From NCBI GenBank assembly GCA_902785785.1, contig CADAAA010000004.1, forward strand, positions 1-64,000: a stretch of 64,000 nt of DNA. Reading direction: 5' to 3'. This document shows positions 1 to 64,000 of this stretch, piece by piece (position 1 is the stretch's first letter; each line of letters starts with the position of its first letter). The position numbers were made by a program, and so were the translations under genes. The notes beneath the pieces were generated by a model. The model did no database searches. It saw nothing but the letters and a program-made list of their open reading frames with translations, and was not told where the DNA came from. Origin of the DNA: an uncultured Bacteroidia bacterium. Its GTDB lineage: Bacteria > Bacteroidota > Bacteroidia > Bacteroidales > UBA932.

Positions 1-1
1 C

Positions 2-2407
2 ACCGCCACCGTCACCTACAATGGCAAGGCCACCCTCCAGGACTTCCACAGGCGCATTATGATGAACCGCGACGAACTGACCAAGTATCTCGGTTACGAA
101 TATGGCGACGACTGGGTGGATTCCCGTATCGGCATGTACGACTACAAGCACCCTTACTACGAGAACGGCGTCATCGATACCGACTGGCTCTCCGAGTACT
201 TCGAGCCCACCTGGAGCCAGCAGCACGGCATCAGCTTCTCCGGCGGTAATAGGAACGGACACTTCTTCACCTCCCTCAACTATGTGTACGACGACGGTGT
301 CGTCAAGGGAAAGAAGGATGTGTACAAGCGTCTCACCGCCCAGGTCAACGCCGACTACAACCTTTTCAAATGGCTGCAGGTCGGAGTCAACAACTCCATT
401 GAGAAATGGGCCACCCAGAGCGTTTCCCAGCGTGGTTACGGTTCTTCATTCGAATCCGTCCTTTCCATGGACCCTATGACCCCTGTCTACTGGGTCACTC
501 CTGAGGAAATGTCCCTGTCGTTCAAGACAATCTACGATGCCCTTCAGAACGGAACCTCCGACATCAACTACACCCTGTTCCGCGACGAGAAAGGCTGGTA
601 TGCCAACACCAAGTACTCCGATATGGAAGGTAGCGCCTTCGCAAAGCGTGACGCCACCGACAGTGAAAACGGCGGTTTCAACATCAACGGAACCTTCTTC
701 GCCAACCTCAAGCCCCTCAAGGGCCTGACCATCACTTCCCGTCTCGGCTACCGCCTCAACTTCGGCGTCAGCCACAGCTACAGCGCTCCTTATTGGATCG
801 GCGACCGCGGTTCGCAGAAGACCTACAGCATCTCCGCCAACGCCTCCACCGGCTGGTACTATCAGTGGGAGAACTTCGCCAACTACCTCTTCAACATCGG
901 CAAGAACAACTTCACCGTGATGGCAGGTATGTCTTACCGTGAGTCCAACAGTGATAATGTGAACGCCGGCTCCAGCGGCGAGGACATCCTCTCCAGCTAC
1001 GAGCCCAACTTCCGCTATCTCTCCTACGTGCTTTCCGGCGCTCCGAAGACCATCAGCAACGCCCCGAGCAAGAGCGCTTCCCTCGCCTACTTCGGCCGTC
1101 TCATCTGGAACTACGACAACAGGTATCAGATCCAGGCCAACTTCCGTGCTGATGCATTCGACTCCTCCAAGCTTCCCGCCAGCAACCGCTGGGGATACTT
1201 CCCGTCAGTCTCCGCTTACTGGACCATCAGCAACGAGCAGTTCTTCAAGGACAATGTCAACACCAACGTGTTCAACTTCCTGAAGTTCCGCGCATCCTGG
1301 GGACGCAACGGTAACATCAGCGTGCTGAGCGGTTATCCTTACACCGCTACGATCAACATCGGCTCCAGCTCCTACCAGTACGATGTCGACAACATCGGCA
1401 ACTCCTACGGTTCCGCCCCGAGCAAGCTCCCTAACCCGAACCTTAAGTGGGAGACCTCCGAGCAGATCGACTTCGGTATCGACGCCCGTATGTTCAACAA
1501 CCGCCTGACCTTCACCGCCGACTACTTCAACAAGCAGACCAAGGACCTCCTCTTCAGTGTTACCATCCCATCCGAGCTCGGTTTCTCGTCCGTGACCACC
1601 AACGGCGGTAATGTCCTCAACACCGGTTGGGAGTTCGAGCTTGGCTGGAGGGACCACATCGGCGACCTCAACTACAGCATCAGCGGTAACTTCTCGACAC
1701 TGCACAACGAAGTCCTCTCTCTCGCCGAGGGTTCCACTCCTTCCCGCAGGACCGACGCCAGCTCCTCCAACTACCAGGTTGAGACAGTCTTCGACGTAGG
1801 TTACCCGATCTGGTACATGAACGGTTACGAGTATGCCGGTGTCTCTAGCGACGGCAAGCCCGAGTTCATCAACGCCAACGGCGAGCGCACCGATGTCGTC
1901 AGCTCCGGTGACCTGAAGTTCATCGGCCAGACCACTCCTAAATATACCTTCGGCCTGAACCTCAGCCTCGATTACAAGGGCTTTGACTTCGCCCTCTACG
2001 GTTCCGGTGTCGCAGGAAACGTCATCATGCCTGTCCTTCACCGTACCGGTTTCAAGAACGACCTCAAGTACTACCTCGAGGCCTATGAGAGCGGCAAGTA
2101 TCCGAACCTTTCCGAGGTCTCAGGAAACTACCAGTTCTGGTCTTCGACCGCCAACGTGTTCAAGGGCGACTACTTCCGTATCAAGCAGATGCAGTTCGGC
2201 TATACCATCCCTTCGAGAATCACGAAGAAGGTCGCCATCAGCAACCTCCGCTTCTACGTCTCGCTCGACGACTATTTCACCTTCACCAAGTATCCCGGAC
2301 TCGATCCTGAGACCGCTTCTATGAACAACTCCACCGGTGCCGGTCTCGACTTTGGCTCGTATCCTACGATGCAGAAGATTCTCCTCGGTGTCAATATCAC
2401 GTTCTAA
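2..2407 (+). CDS. SusC/RagA-type TonB-dependent outer membrane transporter, 5'-truncated by the window edge
   Basis: This is the C-terminal part of a SusC-family porin that imports oligosaccharides through the outer membrane, powered by TonB and lidded by its SusD partner. The frame is open from base 2, so the first ATG at 59 is internal. About 801 residues are visible. They begin in the plug region and continue through the 22-strand barrel, with the aromatic-rich alternating strands of the family and a C-terminal strand ending in Phe (LLGVNITF). The signal peptide, the carboxypeptidase-like N-terminal domain and the TonB box lie outside the window. SusD follows at once, as in nearly all PULs. 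The family assignment is firm; substrate specificity cannot be read from this fragment. Confidence 0.95.
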   Translation, partial: TATVTYNGKATLQDFHRRIMMNRDELTKYLGYEYGDDWVDSRIGMYDYKHPYYENGVIDTDWLSEYFEPTWSQQHGISFSGGNRNGHFFTSLNYVYDDGVVKGKKDVYKRLTAQVNADYNLFKWLQVGVNNSIEKWATQSVSQRGYGSSFESVLSMDPMTPVYWVTPEEMSLSFKTIYDALQNGTSDINYTLFRDEKGWYANTKYSDMEGSAFAKRDATDSENGGFNINGTFFANLKPLKGLTITSRLGYRLNFGVSHSYSAPYWIGDRGSQKTYSISANASTGWYYQWENFANYLFNIGKNNFTVMAGMSYRESNSDNVNAGSSGEDILSSYEPNFRYLSYVLSGAPKTISNAPSKSASLAYFGRLIWNYDNRYQIQANFRADAFDSSKLPASNRWGYFPSVSAYWTISNEQFFKDNVNTNVFNFLKFRASWGRNGNISVLSGYPYTATINIGSSSYQYDVDNIGNSYGSAPSKLPNPNLKWETSEQIDFGIDARMFNNRLTFTADYFNKQTKDLLFSVTIPSELGFSSVTTNGGNVLNTGWEFELGWRDHIGDLNYSISGNFSTLHNEVLSLAEGSTPSRRTDASSSNYQVETVFDVGYPIWYMNGYEYAGVSSDGKPEFINANGERTDVVSSGDLKFIGQTTPKYTFGLNLSLDYKGFDFALYGSGVAGNVIMPVLHRTGFKNDLKYYLEAYESGKYPNLSEVSGNYQFWSSTANVFKGDYFRIKQMQFGYTIPSRITKKVAISNLRFYVSLDDYFTFTKYPGLDPETASMNNSTGAGLDFGSYPTMQKILLGVNITF

Positions 2408-2422
2408 ACAATGATTTGTGAA

Positions 2423-4231
2423 ATGAAAAAGATATTCCTTCCTATACTTTTAGCGTTCTCGCTCTTCGCAGTGTCCTGCGAGTCGAAGCTTGAGATCCCC
2501 CAGAAGGGTACCGTCAGCACATTGGAGTTCTACTCCTCCGATGAAGACGCCGAGGCTGCCCTCAACAACATCTATGCGAGCTTCATCAGCATTGCATCCG
2601 CCAACTCTATCAACAACCCTGAGCTGATGCTGCTCAACTACTCCTCCGACGATATCCTCGCGGCCGGCGGAAACATCGACGACCATGACGATTTCCGTAT
2701 CTTCGACGAATTCCGTTATTCTGAGACTATTGGACTCCTGAAAACCTGCTACGATCGCTATGTTTCCTGTATCTATGCCTGCAACCTTGTGATCTCCAAC
2801 TTCACGACCGAGAACCGCAACAACACCGAGCCCAAGTGGGAAAGCGAGTACACCAAGAAGTGCGTCGCCCAGGCCCGCGTGATGCGCGCTTACGTCCATA
2901 TGATGATGGCCATCATCTGGAACCGTCCCGCCATCATCGACCGCCTGCTCGAGCCCGATGAGCTCCCTGTCCAGGCCGAAAGCCAGTCCGCCATCCTCAA
3001 GTGGGTCATCGCCGAGTGCGAGAAGGCCATTTCTTCCGGCTACCTGCCCAAGCGCAACGGACCCAACGACAAGAACGGCACCGCTATCATGACTGTAGGA
3101 TTCGCCCAGTTCACCGCCGGCAAAGCCGCCGTGTTCGACAATGATATGGCCACCGCCCGCAAGTACCTCGGCGACCTCATCGCTTCCGGGAACTATGTAC
3201 TTATCCCTACCGAGGAGTACTGGACCAACTTCCACATCGATGGTGACGGCAACAGCGAGAAGATCTTCGCTCCCAACTACATCTATGACCCCAACCTCGG
3301 ATGGACCAACACCATGCGCAGCCGCTGGATGGTCGCCAACGTCCTCTGCTGGCGTACCGACCACCTCGCTTCCATTCCTCCTTGCACCCCTTGCGCAGGT
3401 TGGAACGGCGGTGCCATCCAGGAAGACTTCGCCAAGAAGTTCCTGGAGCACGACGGTGACTCTCCTCGCCGCAAGGCCTGCTTCATCACCGAGGATGAGT
3501 GGCTCTATGAGATGGAGTGGAACTCCGACAAGAACGACGCTTCCCTCGAGGAGAGGATGGCCGATCCCAACCGCGGTATCTCCGACGTGACCGGTATCTA
3601 CAGCCACGGCCCTTACTTCGAGTGGAAACGCATGTCCTACGCAAAGCCCTCCAGGATCCTTACCGGCGGCAGCGACAAATACCGTGGTGACAACGTCCAG
3701 GCCGTCAGCGGCGGTTCCTCCAACCAGTCCAACTTCCCTGTGGCCCGCTACGCCGAGGCTCTCCTCCTTTACGCCGAGGCTTGCATTAGTTCCAGTGACG
3801 AGGCCAAGGGTCTCGCAGCCCTCAACCAGGTCCAGGAGCGTTCCGGATCCGGCAAGATCAGCAGCAAGCTCACCTTCCAGGACGTGATGGAGGAGAAGCA
3901 GTACGAGATGTGGTGGGAAGGCTGCCGCTTCCCCGACCTCGTCCGTTGGGACAACCTCGGAAAGGTCGACATGAAGGCCATCTTCAACACCAGCTGGGGC
4001 GGCAAGGGCATCCACAAGGAGGTCCCTACCGTATTCGACGAGTACTTCGTGGAAGGCAAGCCCGGATACAAGAAGTATCACAAACTTTACGAGACTTACT
4101 CTTCGGTGAAGTACAACGACTTCTCCGACAAGTACAAATACTTCCCGTTCCCTCGTGACAGGAAGGCTGTCAACAAGTTCAAGGATGTCCTTGGCTGGGA
4201 GTACCTCAACGTTGCAGAGGAAGGCGAATAG
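2423..4231 (+). CDS. SusD/RagB family nutrient-binding outer membrane lipoprotein
   Basis: SusD-like proteins sit on the SusC barrel and capture glycans at the cell surface. The N-terminus is a lipoprotein signal (MKKIFLPILLAFSLFAVSC, lipidated Cys) followed by the RagB/SusD alpha-helical fold and the usual C-terminal region with the order gene, receptor and 'FPRDRKAVNKF' near the end. I start at 2423 because it gives a canonical signal peptide; an ATG at 2411 would add four residues (MICE). It lies directly after SusC and before a strong terminator, so susC-susD form one transcript that may be processed or terminated before the enzyme genes. Confidence 0.95.
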   Translation: MKKIFLPILLAFSLFAVSCESKLEIPQKGTVSTLEFYSSDEDAEAALNNIYASFISIASANSINNPELMLLNYSSDDILAAGGNIDDHDDFRIFDEFRYSETIGLLKTCYDRYVSCIYACNLVISNFTTENRNNTEPKWESEYTKKCVAQARVMRAYVHMMMAIIWNRPAIIDRLLEPDELPVQAESQSAILKWVIAECEKAISSGYLPKRNGPNDKNGTAIMTVGFAQFTAGKAAVFDNDMATARKYLGDLIASGNYVLIPTEEYWTNFHIDGDGNSEKIFAPNYIYDPNLGWTNTMRSRWMVANVLCWRTDHLASIPPCTPCAGWNGGAIQEDFAKKFLEHDGDSPRRKACFITEDEWLYEMEWNSDKNDASLEERMADPNRGISDVTGIYSHGPYFEWKRMSYAKPSRILTGGSDKYRGDNVQAVSGGSSNQSNFPVARYAEALLLYAEACISSSDEAKGLAALNQVQERSGSGKISSKLTFQDVMEEKQYEMWWEGCRFPDLVRWDNLGKVDMKAIFNTSWGGKGIHKEVPTVFDEYFVEGKPGYKKYHKLYETYSSVKYNDFSDKYKYFPFPRDRKAVNKFKDVLGWEYLNVAEEGE

Positions 4232-4284
4232 CGATAGAGTTTGTCGAAAGTTTCAAAACGAAGCTTAAACATGTCCCATTATGG

Positions 4285-4313
4285 AGAGGGCGCCTGATGG
4301 CGTCCTCTTTTTA
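4285..4313 (+). terminator. Rho-independent terminator after susD
   Basis: A 10-bp stem (AGAGGGCGCC with GGCGTCCTCT, one G-U pair) with the 4-nt loop TGAT is followed by five T. It separates the highly transcribed susC-susD pair from the enzyme genes. Confidence 0.8.
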
Positions 4314-4382
4314 TTTACCATAACCTGAATCAATTTTAAAGCAAATGGTCTATATTTACAATTCCATGTTCGCTGAAAATTG

Positions 4383-4390
4383 TATTTTTG
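4383..4390 (+). promoter_or_regulatory. Bacteroidota -7 box before the GH43-like gene
   Basis: TATTTTTG matches the consensus TAnnTTTG and lies 43 bp before the ATG at 4434. I see no clear TTTG 19-21 bp upstream, so the -33 element is weak or absent. Together with the terminator before it, the box suggests a second transcription start for the enzymes. Confidence 0.45.
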
Positions 4391-4433
4391 TGAAAGCATA
4401 GCATAGAGCATTCATAAACTAACATCCAATACC

Positions 4434-5609
4434 ATGAGATTTATCAAAATCGCCATTTTGGCAACCATGTCAGCGTTACTGCTTCTCTCCTGCCAGCAGA
4501 ACCAGTCCAACCCCTGTGAACCTTCTACCGAACGCAAGGTCATCGAACCTGGAGAGCAGGCTCCTCCTGCAAGTCCCGGTCAGAATAATTTCGGTGGCAT
4601 GATATCTTCCGCCCCGCGTGACACCACCGGTATGGCTGAGCGCATGCGCCGCATGCGTGAGGAGCAGAACCGCATCCGCACCGTCCATTTCAACGACCTC
4701 TCGATGAGCGACCCGTTCATCTATGCGGATGAGGCCACCAAGACCTATTATCTCACCAGCTCCGGCGGACGCCAGTACCGTTCCAAGGACCTCGTGATGT
4801 GGGAGGGACCTTACAATGTCATTGACCTGACCGGTACCTGGTGCGAGAAGGCCGGCTTCGCGGCCGCGGCCGAGATCCACAAGATCGGTAACTATTACTA
4901 CTATGCAGGTACCTGGAGTGACCACAGCGAGATCATCCAGCAGGTGCCCAGACGCTACAACGTGCCTCACAACCAGACCTATCTCCTCCGTTCCGAGAGT
5001 CCCGAGGGACCGTTCGTTCCTTTCTCCATCACTCCCGGTTACGACTATCAGCCTTATGAGTGGGACTGCATCGACGGAACCCTCTATGAGGAGGACGGCC
5101 ATATCTATATGGTCTTCGTCCATGAGTGGACCCAGCTGATCGACGGTACCATGGACTACATCGAGCTGTCCAAGGACCTCACCCAGACCATCTCCGAGTG
5201 GCCTGTCACCATGTTCCGCGCATCCGAGGCTCCGTCCTGCGGTGAAATGAACGGCCTCGGAGAGGCTACCTTCGGCATGAAGATGCCCGGTTGGGTGACC
5301 GACGGTCCCCAGATGTTCCGCACCCAGACCGGCAAGCTCGGTATGCTCTGGTCCACTTGGGGCAAGGAGCGCTATCTCCAGGAGGTCTGCTACTCCGAGT
5401 CCGGTACTATCGCCGGACCTTGGGTCCAGGAGCCCGAGCCGTTCCTCGGCAACAACTCCGGTCATGGCATGCTCTTCCGCACCTTCGACGGTGAGCTCCG
5501 TTATGTCGTGCATCACGTCGAGGGCAACGGCCCCCGCAAGCCTCAGTACTGGACTGTCGATGACTCCGGCGACAAGCTTAAGCTCGGACACCAGATCATC
5601 TTGAAATAA
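4434..5609 (+). CDS. Glycoside hydrolase family 43-like lipoprotein (arabinofuranosidase/xylosidase type)
   Basis: A 391-residue surface or periplasmic lipoprotein (signal ending LLLLSC) with a low-complexity linker and one five-bladed beta-propeller domain. The GH43 catalytic acids can be placed at Asp93 (MSDPFIY, base), Asp214 (CIDGTLYEEDG, pKa modulator) and Glu265 (SEAP, acid); a late His in NNSGHGM fits the metal-coordinating His of the family. These enzymes remove arabinose or xylose side groups from hemicellulose. The subfamily cannot be assigned by eye. It stands between two terminators, so it may be expressed as its own unit. Confidence 0.8.
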   Translation: MRFIKIAILATMSALLLLSCQQNQSNPCEPSTERKVIEPGEQAPPASPGQNNFGGMISSAPRDTTGMAERMRRMREEQNRIRTVHFNDLSMSDPFIYADEATKTYYLTSSGGRQYRSKDLVMWEGPYNVIDLTGTWCEKAGFAAAAEIHKIGNYYYYAGTWSDHSEIIQQVPRRYNVPHNQTYLLRSESPEGPFVPFSITPGYDYQPYEWDCIDGTLYEEDGHIYMVFVHEWTQLIDGTMDYIELSKDLTQTISEWPVTMFRASEAPSCGEMNGLGEATFGMKMPGWVTDGPQMFRTQTGKLGMLWSTWGKERYLQEVCYSESGTIAGPWVQEPEPFLGNNSGHGMLFRTFDGELRYVVHHVEGNGPRKPQYWTVDDSGDKLKLGHQIILK

Positions 5610-5613
5610 TTGA

Positions 5614-6834
<1,221 letters not shown>

Positions 6835-6878
6835 ACTAGCCAAGTCAAATACTAAATAATAACACAAACTGACTTCCT

Positions 6879-9416
6879 ATGAAACGTATCTTCGCAATCA
6901 TTGCCGCCTTGACGGTGATGACACTGTGCCTTTCCGCCCAGGAGAAGGCATCGATCAACGTCCATTCCAAGGCTCCTTCGGGGCAGATCGACCCCATGCT
7001 GTACGGACAGTTGTTCGAGCACATCTATTTCTCCGCCAACAACGGTGTATGGCAGGAGTTGATCTACGAGCGCTCCTTCGAACCTGAGCATTATCCCGGC
7101 ATCACTCCGCGCGACGGCTATTTCGACGGATGGTATATGGATGAGGACAAGGTCCTTCATTCTCCTACGCGCTATGAGCAGCCGATGCCGCTGACCTCGG
7201 TCGATACTGACGACTATGAGATCACGATGGACGTCAACTGGAGGTCGTACAGACTTGCCAGGCGCTCCTGGAGCGGCGGCCTGATGGATATCCGCTTTGC
7301 GGTCAAGAACCAGGCGAACGGCGAGCCGTACTATGTCCGACTCCACAATCCCTATTATGAGGCCCGCATTTTCACCCCTGCGCAGACTGAGGCGCAGGTC
7401 CAGGCAGCTGAGCTCGCCCGCGCAAGGCAGCAGGCTTCCGCGCAGGCTACGGATCCCAACTTCTCGATAGCGAAAATGGTCGAGAGGGAGGGCCCGTCAT
7501 TTGGAGGAAGGCCCGGACGCATGGTAAGGACTCTCGATCCTATCGTGTCCAGGACCGCTACGGCAGACCAGATCAACGAGAACCAGGACTGGCACAAACT
7601 CCGCATAGTCTGCAAGGGCAAGTCCATCAACGTCTATTTCGACGGCAAGCGTGTACTGAGCTACTCCAAGGCGGATGCCACCGGCCACAATGACATCGTG
7701 TTCTGGGTCAACTATACCGAAGCCACTTACAAGAACATCAAGGTCACTTCCCTGAACGGCAAGCAGACGTATTTCGAGGGTACTCCCGATGTGGTCAAGA
7801 TCCCGGACGTAGCCCCTCAGTGGAATGCTTTCGGCGACGCCTCTTTCGAAATGGTGAAGGGCGATGCCGTCAACATGGATTATTCGCAGAAGATCACCGC
7901 CCGTTCCAAGGCGGGCGTCAGCCAGGGCCCTCAGAACCTGATCCCCGGCGAGACATTCGTAGGATCGATATATGCCAAGGGCAACGGCACGCTTTCCGTC
8001 GGCCTGAAGCAGGGCAATACCTTTATCGCCGAACAGAAGCTCGGCGTTCCGGGCAATGCATGGAAGAAGTTCGATATCAGCCTTCCGGCCGGAAGCCGCG
8101 CCGGTGACGCCGACTTCGCCATCATCGTGGAGAACGGCACCGTCCAGGTGGACCAGGTGACGCTCTCGACCGCTACCGGCCAGGCTCTCGGAGGCTTCCG
8201 TCCCGACATCCTCCAGGCGGTCAAGGACCTGCATCCGACCTGCCTCCGCTGGCCCGGCGGCGGCTATGTCGCCCAGTACTACTGGCAGTGGGGTGTCGGC
8301 CCGCAGGAGAACCGCTACCGCTGGCCTCACTGGATGTGGATGGACTATGACCAGAACTGTTTCGGTACCGACGAGTTCATCAAGTTCTGCCGCACCGTCA
8401 ATACCGAGCCCATCATCGTAGTCTCCGTACACTTCGAGCGTCCCGCAGAGGAGTACGATTCAATCCTGGAGGATGCTGTCAACTGGGTACGTTACTGCAA
8501 TGCCCCCGCGACTGACGAGTGGGGCGCAAAGCGCGCCGCAAACGGTCATCCCGAGCCGTACAACGTCAAGTACTGGGAGATCGACAACGAGATGTGGGAG
8601 ATGGGTATCGACAGGTATGAGAAATGCGTACGCGAGTTCTCCACCGCCATGCGCAAGGTCGATCCCAGCATTAAGATCATCGCTTGCGGCGGTTTCCAGG
8701 AGGACAATGATTTCATCAATCGTTCCGGAAGCTATTTCGACTATCTTAGCCTGCACCACTACGAGCAGCAGGGCGGATATGCCACCGGTCCCAAGCGGCT
8801 GGCCGACCAGTATGACCGCTACGCCCAGGTGATTGCCGAGAGCCCGAACCCCAATATCAAGCTCTTCATCTCCGAGTGGAACCTCCAGAGCATTGACTGG
8901 AAGACCGGCCTTTTTGCCGGCGGCTTCCTTAATGTCTGCGAGGAGCGTGATGTCGTCGCCATGGGTGCTGCGGCTCTCTTCATCCGCCGTACCGACATGC
9001 CCGACTGGAACAACGCCTTCATCAACTTCGACTACAAGGATGTATTCGTGGCTCCGAACTATCAGGTGACCAAGCTCTGGTACGACCATTTCTCCCGTTA
9101 TCGTCTTGACCATGAGGGCGATACCAAGGATCTCAGTGTTGTTACCACCCTGTCCGAGAACGGCCGCGACGTCATCGTCAAGGTCGTCAATCCGACAGAG
9201 AAGTCATATACACTGGACGTTATCGGCGACTGGAAGGGTATCGCTTCGACCGGGTACGAATACTATGCCCCGGGTGCGCTTGATATTGCCAACAGCATGG
9301 AAAAGAAGGATGCTGTCGCCCTCAAGAAGGCATCGCCTGCATGTGACGGGAGCAAGGTTACCCTCAGCGTCGAGCCTTATTCCGCCGGTGTTATGACCAT
9401 TGAAAAGAAATTCTGA
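6879..9416 (+). CDS. GH51 alpha-L-arabinofuranosidase
   Basis: An 845-residue exported enzyme (signal MKRIFAIIAALTVMTLCLSA) that releases terminal arabinofuranose. It opens with the GH51 N-terminal sequence QIDPMLYGQLFEHIYFSANN. A beta-sandwich insert, probably carbohydrate-binding, occupies about residues 100-430. The retaining catalytic pair is Glu571 (EIDNEMW, acid/base) and Glu666 (LFISEWN, nucleophile), and a GH51 C-terminal beta domain closes the protein. The EIDNE motif departs slightly from the common EIGNE. It is followed after 6 bp by the GH31 gene, so the two are co-transcribed and probably act together on arabinose-capped xylose branches. Confidence 0.92.
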   Translation: MKRIFAIIAALTVMTLCLSAQEKASINVHSKAPSGQIDPMLYGQLFEHIYFSANNGVWQELIYERSFEPEHYPGITPRDGYFDGWYMDEDKVLHSPTRYEQPMPLTSVDTDDYEITMDVNWRSYRLARRSWSGGLMDIRFAVKNQANGEPYYVRLHNPYYEARIFTPAQTEAQVQAAELARARQQASAQATDPNFSIAKMVEREGPSFGGRPGRMVRTLDPIVSRTATADQINENQDWHKLRIVCKGKSINVYFDGKRVLSYSKADATGHNDIVFWVNYTEATYKNIKVTSLNGKQTYFEGTPDVVKIPDVAPQWNAFGDASFEMVKGDAVNMDYSQKITARSKAGVSQGPQNLIPGETFVGSIYAKGNGTLSVGLKQGNTFIAEQKLGVPGNAWKKFDISLPAGSRAGDADFAIIVENGTVQVDQVTLSTATGQALGGFRPDILQAVKDLHPTCLRWPGGGYVAQYYWQWGVGPQENRYRWPHWMWMDYDQNCFGTDEFIKFCRTVNTEPIIVVSVHFERPAEEYDSILEDAVNWVRYCNAPATDEWGAKRAANGHPEPYNVKYWEIDNEMWEMGIDRYEKCVREFSTAMRKVDPSIKIIACGGFQEDNDFINRSGSYFDYLSLHHYEQQGGYATGPKRLADQYDRYAQVIAESPNPNIKLFISEWNLQSIDWKTGLFAGGFLNVCEERDVVAMGAAALFIRRTDMPDWNNAFINFDYKDVFVAPNYQVTKLWYDHFSRYRLDHEGDTKDLSVVTTLSENGRDVIVKVVNPTEKSYTLDVIGDWKGIASTGYEYYAPGALDIANSMEKKDAVALKKASPACDGSKVTLSVEPYSAGVMTIEKKF

Positions 9417-9422
9417 TAATCT

Positions 9423-11750
9423 ATGAAAACATTGCTTTTTGCCCTGGCCCTTATGGCCGCGGCCCCTTCGCCGCAGGTGAAGGTCACTTTCTTCACTCCG
9501 ACTGTCGTGCGCGTGCAGAAGGCTCCCGAGGCTTCGGGCTTCCATGACGGCAGTGTATCCGTCGTAGCGCAGCCGGAAGACGTCCGCGTGACGGTCAAGG
9601 CTTCCGGCACTTCCAAAGTGTATTCCTCCCCGTCGCTGAAGGTCACTGTCGCGGCCGACGGCACCGTGAGCTTTGCCACTGCGAATGGCAAGATGCTCAT
9701 GAAGGAAGGGGAGTCCTCCTTCACTGAACGCACGGAGGGCCTGGACAAAGGCGCTTTCGTGACGAAACAGGCTTTCCGGCTCGAGGCCGGAGAGCCTCTT
9801 TATGGTCTTGGCATCCTCCAGGACGGTCAGTTGAGCCTCAGCGGCAAGACACGCTACATGCGCCAGGACAATACCGAGGACTTCGTTCCCTTCGTCCAGT
9901 CGGTCAAGGGATACGGCATTTTCTGGGACAATCCTTCAACCGGCACCTTCACCGATAAGGATGACGTTGCGTCGTTCGAGTCCGAGGTCGGCACGCAGAT
10001 CGACTATTACTTCATCTACGGCGGCAACGCCGACGGCGTGATAGCCGGCATGCGCGGGCTTACTGGCCATGTGCCGATGATCCCCCTGTGGGGCTTCGGC
10101 TTCATGCAGAGCCGCGAGCGCTACAAGAGTTCGGCCGAGTATCTCGGTGTGCTCCGCGGCTACCGCGAAAGGGGAGTGCCGCTCGACGTCGTCATCCAGG
10201 ACTGGCAGTACTGGGGCAACAACTACCAGTGGAACGCCATGGAGTTCCTCAATGACGATTTCCGCAACGCCCAGGCCATGATTGACGAGACACATGACAG
10301 CCACGCCCATATCCTGATTTCCATCTGGGCTTCGTTCGGCCCCATGACCAAGCCGTTCCGCGAGCTGGATACCAAGGGGCATCTGCTGCATTTCGGCACG
10401 TGGCCGCAGAGCGGATTGAGCGACTGGCCTCCCCGCAGGGACTATCCTTCCGGCGTGCTTCCGTACGATGCTTTCAGTTCCGAGGCCCGCGACATCTATT
10501 GGGACAATCTCATGCGTCTTGAGAAGATGGGTATCGACGGCTGGTGGATGGACTCCACCGAGCCGGACCATCTCGACTACAAGGACAGCGACCTCGAGCA
10601 GATGACCGCCATGGGCTCATACAGGAGCGTGCTCAATGCTTTCCCGCTGATGTCCGTCGAGGGCGTTACCGAGAAGCAGTTGACCGTCTCCGACCGTCGC
10701 CCCATGGTCCTGACCCGCTCGGCCTATGCTGGCCAGCAGCGTACAGGAGCCAATACCTGGAGCGGCGACGTCCAGTCCACCTGGAACGACTTCCGTCACC
10801 AGATATCCGCCGGCCAGGGATTCACCCTCACGGCCATTCCTTATTTCAACTCCGACATCGGCGGATTCTTCCCCAGCGGATACAACAAACGCGGCGAGAC
10901 ACAGACCTGCTCCCGCAATCCTCTGTTCCAGGAGCTTTATGTCCGCTGGCTGCAGTTCGGCCTCTTCAATCCCATGATGCGCAGCCATGGCGAGTCCTCG
11001 CGCCGCGAGATCTGGGAGTTCGGTGAGAAGGGCGAACCCGTTTACGATGCCATTGAGAAGAGTATCCGTATGCGCTATGCGCTCCTGCCGTATATCTATA
11101 GCACTTCGTGGCAGGTCAGTTCTGCCGATGACAGTTTCATGAGGGCCCTGTTCATGGATTTCCCGAAGGACAAGAATGTCTGGGAGCTCGGTGGCGAGTA
11201 CATGTTCGGCCGTGCTTTGCTGGTAGCCCCGGTGGGTAAGGCATTGTTTACGGAAGAGACCCGCAAGTGGTCCGAGGATCCCGTTGACTGGACCGTTCCC
11301 AAGTCCTACGATGTCTATCTCCCTGCCGGAGCCGACTGGTATGACTGGTGGACGGGTGAGGCGCTCAAGGGCGGGCAGACGATCGCGGCCGACGCTCCGC
11401 TGGACCGCTGTCCCCTCTACGCCCGCGCCGGCGCCATAGTCCCTCTAGGTCCGGATGTGCAGTACTGTGATGAGAAGCCCTGGGATGACCTTGAGGTACG
11501 TGTGTACCTTGGCGCAGACGGCAAGTTTACGCTCTACGAGGACGAGTTCGACGGACAGGCTTACAAGAACGGTGTGTACAGCACCATCGATTTCAGCCTC
11601 AAGGGACGCACCCTGACGATCGGCGCCCGTAAGGGCTCCTATCCCGGGATGCTGGAGAACAGGAAGTTCCGCATCGTGTATTACGGCAAGGGCGTCAAGG
11701 GAGAGAAGGCCGTCGAGTACAACGGTTCACAGTTGAAAATCAATCTTTAG
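9423..11750 (+). CDS. GH31 glycosidase, probable alpha-xylosidase
   Basis: A 775-residue exported GH31 enzyme with a short signal peptide (LALMAAAPS). The catalytic nucleophile is Asp377 in DGWWMDSTEPD and the acid/base is Asp449 in TWSGDVQS. The strand PLWGFGFMQSRERYKS and a C-terminal DUF5110-like beta domain resemble bacterial alpha-xylosidases of xyloglucan loci more than starch-type alpha-glucosidases, but this is a judgement on motifs. In the PUL it would remove alpha-1,6-xylose after GH51/GH43 take off arabinose. The gene lies between GH51 (6 bp upstream) and the bifunctional esterase (17 bp downstream). Confidence 0.9.
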   Translation: MKTLLFALALMAAAPSPQVKVTFFTPTVVRVQKAPEASGFHDGSVSVVAQPEDVRVTVKASGTSKVYSSPSLKVTVAADGTVSFATANGKMLMKEGESSFTERTEGLDKGAFVTKQAFRLEAGEPLYGLGILQDGQLSLSGKTRYMRQDNTEDFVPFVQSVKGYGIFWDNPSTGTFTDKDDVASFESEVGTQIDYYFIYGGNADGVIAGMRGLTGHVPMIPLWGFGFMQSRERYKSSAEYLGVLRGYRERGVPLDVVIQDWQYWGNNYQWNAMEFLNDDFRNAQAMIDETHDSHAHILISIWASFGPMTKPFRELDTKGHLLHFGTWPQSGLSDWPPRRDYPSGVLPYDAFSSEARDIYWDNLMRLEKMGIDGWWMDSTEPDHLDYKDSDLEQMTAMGSYRSVLNAFPLMSVEGVTEKQLTVSDRRPMVLTRSAYAGQQRTGANTWSGDVQSTWNDFRHQISAGQGFTLTAIPYFNSDIGGFFPSGYNKRGETQTCSRNPLFQELYVRWLQFGLFNPMMRSHGESSRREIWEFGEKGEPVYDAIEKSIRMRYALLPYIYSTSWQVSSADDSFMRALFMDFPKDKNVWELGGEYMFGRALLVAPVGKALFTEETRKWSEDPVDWTVPKSYDVYLPAGADWYDWWTGEALKGGQTIAADAPLDRCPLYARAGAIVPLGPDVQYCDEKPWDDLEVRVYLGADGKFTLYEDEFDGQAYKNGVYSTIDFSLKGRTLTIGARKGSYPGMLENRKFRIVYYGKGVKGEKAVEYNGSQLKINL

Positions 11751-11767
11751 AATAAAAGCGATCTGAA

Positions 11768-13720
11768 ATGAAAAAACTGTTAATGATCCTTATGGCGCTG
11801 ACGGTTGCCTGTGCAGCCCGTGGCGCCGTAGACAAGAATTTCCACATCTTCATCTGCATCGGCCAGTCCAACATGGAGGGCAACGCCCGCGTCGAGGACC
11901 AGGACCGTGAGGGCATCAGCCCCAATTACCTGATGATGGCCCCGGTGGATTTCCCCGGCATGAACCGTACGAAGGGCAACTGGTATCCTGCCGTCCCGCC
12001 GCTCTGCCGCGAGAACACCGGTCTTACCCCGGCCGACTATTTCGGCCGCACCTTGCTTGAGAACCTCCCTGAGGGACACAGAGTGGGTATCATCAACGTT
12101 TCCGTGGCAGGCTGCAAGATAGATGCATTCATGAAGGACCGGGCTGAGGAATACGGCAAGACCGGTGCGGACTGGCTGCAGAACATCATGCAGATCTACG
12201 GAGGCAATCCTTACAACTATGTGGTCGATCTCGCCAGGAAGGCCCAGAAGGACGGAGTGATTTCCGGTATCCTCCTGCATCAGGGCGAATCCGATCCTGA
12301 TGATGAAACCTGGCCGAGCAAGGTCAAGAGCATCTACGAAGATTTCCTCAAGGATCTCAACCTCAAGGCAGAGGAGTGTCCTCTGCTGGCCGGTGAGGTG
12401 GTCAACAGCGACCGCGGCGGCGTCTGCGGCCCCATGAACCGTATCATCAACATGATCCCTGATGTCATCCCTACTGGCCATGTCGTGTCATCCAGCGGCT
12501 GCAAGGAGAATTTCGACCGCCTGCATTTCAGCGCCGCCGGCTATCGTCAGCTCGGCCGCAACTATGCCATGGTGATGCTTCCGCTGATGGGCTATGAGGC
12601 CCGTCAGACCGGCGGCGCCATCGACGGCGGTCTCGAGTCGCCCATCATCCATTCGATGCCCCGTTTCCCGGGAATGGGCGGGCGCAGGCCCGAAGGGGCT
12701 CCCGCGCGCCCGATGACCCCCAACGTGACCTTCAACATCAGCGCACCGCGTGCCAAGGAAGTGTTCTTCACCTCCCAGTTCACCCAGGGCCGTCTCCCCA
12801 TGACCCGCAACAGCAAGGGTATCTGGAGCATCACCGTCCAGCCTGAGAAGGCAGACATCTATCCTTACAACTTCATCGTGGACGGCGTCAGCGTCGCCGA
12901 CCCCGCCAACATGAACATCTTCCCGAACGAGAACTTCAAGCAGAGCCTCGTAGAGATTCCCGATTCGGAAGCCCTCTATACCGTCAATGACGTTCCTCAC
13001 GGCCGCGTGTCGTACTGCACATATAAGTCATCCGTCCTTGACCTGAACAGGCCACTGCTTGTCTACACTCCCGCCGGTTATGAGACTTCCGGCAAGAAGT
13101 ATCCCGTGTTCTACCTCGTCAGCGGTACAACCGACACCGAGGAGACCTGGTTCAAGGTAGGTAAGCTCAATGTTATCCTCGACAACCTCATCGCCCAGGG
13201 CAAGGCCGAACCTATGATCGTCGTGATGCCTTACGGCAATATGATGAACGGCACTCCAAGGCCCAATACGATGGCTTCCGTCAGCATGTACAAGGTGTTC
13301 AACGAGGAGCTTACCACTTGCATCATGCCTTATGTGGAGTCCAATTTCCGTACGGTCAACGACAGGGACCACCGCGCCATAGCGGGATTCTCCCGCGGCG
13401 GCGGCCAGTCGCTCTTCGCGGCCCTGTCCAACCTTGACAAGTTCGCATACCTGGCTTCTTACAGCGCATACCTCATCCCCGAGGCCCTGGATACCTGCTT
13501 CCCTCAGTACGCCGCCAATCCCGCCCTGCTGAACGACGGTCTTAAGCTGTTCTGGTTCGGTGTCGGCACCTCCGACGGCCTCTATCCTGATGTCATCAGG
13601 CACCAGGAGTACAACGATGCCAAGGGTATCAAGTACGAGAAGGTCTTCACCGAAGGTGCGCATACTTGGATGAACGCACGTAATTATCTGTCAATCACTC
13701 TCCAAAGATTCTTTAAATGA
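11768..13720 (+). CDS. Two-domain carbohydrate esterase: SGNH acetylesterase (SASA/CE6-like) fused to CE1-type esterase
   Basis: A 650-residue exported protein with two complete esterase modules. Residues about 20-280 are an SGNH hydrolase of the sialate-O-acetylesterase/CE6 type: Ser34 in CIGQSNMEG, the HQGESD block, and the Asp-x-x-His pair in FDRLHFS. After a Pro/Gly/Arg-rich linker comes an E-set domain (about 318-410) and a CE1-like hydrolase with Ser542 in GFSRGG and a late His in EGAHTWM. CE6-CE1 architectures are known in Bacteroidota hemicellulose loci; the two sites usually take different acyl groups. Its stop overlaps the GH9 start (ATGA), indicating translational coupling. Confidence 0.88.
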   Translation: MKKLLMILMALTVACAARGAVDKNFHIFICIGQSNMEGNARVEDQDREGISPNYLMMAPVDFPGMNRTKGNWYPAVPPLCRENTGLTPADYFGRTLLENLPEGHRVGIINVSVAGCKIDAFMKDRAEEYGKTGADWLQNIMQIYGGNPYNYVVDLARKAQKDGVISGILLHQGESDPDDETWPSKVKSIYEDFLKDLNLKAEECPLLAGEVVNSDRGGVCGPMNRIINMIPDVIPTGHVVSSSGCKENFDRLHFSAAGYRQLGRNYAMVMLPLMGYEARQTGGAIDGGLESPIIHSMPRFPGMGGRRPEGAPARPMTPNVTFNISAPRAKEVFFTSQFTQGRLPMTRNSKGIWSITVQPEKADIYPYNFIVDGVSVADPANMNIFPNENFKQSLVEIPDSEALYTVNDVPHGRVSYCTYKSSVLDLNRPLLVYTPAGYETSGKKYPVFYLVSGTTDTEETWFKVGKLNVILDNLIAQGKAEPMIVVMPYGNMMNGTPRPNTMASVSMYKVFNEELTTCIMPYVESNFRTVNDRDHRAIAGFSRGGGQSLFAALSNLDKFAYLASYSAYLIPEALDTCFPQYAANPALLNDGLKLFWFGVGTSDGLYPDVIRHQEYNDAKGIKYEKVFTEGAHTWMNARNYLSITLQRFFK

Positions 13721-16323
13721 AAGCTAAACTCACAATCCTAGCCCTGCTGCTGTCCACCCTGTGCTCGGGCCTGTCAGCTCAGAACCTCAAAGTCAATGAC
13801 CTTGAGTATTTCGAGGATACCGGTGTCAACTTCCTCGTTTACAGCAACAACTACACGGGCATGTTCTGTGACGAGAAGACCGCCGCCATCGAGATCATCC
13901 TCCGCGGCGTCCGTATCGCCACGGGCGGCGGCATCCGCCTGATGAACACCCCCGAGCAGTGGGATATCTATCCCGTCCTGGAGTCCAGGACTGTCAACAA
14001 GGAAGAGAATTCCATATCGGTCGTGCTCGACTACGCCGACTATGGATTCAAGTCCACGATCAAGGTGACCGGCAAGGACAAGGGTGTCACCATGGCCGTC
14101 TATCTCGACAATCCTATCCCGGAGAGCCTTGTCGGCAAGGCGGGAATGAACATGGAGTTCTTCCCTGCGACATATTTCGGCAAGACCTTCCTGATGGACG
14201 GCATGCCTGATATCTTCCCGAAACACCCTGCCGGATCGACCGAAATGCGTCCTGTCAGCGAGAAGATCACGCAGATCTTCGGACTCTCTACCTTCAACGA
14301 CCGTGGCCGCGGCGAGTTCATCGTCCCCGCGCCCATTTCCACAGGACATACGCTTGTTCTTGCCCCGGAGGATGATGACCTGAGGGTTTGCTTCAAATCC
14401 GATTCCGAGATCAATCTCTTCGACGGCCGCAACCTTTCTCCGAACGGCACCTTCGTGGTTCGCACCTTCCTTCCCGGAGGCAAGACCGGCAAGGTCGCAG
14501 AGTGGTACATCGAGCCTTCCTACGATCCTTCGTGGGTGCGCAAGCCCAATATCGGTTTCTCGCAGGTAGGCTATACTCCGGCCCAGAAGAAGGTAGCCGT
14601 CGTCGAGCTCGACAAGAATTACAAGCTGCCTGCCAAGGCGAAGATCATCCGCGTGGATGCCGACGGAAAGCGTTCCGTCGCCCTCGAACCAGCCGTAAAG
14701 GAGTGGGGTGTGTACAACAACCGTTACAACTATGCTACCGTGGATTTCACGGCTGTCAAGGCCCCCGGCCTCTACTGCATCGAGTTCGGTGACGAGACTT
14801 CCAACATATTCCCGATCGCCGAGAATGTTTACGGCGACAAGTGGCATACGACGATGGATGTATGGCTCCCTGTCCAGATGGACCACATGGAGGTCAAGGA
14901 GGCTTACCGTATCTGGCACGGCCGTTCCAACATGGACGACGCCCTCCAGGCTCCTCTCAACTATGAGCAGCAGGACGGTTACCGTCAGGGCCCCACTACC
15001 AATACCAAGTACGAACCTCTCGAGCATATCCCCGGCCTTTCTGTCGGCGCCTGGTACGATGCCGGAGACTTCGACATCCAGTCAGGTACCGTGATCGGAC
15101 TCACCCAGCAGTTCGCTTTCCTCTGGGACCTCTTCCATGAAGACCGTGACCAGACCTATATCGACCAGAAGACCCAGTTCGTGGACATCCATCGTCCGGA
15201 CGGACAGCCTGACGTGCTTCAGCAGTGCGAGCACGGATTGCTGAACATCATCGCCCAGGTGGAGAACATCGGCTTTGTCGCCCAGGGTATCGTCCAGGGC
15301 AATATGTGGCAGTATGCCCATATCGGAGACGGCATGACCCAGACCGACGGTCTGGTCTACAACCCGTCCCTCAGGCCTTACGATGTCGTGGGTGGCACTT
15401 CCGGAACCCGCGACGACCGTTACGCTTTCACCAGCAATGGCGGCAACCCCGCGGGACAGATGTCCACCATCGCTGCGATGGCAGCCGCTGCCCGCGCCCT
15501 CAAGGACTACAATCCCGAGCTTTCGGCCAAGGCCCTCAAGCTTGCCGTAAAGCTGTGGGACGAGAACTTCGAGGCCGCCGATCCCGAGAAGATGGCAGCC
15601 AATGCCAACAATCAGATGATGCGCCGCTTCAATATGGGCGACCAGCGCACCGGCGCGGCCGTACAGCTTTGGCGCGCCACCGGCGAGCAGAAGTACAAGG
15701 ACTTCTTCCTGCCCAAGGTGCTCGAGCAGCTGAAACCCCAGCCGGCTCCGGCCGGCGCTGCAGCCATGGGCGGATTCTTCCGCGGAGGCTCCAACCTCAG
15801 CACCGCCCTCGAGCTTTATCCGTTTATGGACAAGGATTTCCAGAAGGCTGTCAAGGCCGCTGTCCCTGAATATGTTAAGGGTGTCGAGCAGGCTGCCAAG
15901 GAGAACCCTTACGGCGTTCCCGTATCGGGACGCGGCTGGGGCGGCACCGAGATCGCACTCGGATGGGCCTACAACAACTACATGGTGTGGAAGTACTTCC
16001 CGGACATGATCGACCCTGAGCTTGTGCTCAACGGCATGCACTTCATCTTCGGACGCCATCCGTACTCCAACGTTTCCTTCATCACCTCGGTCGGCGTCAA
16101 CACCAAGAAGGTGGCCTACGGCAACAACCGCGGTGACTACACCGTCATCCCCGGAGGTATCGTTCCCGGCCTGCTGATGATGAATCCCGACTTTATGGAG
16201 CATAAGGATGACTATCCTTTCCACTGGGGCGAGAACGAGTGCTGTACCCGCAACGTGCCGCAGTTCGTGATGCTTACCCTCGGTGCCGAGGAGATCACCA
16301 AGGCCCTCAACAAGAAGAAATAA
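13717..16323 (+). CDS. GH9 family endo-glucanase-like glycoside hydrolase
   Basis: An 868-residue exported protein (signal ending GLSAQ). An unusually long N-terminal beta-rich region (about residues 25-280) precedes the CelD-type Ig domain (starting PNIGFSQVGYTPAQ) and the alpha6/alpha6 GH9 barrel. Catalytic base candidates are Asp448 and Asp451 in WYDAGDFD, and the acid is probably Glu841 in the late GENECC motif. GH9 enzymes cut beta-1,4-glucan backbones, including xyloglucan. The start overlaps the previous stop by 4 bp. GH9 beside GH31 and arabinofuranosidases is the main reason to favour a xyloglucan-like substrate. Confidence 0.9.
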   Translation: MKAKLTILALLLSTLCSGLSAQNLKVNDLEYFEDTGVNFLVYSNNYTGMFCDEKTAAIEIILRGVRIATGGGIRLMNTPEQWDIYPVLESRTVNKEENSISVVLDYADYGFKSTIKVTGKDKGVTMAVYLDNPIPESLVGKAGMNMEFFPATYFGKTFLMDGMPDIFPKHPAGSTEMRPVSEKITQIFGLSTFNDRGRGEFIVPAPISTGHTLVLAPEDDDLRVCFKSDSEINLFDGRNLSPNGTFVVRTFLPGGKTGKVAEWYIEPSYDPSWVRKPNIGFSQVGYTPAQKKVAVVELDKNYKLPAKAKIIRVDADGKRSVALEPAVKEWGVYNNRYNYATVDFTAVKAPGLYCIEFGDETSNIFPIAENVYGDKWHTTMDVWLPVQMDHMEVKEAYRIWHGRSNMDDALQAPLNYEQQDGYRQGPTTNTKYEPLEHIPGLSVGAWYDAGDFDIQSGTVIGLTQQFAFLWDLFHEDRDQTYIDQKTQFVDIHRPDGQPDVLQQCEHGLLNIIAQVENIGFVAQGIVQGNMWQYAHIGDGMTQTDGLVYNPSLRPYDVVGGTSGTRDDRYAFTSNGGNPAGQMSTIAAMAAAARALKDYNPELSAKALKLAVKLWDENFEAADPEKMAANANNQMMRRFNMGDQRTGAAVQLWRATGEQKYKDFFLPKVLEQLKPQPAPAGAAAMGGFFRGGSNLSTALELYPFMDKDFQKAVKAAVPEYVKGVEQAAKENPYGVPVSGRGWGGTEIALGWAYNNYMVWKYFPDMIDPELVLNGMHFIFGRHPYSNVSFITSVGVNTKKVAYGNNRGDYTVIPGGIVPGLLMMNPDFMEHKDDYPFHWGENECCTRNVPQFVMLTLGAEEITKALNKKK

Positions 16324-16336
16324 CAGAAGAGTCGCT

Positions 16337-17764
16337 ATGAAAATCTTTGCATTCAAGCACGTCGCTGTGGCGGCCGCCGCGCTCATCGCGCTGGGCGGCT
16401 GCTGCGGCACGTCCGTGCCCGGACCGCTCACGACCGGGGAGGACACCATAGTTTCCACCAAGTATGGAAAGATACAAGGTTACAACGATGCCGGTATCTA
16501 CACCTTCAAGGGCATTCAGTATGCCAAGGCGGAGCGCTTCATGCCTCCCGAGTATCCCGACAAGTTCGACGGTGTGAAGAAGTGCCAGGTCTACGGCCCC
16601 AAGGCGATGCAGAACCAGAATGTCCGCTGGAACGATCCTACTGACTACGATTTCGGTTTCCAGTTCAAGATCGAGTTCCTGAGCGAGGACTGCCAGGTAC
16701 TGAATGTCTGGACTCCTGCCCTTGACGGCAAGAAGCGCCCCGTATTCGTGTGGATTCACGGAGGCGGATATGCCAACGGCTCAGCTATTTTCCTGCCCGC
16801 GCAGGACGGACGCTCGCTAGCAGAGAAGGGAGACATCGTGGTCGTAACGGTCAATCACCGTCTCAACATCCTCGGTTACATTGACTTGACTGCCCTTGGC
16901 GGCAAGTATTCCGAGTCTGTCAACCTCGGTATGCAGGATCTGGTCAAGGCGCTTGAATGGGTTCACGACAACATCGAGGCCTTCGGCGGCGACCCCGGTT
17001 GCGTGACCATAGGCGGACAGTCCGGCGGTGGCGGCAAGGTCTCCACCTTGATGGCGATGCCTTCCGCCCAGGGCCTGTTCCACCGTGCGGTGGTCCAGAG
17101 CGGCTCGACGCTCAGGCAGTCCCTGCCCGAGCAGTCGCAGGCGCTCGGCCTGGCCGTCCTGGAGGAGCTCGGGCTCACGCCCGAGACTGCGGACAAACTT
17201 GCCGAGGTGCCGTACGACGAGCTCGAGGCGGCAGGCAACCGCGCTTCGCGCCGCGCCGGCGGCCGCTTTGCCCCCGTGGTTGACGGCAAGTACCTCGTCC
17301 AGCATCCTTTCGATCCTGTGGCGCCGGAGTGCAGCCGTGATGTTCCAATGCTTATCGGCTCCAACCTGAACGAGTTCTGTTACACCAACAACGTAAAGTT
17401 CACCGTAGATGAGCGTGCCCGCGCCGGCGTCATCTCCCAGGCGACAGTTAAAGCCGCCCAGGGAGGCGCTCCTGCCTATGTCTACCTCTTCGAATGGCAG
17501 TCGGCAGTGAACGACGGCGCACTTGCGGCCTGTCACGGCATGGAACTCCCGTTCATGTTCAACAACGTCGCCGTCCAGCGCGAGATGACCGGCGGGACCA
17601 AGGAGGCCTACAAGATGGCCGACCGCGTCAGTTCCGCCTGGATCAACTTCATCCGCAACGGCGATCCCAATACGAAGAAGCTTCCTAAGTGGGAGCCCTT
17701 CAATGCTGAGACAGAGGCCACTATGGTCCTCGACAATACCAGCAAAATGCAATACAAGGAATAG
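16337..17764 (+). CDS. Type B carboxylesterase lipoprotein (first of a tandem pair)
   Basis: A 475-residue carboxylesterase/lipase family (COesterase) protein with a lipoprotein signal ending ALGGC. The nucleophile elbow is GGQSGGG with Ser229, not the usual GESAGG, while the oxyanion motif HGGGYANGS and the late HGMELPF block with the catalytic His are present. I start at 16337, which gives the lipoprotein signal and lies 13 bp after the GH9 stop; an upstream ATG would add a basic shadow stretch inside the GH9 gene. It probably removes small acyl or aryl esters from the imported glycan, but no substrate can be named. Confidence 0.88.
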   Translation: MKIFAFKHVAVAAAALIALGGCCGTSVPGPLTTGEDTIVSTKYGKIQGYNDAGIYTFKGIQYAKAERFMPPEYPDKFDGVKKCQVYGPKAMQNQNVRWNDPTDYDFGFQFKIEFLSEDCQVLNVWTPALDGKKRPVFVWIHGGGYANGSAIFLPAQDGRSLAEKGDIVVVTVNHRLNILGYIDLTALGGKYSESVNLGMQDLVKALEWVHDNIEAFGGDPGCVTIGGQSGGGGKVSTLMAMPSAQGLFHRAVVQSGSTLRQSLPEQSQALGLAVLEELGLTPETADKLAEVPYDELEAAGNRASRRAGGRFAPVVDGKYLVQHPFDPVAPECSRDVPMLIGSNLNEFCYTNNVKFTVDERARAGVISQATVKAAQGGAPAYVYLFEWQSAVNDGALAACHGMELPFMFNNVAVQREMTGGTKEAYKMADRVSSAWINFIRNGDPNTKKLPKWEPFNAETEATMVLDNTSKMQYKE

Positions 17765-17767
17765 TAT

Positions 17768-19339
17768 ATGAAGAGAATCAGTATTCTTCTAGCAGGGTTG
17801 TCGCTTATGGCGATGGCCCTGTCATGCAAACAGCCCGTCCCCGGTCAGGTTAAGGTCACGGGAGGCTGGATCCAAGGTGAAGTCACCGAAGACATGTGTG
17901 TTTACAAGGGCATTCCTTTCGCCGCTCCGCCTGTCGGTGACCTCCGTTGGAAAGAGCCGCAGCCCGTTATCCCTTGGGAAGGGGTGAGGGATGCGCTGGA
18001 ATTCGGCCCCGGTCCCGTCCAGGGCATGAGCTTCCCCGGCTCCAACAACAGCGAAGACTGCCTTTACCTGAATGTCTGGTCGCCGGCGAAGACTCCGAAG
18101 GACAAGCTTCCTGTATTCGTGTGGATTTACGGAGGAGGTTTCGCCATGGGGTCATCGTCGCAGTATGACGGCCGTCCCCTCGCGGAGAAGGGCGTCATCC
18201 TTGTGACGATCAATTACCGTGTCGGACAGCTCGGTTATTTCGCCCATCCCGAACTCACTGCCGAGAGCCCCCACCACGTGTCCGGCAACTACGGTATCAT
18301 GGACCAGATCGCCGCCCTGCAGTGGGTCCACGACAATATAGCGGCCTTCGGAGGCGACCCGTCCAAGGTGACTATCTTCGGCGAGTCCGCCGGCGGCATC
18401 TCCGTCAGCATGCTCTGCGCATCTCCTCTTGCCAAGGGCCTGATCAGCGGTGCAATTTCGCAGAGCGGCGGTTCCTTCGGCCCCGTGCGTCATCACTCCT
18501 ATCCAGGCGAGAACATGAAAACCCTCGCCATGGCAGAGCAGGACGGCGTCAAGTACGCCGAAGGCCTCGGCGCCAAGTCGCTGGCTGAGCTGCGCGCCAT
18601 GGACGCCGGCGCCTTCGCGCGCCAGATGGTCGTCACCGGAGGCGCCTGGCCTATAGTAGACGGCTATGTGATCCCTGATGACCAGTACCGCATGTACGAG
18701 AATGGCAATTTCAACGACGTGAACGTACTTATTGGATACAACTCCGATGAAGGCGCGAGTTTCGGCAGCAGCAATGTTCCCGAGGAACATGTGGCTGCCG
18801 TAGAGGAACGTTACGGGCCTTATGCTGAGAAACTTCTGGCAGCCTATCCGCTTGACGGCAGTTCGGTAGTGCCCAAGTCAGCCCGCGACCTCGGCCGCGA
18901 TGCTTCCTTCGGCTGGCATACCTGGAGCTGGGCCCGTCTCCAGTCCGAGAAAGGCAAGGCAAATGTGTATATGTACTACTTTGACCAGCATCCCGACTAC
19001 CCGGAGGATTCGCCCCAGTACGGACACGGATCGCCTCATGGTCAAGATGTAGACTATGTCTTCAAGAGCCTTCGTCGTGAGAATCTCACGACGGACGGCT
19101 ATCTCTCCGAGACCATGGCGACCTACTGGACCAATTTCGCCAAGTATGGCGATCCGAACGGCGAAGGCCTTCCCGAGTGGCCCAAGTTCACCAAGGATAA
19201 CCACGTGACTATGGTCCTGACTGGCTCCGGCCCTCATCCCGAGGCCGTTCCTGACGAGGATGCCATGTGGGTACTCAATGAGTACTTCGAGTGGCGCCGC
19301 TCGCCCGAAGGCGCCGCATGGGCAGAGGCCCAGCCGTAG
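17768..19339 (+). CDS. Type B carboxylesterase lipoprotein (second of a tandem pair)
   Basis: A 523-residue COesterase-family lipoprotein (signal ending MALSC), 3 bp after its neighbour. The catalytic Ser207 sits in the canonical GESAGG elbow. The oxyanion hole reads IYGGGF, the acidic residue is expected in the YNSDEGASF block, and the His in HGSPHGQD. It is clearly homologous to the preceding gene but far diverged from it, so this is an old duplication or separate recruitment, not a recent tandem copy. It is the last gene of the PUL and is followed by a terminator. Confidence 0.9.
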   Translation: MKRISILLAGLSLMAMALSCKQPVPGQVKVTGGWIQGEVTEDMCVYKGIPFAAPPVGDLRWKEPQPVIPWEGVRDALEFGPGPVQGMSFPGSNNSEDCLYLNVWSPAKTPKDKLPVFVWIYGGGFAMGSSSQYDGRPLAEKGVILVTINYRVGQLGYFAHPELTAESPHHVSGNYGIMDQIAALQWVHDNIAAFGGDPSKVTIFGESAGGISVSMLCASPLAKGLISGAISQSGGSFGPVRHHSYPGENMKTLAMAEQDGVKYAEGLGAKSLAELRAMDAGAFARQMVVTGGAWPIVDGYVIPDDQYRMYENGNFNDVNVLIGYNSDEGASFGSSNVPEEHVAAVEERYGPYAEKLLAAYPLDGSSVVPKSARDLGRDASFGWHTWSWARLQSEKGKANVYMYYFDQHPDYPEDSPQYGHGSPHGQDVDYVFKSLRRENLTTDGYLSETMATYWTNFAKYGDPNGEGLPEWPKFTKDNHVTMVLTGSGPHPEAVPDEDAMWVLNEYFEWRRSPEGAAWAEAQP

Positions 19340-19363
19340 CCGTCAGGCTAAGCGCTTCCCTTT

Positions 19364-19397
19364 ATATCCTGCGAGGTTTCCCGCAGGATATTTTTTT
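19364..19397 (+). terminator. Rho-independent terminator ending the PUL
   Basis: A perfect 10-bp stem (ATATCCTGCG with CGCAGGATAT), an 8-nt loop and a run of T lie 25 bp after the last esterase stop. Confidence 0.85.
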
Positions 19398-19595
19398 GGA
19401 GACCAACCCTTCTGGATGGACAAATCGTTTGGAACAAGGATATGCCCTGGACGCTTCTATAGACAGTAGTCATGTTCGCAACCCAGCGTATTTCTTTGGT
19501 TTGCGAACATTGACTGCCCTCTGAGGCTTCTGGAATGGGTGTTTGTGTTCCCGACGATTTGTCGAGGGGGGGGGGGAGAGTTAAGTACATGATAG

Positions 19596-19641
19596 AAATA
19601 ATCCGGAGATTCAGCAGTTTAACTGAATCTCCGGATTATTT
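19596..19641 (-). terminator. Long hairpin ending the V-ATPase operon
   Basis: A perfect 19-bp stem (19596-19614 with 19623-19641) encloses an 8-nt loop, 39 bp after the stop of the K subunit. The stem ends in AAATAA/TTATTT, giving only a short U-run on either strand, so it could act in both directions or as a 3'-end stabiliser. Confidence 0.7.
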
Positions 19642-19680
19642 CGACTCCCGGGAGCATGGCGCCCGGGAAAGGTCCAGGCT

Positions 19681-21870
<2,190 letters not shown>

Positions 21871-21874
<4 letters not shown>

Positions 21875-22479
21875 GCCGTTTCCTCCTCTTCTTCCAGTGC
21901 GTGACGTTCCTTCACGATCTTGGAGGATGCCTTGGAGAGGTTTTCCTCGTCCTCCATGTACCGCTTTATCTTCCTGATGGCCTCCTGGTATCCCGGAATC
22001 TGGACCTTTTCATACAGGTTGACCTTCTGGGTGGTCTTCTTGCGCTGATAGTCCAGGATGCGGCTCTTGTACTGACATACTTCGGACTCAATGCCCAGGC
22101 GGGTGAGTTCCTTCAGGATGTTGACGCCGTCGGCGTACCACGCGGGCTTGGCGAAGGCGTTGAAATCCTGGATCTCGTAATGTATCTCCTTGAGCTCGGG
22201 CACCTTGACTCCGGCAACCTTGACGGTTGCGAGGTCCACGTCCGTGATCTTGATCAGGCTGGGCTCGAACTCGTTCCAAAGGGCAGCAAGGTAGTCGTAT
22301 CTGTTCCGGGTGGCCTCCAGGTCCGCAACAAGCCGGTCGGAATAGTCCTTGGCTTTGCGCACTTCGACCCTGAGGGCGGACTCCTTGTTCTGGAGGGTAG
22401 GGAGCGCCTTCTGACGGACCTTCAGCTGCTTGCCGAGGTTATTCAGCGATGTCTTATTGTATTGGAACTTTATAGCCAT
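21871..22479 (-). CDS. ntpD: V-type ATPase subunit D (central stalk)
   Basis: A 202-residue, almost wholly helical protein with the N- and C-terminal coiled coil of the central shaft; the opening FQYNKTSLNNLGKQLKVRQ is typical. It couples catalysis in the A3B3 head to ring rotation. It lies 5 bp after subunit B and overlaps subunit I by 4 bp. The name D follows V-ATPase usage. Confidence 0.92.
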
Positions 22480-22484
22480 AACAG

Positions 22485-23807
22485 TTATTCAGCAGGCCAG
22501 TATTTGTCGATCATGGTTTGCTTTATGCCGGTCTCCGCCTTGGAAAAATACTTGGCGAACAGCTTCCACGCGGTGTCGAGCATCTCGTCTATCTTGATGT
22601 TGACATCGATGCTGAGGAGCCTTATCGCATATTCCTTGGCATAGTCCAGGCAGCGGAGGTCGTAGTCGGAGAGGTCGAAACCGTTCTCCAGTTTGGTCTT
22701 GGCGTTCTGAGCGTCGGCATAGAGGCGGACGCCGGCGTTCATGACCTGACTGTGATCCTCGCGCGTCTTCTTGCCCTGGACGAGCTGTTTCAGACGGGAC
22801 AGGGAGCGGAACGGGTCGACGATGACCTTGCCGGTATCAGTGTCGGCGCGGAGGAACAACTGTCCTTCGGTGATGTATCCAGTGTTGTCCGGGATGGCGT
22901 GCGTGATGTCTCCGTCGTTGAGGGTGGTCACGGCGATGATCGTGATCGAGCCTCCGGCGGGGAACTGCACGGCCTTCTCGTAAATCTTGGCGAGGTCGGA
23001 ATAGAGCGAGCCCGGCATCGAGTCCTTGGAAGGTATCTGGTCCATGCGGTTGGAGACGATGGACAGGGCATCGGCGTACAGCGTCATGTCCGTAAGGAGC
23101 ACGAGGACCTTCTCGTTCTTGTCAGCGGCGAAATACTCGGCGGCCGTAAGGGCCATGTCGGGGATGAGGAGGCGCTCCACGGGAGGTTCCTCTGTGGTGT
23201 TGACAAAGGAGACGATCTTCTCGAGGGCACCTGCATCCTCGAATGCATGGCGGTAGAAAAGGTAGTCATCGTTGCTCAAGCCCATGCCGCCGAGGATGAT
23301 CTTGTCCACGTCGGCTCGCAGGGCCACGTCGGCCATGACCTGGTTGTAAGGCTGGTCCGGATCAGCGAAGAACGGGATCTTCTGGCCTGAAACCAGGGTA
23401 TTGTTGAGGTCGATGCCGGCGATACCGGTAGGTATCAGCTCCGAAGGCTGCTTGCGCTTGTAGGGGTTGACGGAAGGACCGCCGATCTGGCGGACTTCGC
23501 CGTCAACTGCAGGGCCGCCGTCGATAGGATCGCCGTATGCGTTGAAGAAGCGGCCGGACAGCTGCTCGCCTACGCGGATGATCGGCGGATGGCCGAGGAA
23601 AGCTACTTCTGCATTCGTAGGGATACCTTCCGTACCCGCGAATACCTGCAGGGTGATGAGGTCGCCCTTGGTCTTGACCACCTGTGCGAGACGTCCGTCA
23701 ACGGTTGCCAGCTCGTCGTTGGTAACACCCTTCGCCCTCAGGGAAACAGTGGCCTTGGTGATGGCGTCCAACTGCGTATATACTTTGTGGTATGCTTTAG
23801 TTGCCAT
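22485..23807 (-). CDS. ntpB: V-type ATPase subunit B (non-catalytic head subunit)
   Basis: A 440-residue B subunit. It carries the beta-barrel N-domain, a degenerate nucleotide-binding fold without a Walker A lysine motif, the family blocks PYKRKQPSELIPTGIAGID and LTDMTLYADALSIVSNRMDQIPSK, and a helical C-domain. With subunit A it makes the hexameric head. The start overlaps the end of subunit A by 11 bp, a sign of translational coupling and one-to-one production. Confidence 0.95.
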   Translation of the reverse strand: MATKAYHKVYTQLDAITKATVSLRAKGVTNDELATVDGRLAQVVKTKGDLITLQVFAGTEGIPTNAEVAFLGHPPIIRVGEQLSGRFFNAYGDPIDGGPAVDGEVRQIGGPSVNPYKRKQPSELIPTGIAGIDLNNTLVSGQKIPFFADPDQPYNQVMADVALRADVDKIILGGMGLSNDDYLFYRHAFEDAGALEKIVSFVNTTEEPPVERLLIPDMALTAAEYFAADKNEKVLVLLTDMTLYADALSIVSNRMDQIPSKDSMPGSLYSDLAKIYEKAVQFPAGGSITIIAVTTLNDGDITHAIPDNTGYITEGQLFLRADTDTGKVIVDPFRSLSRLKQLVQGKKTREDHSQVMNAGVRLYADAQNAKTKLENGFDLSDYDLRCLDYAKEYAIRLLSIDVNIKIDEMLDTAWKLFAKYFSKAETGIKQTMIDKYWPAE

Positions 23808-25551
23808 TGGTCTCTAGGTGTTTGGTGATTTCTTCACGATACTTCATGAAAGGTTCGCTTTCGAACTTGCTGTAGTTCATCTGCCGCAGGAGGTTGATGA
23901 GTTCCTTGAACCATTCGCGGCATTTCTCGTAGTCGTCGAACTTGAATTCCTTGGCGCAGATGTCACTGACGAGGTCGACCATGTATTTCTGGCGCTCCAT
24001 GGGGCAGAGGCTGTCCACGGGGTCGAAACCATCCTGCTGGAGGAGCGAGAAGTCGATGAGCTCAGACTTCCAGAACGCTTCGTGGTAGCTCATCGGCACG
24101 CCGTCATCTCCGAGGATGTTGATCTGGTCGTTCGCTTCCTTGCCGCGGCGCACCAGCACCTTGAGGGCGTTTACCTTCTCCACCCATCCGTGCTCGACCG
24201 TGCGGTCGAGGTACTCGCGGATCTCCGGATACTCCAGGTATTTTGAATAGGAGTCGATGGGGTTGACGGCAGGATAGCGCTTCTGGTCGGCGCGGTTCTG
24301 CTCGAGGGCATAGAAGCAGCGGGCGGCTTTCTTGGTGGACTCGGTGACTGGCTCCTTGAGGTTTCCACCGGCAGGGGAGACCGTACCGATGAAGGTCACG
24401 GCTCCGGTCTGTCCGTTGTTCAATACGACGACACCCGCACGGGAGTAGAAGTTGGATATGATGGCTGAGAGGTCTACCGGGAATGCATCAGCTCCGGGAA
24501 GTTCCTCCATACGGTTGGACATCTCACGGAGGGCCTGGGCCCATCTGGAAGTGGAGTCGGCAAGCAACAGGCACCTAAGGCCCATCGCCCGGTAATACTC
24601 GCAGATAGTCATGGCAGTGTAGACGGATGCTTCACGGGCGGCCACCGGCATGTTGGAGGTATTGCAGACGATGGTAGTACGCTCCATCAGGTGGCGCCCA
24701 GTATGCGGATCGATAAGCTCCGGGAATTCCGTGAAGATCTCCACGACTTCGTTGGCACGCTCGCCGCATGCCGCCATGACGATGATGTCGGCCTCTCCCT
24801 GCTTGGCAATGGCGTGCTGGAGCACGGTCTTGCCGCAGCCGAACGGCCCGGGGATAAAGCCCGTACCGCCCTCGGCGATGGGATTGAACGTATCGATGAC
24901 ACGAACGCCTGTCTCCATGATCTTGAACGGCCGGGGCTTCTCCTTGTAACCCTTGATGGCGACCTTGACAGGCCATTTCTGTGTCATGGTCACATCAACA
25001 TCCTCGCCGTCTTCGCCGGTGAGGACTGCGATGACCTTGTCTATGTTGTACTCTCCGGCTTCTACGATGGATTTGACGGTATATTCACCCTTGAAGGAGA
25101 AAGGTACCATGATCTTGTGGGGAAGCCAGCCTTCCTTGACTTCTCCGAGCCAGTCGGCGGCGACGACCTTGTCGCCGGCCTTTGCGATGGGGACAAAGTC
25201 CCATGTCTTTTCGTGATCCAGCGGGTCAGTGTATTCCCCTCTCTGGAGGAAGACCTCCTTCATGGTCGTGAGGTCGTTCTGGAGGCCGTCGTAGACGCTT
25301 GAGAGCAGACCGGGGCCAAGAGTGGCCTCGAGCATCCTGCCCATGAACTCGACGGTATCCCCGTCCTTCAGGCCGCGGGTGCTTTCGAAGACCTGCACGG
25401 AAGCCCTGTCCCTGTTCACCTTGATGACCTCGGCCATGAGCTTCGTGCCCCCGAGGTCGATGAAGCAGAGTTCGTTCTCCGCCACAGGACCGTCCACCTG
25501 TACGGTCACGAGGTTGGATACGATACCCGTAACTTTTCCGGTTGTGTTCAT
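23797..25551 (-). CDS. ntpA: V-type ATPase subunit A (catalytic)
   Basis: A 584-residue catalytic subunit with the Walker A loop GPFGCGKT at residues 235-242, the non-homologous bulge region (about 115-200) that marks V/A-type A subunits, and LLLADSTSRWAQALREMSNRMEELP around the catalytic site. It hydrolyses or makes ATP in the A3B3 head. It follows the DUF2764 gene by 9 bp. Confidence 0.96.
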   Translation of the reverse strand: MNTTGKVTGIVSNLVTVQVDGPVAENELCFIDLGGTKLMAEVIKVNRDRASVQVFESTRGLKDGDTVEFMGRMLEATLGPGLLSSVYDGLQNDLTTMKEVFLQRGEYTDPLDHEKTWDFVPIAKAGDKVVAADWLGEVKEGWLPHKIMVPFSFKGEYTVKSIVEAGEYNIDKVIAVLTGEDGEDVDVTMTQKWPVKVAIKGYKEKPRPFKIMETGVRVIDTFNPIAEGGTGFIPGPFGCGKTVLQHAIAKQGEADIIVMAACGERANEVVEIFTEFPELIDPHTGRHLMERTTIVCNTSNMPVAAREASVYTAMTICEYYRAMGLRCLLLADSTSRWAQALREMSNRMEELPGADAFPVDLSAIISNFYSRAGVVVLNNGQTGAVTFIGTVSPAGGNLKEPVTESTKKAARCFYALEQNRADQKRYPAVNPIDSYSKYLEYPEIREYLDRTVEHGWVEKVNALKVLVRRGKEANDQINILGDDGVPMSYHEAFWKSELIDFSLLQQDGFDPVDSLCPMERQKYMVDLVSDICAKEFKFDDYEKCREWFKELINLLRQMNYSKFESEPFMKYREEITKHLETNGN

Positions 25552-25560
25552 ATCGTGTGG

Positions 25561-26163
25561 TTATTTTGTTTCATTGAATTCAACTCCGTTGAAGGTCCCT
25601 CGGATCTCGTCCACCAGCTTGCGGAACATCTCCCTGCCGGTTGCCTCGTCGAGGGCCATCCACCTGTCGATGATCTTCAGCTTGGCGATGTAGCCGAGGA
25701 GGGCTGAGACGTTGAAGTAGTCGAAGGTGTTGATCTCGTCTATCTTCTTCCACATCAACTCGTCCAGTCCCTTTTCGCGCGAGAGAAGGTTGGGCCCGTA
25801 TAGGACGCGGTGTACCTCAGCCTCCTCTTCGAACTCTCCTTCGTCCTCGAGGAAGATATCCGTATTCCGGGGCCTTCCGAGGCTTTCATTGAGGTAGCGG
25901 ACCTTGGCGTTCCTGACGTTGAGGTCGAAGCGGAAGAACTCGCGGAGGAATCTGTTGGGATGCGACAGCATCGCACCGTAGAACTCCGGCGTGAAGTTCT
26001 CTTCCTCATAGCCTTTCAGCAGCGTGTCGAAGAGGATATTGTCCTTGTCGGAACTGAGCTCCCGGATCTCTTTGATAAGCACGGAAGCGGAAGGACAGTC
26101 CTGCCCGGACACGTCGCTTGAGAGGGCCGGAAGCCCGGCTATCAAGTACTCGTAATTGTCCAT
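25561..26163 (-). CDS. DUF2764 family protein in the V-ATPase operon
   Basis: A 200-residue, mostly helical, soluble protein (starting MDNYEYLIAGLPAL) of the DUF2764 family, which occurs almost only in Bacteroidota-type V-ATPase operons. It lies 4 bp from subunit E and 9 bp from subunit A, in the place where other V/A operons carry subunit C. The proposal that it stands in for C (the socket between rotor ring and shaft) is inference from position, size and helical character. Confidence 0.85.
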   Translation of the reverse strand: MDNYEYLIAGLPALSSDVSGQDCPSASVLIKEIRELSSDKDNILFDTLLKGYEEENFTPEFYGAMLSHPNRFLREFFRFDLNVRNAKVRYLNESLGRPRNTDIFLEDEGEFEEEAEVHRVLYGPNLLSREKGLDELMWKKIDEINTFDYFNVSALLGYIAKLKIIDRWMALDEATGREMFRKLVDEIRGTFNGVEFNETK

Positions 26164-26167
26164 GGAC

Positions 26168-26770
26168 CTATCCGAAAAGGAGCCTCTTGGTAACCGGACG
26201 CAGATACTCGGTGATCAGTTCGTTGAAGGTCTCGTCGGTCATGCTGATGAAGTATCCGCCGTCCTTGGGCCCGATGGTGAATCCGCCTGAAAGCTTCTTG
26301 GAGAAAGATGCGCTGATTTCCTTGCCGAGGACCTTGGAGAGCTGTCCCTTGACGAAAGGTTCGAGCTCGTCCTGCAATGAAGCAGGAAGGACCACGCTAA
26401 GGTCGGAAGCGTCGTCCGTGGAGAATTTCTCGGCGATGGCCTGTAGGAATTGTTTTACGAAATCGGCTGAGGAAAGGGTGCTCTTCACCTCCTCACCGGC
26501 GAACTTGCCTATGATGAGGTTCTCGATATCGCTCTTGGTGGCCTGGAAACTCTGGGCGGCGGCCATCTTGAGGTCGGATTTGACTTTCTGGCTGTAGTCG
26601 TCAGCCTGCCTGCGCGCCTCGGAGACGATATCTTCCGCCTCTTTCCTGGCCTTGGCGACGATCTCGCCGGCCTGGCTGCGGGCTTCTTCGAGAAGCCTCT
26701 CTCCTTCTTCCCTGCCTTTGGACAGACCGTCATTGTACAGTTTGTCCGTCAATTCTTGCAGTTTGTTCAT
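26168..26770 (-). CDS. ntpE: V-type ATPase subunit E (peripheral stalk)
   Basis: A 200-residue protein with a long charged N-terminal coiled coil (about 1-95, rich in Lys/Glu/Ala) and a globular C-terminal domain, as in V/A-ATPase subunit E. It anchors the peripheral stalk to the head. It is the first gene of the ATPase set. The usual coiled-coil partner (G/H) is not visible in this operon. Confidence 0.9.
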   Translation of the reverse strand: MNKLQELTDKLYNDGLSKGREEGERLLEEARSQAGEIVAKARKEAEDIVSEARRQADDYSQKVKSDLKMAAAQSFQATKSDIENLIIGKFAGEEVKSTLSSADFVKQFLQAIAEKFSTDDASDLSVVLPASLQDELEPFVKGQLSKVLGKEISASFSKKLSGGFTIGPKDGGYFISMTDETFNELITEYLRPVTKRLLFG

Positions 26771-26788
26771 ACTTAGTGTTATTAGTGT

Positions 26789-26825
26789 AAAGGGGGGATG
26801 CTCTCCGGAGGGAGATCCCCCCCTT
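26789..26825 (-). repeat. GC-rich hairpin between the decarboxylase and V-ATPase gene sets
   Basis: AAAGGGGGGAT faces ATCCCCCCCTT across an inner CTCCGGAG palindrome, with one unpaired C. There is no clear U-run, so it is more likely an attenuator or processing site than a full terminator. I see no TAnnTTTG box facing ntpE in this gap, so the V-ATPase is probably read from upstream. Confidence 0.5.
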
Positions 26826-26867
26826 GAATATGATTAGTGTCCTAAATGGTCAGTCCGGGTGCTCCCT

Positions 26868-28010
26868 CTATCCGAGGAAGCTGAGGAGGATACCGGCCGC
26901 GACGGCCGATCCGATGACGCCGGCCACGTTAGGGGCCATGGCGTGCATGAGCAGGTGGTTCTTGGGGTTGCTCTCCCTTCCTACCACCTCGGAGACACGG
27001 GCGCTGTCAGGCACGGCCGACACGCCGGCATTTCCGATGAGCGGGTTGATCTTGCGGCCATCCTTGAGGAAGAGGTTCCAGAGCTTGACGAAGAGGACTC
27101 CCGACGTAGTAGCGATGATGAAGGAGGTGAGTCCGAGGCCGAAGATCAGGAGGGACTTTCCGGTAAGGAACTTGTCAGCCTGGGTGGAAGCACCCACAGT
27201 AAGGCCGATGAGGATGGTCGTCACATCGACGAGCGGTCCGCGGGCGGTCTCCGCCAGACGCCTGGTCACGCCGCTCTCTTTCAACAGGTTGCCGAAGAAG
27301 AGCATGCCAAGCAGCGGAAGGCCGGAAGGCACGATGAAGGCGGTGAGGATGAAGCCGATGATAGGGAATATGATCTTCTCCTTCTGGCTGACGACACGCG
27401 GGGCGGGCATCTCGATGAGGCGCTCTTTCTTGGTGGTCAGCAGGAGCATGATGGGCTTCTGGATGACGGGCACGAGGGCCATGTAAGAATAAGCGCTCAC
27501 GGCGATGGCACCCATGAGGTCCGGTGCGAGCTTGGAGGAGAGGAAGATGGCGGTAGGACCGTCGGCTCCGCCGATGATGCCGATGGCGCCGGCCTCGTTG
27601 GGGGCGAAACCGAACAGGATGGACAGGAGATAGGCCCCGAAGATGCCGATCTGCGCCGCGGCGCCGATGAGCATCAGCCGCGGCTGTGATATCAGGGCCG
27701 AGAAATCCGTCATGGCACCGATGCCCAGGAAGATCAGCGGCGGGTACCAGCCCATGCGTACACCCTGGTAAAGGGTGTTCAGCACCGAGCCGTCCTCATA
27801 GACTCCGATGTTAAGGCCGGGGAACATCGGTATGTTGCCGATGATGATGCCGAAGCCGATCGGGACGAGCAGCAGCGGCTCCCATTCCTTGACAATACCC
27901 AGGGTGATGAATATGATGCCTACGCATATCATGATGATATGCGATATGGTCATATTGGCGAACCCGGTGAATTGCCAGAACTGTACTAGACTGTCGAAAA
28001 TGTTGCCCAT
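26868..28010 (-). CDS. mmdB: Sodium-pumping carboxybiotin decarboxylase, beta subunit (OadB/MmdB family)
   Basis: A 380-residue polytopic membrane protein, about nine to eleven helices, of the OadB/MmdB/GcdB family. The key GGADGPTAIF block with the Asp essential for sodium binding and carboxybiotin decarboxylation is intact, as is the second signature region near GNLLKESGVT. It decarboxylates carboxybiotin and exports sodium. With a carboxyltransferase, gamma subunit and biotin carrier directly upstream and no biotin carboxylase, it belongs to a decarboxylase complex. Confidence 0.93.
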   Translation of the reverse strand: MGNIFDSLVQFWQFTGFANMTISHIIMICVGIIFITLGIVKEWEPLLLVPIGFGIIIGNIPMFPGLNIGVYEDGSVLNTLYQGVRMGWYPPLIFLGIGAMTDFSALISQPRLMLIGAAAQIGIFGAYLLSILFGFAPNEAGAIGIIGGADGPTAIFLSSKLAPDLMGAIAVSAYSYMALVPVIQKPIMLLLTTKKERLIEMPAPRVVSQKEKIIFPIIGFILTAFIVPSGLPLLGMLFFGNLLKESGVTRRLAETARGPLVDVTTILIGLTVGASTQADKFLTGKSLLIFGLGLTSFIIATTSGVLFVKLWNLFLKDGRKINPLIGNAGVSAVPDSARVSEVVGRESNPKNHLLMHAMAPNVAGVIGSAVAAGILLSFLG

Positions 28011-28017
28011 GCTGCGA

Positions 28018-28449
28018 TTATGCTATGGTGACGATCTTCGCTCCTTCGAGTACGGAGTCTCCCTTGTGGACGTGGATGGCGGTGACTGTACCGTCCTTCT
28101 CGGCCACGATGTCGTTCTCCATCTTCATGGCCTCGAGGACAGCTACCTTCTGACCGGACTTGATGGCCTGGCCCTCCTTGACGGATACCTCGATGATGAC
28201 GCCCGGGAGAGGGGAGTTGATGTCGGTTCCGGGACCTGCGGGGGCTGCCGCGGGAGCGGCGGCCGGAGCCGGTGCTGCCGCCGCGGCCGGGGCTGCGGCC
28301 GGAGCCGGAGCGGGCGCTGCTGCGGGAGCATTCTCCATTTCGACCTTGTAGGCCGTTCCGTTGACTGTTACGTCTGCGATGTTTCCTTCGATGGCGTTGA
28401 TGGCGACTTCGTACTGGTTGCCGTTGATCTTGAATTTATATTCTTTCAT
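28018..28449 (-). CDS. mmdC: Biotin carboxyl carrier subunit of the decarboxylase
   Basis: A 143-residue protein. An N-terminal domain (about 1-40) is joined by a Pro/Ala linker (about 42-74) to a C-terminal biotinyl domain, with biotin on Lys109 in EAMKMEN. The linker lets biotin swing between the carboxyltransferase and OadB. I start at 28449 (MKEYKFKING); the longer open frame runs back into the OadG gene with no family similarity. It lies 7 bp from OadB and 10 bp from OadG. Confidence 0.93.
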   Translation of the reverse strand: MKEYKFKINGNQYEVAINAIEGNIADVTVNGTAYKVEMENAPAAAPAPAPAAAPAAAAAPAPAAAPAAAPAGPGTDINSPLPGVIIEVSVKEGQAIKSGQKVAVLEAMKMENDIVAEKDGTVTAIHVHKGDSVLEGAKIVTIA

Positions 28450-28459
28450 GGTATGGATA

Positions 28460-29398
28460 TTATCTTGGTTGTTTTCTGAAAATCCTGGTCTTGTCGTTCC
28501 ACGCACTGCTGCTGCGCGGCTTGATGGTGATGACGAACGGCTCGGCGTCATGCGTGCTCTCGCTTAGGAAGCGGTGGAGCGCCAGGGCTATGGCCGCCTC
28601 GGTCTCTCCGCCGCATTCGGCCTGGAGGGCCATGGCTATGGCGAGAGCGATCTCCTCATCGCATCCGCCGGCCGGCAGCGAAGCTACCCCGGCCGCGCGC
28701 GTGTTGCGCTTGAAAGGATTGCGGAACTTGATCTGGCCGGAGAATACCTTGCCGGAGAAGTTGTAGATGGTGAAGAGGATGAGGAGGGCGAGGAACACCA
28801 CGGAGATGCTGACTATGGTCAGGGTGTAACCGTGGGGGTCGTTCTCCTTGACTATCTCCGCCTTGGACTTCTGGTTGTGTTTGCCGTTGACCGACCGGGG
28901 TGACGGCGCGGCGGCATGGATGTCGTCGAACACAAGCTCCTTGACATCGGTGGCGAACTTGCTTATGCTCTGTCCCTCGGGGACGCCCACGGGGATCTCG
29001 ATGCTGTCGATGACGGTGCGGCCGTCATTGCTGACGAGGTAGAGCGTGGAGCCCTCGCGGAGAGGGAAATTCAGGTAGAAGGTGCCTTTGGCGGCATCGC
29101 CGTCGGCAAAGAAGACGGCGACCTGGCGCGGACCTATCTTGGTACGCAGGTCTCCCTTGACGATAGGGCTCTTGGTGAGGTTGGACGGGTCGTCGGTGAA
29201 GTAGCAGCCGGCGATGTTGACCGTGCCCTGCGAAGTATTGAACACCTCGACCCATGGCGTGTGTTCACCGAAATCGTCCACCACCGAAGAGGTGTTGTCC
29301 ACCATGGCTTCGGAGATGATGAGGTCGATGACGTTCTGCGCCCGGAGGGACGCCGCGGCCAGGATGACGAGGGATACTGTCAGTATTCTTTTCATCAT
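28460..29398 (-). CDS. OadG-family gamma subunit with an N-terminal lamin-tail domain
   Basis: A 312-residue protein with a signal peptide (ending SLRAQ), then a lamin-tail (LTD) beta-sandwich at about 22-165 (signature ISEAM...WVEVFNTS...GCYFTDD), one membrane helix at about 188-212, and a short cytoplasmic tail with OadG-like charged and Ala-rich helices. Ordinary OadG/MmdD proteins are about 80-120 residues and lack the outer domain. The gene lies between carboxyltransferase and biotin carrier, where the gamma subunit is expected. LTD-OadG fusions occur elsewhere in Bacteroidota; the role of the outer domain is unknown. Confidence 0.85.
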   Translation of the reverse strand: MMKRILTVSLVILAAASLRAQNVIDLIISEAMVDNTSSVVDDFGEHTPWVEVFNTSQGTVNIAGCYFTDDPSNLTKSPIVKGDLRTKIGPRQVAVFFADGDAAKGTFYLNFPLREGSTLYLVSNDGRTVIDSIEIPVGVPEGQSISKFATDVKELVFDDIHAAAPSPRSVNGKHNQKSKAEIVKENDPHGYTLTIVSISVVFLALLILFTIYNFSGKVFSGQIKFRNPFKRNTRAAGVASLPAGGCDEEIALAIAMALQAECGGETEAAIALALHRFLSESTHDAEPFVITIKPRSSSAWNDKTRIFRKQPR

Positions 29399-29407
29399 AA
29401 GCCTGCT

Positions 29408-30919
29408 CTACAAAGGGAGATTGTCGTGTTTCTTGGCCGGGACCTCCTGCTGCTTGCAGCTGAGGGCCTCCAGTGCGCGGATCACGCGGAAACGGGTGTT
29501 GCGAGGCTCGATGATGTCCTCGATATAGCCTTTCTGCGCAGCCTGGTAAGGATTGCAGAACAGGTTGTTGTACTCCTCTTCGGTGACATTCTTGAGCACG
29601 CCGACGGCGCCCTTGGCGCCCATGACTGCGATCTCGGCCGAAGGCCAGGCGTAATTGATGTCACCGCGGAGTTGCTTGCAGCTCATGACGATATGTGCGC
29701 CGCCGTAGGACTTGCGCAGGGTGACGGTCACCTTGGGTACCGTGGCCTCGCCGTAAGCGTAGAGCAGCTTGGCGCCGTTGGTGATGATGGCACCATACTC
29801 CTGCTGAGTGCCGCAGAGGAATCCCGGAACGTCCACGAGCGTGACGAGGGGGATGTTGAACGCGTCGCAGAAGCGCACGAAGCGTGCGGCCTTGCGCGAG
29901 GCGTTGATGTCCAGCACGCCCGCCAGGACGTCGGGCTGGTTGGCCACGACGCCGACGCTGCGGCCGTTCATGTGGGCGAAGCCCACGATGATGTTCTTGG
30001 CGAAATCCTTGTGTACCTCCAGGAAACGGCCGTCATCCACGATGCCGGAGATGACGCGGTACATATCGTATGATTTGTTGGGATTGTCGGGAACGATCTC
30101 GTTGAGAGCGTCGTCTACGCGTGATATAGGATCGGCCGTGGGACGCTCGGGGGCCTCCTCGCGGTTGTTCTGGGGAAGATAGCCCAGGAGTTCCTTGATG
30201 GTGGCGATGCCTTCCTGCTCGGAGGCGGCGGCGAAGTGCGCCACTCCGCTCTTGGAGGCGTGGACCACGGCCCCGCCGAGCTGCTCCTGCGTGACTTCTT
30301 CGCCGGTGACGCTCTTTACGACGGCGGGTCCGGTAAGGAACATGTAGGAAGTGTCCTTGACCATGAGGGTGAAGTCAGTGAGGGCGGGGGAGTATACCGC
30401 TCCGCCGGCGCAGGGGCCGAAGATGCCGCTGATCTGCGGCACGACGCCGGAGGCAAGAATGTTGCGCTCGAAGATGTCGCCGTAGCCGGCGAGGGAGTCG
30501 ATGCCTTCCTGAATGCGGGCTCCGCCCGAATCGTTCAGGCCGATGCACGGGGCGCCGTTGCGTACAGCGAGGTCCATGACCTTGCAGATCTTCTCCGACA
30601 TGGTCTTGGAAAGGGAACCTCCCGATACGGTGAAATCCTGTGCGAAAACATATACCAGACGGCCGTCTATCGTGCCCTGACCGGTCACGACGCCATCGCC
30701 GTCAAAATGCTGGGCGTCCATGCCGAAGTTGGTGCAGCGGTGCTGGACGAACATGTCGAATTCTTCAAAACTGCCCGCGTCGAGCAGGAGCTCCAAACGC
30801 TCCCTTGCGGTGAGTTTGCCTTTCCGGTGCTGGGCGTCGATGCGCTCCTGACCGCCACCGAGCCGGGCGGAAGCCCTGCGCTCTACGAGTTCATTGATCC
30901 TATTCTGCTGTATGTTCAT
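29408..30919 (-). CDS. mmdA: Acyl-CoA carboxyltransferase subunit, probable methylmalonyl-CoA decarboxylase alpha
   Basis: A 503-residue carboxyltransferase of the propionyl-CoA carboxylase beta/MmdA family with two crotonase-like halves. Oxyanion glycines are visible in [10 protein letters not shown] and in the second half around [13 protein letters not shown] and YGGAHIVM. It moves CO2 from methylmalonyl-CoA to biotin. Because OadB, OadG and a biotin carrier follow and no biotin carboxylase is present, I read it as a sodium-pumping decarboxylase in the succinate-to-propionate route. Substrate choice over propionyl- or glutaconyl-CoA is inference from phylum and context. Confidence 0.88.
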
Positions 30920-30945
30920 TATGGTATGAATTACTTATATTCCTT

Positions 30946-30976
30946 CAAATATATAAAAAAAACCTTAATTAGGCAA
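30946..30976 (-). promoter_or_regulatory. Promoter of the decarboxylase/V-ATPase transcription unit
   Basis: On the - strand TATATTTG (30946-30953) matches the -7 consensus TAnnTTTG, and TTG lies 20 bp upstream (30974-30976), the normal Bacteroidota spacing. The start codon of mmdA is 27 bp downstream of the box. Confidence 0.75.
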
Positions 30977-30988
30977 GGTGTAGAGGCG

Positions 30989-31025
30989 AAAAAGAGACAT
31001 CCTGAAAACCAGGATGTCTCTTTTT
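30989..31025 (-). terminator. Rho-independent terminator after yebC
   Basis: A perfect 16-bp stem (30989-31004 with 31010-31025) with a 5-nt loop, rich in T on the - strand 3' side. It lies 27 bp after the yebC stop and just upstream of the mmdA promoter, insulating the two. Confidence 0.88.
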
Positions 31026-31051
31026 TATACTATTTGATCCGGATGGATGGA

Positions 31052-31810
31052 TTACTCCTCCGCGGGTTTCATTGTCGTATAGACGTTGGTGACATCCTCG
31101 TCGTCCTCAAGGAGGGCGGTGAGCTTGTCGAGGGTGGCGCGCTGCTCGGGCGTAACGTCCTTGAGATCGACGTTCGGGATGCGCTCGAAGCCTCCGGAGA
31201 TGAGCTCGTAGCCGTTCTCCTCGATGAACTTCTGGATGTTGCCATAGGCGGTGTAGTCGCCGTAGATGCTGATCTCGACGGTGATGTTCTCGTCCTCGTC
31301 CTCGACCTCCTGCTTGAACACTTCCTCTGCGCCGTAGTCGATGAGCTCAAGCTCAAGCTCCTCGATGTCGACGGGTTTGGCGGGATCCTCCTTGATGCGG
31401 AACACGCACTTGTGGTCGAACATGAAGCTGACGGAACCGGTGGTGCCGAGCGAACCTCCGCACTTGTTGAAATAGCTGCGGACGTTGGCCACGGTGCGGG
31501 TGTTGTTGTCGGTGGCAGCCTCTACGAGGTAGGCGATGCCGTGAGGGCCGTAGCCTTCATATACGATCTCCTTGAAGTCGCCAAGGGTCTTGTCAGTCGC
31601 CTTCTTGATGGCGCGCTCGATGTTCTCCTTGGGCATCTGCTCGGAACGAGCCTCGGCCAGGAGGGCGCGGAGGCGGGGGTTGCCGGTCACGTCGGGACCG
31701 CCGTTCTTGACGGCTATGGTGATCTCCTTTCCAAGCTTGGTGAAGACGCGGGCCATGTGCCCCCATCTCTTCAACTTCCTTTCCTTGCGGAACTCAAACG
31801 CTCTTCCCAT
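31052..31810 (-). CDS. yebC: YebC/PmpR family protein (TACO1-like)
   Basis: A 252-residue member of the YebC/TACO1 family with the hallmark N-terminus (MGRAFEFRK..., then FTKLGKEI) and the three-domain layout. Members act as transcription regulators or, as shown more recently for some, as ribosome-associated factors relieving stalls at proline stretches; which applies here is not visible. It lies 8 bp after the TPR gene and ends at a strong terminator. Confidence 0.93.
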   Translation of the reverse strand: MGRAFEFRKERKLKRWGHMARVFTKLGKEITIAVKNGGPDVTGNPRLRALLAEARSEQMPKENIERAIKKATDKTLGDFKEIVYEGYGPHGIAYLVEAATDNNTRTVANVRSYFNKCGGSLGTTGSVSFMFDHKCVFRIKEDPAKPVDIEELELELIDYGAEEVFKQEVEDEDENITVEISIYGDYTAYGNIQKFIEENGYELISGGFERIPNVDLKDVTPEQRATLDKLTALLEDDEDVTNVYTTMKPAEE

Positions 31811-31818
31811 GGTTCAGA

Positions 31819-32499
31819 CTATTTGGATTCGATTCTGGAAATGTACTTGTCGATGTCGTAACCCTCGATGGACTGTAAGTAGTTGTCCTTGATCCTGTTG
31901 TAGCATGCAAGGGCCTTGTCGTTGTCACCGAGCTCCTCGTAGGCGATGCCGGCCTTGAGCAGGTAGGATGCGGAATAGACGTTGTCAGACAGGTCAGCGG
32001 CCTTCTCGAAGTAACCGATGGCGGTATTGTAGTCCTCGAGCCCGGTATAGGCGTCGCCGATGCAGGCGAGGGCGCGGGCGGAGAGGATGTGGTCCTTGCC
32101 CTTGTACTTCTTGAGATACTTGACGGCCTCCTCGAAGTTGCCGAGCTGGAGCTCGCAGATACCGGAATACAGGTAGATGTCCTTGCCTCCCTTGGTGCCG
32201 TAGTCCTCGAGGATGTCCTTGAATCCGAGGATGTTGCCGTCTCCGTTGAGGGCGAGTTCGTATTCGCCTGCGGCGAAAGCGGCCTCGGCCGGGAACTTCT
32301 GTTCCATAGCCTCCGCCTGCTTGGGCTTGAGGATCCACTGGTTGTATGCGAGTATGCCGAATCCGATCACGAGGACGGCGATGATGAGGCCGTAAATGAG
32401 ATTCTTGTTTTCATTGAAGAACTGCTCGGTCTTCGAGACGGTCTCATTGATTTTCTCCTGCTGGAGAGCTTCCTTCTGTTTAAGGTTTTCCTTTGCCAT
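31819..32499 (-). CDS. Membrane-anchored tetratricopeptide repeat protein
   Basis: A 226-residue protein with a charged cytoplasmic N-terminus, one transmembrane helix (about 33-55, LIYGLIIAVLVIGFGILAY) and several TPR-like helical pairs (ALACIGDAYTGLEDYNTAIGYFEKA). The layout is that of YfgM-like periplasmic TPR proteins found in Bacteroidota, thought to assist envelope assembly. No catalytic motif is seen. It shares a transcript with yebC. Confidence 0.8.
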   Translation of the reverse strand: MAKENLKQKEALQQEKINETVSKTEQFFNENKNLIYGLIIAVLVIGFGILAYNQWILKPKQAEAMEQKFPAEAAFAAGEYELALNGDGNILGFKDILEDYGTKGGKDIYLYSGICELQLGNFEEAVKYLKKYKGKDHILSARALACIGDAYTGLEDYNTAIGYFEKAADLSDNVYSASYLLKAGIAYEELGDNDKALACYNRIKDNYLQSIEGYDIDKYISRIESK

Positions 32500-32578
32500 A
32501 TTACGTAATATTATATTATCTGTAGGATGCTGTTTTTACCAAACGGGCAAAACAGAACGCAAAAATAGAAAAAAATGA

Positions 32579-32586
32579 TAACTTTG
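32579..32586 (+). promoter_or_regulatory. Bacteroidota -7 box before recF
   Basis: TAACTTTG fits TAnnTTTG and ends 19 bp before the recF ATG. No TTTG is present at the -33 position, where the sequence is A-rich. Confidence 0.55.
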
Positions 32587-32605
32587 CAAAGAACAACGCC
32601 GATTT

Positions 32606-33709
32606 ATGCCCGTACTCAAGAAAATAGTGGTCCAGGATTTCAGGAACATAGCCCTTCAGGAGCTGTCTTTTTCCCCGAACATCAACTGTATCTCCGGCAA
32701 CAACGGGGAGGGCAAGACCAATCTCATCGACGCTATCTACTATCTTTCCATGACCAAGAGCGCGCTGGGCTCTTCAGACCGGTTCAATTTCCGGTACGGT
32801 ACGGACGCGTTCGCCATTGCAGGGTCGTACCTTATGCCCAACGGGCTGGAGTCGCGTTTTTCCGTCTCGGTAAGCTCTGACGGCGAGAAGAAGGTCAAGC
32901 GTGACGACAAGCCGTACAAGCGCGTGTCCGAGCATGTAGGCGTGCTGCCCATCGTGCTCGTATCTCCTTCCGACATCTCCATGGTCAGCGAGTCAGGCGA
33001 AGAGCGGCGTCGGTTCATGAACGCGGTACTGTCACAGATGGACCATGCATATCTCGACAACGTACAGCAGTACAACCGATATCTCCTGCAACGCAACCGC
33101 CTGCTCAAGTCTTCCGATCCGGATCCCGACCTGCTGGATGCGTTCGACGCGAGGCTTTCTATCCTTGCCGCTCCGATTGCGGAGGGGCGGAAGAATCTCG
33201 CGGAGTCCTTGGCCCCCGTGGTTCAGGCCTACTATACCGAACTCTCAGGCGGCAGGGAGGAGGTCGGCATAGAGTACCGTACCGATGCCGACAGGGGAGA
33301 GCTGGCCGCCCAGCTCAGGGCCTGCCGCGACCGCGACCGCGCCCTGAAATATACGTCAGTGGGCGTCCAGCGCGACGATTTCCTCTTCACGATGAATGGA
33401 TATCCCATCCGGAAATGCGGGTCCCAGGGCCAGCAGAAGTCGTTCCTGGTATCCCTGAAGTTCGCACAGTACGAGATCATGAAAGAGTCCTACGGCTTCG
33501 CGCCCATCCTCCTTCTCGACGACCTTTTCGACAAGCTGGACATGAACCGCGTGTCCAACCTTCTCTCCATGGTGGCGGGATCGGACTTCGGCCAGATTTT
33601 CCTGTCCGACAGCAACAAGGTCCGGCTCGCCGGCATCGTGGATGCCCTGACTGAGGACCGGAGTTATTTCGAGACCGTGGACGGCACTTTCACCAGGATG
33701 GAGGAGTAA
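32606..33709 (+). CDS. recF: DNA replication and repair protein RecF
   Basis: A 367-residue SMC-like ATPase with Walker A at residues 31-38 (GNNGEGKT), an ABC-type signature region around SQGQQKSFLVSLKFAQ, and Walker B LLLDDLFDKLD. RecF loads RecA with RecO/RecR at single-strand gaps. Length and motifs are normal. It heads a run with a DciA-like gene 1 bp downstream and pdxB. Confidence 0.95.
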   Translation: MPVLKKIVVQDFRNIALQELSFSPNINCISGNNGEGKTNLIDAIYYLSMTKSALGSSDRFNFRYGTDAFAIAGSYLMPNGLESRFSVSVSSDGEKKVKRDDKPYKRVSEHVGVLPIVLVSPSDISMVSESGEERRRFMNAVLSQMDHAYLDNVQQYNRYLLQRNRLLKSSDPDPDLLDAFDARLSILAAPIAEGRKNLAESLAPVVQAYYTELSGGREEVGIEYRTDADRGELAAQLRACRDRDRALKYTSVGVQRDDFLFTMNGYPIRKCGSQGQQKSFLVSLKFAQYEIMKESYGFAPILLLDDLFDKLDMNRVSNLLSMVAGSDFGQIFLSDSNKVRLAGIVDALTEDRSYFETVDGTFTRMEE

Positions 33710-33710
33710 C

Positions 33711-34052
33711 ATGGAGAAGAAGAGTCCTGTACGCATCACCCGCAAGCGGGCAATGTCGATGGAGGAGCTTGTCCCTTTGTATATCAAGTCGATGAAACTC
33801 TCCGCCGGGCTCAACACCCACCGTATCTTCGCGGCATGGGACGTGGCGTCCGGGGCGGCCGGCTATACCCTGAAACGCTTTTTTCGCGACGGGAAACTGT
33901 ACATCACCCTCAATTCCTCCGTCGTACGCAACCATCTGTCCTTCCAGAGTGCCGAACTGGTGGACAGGATCAACCTCATACTGTCCAGGGACGAGCTTTT
34001 TGTCAAGGACGATCCCCGGGTTTCCTTCGTGCGTGAACTCATTCTGAAATAA
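33711..34052 (+). CDS. DUF721 (DciA-like) protein
   Basis: A 113-residue protein of the DUF721/DciA family: an N-terminal basic tail and a KH-like fold with the block LNSSVVRNHLSFQSAELVDRIN. DciA loads the replicative helicase where DnaC is missing, and the position 1 bp after recF agrees with a replication role. Assignment as a working helicase loader is inference. Confidence 0.82.
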   Translation: MEKKSPVRITRKRAMSMEELVPLYIKSMKLSAGLNTHRIFAAWDVASGAAGYTLKRFFRDGKLYITLNSSVVRNHLSFQSAELVDRINLILSRDELFVKDDPRVSFVRELILK

Positions 34053-34055
34053 GCC

Positions 34056-35090
34056 ATGAAAATCGTTATCGACCGCATGATCCCGTTCGTCGAGGGTGTC
34101 TTCGAGCCTTACGCCGACGTCGTCTATCTCAAGGGCGAGGATATCTGCCATGAAGACATCATCGATGCAGATGCGCTGGTCATCCGTACCAGGACCCGCT
34201 GCGGCGCGGACATGCTGTCCGGCACGTCGGTCCGCGTCATAGCTACGGCGGCCATCAGCACGGACAACATCGACATGGATTATTGCCGGGAGCACGGCAT
34301 ATTCGTCAGCAACGCATCGGGCAGCAACGCTGGAGGCGTGATGAACTATGTCCTGTCCGCACTGTACGGAGTCGCTTCGCGCAAGGCCATCAGGATAGAT
34401 GGGACTACGTTAGGGGTCATCGGCGCAGGCAATGTCGGCAGCCGTGTCGTAGGCTGCGCCAAGGAACTGGGATTCAAGGTGTTGATATACGACCCTCCCC
34501 GTGCCGAAGCCGAAGGACAGTTCGATTTCTGCTCCCTCGAATACCTGCTCGAGAACTCCAACATAGTCAGCATGCATCTCCCGGTGAATGATTTTACCCG
34601 CGGGATGGCGGACGAAGCTTTCTTCGATAGGATGCGTCCCGGATCGATATTCATCAATGCCGCAAGCGGCGAACTGGTCTCCGACCAGGCCCTCAAGGCG
34701 GCGATACCGAAGCTCGGAGCCGTCATCATCGATACGTGGAACAATGAACCCGACGTGGATCAGGAGCTGCTCTCCATGGTCGACATCGCGACTCCCCATA
34801 TCGCGGGGTATTCATACCAGGGCAAGCAACGCAGTACGGCGGCAGCAGTGAAGACCGTAGCACGTTTCTTCGACATCAAGCCGCTGCTTGACTTCTTCCC
34901 TGTAACCCAGGTCAAGGAGCTCGAAGCGGTCAAACTTGATGTAAGGGGAAAGAGCCAGGGACAGATTGCCTCGCTTTTTCAATATAATTATCCTATCTTT
35001 ATAGACGATTTCATGTTCCGCGTCAATCCCGGCGGTTTCGCCGGCATCCGCGGGAACTACAGCTACAGGAGAGAATTTTACATAGAATAA
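34056..35090 (+). CDS. pdxB: 4-phosphoerythronate dehydrogenase
   Basis: A 344-residue D-2-hydroxyacid dehydrogenase with the NAD-binding motif GVIGAGNVGSRV and catalytic Arg, Glu and His positions in INAASGELV, DTWNNEPDVD and TPHIAGYSYQGK. The last hundred residues form the short PdxB dimerisation domain. It oxidises 4-phosphoerythronate in DXP-dependent pyridoxal 5'-phosphate synthesis. It is a little shorter than Escherichia coli PdxB (378), as is usual in Bacteroidota. Confidence 0.92.
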   Translation: MKIVIDRMIPFVEGVFEPYADVVYLKGEDICHEDIIDADALVIRTRTRCGADMLSGTSVRVIATAAISTDNIDMDYCREHGIFVSNASGSNAGGVMNYVLSALYGVASRKAIRIDGTTLGVIGAGNVGSRVVGCAKELGFKVLIYDPPRAEAEGQFDFCSLEYLLENSNIVSMHLPVNDFTRGMADEAFFDRMRPGSIFINAASGELVSDQALKAAIPKLGAVIIDTWNNEPDVDQELLSMVDIATPHIAGYSYQGKQRSTAAAVKTVARFFDIKPLLDFFPVTQVKELEAVKLDVRGKSQGQIASLFQYNYPIFIDDFMFRVNPGGFAGIRGNYSYRREFYIE

Positions 35091-35109
35091 CACACATAAT
35101 TGATTCACT

Positions 35110-36693
35110 ATGTTTACTAATGATGACGTCAGGCAGATCACGGGAAGGGGAACCACCGTGCAGGCTGTCGAATCGCAGGTGGAGAGGTTCAAGAAGGGTT
35201 TCCCTTGGATGGATATAGTCGCTCCGGCCACGCCGGGCCGCGGCATCGAGGTGCTCGATGAGGACGAGATAAAGGACGTGACCGAATATGTAGGCAATAC
35301 CACGGTCGCCGGGGCATGTAAGTTCGTGCCGGCTTCAGGTGCTGCCTCACGCATGTTCAAGGATATATTCGCCGGAATGGCGACGCTCGAGTCCGGGCAG
35401 GACCTGCCGGCCGACGCGCCCGCCGCCCGCCTTGCGGCGGCCGTGGACCGCTTCGCCTTCTATACCGAAGAACTCTTCGGAAAGGTCGAGGACAGCCGCG
35501 AGTTCCGCCTGAACGTCGCGGAGAAGGTCCTCACGGACAAGGGCCTTGGCTATGGCTCCAAGCCCAAGGGCGTGATCCGTTTCCATAAGTACGCCGACGG
35601 CGAAGCGCGCACCGCTTTCGCCGAACATCTGGTGGAGGGACAGGACTACATGCGCGCCGCCGACGGCAGCGTGAACCTCGTAGTGACCATATCTCCCGAG
35701 CACAGGGAGCTGTTCGAGGCCGCTTTGGAGGAGGTCCGCGCAGCTTACGAGGAGAAGTACGGTGTCAAGTACAATGTCCGTTTCACCTATCAGGACAAGG
35801 CCACGGACACCATCGCCGTTGACAAGGACAACAAACCTTTCCGCAAGGAGGACGGTTCGCTGCTCTTCCGCCCCGCCGGACACGGCGCCCTCATCTATAA
35901 CCTCAATGAGGTGCAGGAGGAAGTGGTTTCCATCAAGAATATCGACAATGTCGCAGCTGAGCGTCTCCTTCCGTTTACTTCCAAATACAAGAAAGCCCTG
36001 ATCGGCCGTGCGCTCCAGCTCCGCGATGCCATTTTCGGTTATCTCGTCGAGATGGACATGGTGACGGGAGAGGGACTCAGCGAGTACTCCGTACCCATCC
36101 CTGAAGTGCTGTCCGGATATTTCTCCATGCCGGAGGACCGTTATGCTACCAACGAATGCCAGATGCTCTGCAACGAGATCGAGGATTTCCTCCGCGAGGA
36201 GCTCTGCATCGAGATGCCGCAGGCGAGGAACTGCAAGGAGCGCGCCCTGGCCCTCAAGGCCAAGCTGAACCGCCCGATCCGCGTTTGCGGAATGGTGCGC
36301 AACCAGGGCGAGCCCGGCGGTGGACCTTTCATTATACGCGCGAAAGACGGATCCACTTCGCTCCAGATCCTCGAAAGCGTCCAGATCGACAAGGAGAATC
36401 CCGAGGCGGTCAAGGCGCTCAAGAACGCCACGCATTTCAACCCCGTCGACCTGGTCTGCTGCCTGCATGACTACCGCGGCAATAAGTTCAATCTTCCCGA
36501 TTTCGTGGACGAGGATGCCGGCTTCATAAGCTCGAAGAGCTATCAGGGCCGCGAACTCAAGGCCCTTGAGCTTCCTGGCCTCTGGAACGGTTCGATGAGC
36601 GACTGGAACACCCTCTTCGTCGAAGTCCCAATCGAAACCTTCAATCCCGTCAAGGTCGTCCTCGACCTTCTCCGCCCCGCCCATCAGGCATAA
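35110..36693 (+). CDS. DUF4301 family protein
   Basis: A 527-residue cytoplasmic protein of the DUF4301 family, common in Bacteroidota. The N-terminal third has FVPASGAASRMFKD, which resembles a sugar-nucleotidyltransferase glycine-rich loop, and later blocks such as PKGVIRFHKYADGEARTAFAEH and RVCGMVRNQGEPGGGPF are strongly conserved in style. A nucleotidyl- or phosphotransferase role is possible but unproven. It has its own terminator and no evident operon partner besides pdxB upstream. Confidence 0.85.
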   Translation: MFTNDDVRQITGRGTTVQAVESQVERFKKGFPWMDIVAPATPGRGIEVLDEDEIKDVTEYVGNTTVAGACKFVPASGAASRMFKDIFAGMATLESGQDLPADAPAARLAAAVDRFAFYTEELFGKVEDSREFRLNVAEKVLTDKGLGYGSKPKGVIRFHKYADGEARTAFAEHLVEGQDYMRAADGSVNLVVTISPEHRELFEAALEEVRAAYEEKYGVKYNVRFTYQDKATDTIAVDKDNKPFRKEDGSLLFRPAGHGALIYNLNEVQEEVVSIKNIDNVAAERLLPFTSKYKKALIGRALQLRDAIFGYLVEMDMVTGEGLSEYSVPIPEVLSGYFSMPEDRYATNECQMLCNEIEDFLREELCIEMPQARNCKERALALKAKLNRPIRVCGMVRNQGEPGGGPFIIRAKDGSTSLQILESVQIDKENPEAVKALKNATHFNPVDLVCCLHDYRGNKFNLPDFVDEDAGFISSKSYQGRELKALELPGLWNGSMSDWNTLFVEVPIETFNPVKVVLDLLRPAHQA

Positions 36694-36712
36694 CCTGCCC
36701 TATTGTTGAAAT

Positions 36713-36755
36713 AACCTCCAAAAAAAAACAAAAAAAATTTGGAGGTTTGATTTTT
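36713..36755 (+). terminator. Rho-independent terminator after the DUF4301 gene
   Basis: AACCTCCAAA (36713-36722) pairs with TTTGGAGGTT (36738-36747) across an A-rich loop, followed by GATTTTT. Its right arm also supplies the -33 box of the next promoter. Confidence 0.65.
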
Positions 36756-36768
36756 GTGTGTATCTTTG
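36738..36768 (+). promoter_or_regulatory. Promoter of the GntR-controlled ABC exporter operon
   Basis: TTTG (36738-36741), 19 bp, TATCTTTG (36761-36768) is an exact Bacteroidota promoter. The predicted start near 36775 leaves a leader of about 25 nt. The GntR product of the third gene probably acts here, but no clear operator palindrome is seen. Confidence 0.8.
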
Positions 36769-36799
36769 CAGTGTAATAGAGAACTAATACACTAACAAT

Positions 36800-37627
36800 A
36801 TGGTCGAAATCAAAAATCTCAGCTTCAGCTACGGATCGACATCCGTGCTGGAAAACATTTCCCTCAATCTTGAGGAAGGCCGCATCTACGGCCTCCTGGG
36901 GGAGAACGGCGTGGGCAAGACCACGCTCCTGACCCTGCTCTGCGGCCTGAAGAAGGCCGGACAGGGAACCGTCTGCATCGACGGGTGCGACCCTTACAAG
37001 CGCCAGCCTTCGCTGCTGCAGTCCGTATACTACCTTCCTGACGAGGTGATGCCGTACAACCAGACCGGAACCCGTTTCGCCCGCTATGCCGGAAGTTTCT
37101 GGCCCGGATTCGACTATGACAAGTTCGTGAGTATCATGAAAGAGTTCGAGACCGATCCCGAGAAGAAGATGAACAAGATGTCTGCCGGCCAGCTTAAGAA
37201 GACATACATCGCCTTCGCGCTCGCGTGCAACACCAAGTACCTCTTCATGGACGAGCCTACGAACGGCCTGGACATCCCGTCCAAGGCCCAGTTCCGCAAG
37301 GCGGTCGGCCTCTATACGAGCGAGGACTCCACCATCGTCATCTCCACCCACCAGGTGCGTGACCTGGAGAACATCATCGATCCCATCATCATCCTCGACC
37401 GCTGCGACGTCCTGATGAACGCCACCATCGAGGAGATCACTGAAAAGCTCTTCTTCGACTATGGCACCACCCTTCATCAGGGCGCCATGTATTCGGAGCA
37501 GCTGCCCGGAGGTTTCATACAGGTCCTGATGAACACGGAAGGCCTGGAGAGCAAGGTCAACATCGAGGCCCTTTTCAATGCCGTACACAGGCACAAGGAC
37601 CTCATCAAGGGAATGTTCAACAAATAG
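36800..37627 (+). CDS. ABC transporter ATP-binding protein (YtrB/CcmA-like)
   Basis: A 275-residue ABC ATPase with Walker A at 34-41 (GENGVGKT), Walker B LFMDEPTNGLD and the H-loop His in ISTHQVRD. The signature reads MSAGQLKK in place of LSGGQ. It pairs with the membrane protein 17 bp downstream and a GntR regulator, the layout of YtrABC-type exporters that respond to envelope stress or antibiotics. The cargo is unknown. Confidence 0.92.
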   Translation: MVEIKNLSFSYGSTSVLENISLNLEEGRIYGLLGENGVGKTTLLTLLCGLKKAGQGTVCIDGCDPYKRQPSLLQSVYYLPDEVMPYNQTGTRFARYAGSFWPGFDYDKFVSIMKEFETDPEKKMNKMSAGQLKKTYIAFALACNTKYLFMDEPTNGLDIPSKAQFRKAVGLYTSEDSTIVISTHQVRDLENIIDPIIILDRCDVLMNATIEEITEKLFFDYGTTLHQGAMYSEQLPGGFIQVLMNTEGLESKVNIEALFNAVHRHKDLIKGMFNK

Positions 37628-37632
37628 GAAAA

Positions 37633-37637
37633 GGAGG
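37633..37637 (+). promoter_or_regulatory. Shine-Dalgarno site deciding the permease start
   Basis: GGAGG lies 7 bp before the ATG at 37645 but only 1 bp before the ATG at 37639, so the second ATG is the start. Such a strong site is rare in this window. Confidence 0.6.
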
Positions 37638-37644
37638 AATGATC

Positions 37645-38460
37645 ATGAACAACGTATTCGATATCAAGAGGTTCGGACGATATCTCGCCTATGACCTCAA
37701 CAACGCCCGCAACACTTTCGGCGTATCGGCGCTGACCATCGGCCTTCTGCCCCTCATCGTACTTTTCTTCAATACCCTGTTCGGACTGGTCTTCACCGGC
37801 AGTGTCCCGGAAGTCGCGGCCCCCGTGAAAATGATGATCCTGGTTTTCGCCTTCATCATAGTCGCTATTTCCGGCCCGGTGAAACTCTACGGACATCTTA
37901 CCGAGCGCAGGAGCGGTTCCGACTGGCTGATGATCCCAGCATCTTCGTTCGAGAAGTTCCTTTCCATGGCCATTATGCTGTGCATCGTGCTTCCTATTGC
38001 CGTTCTCGGGCTTTTCTCCATCTGTGACCTTCTTTTGTCATGGATCGTCCCCGTTTACGGAGATTCCGTCGTCCGTCAGATCGGCGGTGGCTTATCCCAG
38101 TTCTTGACAAACGGCAATGACCTTGGCATCGTTTTCTTAACGCCGGGAGGGACCATCGCCGGTACATGGATGAGCTGGTGCATGTGCGTTCTTCCGTTCG
38201 CATTGGGAGCCATCATATTCAATAAAGGAAAGGCTGCCAAGACCATCCTTTGTCTGATCGGTCTCAACATGCTGCTGTCCCTCATCGCTGCGATTGTGTT
38301 CAAAAGCTTTGATTTCAGCAATTTCGAGACCTTCCTGGAGAACCTGACTGCTGAGAAAGCCAGCTTCTGGGTCAACTTCCTCATCAACGCCATATACCTC
38401 ATAGTCATCGGTGGCCTGTTGACCGCACTTTACTTCCGTGTCAGAACCATCAAACACTAG
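37645..38460 (+). CDS. ABC transporter membrane subunit
   Basis: A 271-residue protein with about six hydrophobic segments (first around residues 25-50, last near the C-terminus, IYLIVIGGLLTALYF). It has no recognised binding domain and matches permeases of YtrABC-like systems in size and layout. It follows the ATPase and precedes the GntR gene by 4 bp. Start chosen from the Shine-Dalgarno spacing. Confidence 0.82.
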   Translation: MNNVFDIKRFGRYLAYDLNNARNTFGVSALTIGLLPLIVLFFNTLFGLVFTGSVPEVAAPVKMMILVFAFIIVAISGPVKLYGHLTERRSGSDWLMIPASSFEKFLSMAIMLCIVLPIAVLGLFSICDLLLSWIVPVYGDSVVRQIGGGLSQFLTNGNDLGIVFLTPGGTIAGTWMSWCMCVLPFALGAIIFNKGKAAKTILCLIGLNMLLSLIAAIVFKSFDFSNFETFLENLTAEKASFWVNFLINAIYLIVIGGLLTALYFRVRTIKH

Positions 38461-38464
38461 AACT

Positions 38465-38809
38465 ATGGAATTCGATCCCAACAAACCCATCTATCTCCAG
38501 ATCTGCGACAATATCTGTGAGCAGATCCTGAGCGGAGGATTGGCGCCGGAGAGCCGCATACTCTCTGTAAGGGAGTATGGAGCATCCATCGGAGTCAACC
38601 CCAACACGGTGGCCCGTTCGTACGAGAAACTCACGGACGCAGGCATCATCTACAACAAGCGCGGCATCGGCTACTTCGTGGCCGGCCCTGCCAGGGATAT
38701 CATCCTTGAGCAGCAGCGCCGCGAATTCCTCGAGAACGAGGCGCCCCAGTTCATCAAGAGGATGAGACTCCTCGGCATAGATCCTTCAGAGATCCTCAAT
38801 AACGCATAA
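38465..38809 (+). CDS. GntR family transcriptional regulator (YtrA subfamily)
   Basis: A 114-residue regulator: a winged helix-turn-helix (KPIYLQICDNICEQILSGGL to NPNTVARSYEKLTDAG) with only a short helical tail, the hallmark of the YtrA subfamily that controls adjacent ABC exporters. I start at 38465 (MEFDPNKPIY), 4 bp after the permease stop; the earlier ATG lies inside the permease gene. It probably represses its own operon. Confidence 0.92.
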   Translation: MEFDPNKPIYLQICDNICEQILSGGLAPESRILSVREYGASIGVNPNTVARSYEKLTDAGIIYNKRGIGYFVAGPARDIILEQQRREFLENEAPQFIKRMRLLGIDPSEILNNA

Positions 38810-38822
38810 TCGAACAAAAGCA

Positions 38823-39530
38823 ATGAAAAGAATACTATCCTTCGCCGCTGTATCGGCGATTCTACTTATCTCTTTGTCTTCCTGTACTTTCGTGAGAATA
38901 AACAAAGGTGTCTTCGAGGGGACATCCTCCGATTTGGTGGTTGCCAGCAAGGATACGAAAACTGTATCATACGATTTGGAACAGTTCACCGGTATCGAGA
39001 CGTCAGTTGCGGCAGACATCGTATACAAGATGGGGGAAGGGGAGCCTTCCATCAAGATCGAGGCCCCCGAGAACTTCATCGACAGGATCAAGTACGAGGT
39101 TGAAGACGGCATACTCAAGCTCAGCTTCGACGGGAGGCAGTCTCGCGGCAAGGTCCTCATCACCGCCCAGTCCTCGACCCTGACACGGCTCAATATCCGA
39201 GGATCCGGTGATTTCGATGCACCTTACGGCATAGTCAGCCCCTTCATGGATATCGATATCCAAGGTGCGGGTGACATCAACCTGAAAGGCCTGGAGTGCC
39301 TGGAGGATGTATCGGTTGTCCTGCGTGGTGCCGGAGACATCGACATAAGCGACCTGTCCTGCCAGAATGTCAAGGTCGAGGTGCTGGGCGCCGGCGACGT
39401 AGACCTGGACGGAGTCGCAGAATCAGCTGACCTTTCCATCAAGGGTGCAGGTGACATCGACATCGCCGGACTTTCTGTCGCGGATGTGACTACATCAGTG
39501 CAGGGAGTGGGTTCAATCCGAAGAAAATAA
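38823..39530 (+). CDS. Exported DUF2807 (head GIN domain) protein
   Basis: A 235-residue lipoprotein-like exported protein (signal ending LISLSSC). It carries a DUF2807 domain, a right-handed beta-helix with repeated rungs containing the GAGDI/GSGD motif at least five times (about 120-230). Such proteins are common in Bacteroidota envelopes near ABC exporters; their role is unknown. It lies 13 bp after the GntR gene, so it probably belongs to the same transcript. Confidence 0.85.
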   Translation: MKRILSFAAVSAILLISLSSCTFVRINKGVFEGTSSDLVVASKDTKTVSYDLEQFTGIETSVAADIVYKMGEGEPSIKIEAPENFIDRIKYEVEDGILKLSFDGRQSRGKVLITAQSSTLTRLNIRGSGDFDAPYGIVSPFMDIDIQGAGDINLKGLECLEDVSVVLRGAGDIDISDLSCQNVKVEVLGAGDVDLDGVAESADLSIKGAGDIDIAGLSVADVTTSVQGVGSIRRK

Positions 39531-39540
39531 ACCGTTTTTG

Positions 39541-39570
39541 TTTGTGTTTCCGTGAAAATGCGTATATTTG
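39541..39570 (+). promoter_or_regulatory. Promoter of the lipoprotein gene at 39612
   Basis: TATATTTG (39563-39570) fits the -7 consensus; TTTG occurs 18 bp upstream (39541-39544) and again 22 bp upstream (39537-39540). Confidence 0.6.
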
Positions 39571-39611
39571 CCGAAACGTGTCTGGAACCTTGCCGGTAAA
39601 TCAAACCCCGG

Positions 39612-40100
39612 ATGTTTAGGTCATTAACGGTAAATATACGCATTATCATCATGCTCTTGCTGCTGGCTGTGTCAGCGGCTTTAACTGGTTGTGGCAAGGA
39701 TCATTCGGAGGACATTCAATCCATAGATTTCAGTGTAAAGTTCTTTACTGTATCCGGAACGGTATACGACTCGTCGGAGTCGCTTCCCGGCACTCCTCTT
39801 CCGGACATAAAGATCACGATGACCGCATATTGGTACGACGATTCCGCACGGAACAATCCTATCTATTCTGAAACCACATGGACCACCTCCGACGGCAGGT
39901 ACCAGTTCCACAAAGCATGGGAGATGACCATGCAGAATGTCTATTATGTGCTGGTGGTCAGTGATGACTCGAAGTCGAGGTCCGTCCATTTCAAACCGGT
40001 TGAACAGGAGCTCTACCTGCGTGCGCATACCGACTCCTATGACAATGTCACGCGTTCCTATGAAGTGAGGAACAACGATTTCTACCTGCTTCCCGAATAG
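39612..40100 (+). CDS. Small lipoprotein with a carboxypeptidase-regulatory-like fold
   Basis: A 162-residue lipoprotein (signal MFRSLTVNIRIIIMLLLLAV..., lipobox ALTGC). The mature part resembles a transthyretin/CarboxypepD-like beta-sandwich: VSGTVYDSSE, a DIKITMTAYW strand, and TSDGRYQFH near the middle. I do not recognise a named family with certainty; similar proteins occur beside radical SAM genes in Bacteroidota, but none is present here. Its last 53 bp overlap the convergent regulator gene. Confidence 0.75.
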   Translation: MFRSLTVNIRIIIMLLLLAVSAALTGCGKDHSEDIQSIDFSVKFFTVSGTVYDSSESLPGTPLPDIKITMTAYWYDDSARNNPIYSETTWTTSDGRYQFHKAWEMTMQNVYYVLVVSDDSKSRSVHFKPVEQELYLRAHTDSYDNVTRSYEVRNNDFYLLPE

Positions 40101-40524
40101 CCTTGATACGGCATTTGAGCCTTCTGCCTCCGCTCTCCCTCCAGACGCGGGGAAGATAGCCGGTCTCTTCCTTGAAGGCTCTCCTGAAGTCACTCTTGTC
40201 CTGGAATCCGACTGTCCTTGCAACCTCTGACATAGTCATGTCCGGACGGGAAAGCAACAACCTTTTCGCATCACCTATCCTTAGGCGTTTCCTGATGGTC
40301 AGGAAACGTTCTCCAGTACAGATCCACAGGAGATCGGAGACATCCTCCCGCGGCACTCCGAGCCTCTCTGCAACGCAGTCCATGTCCGATGCCGGATCAA
40401 GATACTCCCGGAACAATATCCATTCCATCAACTCCCGCCTGATGATCTTTCGGGCTGGGGTGACGTACGGTGTCCTGGCTGAAGAAGACTTGAGGGCGGA
40501 GAGGTATCGCATTCGGATGTCCAT
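40048..40524 (-). CDS. AraC-type DNA-binding protein without a sensor domain
   Basis: A 158-residue protein whose C-terminal part (about 45-135) is an AraC/XylS double helix-turn-helix. The second HTH reads MTMSEVARTVGFQDKSDFRRAFKEETGYLPRVWR, with a good AraC signature. The N-terminal 45 residues are too short for a ligand-binding domain, so it may be a stand-alone regulator. The gene is divergent from lysA and overlaps the lipoprotein gene tail to tail by 53 bp. Confidence 0.82.
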   Translation of the reverse strand: MDIRMRYLSALKSSSARTPYVTPARKIIRRELMEWILFREYLDPASDMDCVAERLGVPREDVSDLLWICTGERFLTIRKRLRIGDAKRLLLSRPDMTMSEVARTVGFQDKSDFRRAFKEETGYLPRVWRESGGRRLKCRIKAIREAGRNRCSSLHRNA

Positions 40525-40567
40525 AGTCTGAGTTCAGTAAAGATGCTATAAATTTAGCAAAAATGTC

Positions 40568-40575
40568 TAAATTTG
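40568..40575 (+). promoter_or_regulatory. -7 box before lysA
   Basis: TAAATTTG fits TAnnTTTG, 30 bp before the lysA ATG. No TTTG is found at -33. Confidence 0.5.
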
Positions 40576-40605
40576 TAATCTTCGACATTCAATAAACATA
40601 AAACG

Positions 40606-41781
40606 ATGCTTGACATTCACAATTTCGACAAGTTCGCGGAAATGGAAACCCCATTCTATTTCTACGACATCGGCCTTTTCGAGCGGACGGCGGACAAGCT
40701 TGCTGCCTTGTCCGTGACCTATGACATAGGTGTCCACTATGCGATCAAGGCCAACTCAGAGGAGCGCCTGCTGCGCATGCTTTCCGAGCGCGGCTTCGGT
40801 GCTGACTGCGTCAGCGCCAACGAAGCCGTACAAGCTTCGAAATGCGGCTTCGCCCCCGCTTCCATCATGCTTGCTGGCGTAGGCAAGACCGACAAGGAGA
40901 TCCGTACTTCGCTCGAGGTCGGCATCGGCTGTTTCAATGTCGAGTCCATCCCCGAGATGGATGCCATCGACGGCATTGCAGGAGGCATGGGTGTCAAGGC
41001 GCCCGTTGCTCTCCGTATCAATCCCAATATCGACCCGCATACCCACAAATATATCACTACCGGCCTGGAGGAGAATAAGTTCGGTATCTCCCGCTTCGAG
41101 TTCGACGCCGCCCTCGAGAAGCTCCGCTCCTGCCGAAACCTCGAGTTCAAGGGACTTCTTTTCCATATCGGTTCGCAGATCACGGACGTGGAGAATGTAT
41201 TTGGCCTAGAGTCGCGTTGCGGCCGTGAACTAGTGAGCTGGTTTGAGGAGCACGGGCTCAAGGTTGAGAATGTCGACTTCGGCGGAGGTCTCGGTGTCGA
41301 CTACGAGGATCCGGACGGCTCTCCTGTCGCCGACTTCGAGACGTGGATGAAGGCCCTGCGCAGCTGTTTCCCCGTAGGGGAGGGCTACAAGCTCCATATC
41401 GAGCCGGGTCGCGCCATCGTGGCGCAGTGCGGCTCGCTGATCACCAGGGTGGTGTATGTCAAGAAGGGACGCACCAAGAATTTCGTCATAGTGGATGCGG
41501 GCATGAACGACCTTATCCGTCCCGCCTTGTACGGGGCGTACCACAAAGTTGAAAACCTGAGCGCATCCTATCTCCGTGGCGATGATACCAAGGACTGCGC
41601 CTACGATGTCGTGGGACCCATCTGCGAGTCGAGCGATGTCTGGGGAGAGGGAAGAATCTTGCGGCAGACCTGCCGCGGGGACCTGATGGCCATACGCACC
41701 GCAGGCGCATATGGCCGTACCATGGCAAGCCGGTACAACATGAGGGACCTTGCTCCCGCCGTGTATTCGGATGAAATATAA
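40606..41781 (+). CDS. lysA: Diaminopimelate decarboxylase
   Basis: A 391-residue fold III PLP decarboxylase. PLP lysine is Lys48 (HYAIKANS), the HIGSQ block and the glycine-rich phosphate loop FGGGLGVDY follow, and the late CESSDVW motif carries the active-site Cys. It makes lysine from meso-diaminopimelate, the last step of the pathway. The related carboxynorspermidine decarboxylase was considered, but the EPGRA and CES(S/G)D context fits LysA better. It is followed by ffh after 16 bp. Confidence 0.9.
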   Translation: MLDIHNFDKFAEMETPFYFYDIGLFERTADKLAALSVTYDIGVHYAIKANSEERLLRMLSERGFGADCVSANEAVQASKCGFAPASIMLAGVGKTDKEIRTSLEVGIGCFNVESIPEMDAIDGIAGGMGVKAPVALRINPNIDPHTHKYITTGLEENKFGISRFEFDAALEKLRSCRNLEFKGLLFHIGSQITDVENVFGLESRCGRELVSWFEEHGLKVENVDFGGGLGVDYEDPDGSPVADFETWMKALRSCFPVGEGYKLHIEPGRAIVAQCGSLITRVVYVKKGRTKNFVIVDAGMNDLIRPALYGAYHKVENLSASYLRGDDTKDCAYDVVGPICESSDVWGEGRILRQTCRGDLMAIRTAGAYGRTMASRYNMRDLAPAVYSDEI

Positions 41782-41797
41782 TAGTTTGGATTAATAT

Positions 41798-43126
41798 ATG
41801 TTTGAGAATCTATCTGAGAGACTGGAGCGCTCCTTCAAGATACTGAAGGGCGAAGGAAAGATCACCGACATCAATGTCGCCGAGACCCTTAAGGATATAC
41901 GCAGGGCTTTGCTCGACGCTGATGTCAGTTACAAGGTTGCCAAGGAATTCTGCGACCGGGTGAAGGCCAAGGCGATGGGACAGAATGTCCTCACAGCGGT
42001 CAAGCCGCAGCAGATGATGGTCAAGATCGTCCACGACGAGCTTGCTGATTTCATGGGCAGCGAGTACACCGACATCAATATCAAGGGCCAGCCCGGCATC
42101 GTGCTGGTGGCCGGTCTGAACGGTTCCGGTAAGACCACATTCTCCGCCAAGCTCGCAAACCATATCAAGAGCAAGAGGGGAATGAAGGTCCTGCTCGCGG
42201 CGTGCGACACTTTCCGTCCTGCGGCCATCGACCAGTTGAAGACGCTCGGCTCCCAGGTGAATGTCCCCGTCTATAGTGAGGACGGCGTCAAGGATCCCAT
42301 CGCCATTGCGCAGAATGCCATCCGTACGGCCAAGAGCGAGGGATTCAGCGTCGTCGTCATCGATACCGCCGGACGTCTGGCCGTAGACCAGGAGCTGATG
42401 GACGAGATTTCCGCCCTGCACCAGGCTGTACATCCGACCGAGACGCTGTTCGTCGTGGATGCCATGACCGGCCAGGATGCCGTGGAGACTGCCAAGGCCT
42501 TCAACGACCGTCTGGATTTCGACGGAGTCGTCCTGACCAAGATGGACGGCGACACCCGCGGCGGTGCAGCCCTCTCGATCAAGGCCGTGGTCGGCAAGCC
42601 CATCAAGTTCGTCTCGACTGGCGAGAAGATGGAGGCCCTGGACGTGTTCCATCCGGCCCGCGTCGCAGACCGTATCCTCGGCATGGGAGACGTCGTGTCC
42701 CTCGTCGAGAAGGCCCAGGAGCAGTATGATGAGAAGCAGGCACGCGAACTCAAGAAGAAACTCGCCAAGGACCAGTTCACGCTTGAGGATTTCTACGAGC
42801 AGATACAGCAGGTCAAGAAGATGGGTAACATCAAGGACCTGGCAGGCATGCTCCCGGGCATGGACAAGGCACTCAAGGACGTCGACATCGACAACAAGAC
42901 CGCCTACAAGGCCACCGAGGCCATCATCCAGTCCATGACAGTGCAGGAGCGCCGCCATCCGGAGATCATCAACGGCTCCCGCCGCAAGAGGATAGCCGAC
43001 GGATCGGGCACATCCCTCCCGGAGGTGAACCGCCTGCTGAAGCAGTTCGAAGGCACCCGCAAGATGATGAAGTCAGCCGTCAACGGCTCTCTGGCCCAGC
43101 AGCTTCGCGGCATGCGCCGCCGCTAG
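41798..43126 (+). CDS. ffh: Signal recognition particle protein
   Basis: A 442-residue SRP GTPase with an N-domain, the G-domain with P-loop GLNGSGKT at 106-113, DTAGRL and TKMDGD, and a methionine-rich M-domain from about 300 (MGNIKDLAGMLPGMDK, then SRRKRIADGSG, the SRP RNA contact). It targets nascent membrane and exported proteins. Length is normal. It ends 5 bp before a large palindromic element. Confidence 0.96.
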   Translation: MFENLSERLERSFKILKGEGKITDINVAETLKDIRRALLDADVSYKVAKEFCDRVKAKAMGQNVLTAVKPQQMMVKIVHDELADFMGSEYTDINIKGQPGIVLVAGLNGSGKTTFSAKLANHIKSKRGMKVLLAACDTFRPAAIDQLKTLGSQVNVPVYSEDGVKDPIAIAQNAIRTAKSEGFSVVVIDTAGRLAVDQELMDEISALHQAVHPTETLFVVDAMTGQDAVETAKAFNDRLDFDGVVLTKMDGDTRGGAALSIKAVVGKPIKFVSTGEKMEALDVFHPARVADRILGMGDVVSLVEKAQEQYDEKQARELKKKLAKDQFTLEDFYEQIQQVKKMGNIKDLAGMLPGMDKALKDVDIDNKTAYKATEAIIQSMTVQERRHPEIINGSRRKRIADGSGTSLPEVNRLLKQFEGTRKMMKSAVNGSLAQQLRGMRRR

Positions 43127-43131
43127 CGAGG

Positions 43132-43256
43132 CACGGAGGCAGATTGCCTCACAAACCTTTCGCTTCGCTTCATCCCACCGCTGCGCTTCGCTTGCGGTCC
43201 CCCCGTTCACGAGGCCACGGGCGGCCACGGGTTTGTCGAGGCAATCTGCCTCCGTG
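43132..43256. repeat. 125-bp symmetrical palindromic element between convergent genes (copy 1)
   Basis: A perfect 19-bp outer inverted repeat (43132-43150 with 43238-43256) continues, after one unpaired C, as 7 bp more (43151-43157 with 43230-43236). The core holds hairpins ACCGC/GCGGT (43177-43181 with 43194-43198) and CCCGT/ACGGG (43202-43206 with 43217-43221), and CGCTTCGCTT occurs twice. Each outer arm is itself a hairpin (GAGGC-AGATT-GCCTC). It fills the 130-bp gap between ffh and the 5'-nucleotidase gene. There is no T-run. Confidence 0.8.
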
Positions 43257-44993
43257 TCAGTCTCCGAAGAGGAGGCGCATGTCGCGGGCGATGCCCGGTC
43301 CTGCGATGGACTCGGGGATGAACTCCCAATGGCCTATGACCTTGGGGTCGCCTATCACTGCAGGATCGATCGATCCGTGCTCTTTCAGGTATTCGTAGAT
43401 CATATCCCGGATCTCGGGATACTTCTTCACGACCCTCTCTTCGATGCGGTCGGTATCAACCCCGATCTTGTCCAATGTCCCGCCTCCTCCGGAAGCGCGG
43501 TAGGAGGTCATGGCTACGTTGTACGTAGCGGTCGGATCAAAGGGAGTGCCGTCCGCCATCGAACTGATGGTGATACGCTCTCCTGCGGGCTTGGTGACGT
43601 CCACGGTGTAGTTGATCCCGGCCATGGAATCGAAGTTGTAGCTGGCGCCGACGAACGACCAGCGCTCCAGTCCTGTGCGGGCGTCAGGAAGGTTGTGGAT
43701 GTTCAGGACGCGGTCCCCGGGCTTTGCGGCCGTGCGTATCCACAGGTCGTAGGATGCTTCGAGATAGTCCTTCACTTCCTTACCGGAAAGCTTGACCACT
43801 GAAAGCTGGTTCTCGTACTGGTACAGGGTGAACAGGTCGTTGTATACCAGTTTGCCGGCTTTGATGACTCCGCGCTGGTTGAGTGGAGCAGCAATGGATA
43901 TCTGTGCCGGTTCGCAACCAAGGCTGACGGTGTGGATAAGGTTGAGATAATCGCTCATGCCGGCGAAGGCATCGCTTAGCCTCAGGTCGGTCTTGAGCTC
44001 GCCTACTTCCTTGAGGGTGAAAGCCTTGACAGCCTCATAGTCCTTCTGGAAAGCCTTTCGCATTTCCGGATCGGCCATCTCCTTGCGGATGGGGATAAGC
44101 CCGGACTTGACGGATTTGGCAACTACCTTGTGCTTCTTTATGGTAAGGTCCACGATGCCGTGTCCGAGATTGCGCGAATGGCTTCCGGAGTTGAGAAGGG
44201 CGATGGTGCCGTTGTCGGTCACGAAGGGCCTGTGGTCATGGGCGCAGACGAGTACGTCGACGCCTTTCAGGCTCTTGTACAAGTCGAGACCCTGGCTTTC
44301 CAGGACCGATCCGTCACCGTCTCCTGTGCCGGAATGGACCGCCACTATGACTATCTGCGGCTTTTCCTTCGCGATGACCATGTCGACATCCTGCTGTACC
44401 AGCGGTATCAGCGACTCGAAATGCATGCCGCTCCAGATGCTCTCGTCCAGCCAGGCCTTGATGTTCGCATTGTTGAACCCGAGCACAGCGATTTTGACCT
44501 TGTTCTTCTTCAGGATGGTATAGACCGGGAAATACGGCTTGCCGTCTTCCTTGATGGCGTTGCCTCCGAGGAAGGGGATACCGAAGCCTTCGATCTCGCG
44601 AGAGATGCGGTCATATACGGGATGGCCGGTCTCCACGTCGTGGTTGCCCCAGACTATGGCGTCATAGTCCATGTAGTCCACCATGCGCGAGAATACATGC
44701 GGGACTCCGGTTTCGACATAATTGTAGTAATAAGCGGCGTTGTTGCCCTGAAGGAAGTCGCCCGCGTCGATGAGGATGACATTATCCTTGCCTGCGGCAG
44801 TGCGGACGCTGTCCACGAAATAGTTGGCGGCAAGCATGGAATTCTGCGTGCGGCCGTCGACATACGTGGAATCGAAATAAGTTCCGTGGATGTCGTTGGT
44901 GGTCAGGATATGGAAACTGTATTCACCGTCCTTGGGACCGCAGCATGCCGCTGCGAGCAGGGCGGAAAGGATGAATCTAAAGGCTTTGTACAT
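43257..44993 (-). CDS. 5'-nucleotidase/UshA-like metallophosphoesterase, lipoprotein
   Basis: A 578-residue exported protein (lipobox AAACC) with an N-terminal calcineurin-like domain (TTNDIHG with metal ligands Asp34 and His36, then DAGDFLQGN, WGNHDVE, and AVHSGTGD) and a C-terminal 5'-nucleotidase substrate domain (about 340-560, with RASGGGGTLD). It removes phosphate from external nucleotides. I start at 44993; the longer frame runs through the upstream gene end and lacks a signal. It stands 40 bp after the outer membrane protein gene on the same strand. Confidence 0.9.
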   Translation of the reverse strand: MYKAFRFILSALLAAACCGPKDGEYSFHILTTNDIHGTYFDSTYVDGRTQNSMLAANYFVDSVRTAAGKDNVILIDAGDFLQGNNAAYYYNYVETGVPHVFSRMVDYMDYDAIVWGNHDVETGHPVYDRISREIEGFGIPFLGGNAIKEDGKPYFPVYTILKKNKVKIAVLGFNNANIKAWLDESIWSGMHFESLIPLVQQDVDMVIAKEKPQIVIVAVHSGTGDGDGSVLESQGLDLYKSLKGVDVLVCAHDHRPFVTDNGTIALLNSGSHSRNLGHGIVDLTIKKHKVVAKSVKSGLIPIRKEMADPEMRKAFQKDYEAVKAFTLKEVGELKTDLRLSDAFAGMSDYLNLIHTVSLGCEPAQISIAAPLNQRGVIKAGKLVYNDLFTLYQYENQLSVVKLSGKEVKDYLEASYDLWIRTAAKPGDRVLNIHNLPDARTGLERWSFVGASYNFDSMAGINYTVDVTKPAGERITISSMADGTPFDPTATYNVAMTSYRASGGGGTLDKIGVDTDRIEERVVKKYPEIRDMIYEYLKEHGSIDPAVIGDPKVIGHWEFIPESIAGPGIARDMRLLFGD

Positions 44994-45033
44994 ATCTGGG
45001 AGGTCTGAGTATCGTCGGGAAAGACTTACAGGC

Positions 45034-46380
45034 TTATAGCGGGACGACCTGGGCAGGGCGCTCCTGCCGGGCCTGCCGGCGTCCGGAGGACGCGTTTTCA
45101 CGGGCGTGGCGGAACGAATCGAGATTGAATATCAGCGTAGCCTTGGCCTGCGTTCCGATGAAAGGCCCGATACGGTCCTCATCCTCTCCAGAGGGGGTAA
45201 TGAAATGGCAGACGGCTGAGATCCTCGCATTTACGAATCCGCTGGCCAGGGGCTGCCAATAAAGCTCGATGCGGTCATACCATGAAGCATAGCCTCTGCG
45301 GGTAAAGTAGAAGGTCTCTCCTGAATAAAGGGTCCTTGCATACGTCGAAGCGTAAGATATGGAATCATAGTCGCTGCTGCGGTAAACCATCTGGTTGTCA
45401 CCGTAATAGAATGTGTTCTCGAGACCGAAACCCCAGTTGCGGACATCGAATACGGCTTCAACCCCCATGGGGAAATGGGCTTTGTCACTGATCACCTCGC
45501 CGGTCGCTTCATCCGTTACGGCTATGCTGTAGTCGAGCTGGTAGGATGCGATCGGACCTGCCTTGAACGACAGTGCCTGCATGCCGGTCTTCTGACCGAA
45601 ATCCGCTTTCAAATAAGGGTTGAACAACGCCACATCAGTGTCACTGCCATATATGAGGTTGCCGCTCGTGTGCGCATAAGAGCCGGACCAGCCGAGGAAC
45701 GCCCAGTCCAGGACCTTGAAGGCACCGGCGGTAGATACCATTTCGCATCCTACCCTGTCGACACCGCGCTTGCCCACGATGTCAGCGGTGAGCTCAGCCT
45801 TGAAGCGGGGAGCCTCGTACTTGACTGTAATCCCCTCGAAGTTAGGATCATAATACCGGAGGTCATCTGCGAAGATGGCACGTGTGTAATCTCCTCCTAG
45901 CACGGTCCTGGGAAATATGCCGGCATAAAGGTCCAACTGACCGTTGCCAGCCCGAGTCCGGTAATTGTAGTAGAAGAAGAAATCCTTGATCAGTTCGCTG
46001 TTCCTGAGGGAAGGATCATGTTCGGTTTCGGAAAAAGAGGCGATGTCCGTAGGATTCACGCCGAGGTTCTTCGTGAGATCGACTCCCAACGCAAGCCTGT
46101 GGGTGATGTTACGGTTCTGGTCGAACCGAAGTATGGCCGACGGGGAGAAACGGGCGACGTTGTAGGTATTCGTCAGCATGAAGATCTCATCGCACGCATC
46201 GAAATTCCTTATATCGGTGAAATAATGGAAATCGATGTTGTACTCGACCTTAACGGGATTGTCCTGGGTGCTTGTCTGCCTGCGGAGCAGGTCGGGAAGG
46301 TCCAGCAGGGACTGGGCCGCAATACCTGACGACGCAGCGGCGAAAAGCGCGGCGGAGAGAATCAAAGACTTGACTTTCAT
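45034..46380 (-). CDS. Outer membrane beta-barrel protein, function unknown
   Basis: A 448-residue exported protein (signal MKVKSLILSAALFAAASSGIAA) whose mature part is rich in alternating aromatic strands (YNIDFHYF, KDFFFYYNYRT, WGFGLENTFYYGD) and Gly/Ser turns, the pattern of an outer membrane barrel of about 16 strands. I do not recognise the family. The C-terminus ends in a basic tail (about 30 residues) after the last strand FNLDSF, unusual for a barrel that should end in an aromatic residue, so the stop region deserves a check. It is probably co-transcribed with the 5'-nucleotidase gene. Confidence 0.75.
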   Translation of the reverse strand: MKVKSLILSAALFAAASSGIAAQSLLDLPDLLRRQTSTQDNPVKVEYNIDFHYFTDIRNFDACDEIFMLTNTYNVARFSPSAILRFDQNRNITHRLALGVDLTKNLGVNPTDIASFSETEHDPSLRNSELIKDFFFYYNYRTRAGNGQLDLYAGIFPRTVLGGDYTRAIFADDLRYYDPNFEGITVKYEAPRFKAELTADIVGKRGVDRVGCEMVSTAGAFKVLDWAFLGWSGSYAHTSGNLIYGSDTDVALFNPYLKADFGQKTGMQALSFKAGPIASYQLDYSIAVTDEATGEVISDKAHFPMGVEAVFDVRNWGFGLENTFYYGDNQMVYRSSDYDSISYASTYARTLYSGETFYFTRRGYASWYDRIELYWQPLASGFVNARISAVCHFITPSGEDEDRIGPFIGTQAKATLIFNLDSFRHARENASSGRRQARQERPAQVVPL

Positions 46381-46490
46381 GGTACCTATGTCTAAATGTG
46401 CACGTATATAAGATGCATTTCCGGTCTTGTTCGTTGCACGGAATCCGTTCTCTTTCGTGCCGGGTGGGGAGGATTCTGCATCTTTTTCCG

Positions 46491-46498
46491 TATTTTTG
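46491..46498 (+). promoter_or_regulatory. -7 box abutting the GSCFA gene start
   Basis: TATTTTTG fits TAnnTTTG and ends only 5 bp before the ATG at 46504. The transcript would start at or just after that ATG, so the gene is leaderless or starts at 46513. Confidence 0.55.
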
Positions 46499-46503
46499 TA
46501 AAA

Positions 46504-47373
46504 ATGGCGTTTATGTTGAAGCTTCAAACCAGGGTGGAGTGCGGCAGCGTTCCGTTCCGCATGTCGTATTCGGACGGCATCGTGCTGCTGGGCAGCTGTT
46601 TCGCAGATGAGATCGGCGCGCGCATGTCGGACGCCGGTTTCGATGTCTGCGCAAACCCTTTCGGGACACTCTACAATCCGGTCTCCATCTCCGATGCGGT
46701 CAACAGGCTGGAGAGCGGAGAGCCTTTCGTCCAGGACGACTGCGTGGAGATGGGCGCGGGTGCGGGACTCGTCTGCTCCTTCCGTCATCACACTTCCTTC
46801 GCTCGCCGGACTCCGGAGGAATTCCTCGCGCATGCGAACGCCTCCCTTTCGGAGGCCCATGAGCGCTGGAGCAAGGCCGGGCTTGTCATCCTGACCCTCG
46901 GCACCGCGTGGTGCTTCCGGCACAGGGAGAGCGGCAAGGTGGTCGCCAACTGCCTGAAACGGCCGGACCGCGAGTTCTCGCGCGAGCGTCTTTCCTTCCA
47001 GGACACCGTATCCATCCTGTCCGGCATCGTGTCCAGGTTCTCGGACAAGCGTTTCATCTTCACTGTCAGTCCTATCCGCCATATGGCCGACGGTGCCCAC
47101 GGCAACCAGCTCAGCAAAGGCACCCTCCTGCTCGCCGCTGACAGCGTGACTGATGGGGAGCGCGTGGTGTATTTCCCTGCCTACGAGATCCTTATGGACG
47201 AGCTCAGAGACTATCGGTTCTATGCCGAGGACATGGTGCATCCGAGCGCACAGGCGGTGGACTACATCTGGGAGCGTTTCTGCGACTTCGTCCTCGCGGA
47301 TGGAGAGAGGCGGACACTCCTGGACAATATCAAGGCCTGCCGCCGGTCCAGGCACAGGCCTATGGAAAGGTAG
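46504..47373 (+). CDS. GSCFA domain protein (SGNH-like hydrolase)
   Basis: A 289-residue protein with the family-naming motif GSCFA in IVLLGSCFADEIG, LGTAWCFRH in the middle, and D-x-x-H near the end (EDMVHPSAQAVDYIW), the layout of an SGNH/GDSL-like esterase. Bacteroidota usually carry one copy; the substrate is unknown. No signal peptide is seen. The longer frame from 46396 lies over the promoter and is not used. A second start at 46513 is equally possible. Confidence 0.85.
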   Translation: MAFMLKLQTRVECGSVPFRMSYSDGIVLLGSCFADEIGARMSDAGFDVCANPFGTLYNPVSISDAVNRLESGEPFVQDDCVEMGAGAGLVCSFRHHTSFARRTPEEFLAHANASLSEAHERWSKAGLVILTLGTAWCFRHRESGKVVANCLKRPDREFSRERLSFQDTVSILSGIVSRFSDKRFIFTVSPIRHMADGAHGNQLSKGTLLLAADSVTDGERVVYFPAYEILMDELRDYRFYAEDMVHPSAQAVDYIWERFCDFVLADGERRTLLDNIKACRRSRHRPMER

Positions 47374-47386
47374 GGGAGCGGTCCCC

Positions 47387-48946
47387 TTATTTGGCATAAG
47401 CCACGGAGCGGGTCTCCCGGATGACGGTGATCTTCACCTGGCCGGGATAAGTCATCTCCTCCTGGATCTTCTGGGCTATGTCGGTCGAGAGCCTGGCGGC
47501 CTGCTCGTCAGTCACTTCCTCTGCACCTACTATCACGCGGAGCTCGCGTCCCGCCTGGATGGCGTACGACTTGGTGACGCCGGGATATGACGCTGCCAGG
47601 TCTTCCATGCCCTTGAGACGCTTGATATATGACTCGATGACCTCGCGGCGGGCTCCAGGACGTGCGCCGGAGATGGCGTCGCCGACGAGCACCAGCGGAG
47701 CGATGATCGAAGTCATCTCCGTCTCCTCGTGGTGGGCTCCGATGGCGTTGCAGATCTCTGGCTTCTCCTTGTACTGCTCGGCGATCTTCATGCCAAGTAG
47801 GGCGTGGGGAAGCTCCGGATCCTGCTCGGAGACCTTACCGATATCGTGGAGGAGACCGGCACGTTTGGCCAGCTTGGGATTGAGCCCGAGCTCCGAAGCC
47901 ATGATCGCGCAGATGTTGGCGACTTCGCGCGAATGCTGGAGAAGGTTCTGGCCATACGAGGAGCGGTATTTCATGCGTCCGATGAGACGGACGAGCTCCA
48001 TGCTCATGCCGTGGATGCCGAGGTCGATGCAAGTCCTCTTGCCGGTCTCGAGGATCTCGTCCTCGAGCTGTTTCTGGACCTTTGCGACCACTTCCTCGAT
48101 GCGTGCGGGATGGATGCGGCCGTCGATGACGAGCTGGTGAAGGGCGAGTCGTGCGACCTCCCTGCGAACGGGATCGAACGCGGAAAGGAGGATGGCGTCC
48201 GGGGTGTCGTCCACGACGATTTCAACCCCGGTGGCAGCCTCCAGGGCGCGGATGTTGCGTCCCTCACGGCCGATGATGCGGCCCTTGATCTCATCGTTCT
48301 CGATGGGGAAGGTCGTCACTGCGTTCTCGATGGCCGTCTCTGTAGCGGTGCGCTGTATGGTATTGATAACGATGCGCTTGGCTTCCTTGGCGGCATTGAG
48401 CCTCGCCTCGTCCATGGTGTCGTTGATGTAGGCCTGGGCCTCCGTGCGCGCCTCAGCCTTCATGTTCTCCATGAGGACGTTCTTGGCCTCGGCGGCGCTC
48501 ATGCCGGCGATGGCTTCAAGCTGGCGGTTGACCTGCGAGATGAGGCGGTCGTACTCCTCGCCTTTCTTGTCGACATTCTCGGTGCGGGCCTGGAGGCTCT
48601 GCTTGAGTGAATCGTTTTCCTTGATCTTGCGTGCAAGGTCCTCGTTCTTCTGGTTGAGGGTATTCTCCTTCTGCTTCAGGCGGTTCTCGGCGTCGCGGAG
48701 CTGGTTGTTCTTCTCGCTCACGTACTGGTCGTGCTCGCTCTTGAGCTGGAGGAAGCGTTCCTTGGCCTGCAGGATCTTGTCCTTCTTGATGTTCTCGGCG
48801 TCGTTCTTTATCTTTTCCGCTTCGAGGCGAGCCTGCTCGAGGATCTCCTCGCGCTTGCCCTTCAGGCCCTGCCTGCGGATGAATATGGAGATGGCCAGGG
48901 CGAGCGCAGCGCCCAGTATGGCGGCCAAAATGTAGTAAACCAACAT
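47387..48946 (-). CDS. rny: Ribonuclease Y
   Basis: A 519-residue RNase Y with an N-terminal membrane anchor ([20 protein letters not shown]), a long coiled coil (about 30-200), a KH domain ([21 protein letters not shown]) and an HD domain ([10 protein letters not shown], with the metal ligands His-Asp). It starts mRNA decay at the membrane. It converges with the GSCFA gene, leaving 13 bp. Upstream lies 6S RNA and zapA, so it may be read from the same transcript. Confidence 0.96.
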
Positions 48947-48998
48947 ATATGTGAAGATTATATGGTTAATAAAAATGCTTTAGGTCTTAATACAATAC

Positions 48999-49032
48999 AA
49001 GCCGGCACATGCCTGGAAGCATGCACCGGCTT
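48999..49032 (-). repeat. Hairpin in the rny leader
   Basis: AAGCCGG and CCGGCTT enclose CATGC/GCATG with a 2x2 mismatch and a 6-nt loop, between the 6S RNA gene and rny. No U-run follows on the - strand, so a leader structure or processing site is more likely than a terminator. Confidence 0.5.
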
Positions 49033-49047
49033 GGTATATTGAAAAAA

Positions 49048-49222
49048 AGCCGTTAGTCGGGTGTCAGAAAATCTTAATGATAAGATTTGAGCTCCGAATC
49101 AGTTCCGGCGTCCACCGTCCCGCTTCCGCGGAATCCCGTGAGGTCACCTTGGCCTGCCATCCCTCATTCGAGTTACCCGGTTCCGAGGAACTTGTTGTTT
49201 TCAGCACGATGGACTAACGGCT
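49048..49222 (-). ncRNA. ssrS: Probable 6S RNA
   Basis: On the - strand, an 11-bp closing stem (AGCCGTTAGTC at the 5' end, GACTAACGGCT at the 3' end) encloses about 150 nt and ends in seven U. The interior can form a long irregular rod with a small side hairpin near the 3' side (AAATCTTA/TAAGATTT), as in 6S RNA, which binds RNA polymerase. Placement next to zapA is the classic 6S context in other phyla. The 5' stem covers the zapA stop codon. Assignment is from shape and context; no covariance search was run. Confidence 0.65.
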
Positions 49223-49511
49223 ACTTTTTATCAATGTTGTCCAGGTAGGCACTTGTGCGGCTGAGCATCGCCTTGGCCTCCTCGTTCACAGAGGAAAGCC
49301 TCTTCTGGTATGACATCCGGCTGACGGTCTCGTTCAGGGCCACGAAGGAGAGCTTGTCCACAAGTGTCTTGTCCGGGAACTTGGCATCATAGGCGGCAAG
49401 CTTCTGGTTGATGGAGTCAGCAGCCAGTCTCATAAGCTGCTCCATCTCCGGAGAAGTCGCCTTAAGGGGATAGTCCTTGCCGGCTATCTTGATGGTAATG
49501 CTCTGTTCCAT
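49221..49511 (-). CDS. zapA: Cell division protein ZapA
   Basis: A 96-residue ZapA-like protein: a small N-terminal beta domain (ITIKIAGKDYPLKATSPEMEQLMRLAADSIN) and a C-terminal coiled coil. It bundles FtsZ at the division ring. I start at 49511, 1 bp after the stop of the upstream gene; an ATG at 49523 would add four residues and overlap it. The stop codon lies within the first stem of the 6S RNA. Confidence 0.85.
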   Translation of the reverse strand: MEQSITIKIAGKDYPLKATSPEMEQLMRLAADSINQKLAAYDAKFPDKTLVDKLSFVALNETVSRMSYQKRLSSVNEEAKAMLSRTSAYLDNIDKK

Positions 49512-49512
49512 A

Positions 49513-49785
49513 TCACTTTTCAAGCAACGAGATACACTTATTGATCTCCTTTATGAGTTTATCTATCCGTTCCTTCGCGCTGTCGGAACTGCCTGTCGGT
49601 GTCAGAAACGCTTCAGCGAGCCTGAGATTCTCTACCTGTCTCTCCAACTCGGTTATCTGCTTCCTGTAGGTGTCATTGGAGGCTTCGCTGGCGGCGAGTC
49701 TGGAACGGAGGTCGGCATTGGCCTCCCTTTCACCCTCGTACAGTGCGATGATGCGTTCGAAATTCTGTTGTATTTCTTCAAACAT
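49513..49785 (-). CDS. Small coiled-coil protein upstream of zapA
   Basis: A 90-residue, charged, fully helical protein with heptad patterning (residues about 5-60), then a short loop and a last helix. Such a gene precedes zapA in many Bacteroidota. A ZapB-like partner role is inference from coiled coil and position; no family signature was recognised. Confidence 0.75.
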   Translation of the reverse strand: MFEEIQQNFERIIALYEGEREANADLRSRLAASEASNDTYRKQITELERQVENLRLAEAFLTPTGSSDSAKERIDKLIKEINKCISLLEK

Positions 49786-49810
49786 TCCTGTCCAATTTAC
49801 ACATACTCTG

Positions 49811-49818
49811 CAAATTTA
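49811..49818 (-). promoter_or_regulatory. -7 box of the zapA operon
   Basis: TAAATTTG on the - strand fits TAnnTTTG, 25 bp before the coiled-coil gene. No TTTG at -33 was found. Confidence 0.5.
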
Positions 49819-49873
49819 GAAAAAATGTGCGGAAAATGAACTCCTATCCCGGACAATTTTGGGCGATTTCGCA

Positions 49874-49881
49874 TATATTTG
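49874..49881 (+). promoter_or_regulatory. -7 box abutting nadE
   Basis: TATATTTG fits TAnnTTTG and ends 7 bp before the nadE ATG, so transcription should begin at or next to the start codon (leaderless mRNA). Confidence 0.6.
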
Positions 49882-49888
49882 CAACATC

Positions 49889-51565
49889 ATGAGCAAAAAC
49901 GGAGTTTTGACTGTTGCCGCCGTCACGCCAAGGGTGTGGCTTGCGGATCCTGCGAAGAATGCAGAGGAGATCATCAGCCTTGCCTGCGAGGCGGCAGCCG
50001 TAGGCGCTGACATCATCGTGTCCCCTGAAATGAGCGTCACCGGCTCTTCCTGCGGAGACCTTTTCAAGCAGTCGATTTTGCTTGATGCTGCGCAGAAGGC
50101 GGCTGAGTCGGTCGCGAAGGCATTGCCCAGCCTGGACGCGACGGTCGTCATCGGCCTTCCGGTGCCCTCGGAAGGAGGTTTTTCCTCCGGAGCGGCAATC
50201 ATCAAGCGCGGCCGCTTCGTAGGAAGTGACTCCCGTTTCCTTCTGGTCACGGGGGACCGCATCCCTGAAGACCTGCCCGAGGGGACATCCCTGGTGCTGC
50301 ATCTGGCGGCCGCTCCGGAGCTGGTGACCAGCCATGCGGTCCGCAAGCGGACGCTGGCCGGGCTGACTTACCGGACCGGGGCTGCTTATGTCTATTGCGC
50401 CGCGGGGTACGGCGAGTCCACAGGTGACGCCGTATATGCCGGCCCTTCGCTGATCTATCAGAAAGGCCGGCTGCTGGCGGAGAACGGGCGTTTCAAGACA
50501 GAGTCGGGCATCATCTATGCCGCCCTGGACCCTTCTGCTGAAGCGGAGGAGCCTTCGCCGGCTCCGGAAGTCCAGATGCCCAATCCCCATCCTTTCGTCC
50601 CCGCCGATCCGGATGTGCTGGCATTACGCTGCGAAGAGATCCTTTCCATCCAGGTCAACGGACTCCGTACCCGTCTGGAACATGTCGGATGCAAAACCGC
50701 GGTCCTGGGTATCTCGGGCGGGCTTGATTCCACTTTGGCGCTGCTTGTGACGGCTGCGACTTTCGACAGCCTCGGCTACGACAGGAAGGGCATCATCGCC
50801 GTCACGATGCCGGGCTTCGGCACCTCGAAACGCACGCACTCCAATGCCTCCGACCTTATGGCTGCGCTCGGAGTGGATGCACGGGAGATCCCTATCGGTG
50901 CAGCCGTGTCGCAGCATTTCTCGGACATAGGCCACGATCCTGACAATCACAATGTTACGTTTGAGAATGCCCAGGCTCGCGAGCGTACCCAGATACTGAT
51001 GGACATCGCCAATGACACCGACGGCCTCGTGGTCGGAACCGGGGATCTTTCTGAGATCGCACTCGGCTGGTGTACCTACAACGGCGACCACATGGCCAAT
51101 TATTCCGTAAACGCCGACGTACCGAAGACCTTGATGCAGGCTATGGTGCGCTGGGCTGCAGTGAACCGTTTCCCGGAGGCTCGGAAGACCTTGCTGGACA
51201 TCGTGGACACGCCCATCAGTCCCGAACTGACTCCGGTTGACGAGCACGGCAACATCAAGCAGAAGACCGAAGACATCGTCGGCCCGTATGAACTTCACGA
51301 CTTCTTCCTGTATCACCTGGTGCGTCACGCCCGCCGTCCGCGCGAGATCCGCTCCCTCGCGTTGGAGGCGTTCGCGGGCAAATACGACGAAGCCACCGTC
51401 GACCGGTGGCTCCGTAAATTCCTCTGGAGATTCTTCTCCCAGCAGTTCAAGCGCTCATGTTCCCCTGAAGGCCCGCGTGTCGGGTCGGTCTGCCTGTCGC
51501 CCCGCGGCGCATGGGCAGCTCCTTCCGACGTCTCCGCCGCCCTCTGGGTCTCCGATCTCGATTGA
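49889..51565 (+). CDS. nadE: NAD synthetase with degenerate glutaminase domain
   Basis: A 558-residue protein. Residues about 290-558 are an intact NAD synthetase domain (GISGGLDSTLALL pyrophosphatase loop, PGFGTSKRTHSNA, GTGDLSEIALGW). Residues 1-215 are nitrilase-like: the catalytic Glu is present (Glu47, SPEMSVTG) and YCAAGYGEST is conserved, but the segment that should carry the Lys (K-T-x-L-P-N-Y) and the Cys (E-I-C-E-D-L-W) is missing. Around residues 108-145 it goes directly from GRFVGSDSRF to VLHLAAAPE. The protein is shorter than the roughly 640 residues usual in the order. It may use free ammonia or an outside glutaminase. I start at 49889 (MSKNGVL) because the promoter box lies just upstream. 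Confidence 0.9.
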   Translation: MSKNGVLTVAAVTPRVWLADPAKNAEEIISLACEAAAVGADIIVSPEMSVTGSSCGDLFKQSILLDAAQKAAESVAKALPSLDATVVIGLPVPSEGGFSSGAAIIKRGRFVGSDSRFLLVTGDRIPEDLPEGTSLVLHLAAAPELVTSHAVRKRTLAGLTYRTGAAYVYCAAGYGESTGDAVYAGPSLIYQKGRLLAENGRFKTESGIIYAALDPSAEAEEPSPAPEVQMPNPHPFVPADPDVLALRCEEILSIQVNGLRTRLEHVGCKTAVLGISGGLDSTLALLVTAATFDSLGYDRKGIIAVTMPGFGTSKRTHSNASDLMAALGVDAREIPIGAAVSQHFSDIGHDPDNHNVTFENAQARERTQILMDIANDTDGLVVGTGDLSEIALGWCTYNGDHMANYSVNADVPKTLMQAMVRWAAVNRFPEARKTLLDIVDTPISPELTPVDEHGNIKQKTEDIVGPYELHDFFLYHLVRHARRPREIRSLALEAFAGKYDEATVDRWLRKFLWRFFSQQFKRSCSPEGPRVGSVCLSPRGAWAAPSDVSAALWVSDLD

Positions 51566-51567
51566 CC

Positions 51568-51693
51568 TTTACGGCAGCAATGCCATCATGAAAACTGTGC
51601 CACCCTCGGCAACATAAGAGGGAGGGGCCCAAGCTATGCTTGGGAGGGGTCCTGCGGAACAGGACGTTTTCAGGATGGCATTGCTGCCGTAAA
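51568..51693. repeat. 126-bp symmetrical palindromic element between convergent genes (copy 2)
   Basis: A perfect 20-bp outer inverted repeat (51568-51587 with 51674-51693) continues after one A/G mismatch as 7 bp more (51589-51595 with 51666-51672). Inside are three perfect hairpins: CCCTC/GAGGG (51603-51607 with 51618-51622), CCCAAGC/GCTTGGG (51628-51634 with 51638-51644) and GTCCTG/CAGGAC (51649-51654 with 51660-51665), giving a cloverleaf. Each outer arm also folds alone (GGCA-GCAA-TGCC). It fills the 132-bp gap between nadE and the PNP gene. Confidence 0.85.
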
Positions 51694-51697
51694 AGGG

Positions 51698-52525
51698 CTA
51701 GAGTGTCGCGATGAGGCGGGTGAAGAGCTCGCACATGCGGTCTGCGGCGGCATCCGCTGCGCGGACCACGTCCTCACCGTCGTTGTGGTTCCTGGTGATG
51801 TTGTCGGTATTGCACTTGTTGGTGATCACGGACATTCCGAACACGCGGATGCCGCAATGGCGCGCCACAATGACCTCCGGAATGGTGGACATTCCGAGTA
51901 CGTCAGCGCCGACCATCCGGTAGAACCGGACTTCGGCGGGAGTCTCGTAAGTAGGACCGGGATTGCCGAAATACACACCCTTGTGATACCGCACCCCCAT
52001 ATCGATGGCAATCTGCTGGGCCCTGTCTATGAGCTCGAGGTCGTATGCGCACGTCATGTCGGGGAAACGCGGACCGAAATCCTCGAAGTTGGGTCCCAGC
52101 AAAGGGTTGGGGAAGAGGCTGATATGGTCCTTGATGATCATCAGGTCGCCGACCTCGAAGTCGGGATTGGCTCCGCCGGCGGCATTGGATACGAACAGAT
52201 ATTCGATGCCGAGCGTCTTCATGACGCGGACCGGCAGCGTGACGAGCTCCATCGGATAGCCTTCGTAGTAGTGGAAGCGTCCCTGCATGGCGATGACGAA
52301 CTTGCCGCCGAAATCCCCGGCGATGAAGTTGCCTTTGTGACCGATGGCGGTGGATACAGGGAACCCGGGGATGGTCCGGTAAGGGATGACGACAGGGTTC
52401 TCTATGCGGTCGGCAAGCTTGCCGAGCCCGCTGCCGAGGATGATTCCGGCCACGGGGGCACGGCCTCCGAGCTGCTCGCGGATGAACGCGGCAGCGGCAT
52501 TGATCTTTTCAACTCTGGGGTCCAT
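51698..52525 (-). CDS. Purine nucleoside phosphorylase (trimeric, inosine/guanosine type)
   Basis: A 275-residue PNP-I enzyme with the phosphate loop [26 protein letters not shown], and the purine-site block [28 protein letters not shown] followed by ITNKC. It splits purine nucleosides with phosphate for salvage. Length is normal for the trimeric class. It follows the DUF3276 gene by 10 bp on the same strand. Confidence 0.93.
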
Positions 52526-52535
52526 GGCTGTAAGT

Positions 52536-52877
52536 TTAAAGCTCGTCGAAATCGACGTCGCTCTCCCCGGCGCGGGGAGAAGGGGAGTCTGAACTCAGGC
52601 AGTTCTGCTTGATGTATCCGATGACTTCGGCCAGACCCTCCTGGAACTTGTCGAAATCCTCCTTGTACAGGAAAATCTTGTGCTTGTCGAACGAGAATGA
52701 TCCGTCACGCTCCTGCTTGCGCTTGCTCTCGGTGATGGTCAGGTAGAAATCATTATTGCCCTTCGTCGCTTTGACGTCAAAGAAATACGTACGTTTGCCG
52801 GCCCTGACCGGTTTGGAGAAAACATCCTCGCCGTTCCTGTCCGGGGTGCCTGTCCGCTCGAAATCCTCTCTGTACAT
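52536..52877 (-). CDS. DUF3276/PUR-alpha-like nucleic acid-binding protein
   Basis: A 113-residue protein of the DUF3276 family, similar to one PUR repeat: [32 protein letters not shown], then a strand-helix unit ending IGYIKQN, and an acidic tail. PUR folds bind single-stranded DNA or RNA; two chains make one working unit. It is common in Bacteroidota. Its role in the cell is unknown. Confidence 0.88.
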
Positions 52878-52903
52878 GGTCTTGTTTTTAATGCTTTTCT
52901 ACG

Positions 52904-52911
52904 CAAAAATA
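52904..52911 (-). promoter_or_regulatory. -7 box before the DUF3276 gene
   Basis: TATTTTTG on the - strand, 26 bp before the start codon; divergent from the nusB box 23 bp away. No -33 match. Confidence 0.5.
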
Positions 52912-52934
52912 GGATTTTTTCCCGATTCTCGTGT

Positions 52935-52942
52935 TATATTTG
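52935..52942 (+). promoter_or_regulatory. -7 box before nusB
   Basis: TATATTTG, 29 bp before the nusB ATG; only a T-run and no TTTG is seen near -33. Confidence 0.55.
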
Positions 52943-52971
52943 CAGAAAATATGCTATTTGTTTGAAATAAC

Positions 52972-53931
52972 ATGCTGAACAGAAGAATTCTCAGGATAAA
53001 GGCCTTCAAGGTGCTCTACAGCTATGCTGAAAACCCTTCCATGAGCTTGAAGGAAGCACAGGCCCAGCTGGAAATGTCCTGCAGGGCCACCCGCAGCCTC
53101 TATCTCTTCATGCTTTCCATCATTCCCGCCCTTACGGAGGAGGCGCGCGCCCGCATCGATGCGGCCCGCTCCAAGTTCAACCCCACGGAAGAGGAAAAGC
53201 ATCCCAATCTCAAATTTGTCGAAAACGCCATAGCGCCGCTCCTGTCCGAGGATCCGGACTTCCAGAAAGCCGTCTCCCGCGAGAAGCTTTCCTGGGACCA
53301 GTACGACGTGCTTCTCAGGAACCTTTACGACAGCATACGCAGCAAGTCCTATTATTCCAAGTACATGGCTTCCCAGGAGCGCTCCCTGGCTGAGGATGTG
53401 AAGCTCTTCATCAGGATATTCGAGGAGGAGTTCGTTGACAATACCGACCTCGAGGACATCCTGGAGGACCTCTCCATCTACTGGAACGACGATCTCGCCT
53501 ATGCACTGACCTGCTGCTGCCGTACGCTCGACTCTTTCGTGGCGGGGGAGCGCTGGTCGCTGCCGCCGCTCTACCAGAGCGAGATGGCCGGCCGCGAGGG
53601 CATGGACAGCGACAAGCGCTTCGTCACCGAGCTCCTCCGGGCTGCATACTGCAACTACGGCACCTTCTATGACAAGATCGCAGCGTCCGTTCCGAAGTGG
53701 GACAAGGACAGGCTTTTCGTCATAGACATGGTACTGATCATCTGTGGCTTGGCGGAAGCAAAGGCCTTCCCGGAGATCCCCGTCAAGGTCACCATCAACG
53801 AGTATGTCGACATCTCCAAGTATTACAGCACTCCCAAGAGCCGGTCTTTCGTGAACGGCATACTCGACGGGATCATCCAGGAGATGCTCGCCTCGGGAGA
53901 GATCGTCAAGTCTGGCCGCGGCCTGCTCTAG
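52972..53931 (+). CDS. nusB: Transcription antitermination factor NusB, long form
   Basis: A 319-residue protein. The C-terminal 130 residues or so are the all-helical NusB domain (KDRLFVIDMVLIICGLAEAKAFPEIPVKVTINEYVDISKYYSTPKSRSFVNGILD), while about 180 residues at the N-terminus repeat a NusB-like start (NRRILRIKAFKVLYSYAENPS) with an inserted helical region. The long form is the normal one in Bacteroidota. NusB works with NusE in antitermination of rRNA operons. It is the first gene of the nusB-yajC-ybbR-coaE-rimO string. Confidence 0.9.
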   Translation: MLNRRILRIKAFKVLYSYAENPSMSLKEAQAQLEMSCRATRSLYLFMLSIIPALTEEARARIDAARSKFNPTEEEKHPNLKFVENAIAPLLSEDPDFQKAVSREKLSWDQYDVLLRNLYDSIRSKSYYSKYMASQERSLAEDVKLFIRIFEEEFVDNTDLEDILEDLSIYWNDDLAYALTCCCRTLDSFVAGERWSLPPLYQSEMAGREGMDSDKRFVTELLRAAYCNYGTFYDKIAASVPKWDKDRLFVIDMVLIICGLAEAKAFPEIPVKVTINEYVDISKYYSTPKSRSFVNGILDGIIQEMLASGEIVKSGRGLL

Positions 53932-53954
53932 TTTTTTTATCGAAGTTTTTCGTG

Positions 53955-53962
53955 TATATTTG
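53955..53962 (+). promoter_or_regulatory. -7 box before yajC
   Basis: TATATTTG, 24 bp before the yajC ATG, preceded by a T-rich run around -33 but no exact TTTG. Confidence 0.55.
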
Positions 53963-53986
53963 TAGTATAAATATAAAACCACAGAC

Positions 53987-54304
53987 ATGAACTTTCTTAC
54001 TATCCCTCTACAGGCCGCACAGCAGGCCGCTCCGACCGCGGGTGCGGGAGGAATGTGGATCATGATCCTCCTCCTCTTCGGCGTGATGTATTTCTTCATG
54101 ATCAGGCCCCAGCGCAAGCAGCAGAAGGAGCTTGAGGCTTTCCGCTCATCCCTCAAGAAGGGTGACAAGGTCGTCACCACCGGAGGTATCTACGGCACCG
54201 TGGACGAGATCACCGACAGGACCGTCCTCATCAAGGTCGACGGCGATGTCAAGCTCAGGGTCGACAAGAATTCCATCGTAAAGGATTATACGAGCGCCCA
54301 GTAA
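53987..54304 (+). CDS. yajC: Preprotein translocase subunit YajC
   Basis: A 105-residue protein with one membrane helix (about 22-42, MWIMILLLFGVMYFFMIRP) followed by the YajC cytoplasmic domain (QRKQQKELEAFRSSLKKGDKVVTTGGIYG). It works with SecDF in protein export. It precedes the YbbR gene by 15 bp. Confidence 0.94.
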   Translation: MNFLTIPLQAAQQAAPTAGAGGMWIMILLLFGVMYFFMIRPQRKQQKELEAFRSSLKKGDKVVTTGGIYGTVDEITDRTVLIKVDGDVKLRVDKNSIVKDYTSAQ

Positions 54305-54319
54305 ACGGGTGTTTGATCC

Positions 54320-55303
54320 ATGCTGAAGGACACGTTGCACAGGCTTCTCCGGAAGCTGGGCATGAACGGGAGGGACCTCGCAGTTTTTCTGCTGTCTCTC
54401 CTGTTGGCTTTCAGCATATGGATATCCCACAATCTTTCGCTGCAGTACTCTTCCGTCGTCAGCGTGCCGGTCATCGCGCGCAGCAATATCGAAGGGCACT
54501 CTGCCGAGTCTTCCAACACCAGCCCTGTGGTGGCCCGCTGCCGCACCACAGGCTACCGTCTCCTCAAGAAAAACCGCATGTCCCGCCGGGGACAGTTGTA
54601 TGTCTATTTCTCGCCGGATGACCTCCATCCAGACGAGGGCGATGTGTATTATATCACAAGCAACGAACTGAGCGGCTATTTCAGCGAGATCTTCGGCGAC
54701 AATGTCCAGCTGGAGTCCTTCGTGTCCTCGCGCGTGCAGTTCCGTTTCCCGGAGGAGAACCACAAGACCGTTCCTGTACAGGCCGTGAGCGTCACCGGCT
54801 TCAAACCTCAGTACATGGCGCGCGGCCCCATGAAGATAACCCCTGACTCGGTCATTGTATATGGTGAGCCCCTGCAGCTCCAGAATATCGACCGTGTCGT
54901 TACGGAGACGATTACGCTCCAGAACCTTTCAGCAGGTGCTCACGGCATGGCCCGCATCGAGCCGCCGCGGGGGAGCGTCCGGCTTTCCGTCGATGAAGTC
55001 AGTTACGCCCTTGACGTCACCCGATATGTCGAAGTTCGCAGGGAGGTCAAGGTCGGGACCCGCAATGTCCCGGCCGGAAGGGACCTGACAGTATATCCTT
55101 CTGTGACAGACGTAGTCTTCCGCTGCGTCTTCCCCCTGGCCTCGGACCCGACTGAGGGCATCTCCTTCTATGTGGACTACAACGATTTCGTCCATTCGAT
55201 CAACGGCCGCTGCGTGCCGCGCGACAGCGGACTTCCCTCAAGCGTCATAGACTACACGGTCGAGCCCGGTGTGCTCGAGTGCATAGAGAGCGTCCTGCGA
55301 TGA
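54320..55303 (+). CDS. YbbR/CdaR-like domain protein
   Basis: A 327-residue protein with one N-terminal membrane helix (about 19-37, LAVFLLSLLLAFSIWIS) and three YbbR-like beta repeats (for example VTGFKPQYMARGPMKITPDSVIVYGEP). In Firmicutes such proteins control diadenylate cyclase; no cyclase lies here, so function is open. In Bacteroidota the gene sits between yajC and coaE, as here. Its last codon overlaps coaE (ATGA). Confidence 0.85.
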   Translation: MLKDTLHRLLRKLGMNGRDLAVFLLSLLLAFSIWISHNLSLQYSSVVSVPVIARSNIEGHSAESSNTSPVVARCRTTGYRLLKKNRMSRRGQLYVYFSPDDLHPDEGDVYYITSNELSGYFSEIFGDNVQLESFVSSRVQFRFPEENHKTVPVQAVSVTGFKPQYMARGPMKITPDSVIVYGEPLQLQNIDRVVTETITLQNLSAGAHGMARIEPPRGSVRLSVDEVSYALDVTRYVEVRREVKVGTRNVPAGRDLTVYPSVTDVVFRCVFPLASDPTEGISFYVDYNDFVHSINGRCVPRDSGLPSSVIDYTVEPGVLECIESVLR

Positions 55304-56352
55304 AAACCATCCTGGTCACCGGCGGCATCGGAAGCGGCAAGTCTGAAGTCTGCCGCCATTTGGTTTCGCGCGGCATCCCCGTTTATGACTCGGATGCCCG
55401 GACCAAGCGGCTGTATGACGAAGTCCAAGGCCTGGCGGCGCGCGTGGACGCCGCGCTTGGCGGCGGCATGCTCGACGCAGAGGGGCGGCTGGACCGCAAG
55501 GCCCTCGCCGCTGCGATATTCTCCGACCGTGAAGCCCTGCGCCGTCTGGAGGCTGTCGTCCATCCGGAAGTCCTCGCGGACTTCCTGCGCTGGCGCGACG
55601 CCCAGGATGCGGCTGCCGTCGTCATGGAGTCGGCCATAGCCGCGGACTTGCCTCTTTTCAAGGGTGTATTCGACCACGTCATCCTCGTCGACGCTCCTGA
55701 GGACATACGGCTCGAGAGGGCGTGCAGCCGTGACGGAGCACCCCGCGAGGCCGTACTGCGGCGTATCCGGGCCCAGCATCAGGACCCGGGACTAGCTGAC
55801 GCAGTCATCGTCAATGATTCCACCCTCGAGGTTCTATGCTCCCGCACGGACAAGGCTCTGGAAAAATTAGTATATTTGCAACTCAACAATAATGAAGAAA
55901 AAATGAAAACAGACCTTTCGAAAATCCTGTCAGTATCCGGCCAGCACGGCCTGTACCAATATATCGCCCAGGCCCGCAACGGCGTCATCGCCGAGTCATT
56001 GGCCGACGGCAAGCGCACCGTTTTCGACATGCGCAGCCGCATCACCACCCTTGCCGATATCGCCATTTTCACATCCGAGGGCGAACTCAGGCTCAAGGAT
56101 GTATTCGGTGCCCTTCACGAGGCTCTCGGAGACGCTGACGCTCCCGGTGCCAAATCCTCCCCGGACGAGCTCAAGTCCTTGTTCGCCAAGGCTGTGCCGG
56201 ACTATGACGAGGACCGCTTCTATGTCTCGCATATGAAAAAGGTGGTGGAGTGGTACAATGATCTGAAGGCCCACGCTTCCCTCGAGTTCGTTGAGGAAGA
56301 AGAGGAGGCGGAGGCCGACGCTGAGCCTTCACCGGATCCTGCCAATGAATAA
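55300..56352 (+). CDS. coaE: Dephospho-CoA kinase fused in frame to a DUF5606 protein
   Basis: A 350-residue open frame. Residues 1-197 are a whole dephospho-CoA kinase (P-loop GGIGSGKS at 8-15, then DSDARTKRLYDE, VVHPEVL and VIVND) that makes coenzyme A. With no stop, the frame runs on through LQLNNNEEK into Met202 and a complete DUF5606 protein (TDLSKILSVSGQHGLYQYIAQARNG, acidic tail), which is normally a separate gene just after coaE. A -7 box at 55871 and the ATG at 55903 could also make the second part alone. The end overlaps rimO by 8 bp. Confidence 0.88.
   Translation: MKTILVTGGIGSGKSEVCRHLVSRGIPVYDSDARTKRLYDEVQGLAARVDAALGGGMLDAEGRLDRKALAAAIFSDREALRRLEAVVHPEVLADFLRWRDAQDAAAVVMESAIAADLPLFKGVFDHVILVDAPEDIRLERACSRDGAPREAVLRRIRAQHQDPGLADAVIVNDSTLEVLCSRTDKALEKLVYLQLNNNEEKMKTDLSKILSVSGQHGLYQYIAQARNGVIAESLADGKRTVFDMRSRITTLADIAIFTSEGELRLKDVFGALHEALGDADAPGAKSSPDELKSLFAKAVPDYDEDRFYVSHMKKVVEWYNDLKAHASLEFVEEEEEAEADAEPSPDPANE
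55871..55878 (+). promoter_or_regulatory. Internal -7 box inside coaE, before the DUF5606 part
   Basis: TATATTTG fits TAnnTTTG and ends 24 bp before the in-frame ATG at 55903. No -33 TTTG is seen. It could drive a separate DUF5606 message. Confidence 0.45.
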
Positions 56353-57640
56353 AAGATTGCAGGTCGTCACGCTCGGATGTTCCAAGAATACAGTTGACAC
56401 CGAGCATCTCCTCGCCCAGGTCGGACAGTCGTATGAGATAGTTCCCGAGGGCGTGGAGGAGCCCGTTGACGTCCTGCTGCTCAATACCTGCGGATTCATT
56501 GGCGATGCCAAGGAAGAGTCCATCCAGGCCATCCTTGAGGCCGCTGAACGCAAGAAATCCGGCCTGGCCGGCAAGCTGATGGTCTTCGGCTGCCTGTCCC
56601 AGCGCTATGCGTCCGAACTTCCCGGGCTTATCCCTGAAGTTGACGCTTGGTTCGGGGCGCGTGACCTTATGCCGGTGGTGCGCGCTTTGGGGGGGGAACC
56701 TTCCGAAGCTGCGCGTAACGACCGCCGGCTGACCGGCAGGATACGCAGCTATGCATTCCTGAAGATTTCCGAAGGATGCGACCGCCGTTGCTCCTATTGC
56801 GCCATCCCTTTCATAAGGGGAGCGCATCGCTCGGTACCGATGGAGGACCTCGTTGAAGAGGCCCGGCGGCTTGCAGCACAGGGAGTGAAGGAACTTGTCG
56901 TCATCGCGCAGGACACTACCTATTACGGGCTTGACATCTATCGCCGCCGGGCTCTGGCAGAGCTGCTCCGCAGGCTCTCCGGGGTGGAGGGAATAGAGTG
57001 GATCCGCATCCATTATTCGTACCCTGCCGATTTCCCCGAGGATGTCCTGGACGAGATGGCTTCCAATCCCAAGGTCTGCCCTTACCTCGACATTCCTCTC
57101 CAGCATGTCTCCGACAGGATGCTGGACATGATGCACCGTCATGTCGACGGCGCTTGGACACGCGCGCTCATACGGAAGATGCGCGAAAAGGTGCCGGGAG
57201 TCGCCCTGCGCACCACCATGATCGTCGGGCATCCGGGTGAGACGGAAGAGGATTTCGAAGAGTTGCTCGACTTTGTCCGCGAAGCCCGTTTCGAACGGCT
57301 TGGAGCTTTCACATACTCAGAAGAGGAGGGTACCTACGACGCAGAGCATTTTGAGGACAACGTGCCGGAGGAGGTCAAGAATGCCCGTCTGGATGCGCTA
57401 ATGTCGCTCCAGAAAGATATCTCGCTGGCATTCAACCGTTCCCGCGTGGGGAGTGTCGAGCGCGTGCTGGTGGATGACTGGGTGGACGGTATCCTCGTCT
57501 GCCGCAGCCGTTACGAGAGCCCCGACGTCGATGGCGAGATTCTTGTAAGGTATCCTTCCGGGTCGCCCGTCGGAAGTTTCATCGACGTACGTATTGTCGG
57601 CGCAGACGAGTATGACCTTATAGCTGAAATTATCGAATGA
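56345..57640 (+). CDS. rimO: Ribosomal protein S12 methylthiotransferase RimO
   Basis: A 431-residue radical SAM methylthiotransferase. The N-terminal domain binds one iron-sulphur cluster (Cys12, Cys49, Cys83), the radical SAM cluster uses Cys145, Cys149 and Cys152 (CDRRCSYC), and a TRAM domain closes the protein. It methylthiolates an Asp of S12. I start at 56345 (MNKRLQVVTLGCSKN), overlapping the end of the coaE frame by 8 bp; the upstream ATG gives only a basic shadow. Confidence 0.95.
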   Translation: MNKRLQVVTLGCSKNTVDTEHLLAQVGQSYEIVPEGVEEPVDVLLLNTCGFIGDAKEESIQAILEAAERKKSGLAGKLMVFGCLSQRYASELPGLIPEVDAWFGARDLMPVVRALGGEPSEAARNDRRLTGRIRSYAFLKISEGCDRRCSYCAIPFIRGAHRSVPMEDLVEEARRLAAQGVKELVVIAQDTTYYGLDIYRRRALAELLRRLSGVEGIEWIRIHYSYPADFPEDVLDEMASNPKVCPYLDIPLQHVSDRMLDMMHRHVDGAWTRALIRKMREKVPGVALRTTMIVGHPGETEEDFEELLDFVREARFERLGAFTYSEEEGTYDAEHFEDNVPEEVKNARLDALMSLQKDISLAFNRSRVGSVERVLVDDWVDGILVCRSRYESPDVDGEILVRYPSGSPVGSFIDVRIVGADEYDLIAEIIE

Positions 57641-57647
57641 TTGAGAT

Positions 57648-58514
57648 ATGAAAAGTCTTTCTGTTTTGTCTTTCGTGATCGCGGCGCTTTCCGCTGCCGC
57701 CCTGGTTTCCTGTGCTCCTTCTGCTTATGTCATGCAGGTGGAGTCCCGCAAGCCTTCCGAGTGCGGACTTGACCTGGCTGGAAAATCCTTGTCCGTCGTA
57801 TACCTCGAATCCCCCGACGGGCGCGATTCGCTGTTCAACAACCGTGCGGCTGACGCCCTGGCCTATGGCCTGGAGTCCGACCTTTTCGACGGCGCGGAAG
57901 CCGTCAAGGTATACAACCTGACCAAGGATGCCGCAGGCGACTATGCATCAAAGGATACTGCTTCCCAGTATATCATGCTTCTCGACAGCGATGTCGTGAT
58001 GATCCTGGATACTCCGGTGGCGGGTGAAAGCCATACCGGGCGAAGTCTTCCCGTCACCAGCAAGCTCTATGTATACGATTCGATGGCAGGAGAAGATGAC
58101 GGCGTGACTACGCTCCAGTGTTCTTCCAGTGCAGCCTCCCTTACGGATGAGAGCCGTGCGATGAATATGGGCACGGCGCTCCTGAAACCCCTCCGCAGCA
58201 GATGGGAGCAGGAGCAGTTCACGGTGCTCTATTTCGATGGCCTTGGCCGGAAGTGGATTGACGCCGTGCTTCTGGCGGATGACATGAAATGGGCGGAAGC
58301 CATAGATTTGTGGATGGACCTCTCCAAGTCCAACAATTCTACTGTTACGTCATGCGCCCGCTACAATGTCGCCCTGGGATGTTTCATGCTGGGCCAGTAT
58401 GACCTTGCGCTTGAGTGGCTTGACACTTCGGACGCAATCAGGCCCCTGTCTCTCAACAAGGGCCTGCGCAAGCGTATACTTGAGAAGAAGGGCGGATCCG
58501 CTACTTCCGATTGA
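57648..58514 (+). CDS. DUF6340-like lipoprotein
   Basis: A 288-residue lipoprotein (signal ending AALVSC) with a central beta-rich domain and a C-terminal pair of TPR-like helices (MKWAEAIDLWMDLSK, ARYNVALGCFMLGQYDLALEWLD). It resembles the DUF6340 family of Bacteroidota. Function unknown. It lies 7 bp after rimO, and its 3' end overlaps the convergent acyltransferase gene by 14 bp. Confidence 0.8.
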   Translation: MKSLSVLSFVIAALSAAALVSCAPSAYVMQVESRKPSECGLDLAGKSLSVVYLESPDGRDSLFNNRAADALAYGLESDLFDGAEAVKVYNLTKDAAGDYASKDTASQYIMLLDSDVVMILDTPVAGESHTGRSLPVTSKLYVYDSMAGEDDGVTTLQCSSSAASLTDESRAMNMGTALLKPLRSRWEQEQFTVLYFDGLGRKWIDAVLLADDMKWAEAIDLWMDLSKSNNSTVTSCARYNVALGCFMLGQYDLALEWLDTSDAIRPLSLNKGLRKRILEKKGGSATSD

Positions 58515-59556
58515 TCTTTTCCTTGACTTTTTCCTGGGCCCTTTTCCGCTTGCTCTCCCAGCGGGAAGTGACCTTTTCAAGATTCTTTTCGCTCAGACTC
58601 GGGAAACGTGCCCGGATCTGGGCGATTTTCTGTTTGATATAGGATTCGACATGGCGTGCGCGTTTCTCATGATACATCTCGTCGAAACCGACGAGGATGC
58701 CGGTCTCTTCGACGTCGCCGAAATCGTCGTTGATGGCCGTGCCGAAAAACTTAAGCTCCGGTGAGGTATTCATGTATGCGTTCACCAGGGGAGGGATGGC
58801 GGTACCGAGAGAGTGGATGGCTTCCTTGAGCAGCTTGTAGTCCTGCTTGAAGTCATCAGACTTGAGGATGAGGTTCATCATCCTCGGGTCGTGCTCGATC
58901 TTGATGGGATTGAACGGGTACATAAGCCCCTCATGATCAGGGAAATGCTTGGCAAGGAAATGGAGTATGAGATCTCGTCCGCAGCGGTCGTATGACGGAT
59001 ACATCGTCACCTTGCCGAAGAAGTATGTCATGTGCGGATGAAGGATCATCAGCGTAGACAGGCCGTCCCAGAGGTTGTCCAGTGCGAAGAGCGCTTTGGC
59101 GCCGGCCTTGGAGCTCTGGTACTCGGGCGTCACGAACGAGCGTCCCAGCTCGATGATGTGCGGGAGGTAGTCCTTCAGGAACTTGTCCGAGAAATGGAAA
59201 AGGTGGGAAGTGGCCAGGCGCGGCTGTCCGTTCTCCATCAGGGTGATGTCCGGCCCGAGTATGAAACGGTAACCTCCCAGGATGGCCTCGGCGTCCGGGT
59301 CCCATACCACGAGTTGCCTGCAGGGATTGTCCATGAGGTCGAACTCGTCGATGTCCATGGCCTTTCCGGTGCCGCCTCCGGCTGCCCGGAAAGTTATCTC
59401 CCTGAGACGCCCGATCTCGCGGAGGGTGTTGGGGGAGTCCTTCCAGTCAATGACATAAATCTCGTTTCCGCCCTTGTTGGTGTCACGGAGTTTCTTCTCC
59501 GGGGTGAGCTCGGCCTTGATCAGGTCAATGCCCACGGGGTCGATGATGGGTTCCAT
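58501..59556 (-). CDS. glsB: GNAT-type N-acyltransferase, probable glycine lipid synthase GlsB
   Basis: A 351-residue protein. The first 200 residues are a GNAT acyltransferase of the OlsB/PF13444 type (LREITFRAAGGGTGKAMDIDEFD, then LVVWDPDAEAILGGYRFI, IIELGRSFV), and the C-terminal part is helical and basic. In Bacteroides, GlsB adds a 3-hydroxy fatty acid to glycine and GlsA esterifies it, giving glycine lipids. The GlsA-like gene lies directly upstream (12 bp). Assignment rests on pairing and motifs. The basic C-terminal tail is rich in Lys. Confidence 0.7.
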   Translation of the reverse strand: MEPIIDPVGIDLIKAELTPEKKLRDTNKGGNEIYVIDWKDSPNTLREIGRLREITFRAAGGGTGKAMDIDEFDLMDNPCRQLVVWDPDAEAILGGYRFILGPDITLMENGQPRLATSHLFHFSDKFLKDYLPHIIELGRSFVTPEYQSSKAGAKALFALDNLWDGLSTLMILHPHMTYFFGKVTMYPSYDRCGRDLILHFLAKHFPDHEGLMYPFNPIKIEHDPRMMNLILKSDDFKQDYKLLKEAIHSLGTAIPPLVNAYMNTSPELKFFGTAINDDFGDVEETGILVGFDEMYHEKRARHVESYIKQKIAQIRARFPSLSEKNLEKVTSRWESKRKRAQEKVKEKINRK

Positions 59557-59568
59557 GGTCGATCGGTG

Positions 59569-60384
59569 TTAGATGCTGTAAACTTTTCCCCTTACCCACT
59601 GTGCCCATTCCTGGGCGCTCCTCTCCTTGGTGAAGAACCCGGGTGCGATCGGTTCTCCTACCTTGACGGTGAAAGTGCTGTTCCTGGCCTTGTACATCTC
59701 GTCGGGCAGGAAAAGCATGGCGACGTTGAACTTGATGCCGAGCTTCTTGCTGAGGTTGGCGATACGGTAGAACCTCTTGGAGTTCTGGCCGATGAAGTGT
59801 ACGGGTACGATATATCGGCCGGTCTGGACGCTCTTGTTTATGAAAGCCTTGCCCCAGGGCAGGTCCTGGATCTTACCGTCTATCTTGCGGGAGCAGAGCT
59901 TGCCGGGAAACATGATGATTTGATTCTCAGAATTGAATGCTCCGTCAATGAGGGCGGGGAGGTCACGGGACTGACCGCCTATGACATTCACGGGAACGCA
60001 CATCGGGGCAAGTCCCTTGATGTTCATCAGTATGTCGTTGACAAGATACTTGATCCTGCCGTCGAAGCGGCGGCCGAATACCATGCCGAGGGTGACGCCA
60101 TCGATACCTCCAAGCGGATGGTTGGACACGAAGGTGAAACGGGTGTCATCCGGAAAACCGTCTAGGTGTTCCATGCCTTCAACTTTGACGTCGACCCCGA
60201 GGTAGCGTATCGTGCCCTCACAGAAGTCAACGCCGGTGTAACCCTTTGACAAGTATTCGTTTATGTAGTCCTGGTGGATAAATCTCTTGCCCCAGTTGAT
60301 GAGGAACTTGGGGATGCGGCCCTTTCCGGCCTTGGATTCTACGACCTTTTCGAGGTCGATGGTCATGGAAGCGTCCTCAGTCAT
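59569..60384 (-). CDS. glsA: PlsC-type O-acyltransferase, probable GlsA
   Basis: A 271-residue acyltransferase with NHPLGGIDG at residues 88-96, this family's version of the NHX4D motif with one residue more between His and Asp, and IIMFPGKLCSRK as the second, acceptor-binding block. With the GNAT gene it makes up the two-step synthesis of amino-acid lipids; in this phylum the amino acid is glycine. Earlier databases call such proteins hemolysin-like. It has its own promoter, built into the gpsA terminator. Confidence 0.72.
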   Translation of the reverse strand: MTEDASMTIDLEKVVESKAGKGRIPKFLINWGKRFIHQDYINEYLSKGYTGVDFCEGTIRYLGVDVKVEGMEHLDGFPDDTRFTFVSNHPLGGIDGVTLGMVFGRRFDGRIKYLVNDILMNIKGLAPMCVPVNVIGGQSRDLPALIDGAFNSENQIIMFPGKLCSRKIDGKIQDLPWGKAFINKSVQTGRYIVPVHFIGQNSKRFYRIANLSKKLGIKFNVAMLFLPDEMYKARNSTFTVKVGEPIAPGFFTKERSAQEWAQWVRGKVYSI

Positions 60385-60406
60385 TTCAGTCCGGTTTTAG
60401 TACTCA

Positions 60407-60437
60407 CAAATATATAAAAAAACCGTGTGTTTGTCAA
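60407..60437 (-). promoter_or_regulatory. Promoter of the glsA-glsB pair
   Basis: On the - strand TATATTTG (60407-60414) has TTG 20 bp upstream (60435-60437). The -33 element lies in the loop of the gpsA terminator. The glsA ATG is 22 bp after the box. Confidence 0.75.
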
Positions 60438-60448
60438 TCAACACACGG
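60416..60448 (-). terminator. Rho-independent terminator after gpsA
   Basis: A perfect 9-bp stem (CCGTGTGTT with AACACACGG), an 8-nt loop and seven T on the - strand, 24 bp after the gpsA stop. Confidence 0.85.
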
Positions 60449-60472
60449 AAAAATGATATGGCCGCTTCAGGC

Positions 60473-61537
60473 TCAGATCGTGTCAAATGCGAACTCCTCC
60501 CAGGGGAGGTCTGCGTCCTTGCCCTCGAAAAGCACTTGGTAAAGGTGATGGATGAGGGGGAACTCCTTCATGTCGACCTTGCCGTTCGGCGTTTCGACAC
60601 CTTTTTCCGCAAGCACGGAGATGCCCTCGTACAGGCTCTTGACTGCGCTGATGGACTCCAGCGTGACACCTTTGAGCTTGAGCTGGGCTTCCTCCCGCGA
60701 GTAACCCTCGCCGAGCAGGATGCCGAAGGTCCTGGTCCTTCCTCCCTCGACGGTCACAAACAGGTCCCCGAGGCCCATCGAGATGCAGTCGGTTTCGGCC
60801 TGCACGGTCCTGAGGATGCGGCGCATCTCCCTGGCTGCCTGGAAGAAGACGGCGGCCTGGGCGTTTACGCCGGTGGGCCGCACCGAGTCTTCCCTCTGCC
60901 CGAGGCCGATGGCTATCGCCGGGCCGAGGGCATAGGCATTCTTGATGGCTACCGCATACTCGAGGCCGGTGACGTCATGCGTCATGGACACATGCAGGAA
61001 GCCGGTCTGGAGACACTCCTTCATCATGCGCAGCACGTCTGAGTCGGGACCGCTGATGGTGGTAGCGGTGTGCTCGCCGTCGATGATGTCCTGGGCGATG
61101 CCCGGCCCGCCGAGCATGTAGACCTCTCGGCTGATGCCGGCTTCGGAAAGCTCCTTCTCCCAATACTGGGGCCACGTGGAGAGCGAACCGTCTTCATTCA
61201 CTCTCAGGCCCTTGACCACCGTGATGACGGGAATCTCCGCAGGGATATACTTCAGAACCTCCTCGAGGAACCACTCGGCACCGTACGAGGATATGCCTCC
61301 GATGACGAAGTCAGATCCGGGGACCGCCTTTTTCCAGTCCTCGAACTGATAGAAAGTGATGCCGGCGGGGAAGGGACGCGAGAGTTTGGGGTTCCGGCCG
61401 GTTCGGATGCACTCGTCTATGATCTCCCTGTCATAGGGAGTTCCGACGATCTTCAGGGATACCCCGTTCTCCGAAAGGGGGAAGACGAGGGCTGATCCCA
61501 TCACTCCGAGTCCTATAATAGTTACTGTCTTTGACAT
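60473..61537 (-). CDS. gpsA: NAD(P)-dependent glycerol-3-phosphate dehydrogenase
   Basis: A 354-residue enzyme with an N-terminal Rossmann motif (IIGLGVMGSAL), VVKGL, GGPGIAQD, the catalytic Lys in AVAIKNAYALG and the late GLGDLFVTVEGGRTR block. It makes sn-glycerol 3-phosphate for phospholipids. Serving membrane lipid synthesis, it sits next to the glycine-lipid pair but has its own promoter and terminator. Confidence 0.9.
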   Translation of the reverse strand: MSKTVTIIGLGVMGSALVFPLSENGVSLKIVGTPYDREIIDECIRTGRNPKLSRPFPAGITFYQFEDWKKAVPGSDFVIGGISSYGAEWFLEEVLKYIPAEIPVITVVKGLRVNEDGSLSTWPQYWEKELSEAGISREVYMLGGPGIAQDIIDGEHTATTISGPDSDVLRMMKECLQTGFLHVSMTHDVTGLEYAVAIKNAYALGPAIAIGLGQREDSVRPTGVNAQAAVFFQAAREMRRILRTVQAETDCISMGLGDLFVTVEGGRTRTFGILLGEGYSREEAQLKLKGVTLESISAVKSLYEGISVLAEKGVETPNGKVDMKEFPLIHHLYQVLFEGKDADLPWEEFAFDTI

Positions 61538-61558
61538 ACAATTAGGTTAAGGCTTAGG

Positions 61559-61572
61559 CTTCTGTACAGAAG
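61559..61572. repeat. 14-bp perfect palindrome in the gpsA leader
   Basis: CTTCTGTACAGAAG lies 7 bp downstream of the gpsA -7 box on the - strand, at the predicted transcription start. It could be an operator; no regulator is known from the window. Confidence 0.45.
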
Positions 61573-61578
61573 AGGCCA

Positions 61579-61609
61579 CAAAGTTAGTGTTTTGAAAGGG
61601 AATTTTCAA
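61579..61609 (-). promoter_or_regulatory. Promoter of gpsA
   Basis: On the - strand TAACTTTG (61579-61586) matches TAnnTTTG with TTG 20 bp upstream (61607-61609). It is divergent from the rnpB promoter and overlaps its -33 region. Confidence 0.7.
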
Positions 61610-61617
61610 TTCTTTCG

Positions 61618-61625
61618 TATCTTTG
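61618..61625 (+). promoter_or_regulatory. -7 box of rnpB
   Basis: TATCTTTG ends 7 bp before the 5' end of RNase P RNA, the expected distance to the transcript start. TTTG lies 23 bp upstream (61591-61594). Confidence 0.7.
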
Positions 61626-61632
61626 CAGTCAG

Positions 61633-61971
61633 AAAGGTGGAGCGATCTGCCGCGGCATCATGCTGAGGAAAGTCCGGACAGGACAGGGCACCCCGCTGCG
61701 GAAAGCGCAGGTGGGAGCGATCTTACGCCGGCCGTAACAGAAAACAACCGCCGCCTTCGCTGAGAGGCTTTGCCTCTGACGGAAGACGGCAAGGGTGAAA
61801 ACGCGAGGCAAGAGCTCACGACGCCGCACAGCGATGTGCGCCGGGTACGGCACCGGGGCCTGCAAGACCAAATATACCGGCAGACGAGGGCGGCCCGCCC
61901 GATGCCGGGGGGTAGGTTGCGAAGATAAATGGCAGATTCAAAAACAGAAACCGGCTTACGGCTCCGCCTTT
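61633..61971 (+). ncRNA. rnpB: RNase P RNA
   Basis: The universal core GAGGAAAGTCCGGAC (CR-I/P4 5' side) is at about 61673, the matching 3' part and the hallmark AACAGAAACCGGCTTAC end block lie near 61943-61959, and helix P1 closes the molecule: AAAGGTGGAGC (61633-61643) pairs with GCTCCGCCTTT (61961-61971) over 11 bp. It is a ribozyme that matures the 5' ends of tRNAs. A T-run directly after P1 ends transcription. Ends are set by P1 and may be off by a few bases. Confidence 0.93.
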
Positions 61972-61988
61972 TTTTATTTTGGAATGCT

Positions 61989-62756
61989 ATGAGAAGGTCA
62001 TTTCTTGTGATGATGTCCGTCCTGCTCGCCGCTCTGCTCTGCAGCGGCTGCGATGCCAAGGTCAAGGAGTATAAAGTCAAGGTCGTGAAGGAATATCCGC
62101 ACGCTACAGATTCGTATACCCAGGGACTGTTCTTCCATAAGGGCGATATGTATGAGAGCACGGGGCAGTACGGCTCATCGACTTTCCGCAAGGTCGACCT
62201 CGCTACCGGCAATGCCCTTGAGAAGCTGGATTTCAACCGCAAGTACTTCGTCGAAGGGTCAGTGGTCCTGGGGGACAATCTCTATATCCTAACCTGGGAG
62301 AGCAAGGTGGCGTTCGTCTACGATGCCAACACCCTCGAGTACAAGTCCACGTATTCCTATCCCCGCGAGGGCTGGGGACTTACGACCGACGGCAGGCAGC
62401 TGATCGCCTCCGACGGCAGTTCGCGGCTGTACTTCCTGGACGGTGAATACAAGCTCCAGCGCAGCGTCAACGTCACGCTTGACGGACGTCCCGTACGCTA
62501 TCTCAATGAACTCGAATACATAGACGGTAAGGTCTGGGCTAATGTCTATACCACCGACCTCATCGTTATCATCAATCCTGCCACCGGCGTTGTCGAGGCC
62601 ACGGTGGACTGTACCGGCCTCCTTCCTGCCTCCCTCCGCGACAACCGTACCGACGTGCTCAACGGCATCGCCTTCGATCCCGTTTCCCGCAAGACCTATC
62701 TCACCGGAAAGTATTGGAAGCGTCTGTACGAGATCGAACTCGTCGAAAAGAAATAG
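61989..62756 (+). CDS. Glutaminyl-peptide cyclotransferase, lipoprotein
   Basis: A 255-residue lipoprotein (signal ending LLCSGC) of the glutamine cyclotransferase family, a five-bladed beta-propeller: HATDSYTQGLFFHKGDMYESTGQYG at the start, the WEGWGL-like block PREGWGLTTDG, and FDPVSRKTYLTGKYW near the end. It turns N-terminal Gln into pyroglutamate on exported proteins, which in this phylum often have Gln after signal cleavage. I start at 61989, 17 bp after rnpB; the longer frame overlaps rnpB. Confidence 0.9.
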   Translation: MRRSFLVMMSVLLAALLCSGCDAKVKEYKVKVVKEYPHATDSYTQGLFFHKGDMYESTGQYGSSTFRKVDLATGNALEKLDFNRKYFVEGSVVLGDNLYILTWESKVAFVYDANTLEYKSTYSYPREGWGLTTDGRQLIASDGSSRLYFLDGEYKLQRSVNVTLDGRPVRYLNELEYIDGKVWANVYTTDLIVIINPATGVVEATVDCTGLLPASLRDNRTDVLNGIAFDPVSRKTYLTGKYWKRLYEIELVEKK

Positions 62757-62781
62757 TCGGCATCATCAGTTTCATAAACGA

Positions 62782-62809
62782 ATTAATCCCGCATCACTGC
62801 GGGATTAAT
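62782..62809. terminator. Hairpin between the cyclotransferase gene and the orphan - strand promoter
   Basis: A perfect 12-bp stem (ATTAATCCCGCA with TGCGGGATTAAT) with the 4-nt loop TCAC. Neither side has a long T-run, but it lies where transcripts from both sides should end. Confidence 0.6.
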
Positions 62810-62915
62810 CGGTTAGTTAGTAGTGTATTTACCTCTGAAAAAGGTTAATTATTGTTGGTTAGATCTCTTTTGCAAGAGTAGAGTGTGTTCCGTTTGTAAC
62901 GTTTTAATTCCACTG

Positions 62916-62946
62916 CAAAGGTAGTGAACTTTTGGGATTCTGCAAA
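62916..62946 (-). promoter_or_regulatory. Orphan promoter directed into a non-coding stretch
   Basis: On the - strand TACCTTTG (62916-62923) has an exact TTTG 19 bp upstream (62943-62946). The predicted transcript starts near 62909 and meets the hairpin at 62782-62809 after about 100-130 nt. No annotated gene lies there. Confidence 0.55.
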
Positions 62947-62976
62947 TTTTTTGAAGAAAAAAAGTGCCTTTCTCGC

Positions 62977-62984
62977 TATCTTTG
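62977..62984 (+). promoter_or_regulatory. -7 box before the heparinase-like gene
   Basis: TATCTTTG ends 24 bp before the ATG at 63009; TTTG lies 23 bp upstream (62950-62953), the same spacing as at rnpB. Confidence 0.6.
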
Positions 62985-63008
62985 TGCAGGCCACCGTTTT
63001 TCCTTCCA

Positions 63009-64000
63009 TGAGAAGACTTTTCCTGCTGATACTGCTGTCATGCTCGGCCGCTGCCGCAGCGGCGGAGATTGCCCCCGGCGCGCATCCGCGCCTGCTGATG
63101 CGGGCGGGGGAGGAGCCCGCCGTAGCCGCTTCCGGCCCTATCTTCCAGGCGGACAGCATCATAAGGGATTACAGTGATGTTGTCCTGACCGTCGCTCCGG
63201 TAGGACGCAACATGGACGGGAACCGTCTCCTTCAGACTTCACGCGAAGTGCTGAAGCGTGTGTTCTGGCTCTCTTGGACATACCGGATGCACGGAGGGGA
63301 GGCATACGCCAGGCGTGCGGTTGAAGAGATGCTTGCAGTAAGCGCCTTCCCGGACTGGAATTCTTCGCATTTCCTGGACGATGCAGAGATGACCATGGCT
63401 TTGGCCATAGGTTATGACTGGCTGTATCCCTGCATGACTGGGGATGAACGTTCCGTCATTTCCTCGGCTATAGTGGAGAAAGGCTTGAAGGCAGCGTTGA
63501 ACGATGCCGATGCATGGTTCTACAGGATAGGGAACAATTGGAATTCCGTATGCAATGCTGCTATGGTCTTCGGAGCCCTGGCCGTGTGGGAGAACGATCC
63601 GGATTTCTGCAGTACCATGGTGGATAAGTCCCTGGAATCCAATAAACTCGCTTATGAGGCTTATGCCGGAGGAGCTTATCCTGAAGGATATAATTATTGG
63701 GGCTACGGCACGTCGTTCCAGATCATGCTTGAGCTTGTCCTGGAGGATGTTTTCCCTGAGCGTGAAATTCATCCTGAGGGTTATGGGGACTTCCTCGCAT
63801 CGGCCGACTTCATCCGTTTCACGAGTACTCCCGCAGGCAATTGTTTCAGCTATTCGGACTGCGGCCGCCGCGCTGTATGGCATTATATGCAGCCTTGGAT
63901 GGCCGGCCGCCGTAACGATCCGTCACTCCTTTATGAGGAGAACAGGATATTTGGTGTGACTGGTTTCGACCGTCTGTGCGAAGAGAGGCTGCTTCCGATG
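63009..64000 (+). CDS. Heparinase II/III-like protein, 3'-truncated by the window edge
   Basis: The frame is open from the ATG at 63009 to the window end (330 residues visible). It has a signal peptide (MRRLFLLILLSCSAAAAAAE), then HPRLLMRAGEEP and an alpha/alpha-barrel region with NNWNSVCNAAMVFGALA and YPEGYNYWGYGTSFQIML, the marks of heparinase II/III-like lyases and related PL families. The catalytic Tyr/His region and the beta-sandwich would lie mostly past the edge. It may cut uronic-acid glycans; it has its own promoter and may start another carbohydrate locus. Confidence 0.85.

Follow-up and report, generated by a model that had tools for sequence, protein, structure and literature searches.

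In the 64,000-nucleotide stretch of DNA analysed here (the window, positions 1 to 64000 of contig C4 in a genome of 2.36 Mb and 12 contigs), the gene for NAD+ synthase (nadE, plus strand, 49859-51565) converges on that for purine-nucleoside phosphorylase (PNP, minus strand, 51698-52525, ending at 51698), and the gap between them is filled by a palindromic element of 126 bp. Its left arm (51568-51595, plus strand) and the complementary right arm (51666-51693, plus strand) are 28 nt each, are separated by a spacer of 70 nt and pair at 27 of 28 positions (96% complementarity), the single A.G mismatch lying 7 pairs out from the core. This pairing bears out, coordinates included, the outer stem of 20 + 7 pairs with one mismatch that a preliminary description of the DNA had proposed. 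The three inner hairpins and the four-way junction of that description are likewise recovered in the minimum-energy fold of the element, at -75 kcal/mol compared with a mean of -38.95 (sd 3.56) for shuffled versions (z -10.13, with 0 of 200 shuffles as stable).

Within the spacer, on the plus strand, the core opens with two interleaved stems. Stem S1 (51596-51614) is formed by 51596-51601 (TGTGCC) with 51608-51611 and 51613-51614 (GGCA and CA), A51612 being bulged, and stem S2 (51603-51622) by 51603-51607 (CCCTC) with 51618-51622 (GAGGG). These are followed by hairpin 2 (51628-51644; CCCAAGC with GCTTGGG, with AGGGG on both sides) and hairpin 3 (51649-51665; GTCCTG with CAGGAC), both of which are supported by the fold and by covariation in alignments. 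A promoter-like sequence, TTGACC-16-CATCAT (51562-51589), overlaps the left arm; one such match was found, compared with 0.0 (sd 0.2) expected in shuffles. Elsewhere in the window, perfect short-loop inverted repeats of 20 and 16 bp (19595-19642 and 30989-31025) are candidate terminators, and the RNase P RNA class A (61634-61974) is the sole match in the window to Rfam 15 at the gathering threshold. At that threshold neither the element in the window nor 13 of the loci in its own genome match any Rfam family, and the matches seen are all sub-threshold.

The window contains a second element, copy 1, at 43132-43256 on the minus strand. A covariance model (hereafter R1) for which 88 copies of the nadE/PNP type were used provides a structure-based search of the kind that the preliminary description had suggested. 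It recovers copy 1 from the 64 kb on the minus strand (43142-43246, 37.5 bits, E 1.1e-7), although copy 1 is absent from the model; its arms and related copies in the same genome were also found. Copy 1 is of a different subtype, with CCGCCCGTGGCCTCGTGAACGGG in the hairpin-1 region in place of CCACCCTCGGCATCGTAAGAGGG. This difference of subtype, together with the opposite strands, makes the two window copies look dissimilar. The earlier statement that their sequences are unlike does not stand: copy 1 has diverged but is of the family to which the nadE/PNP element belongs, and the R1 match overrules its treatment as a separate one.

In the element's own genome, a DNA search finds about 15 places that have the core, not the arms, in common, and R1 at E <= 0.01 gives 19 copies there and 15, 17 and 9 in three relatives. 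The core is present in 63 of 101 genomes of the genus, this one included (E <= 0.001). A pattern scan of a species-genome collection gives at least 115 stretches, and the 80 matches listed with titles are all from Bacteroidales, Bacteroidia or Rikenellaceae and include one Candidatus Cryptobacteroides. At E <= 1e-5, R1 finds the element in at least 52 of 199 genomes of the family, in 10 of its 25 genera, and in at least 5 of 393 genomes of the order, two other families being among them; both counts include the element's own genome and are lower bounds, owing to the stricter filters used in scans of more than 40 genomes. Presence across the family and the order is patchy. The genome G576, from a distant Bacteroidales family, contributes eight complete copies and one cut-off copy with essentially one arm sequence, and locus-specific arms are thus not universal; at three of the G576 loci L243-L251 (L244, L246 and L250), two elements of differing subtype lie close together. 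Six distant loci gave no Rfam match up to E 1, an exact-pattern scan of viral contigs and a BLAST search of plasmids and phages gave no match, and literature searches on Cryptobacteroides palindromes, Bacteroidetes palindromic repeats and structured mobile RNA of rumen Bacteroidales returned nothing relevant among the matches listed.

The conservation of the core was assessed in two alignments. In the first (A1, 88 diverse copies), 92.3% of the cells at 38 pairs, pseudoknot included, are paired, compared with 73.3 in shuffled rows; doubly changed cells number 668 versus 208, and the covariation score is 0.460 versus 0.142. Related rows can exceed shuffles even without structure, and a control that retains relatedness, in which the pairing was slid along the alignment, reached at most 0.127. 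The copies for A1 and for the arm statistics were collected with a pattern that is exact over the opening 27 nt of the core and free there at Y, W and R positions only, so that invariance in this segment is by construction. Of the 126 pattern copies, 6 whose arms did not reach 12 matches in 20 are excluded from A1 and from the tabulation that served for core lengths. The first pair of the pseudoknot (17-35) is UA in 61 and CG in 27 of the 88 copies, and nothing else, out of four combinations that the pattern permitted. The second alignment (A2, 94 matches, 92 of them distinct and distant members included), fitted to a model with S2 and the arms and without S1, gives a score of 0.566 versus 0.148 for shuffles. 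Stem S1 appears there as TGCC/GGCA, GGCC/GGCC and CTGC/GCAG, and stem S2 as CCCTC/GAGGG, CCCGT/ACGGG, CCCAT/ATGGG and CCCAC/GTGGG. The two interleaved stems form an H-type pseudoknot in the core, and both of them covary. Of the proposal that selection acts on structure without conserved sequence, the first half is upheld by A1 and more strongly by A2; the second applies to the arms only, as the sequence of the core is shared.

The left arm at nadE/PNP is not common to the other core copies of the genome. Even so, at least 14 of 20 arm positions are paired in 110 of the 126 pattern copies, compared with 44 of 1251 combinations of swapped arms (means 16.55 and 10.67), the arm position having been optimised alike, by best offset, for true and swapped pairs. 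Mismatches are frequent at pairs 5-6 from the core, where 82-84 of 120 copies have a Watson-Crick pair versus about 104-113 at the neighbouring positions. In 27 pairs of copies at the same site in different genomes (left-arm identity of at least 60%, fixed windows of 15 pairs, those having one copy in common being non-independent), 301 arm positions are unchanged, 50 show paired double changes, 9 other double changes and 45 one-sided changes. Uncompensated arm changes in relatives had been named beforehand as evidence against the proposal, and the outcome is mixed: such changes do occur, one-sided ones being about as frequent as paired double ones, though Watson-Crick pairing is retained on both sides of the comparison in 50 of the 59 double changes. 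Many of the one-sided changes fall at a handful of sites (L046/L070, 6; L018/L052, 5; L006/L080, L031/L041 and L040/L124, 4 each), and at some of these sites a bulge or deletion has, as judged by eye, shifted the register; in truB (L074) one-sided changes break pairs. Clean compensation is seen in L060/L099 (4 double, 0 one-sided), L071/L143 (3 and 0) and the dnaX pair of G190 and G116 (4 and 0). A further set (167 pairs from 114 copies) gives 664 paired double, 59 other double and 145 one-sided changes, a count that favours double changes because well-paired arms were required and unrelated loci included. The arms are maintained in pairing, and uncompensated changes are also present.

Comparison of genomes indicates that the element is an insertion. 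In two close relatives, G169 (whose flanks are 88% identical) and G116, the stop codons of nadE and PNP overlap with nothing between them, and a stretch of about 136 bp (51562-51697) is missing. At the recR site G190 has no element, G116 a truncated copy and G169 a short arm-like piece, which looks like a deletion remnant because of the truncated copy in G116. G169 also retains arm-like pieces at the intergenic L020 site. It has the hemW copy too, which is absent from G190 and, save a short core-like piece, from G116. No consistent target-site duplication is seen at the few sites compared: there is none clear at nadE/PNP, and a possible 3-bp GCT, found by eye, at L020. In G190 a different insertion occupies the nadE/PNP junction that is vacant in G169 and G116 (L183, G190:C30, about 1049-4766); its roughly 3.7 kb carry, by eye, sigma-factor-like and serpin-like ORFs. 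This insert was considered as an autonomous partner and discarded, as it encodes those two proteins and no element was seen. At the G190 junction that corresponds to the L020 copy (L201, G190:C45) there are about 1.1 kb with a phosphatase-like ORF, again by eye.

Copies occupying the same site in different genomes, identified by flank matching, gave 45 rows, or 37 distinct pairs once reciprocals had been removed by hand, and the core has the same orientation in 17 and the opposite one in 20 of them. Inversion in place probably occurs, since copies with similar arms have inverted cores both at the dnaX site and at L071/L143; the other sites of opposite orientation may reflect fresh insertion. 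The dnaX site of the element's own genome contains, by eye, remnants of two overlapping elements. Arms are able to travel together with the core, as is seen from the 89% match over 171 bp, extending through the arms, between the hemW copy of this genome and the copy at the dnaX site of G169.

By our reading, 14 of the 19 copies in the genome are located within conserved genes, in frames that stay open through the element. Thirteen of the hosts are atpG, aroK, rsmE, tilS, uvrA, hemW, recR, ribF, an rlmB-like gene, pcrA/uvrD, truB, mtaB and dnaX, named by NCBIfam matches of which some are below the curated cut-off and many cover both sides of the insert (in hemW, only the part after it). The fourteenth, identified by eye, is a recG-like gene whose frame is open through the element. 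The remaining five (the two window copies, L020, L190 and L191) were judged to be intergenic. Since most copies are inside genes, the position between abutting convergent stops that the preliminary description had emphasised is not the rule. The window copies, which both lie between convergent genes and have long arms, would suit an ordinary bidirectional transcription terminator; this reading was rejected as highly improbable because most copies in the genome are in genes and the only terminator-like match is weak, consisting of one small hairpin inside the element on the minus strand where 0.3 were expected. The mark of an intrinsic terminator, a stem and T-run at gene ends, is thus not seen. 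The conserved pseudoknot of the core also speaks against it.

Reading frames were assigned from the flanks alone for the 104 copies with enough flanking sequence, of which 53 have coding flanks on the same strand, 11 on opposite strands and 40 are unclear. Among the 53, 33 copies are in frame and free of stops (25 to 27 under other settings), 8 are in frame with 1 or 3 stops within the part scored, and 12 are frame-shifted with several stops and probably sit between co-directional genes. The core has a conserved TAA, and in a reading by hand none of the 33 open copies uses the frame that contains it; within the 27-nt core segment, no stop occurs in any of the remaining five frames. Core lengths, counted by hand, leave a remainder of 0 modulo 3 in 60 copies, 1 in 14 and 2 in 46, a bias that is only a weak sign of frame keeping because the subtypes differ. 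The open frames point to translation through the insert. They bear equally on the idea of an intron-like or ribosome-bypassed insert, in which the arms would join the two halves of a gene and the insert would be missing from the protein: long, locus-specific closing stems in conserved genes are in keeping with it, but an insert that is removed would need no open frame, and of the 41 in-frame copies 33 have one, in no case the TAA frame. As both orientations are moreover present, we regard this explanation as improbable.

Orientation is also relevant to whether the element is a structured RNA with a function for the host (in regulation, processing or formation of transcript ends) that has multiplied in these genomes. 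Covariation in both stems of the pseudoknot would be accounted for in this way, as would an excess of G.T over A.C in the arms, expected if the core-sense strand folds: read on the core strand, 81 versus 37 of 2726 arm pairs (63 versus 35 in A1, 46 versus 23 in A2). The excess hints that the core-sense strand is the folding strand, but it is modest per copy (31 versus 22 of 88 for the outer arm) and inconsistent in the core pairs, being absent from A1 (7 versus 12) and present in A2 (31 versus 15). Against such an RNA, the host gene is read in the sense of the core in 15 of the 33 open copies and antisense to it in 18, so that about half of the in-gene copies would not be read as such an RNA from the host gene, and presence at a given site varies between close species. 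A host function of this kind thus appears quite unlikely.

The origin of the matched arms was considered separately. Copying from the target site was discarded, as the empty nadE/PNP sites of G169 and G116 hold neither arm; the arm-like piece of G169 at recR looks like a remnant of deletion, and those at L020 may be of either origin. A source elsewhere in the genome was sought for the left arm alone, and its 19 of 20 match at C9:5420, in an unrelated stretch, was judged to be chance. Template switching, which according to an excerpt of PMC3820800 makes imperfect inverted repeats more perfect, could account for the matched arms. A further possibility, which we put forward only tentatively, is a new, shape-defined class of mobile element: its pseudoknotted core would move in folded, single-stranded form, its closing stem would be rewritten at each site by copying one arm from the other, giving every locus paired arms of its own, and the element would be borne within essential genes as an insert that is translated.

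The search for a mobilising enzyme centred on two protein families. Reverse transcriptase gave no match in the element's own genome and was matched in 1 of 7 genomes searched, and was thus dismissed as the mover. Divergent ORFs of the IS200-like (Y1, HUH) family, of about 300-320 aa, occur at 1-2 per genome in 4 of the 7, which are all four of the same-genus genomes searched (in the element's own genome L265:1405-2349 and L267:898-1794; also L263 and L264). A MITE or REP-like element moved by such a protein would fit this distribution, and structure-recognising single-strand transposases of the class are known, as an excerpt of PMC6006769 describes. However, no R1 match up to E 1 was found in the sequence around five Y1 ORFs and one reverse transcriptase (about 3 kb or less each), and the element-bearing G524, G576 and G606 have no Y1 match. 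We therefore regard this mover as rather unlikely. No autonomous partner, whose terminal inverted repeats the element might share, emerged from the Y1 and reverse transcriptase searches.

The explanation that we favour, with some confidence, is that the nadE/PNP element belongs to a family of mobile, non-autonomous palindromes of about 125 bp, resembling the Rickettsia palindromic elements (RPEs) and having a pseudoknotted core and locus-specific arms. The family, its structure and covariation, the absence in close relatives, the in-frame positions and the occurrence of both orientations support it directly. The conserved core, with its H-type pseudoknot and two hairpins, would probably be the recognition module for movement, and the outer stem would close the fold, almost any sequence being allowed provided that the arms pair. 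The element may move as a folded single strand, by the action of some enzyme, and would insert in either orientation. A copy within a gene would be tolerated as long as it keeps the frame and carries no stop, and would lengthen the protein by roughly 40 residues; an intergenic copy, as at nadE/PNP, would probably be neutral. The match between arms may arise by selection on folding, by templating of one arm on the other, or by both. Certain observations weigh against this explanation: no mobilising enzyme is linked to the element, the IS200-like ORFs lying away from the copies; no target-site duplication is consistent among the few sites compared; one-sided arm changes are about as frequent as paired double ones; and mobility is read from the comparison of genomes, no transposition event having been observed.

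Protein-coding palindromes are described for Rickettsia and Wolbachia, in excerpts of PMC10969869 and PMC3767692, without a known mechanism. The many copies per genome of the Bacteroidales family and the many comparable species make entry into essential genes, translation of the insert and pairing of the arms testable. Annotators should note that the extra stretches in RecR, AtpG, TruB and other proteins of these genomes are element-derived.

Among known systems, the attC sites of integrons are recognised by their folded shape, and their stem sequence is variable. Recognition of shape with variable stems would account for arms that are free in sequence and yet paired, but in the present family the conserved part is the inner core. 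Bacterial MITEs are also short, carry no ORF of their own and have inverted-repeat ends and copies throughout the genome; unlike them, the present copies within the genus mostly do not have their terminal repeats in common, lack a target-site duplication that is constant across the few sites examined and have no cognate transposase found in the Y1 and reverse transcriptase searches. REP/BIME sequences with their RAYT proteins are likewise palindromic, and an IS200-like protein occurs in the same-genus genomes searched, but the present element is longer, branched and, in its own genome, mostly intragenic, and none of its copies flanks the protein genes that were examined. The closest resemblance is to RPEs and their Wolbachia counterparts (WPEs), which according to the excerpts cited above (PMC10969869, PMC3767692) are palindromic, multicopy elements of about 100-150 bp that are inserted in frame in unrelated metabolic genes and recurrently occupy corresponding sites of orthologs. 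The size (126 bp), palindromy, number of copies (19), in-frame insertion into existing genes and recurrent occupation of ortholog sites are shared with them; the likeness is one of description. In contrast to them, the present family belongs to another phylum (Bacteroidales), its core is conserved and pseudoknotted, its paired arms differ from locus to locus, its core is inverted between species, and several reading frames are in use, such that no single peptide is conserved.
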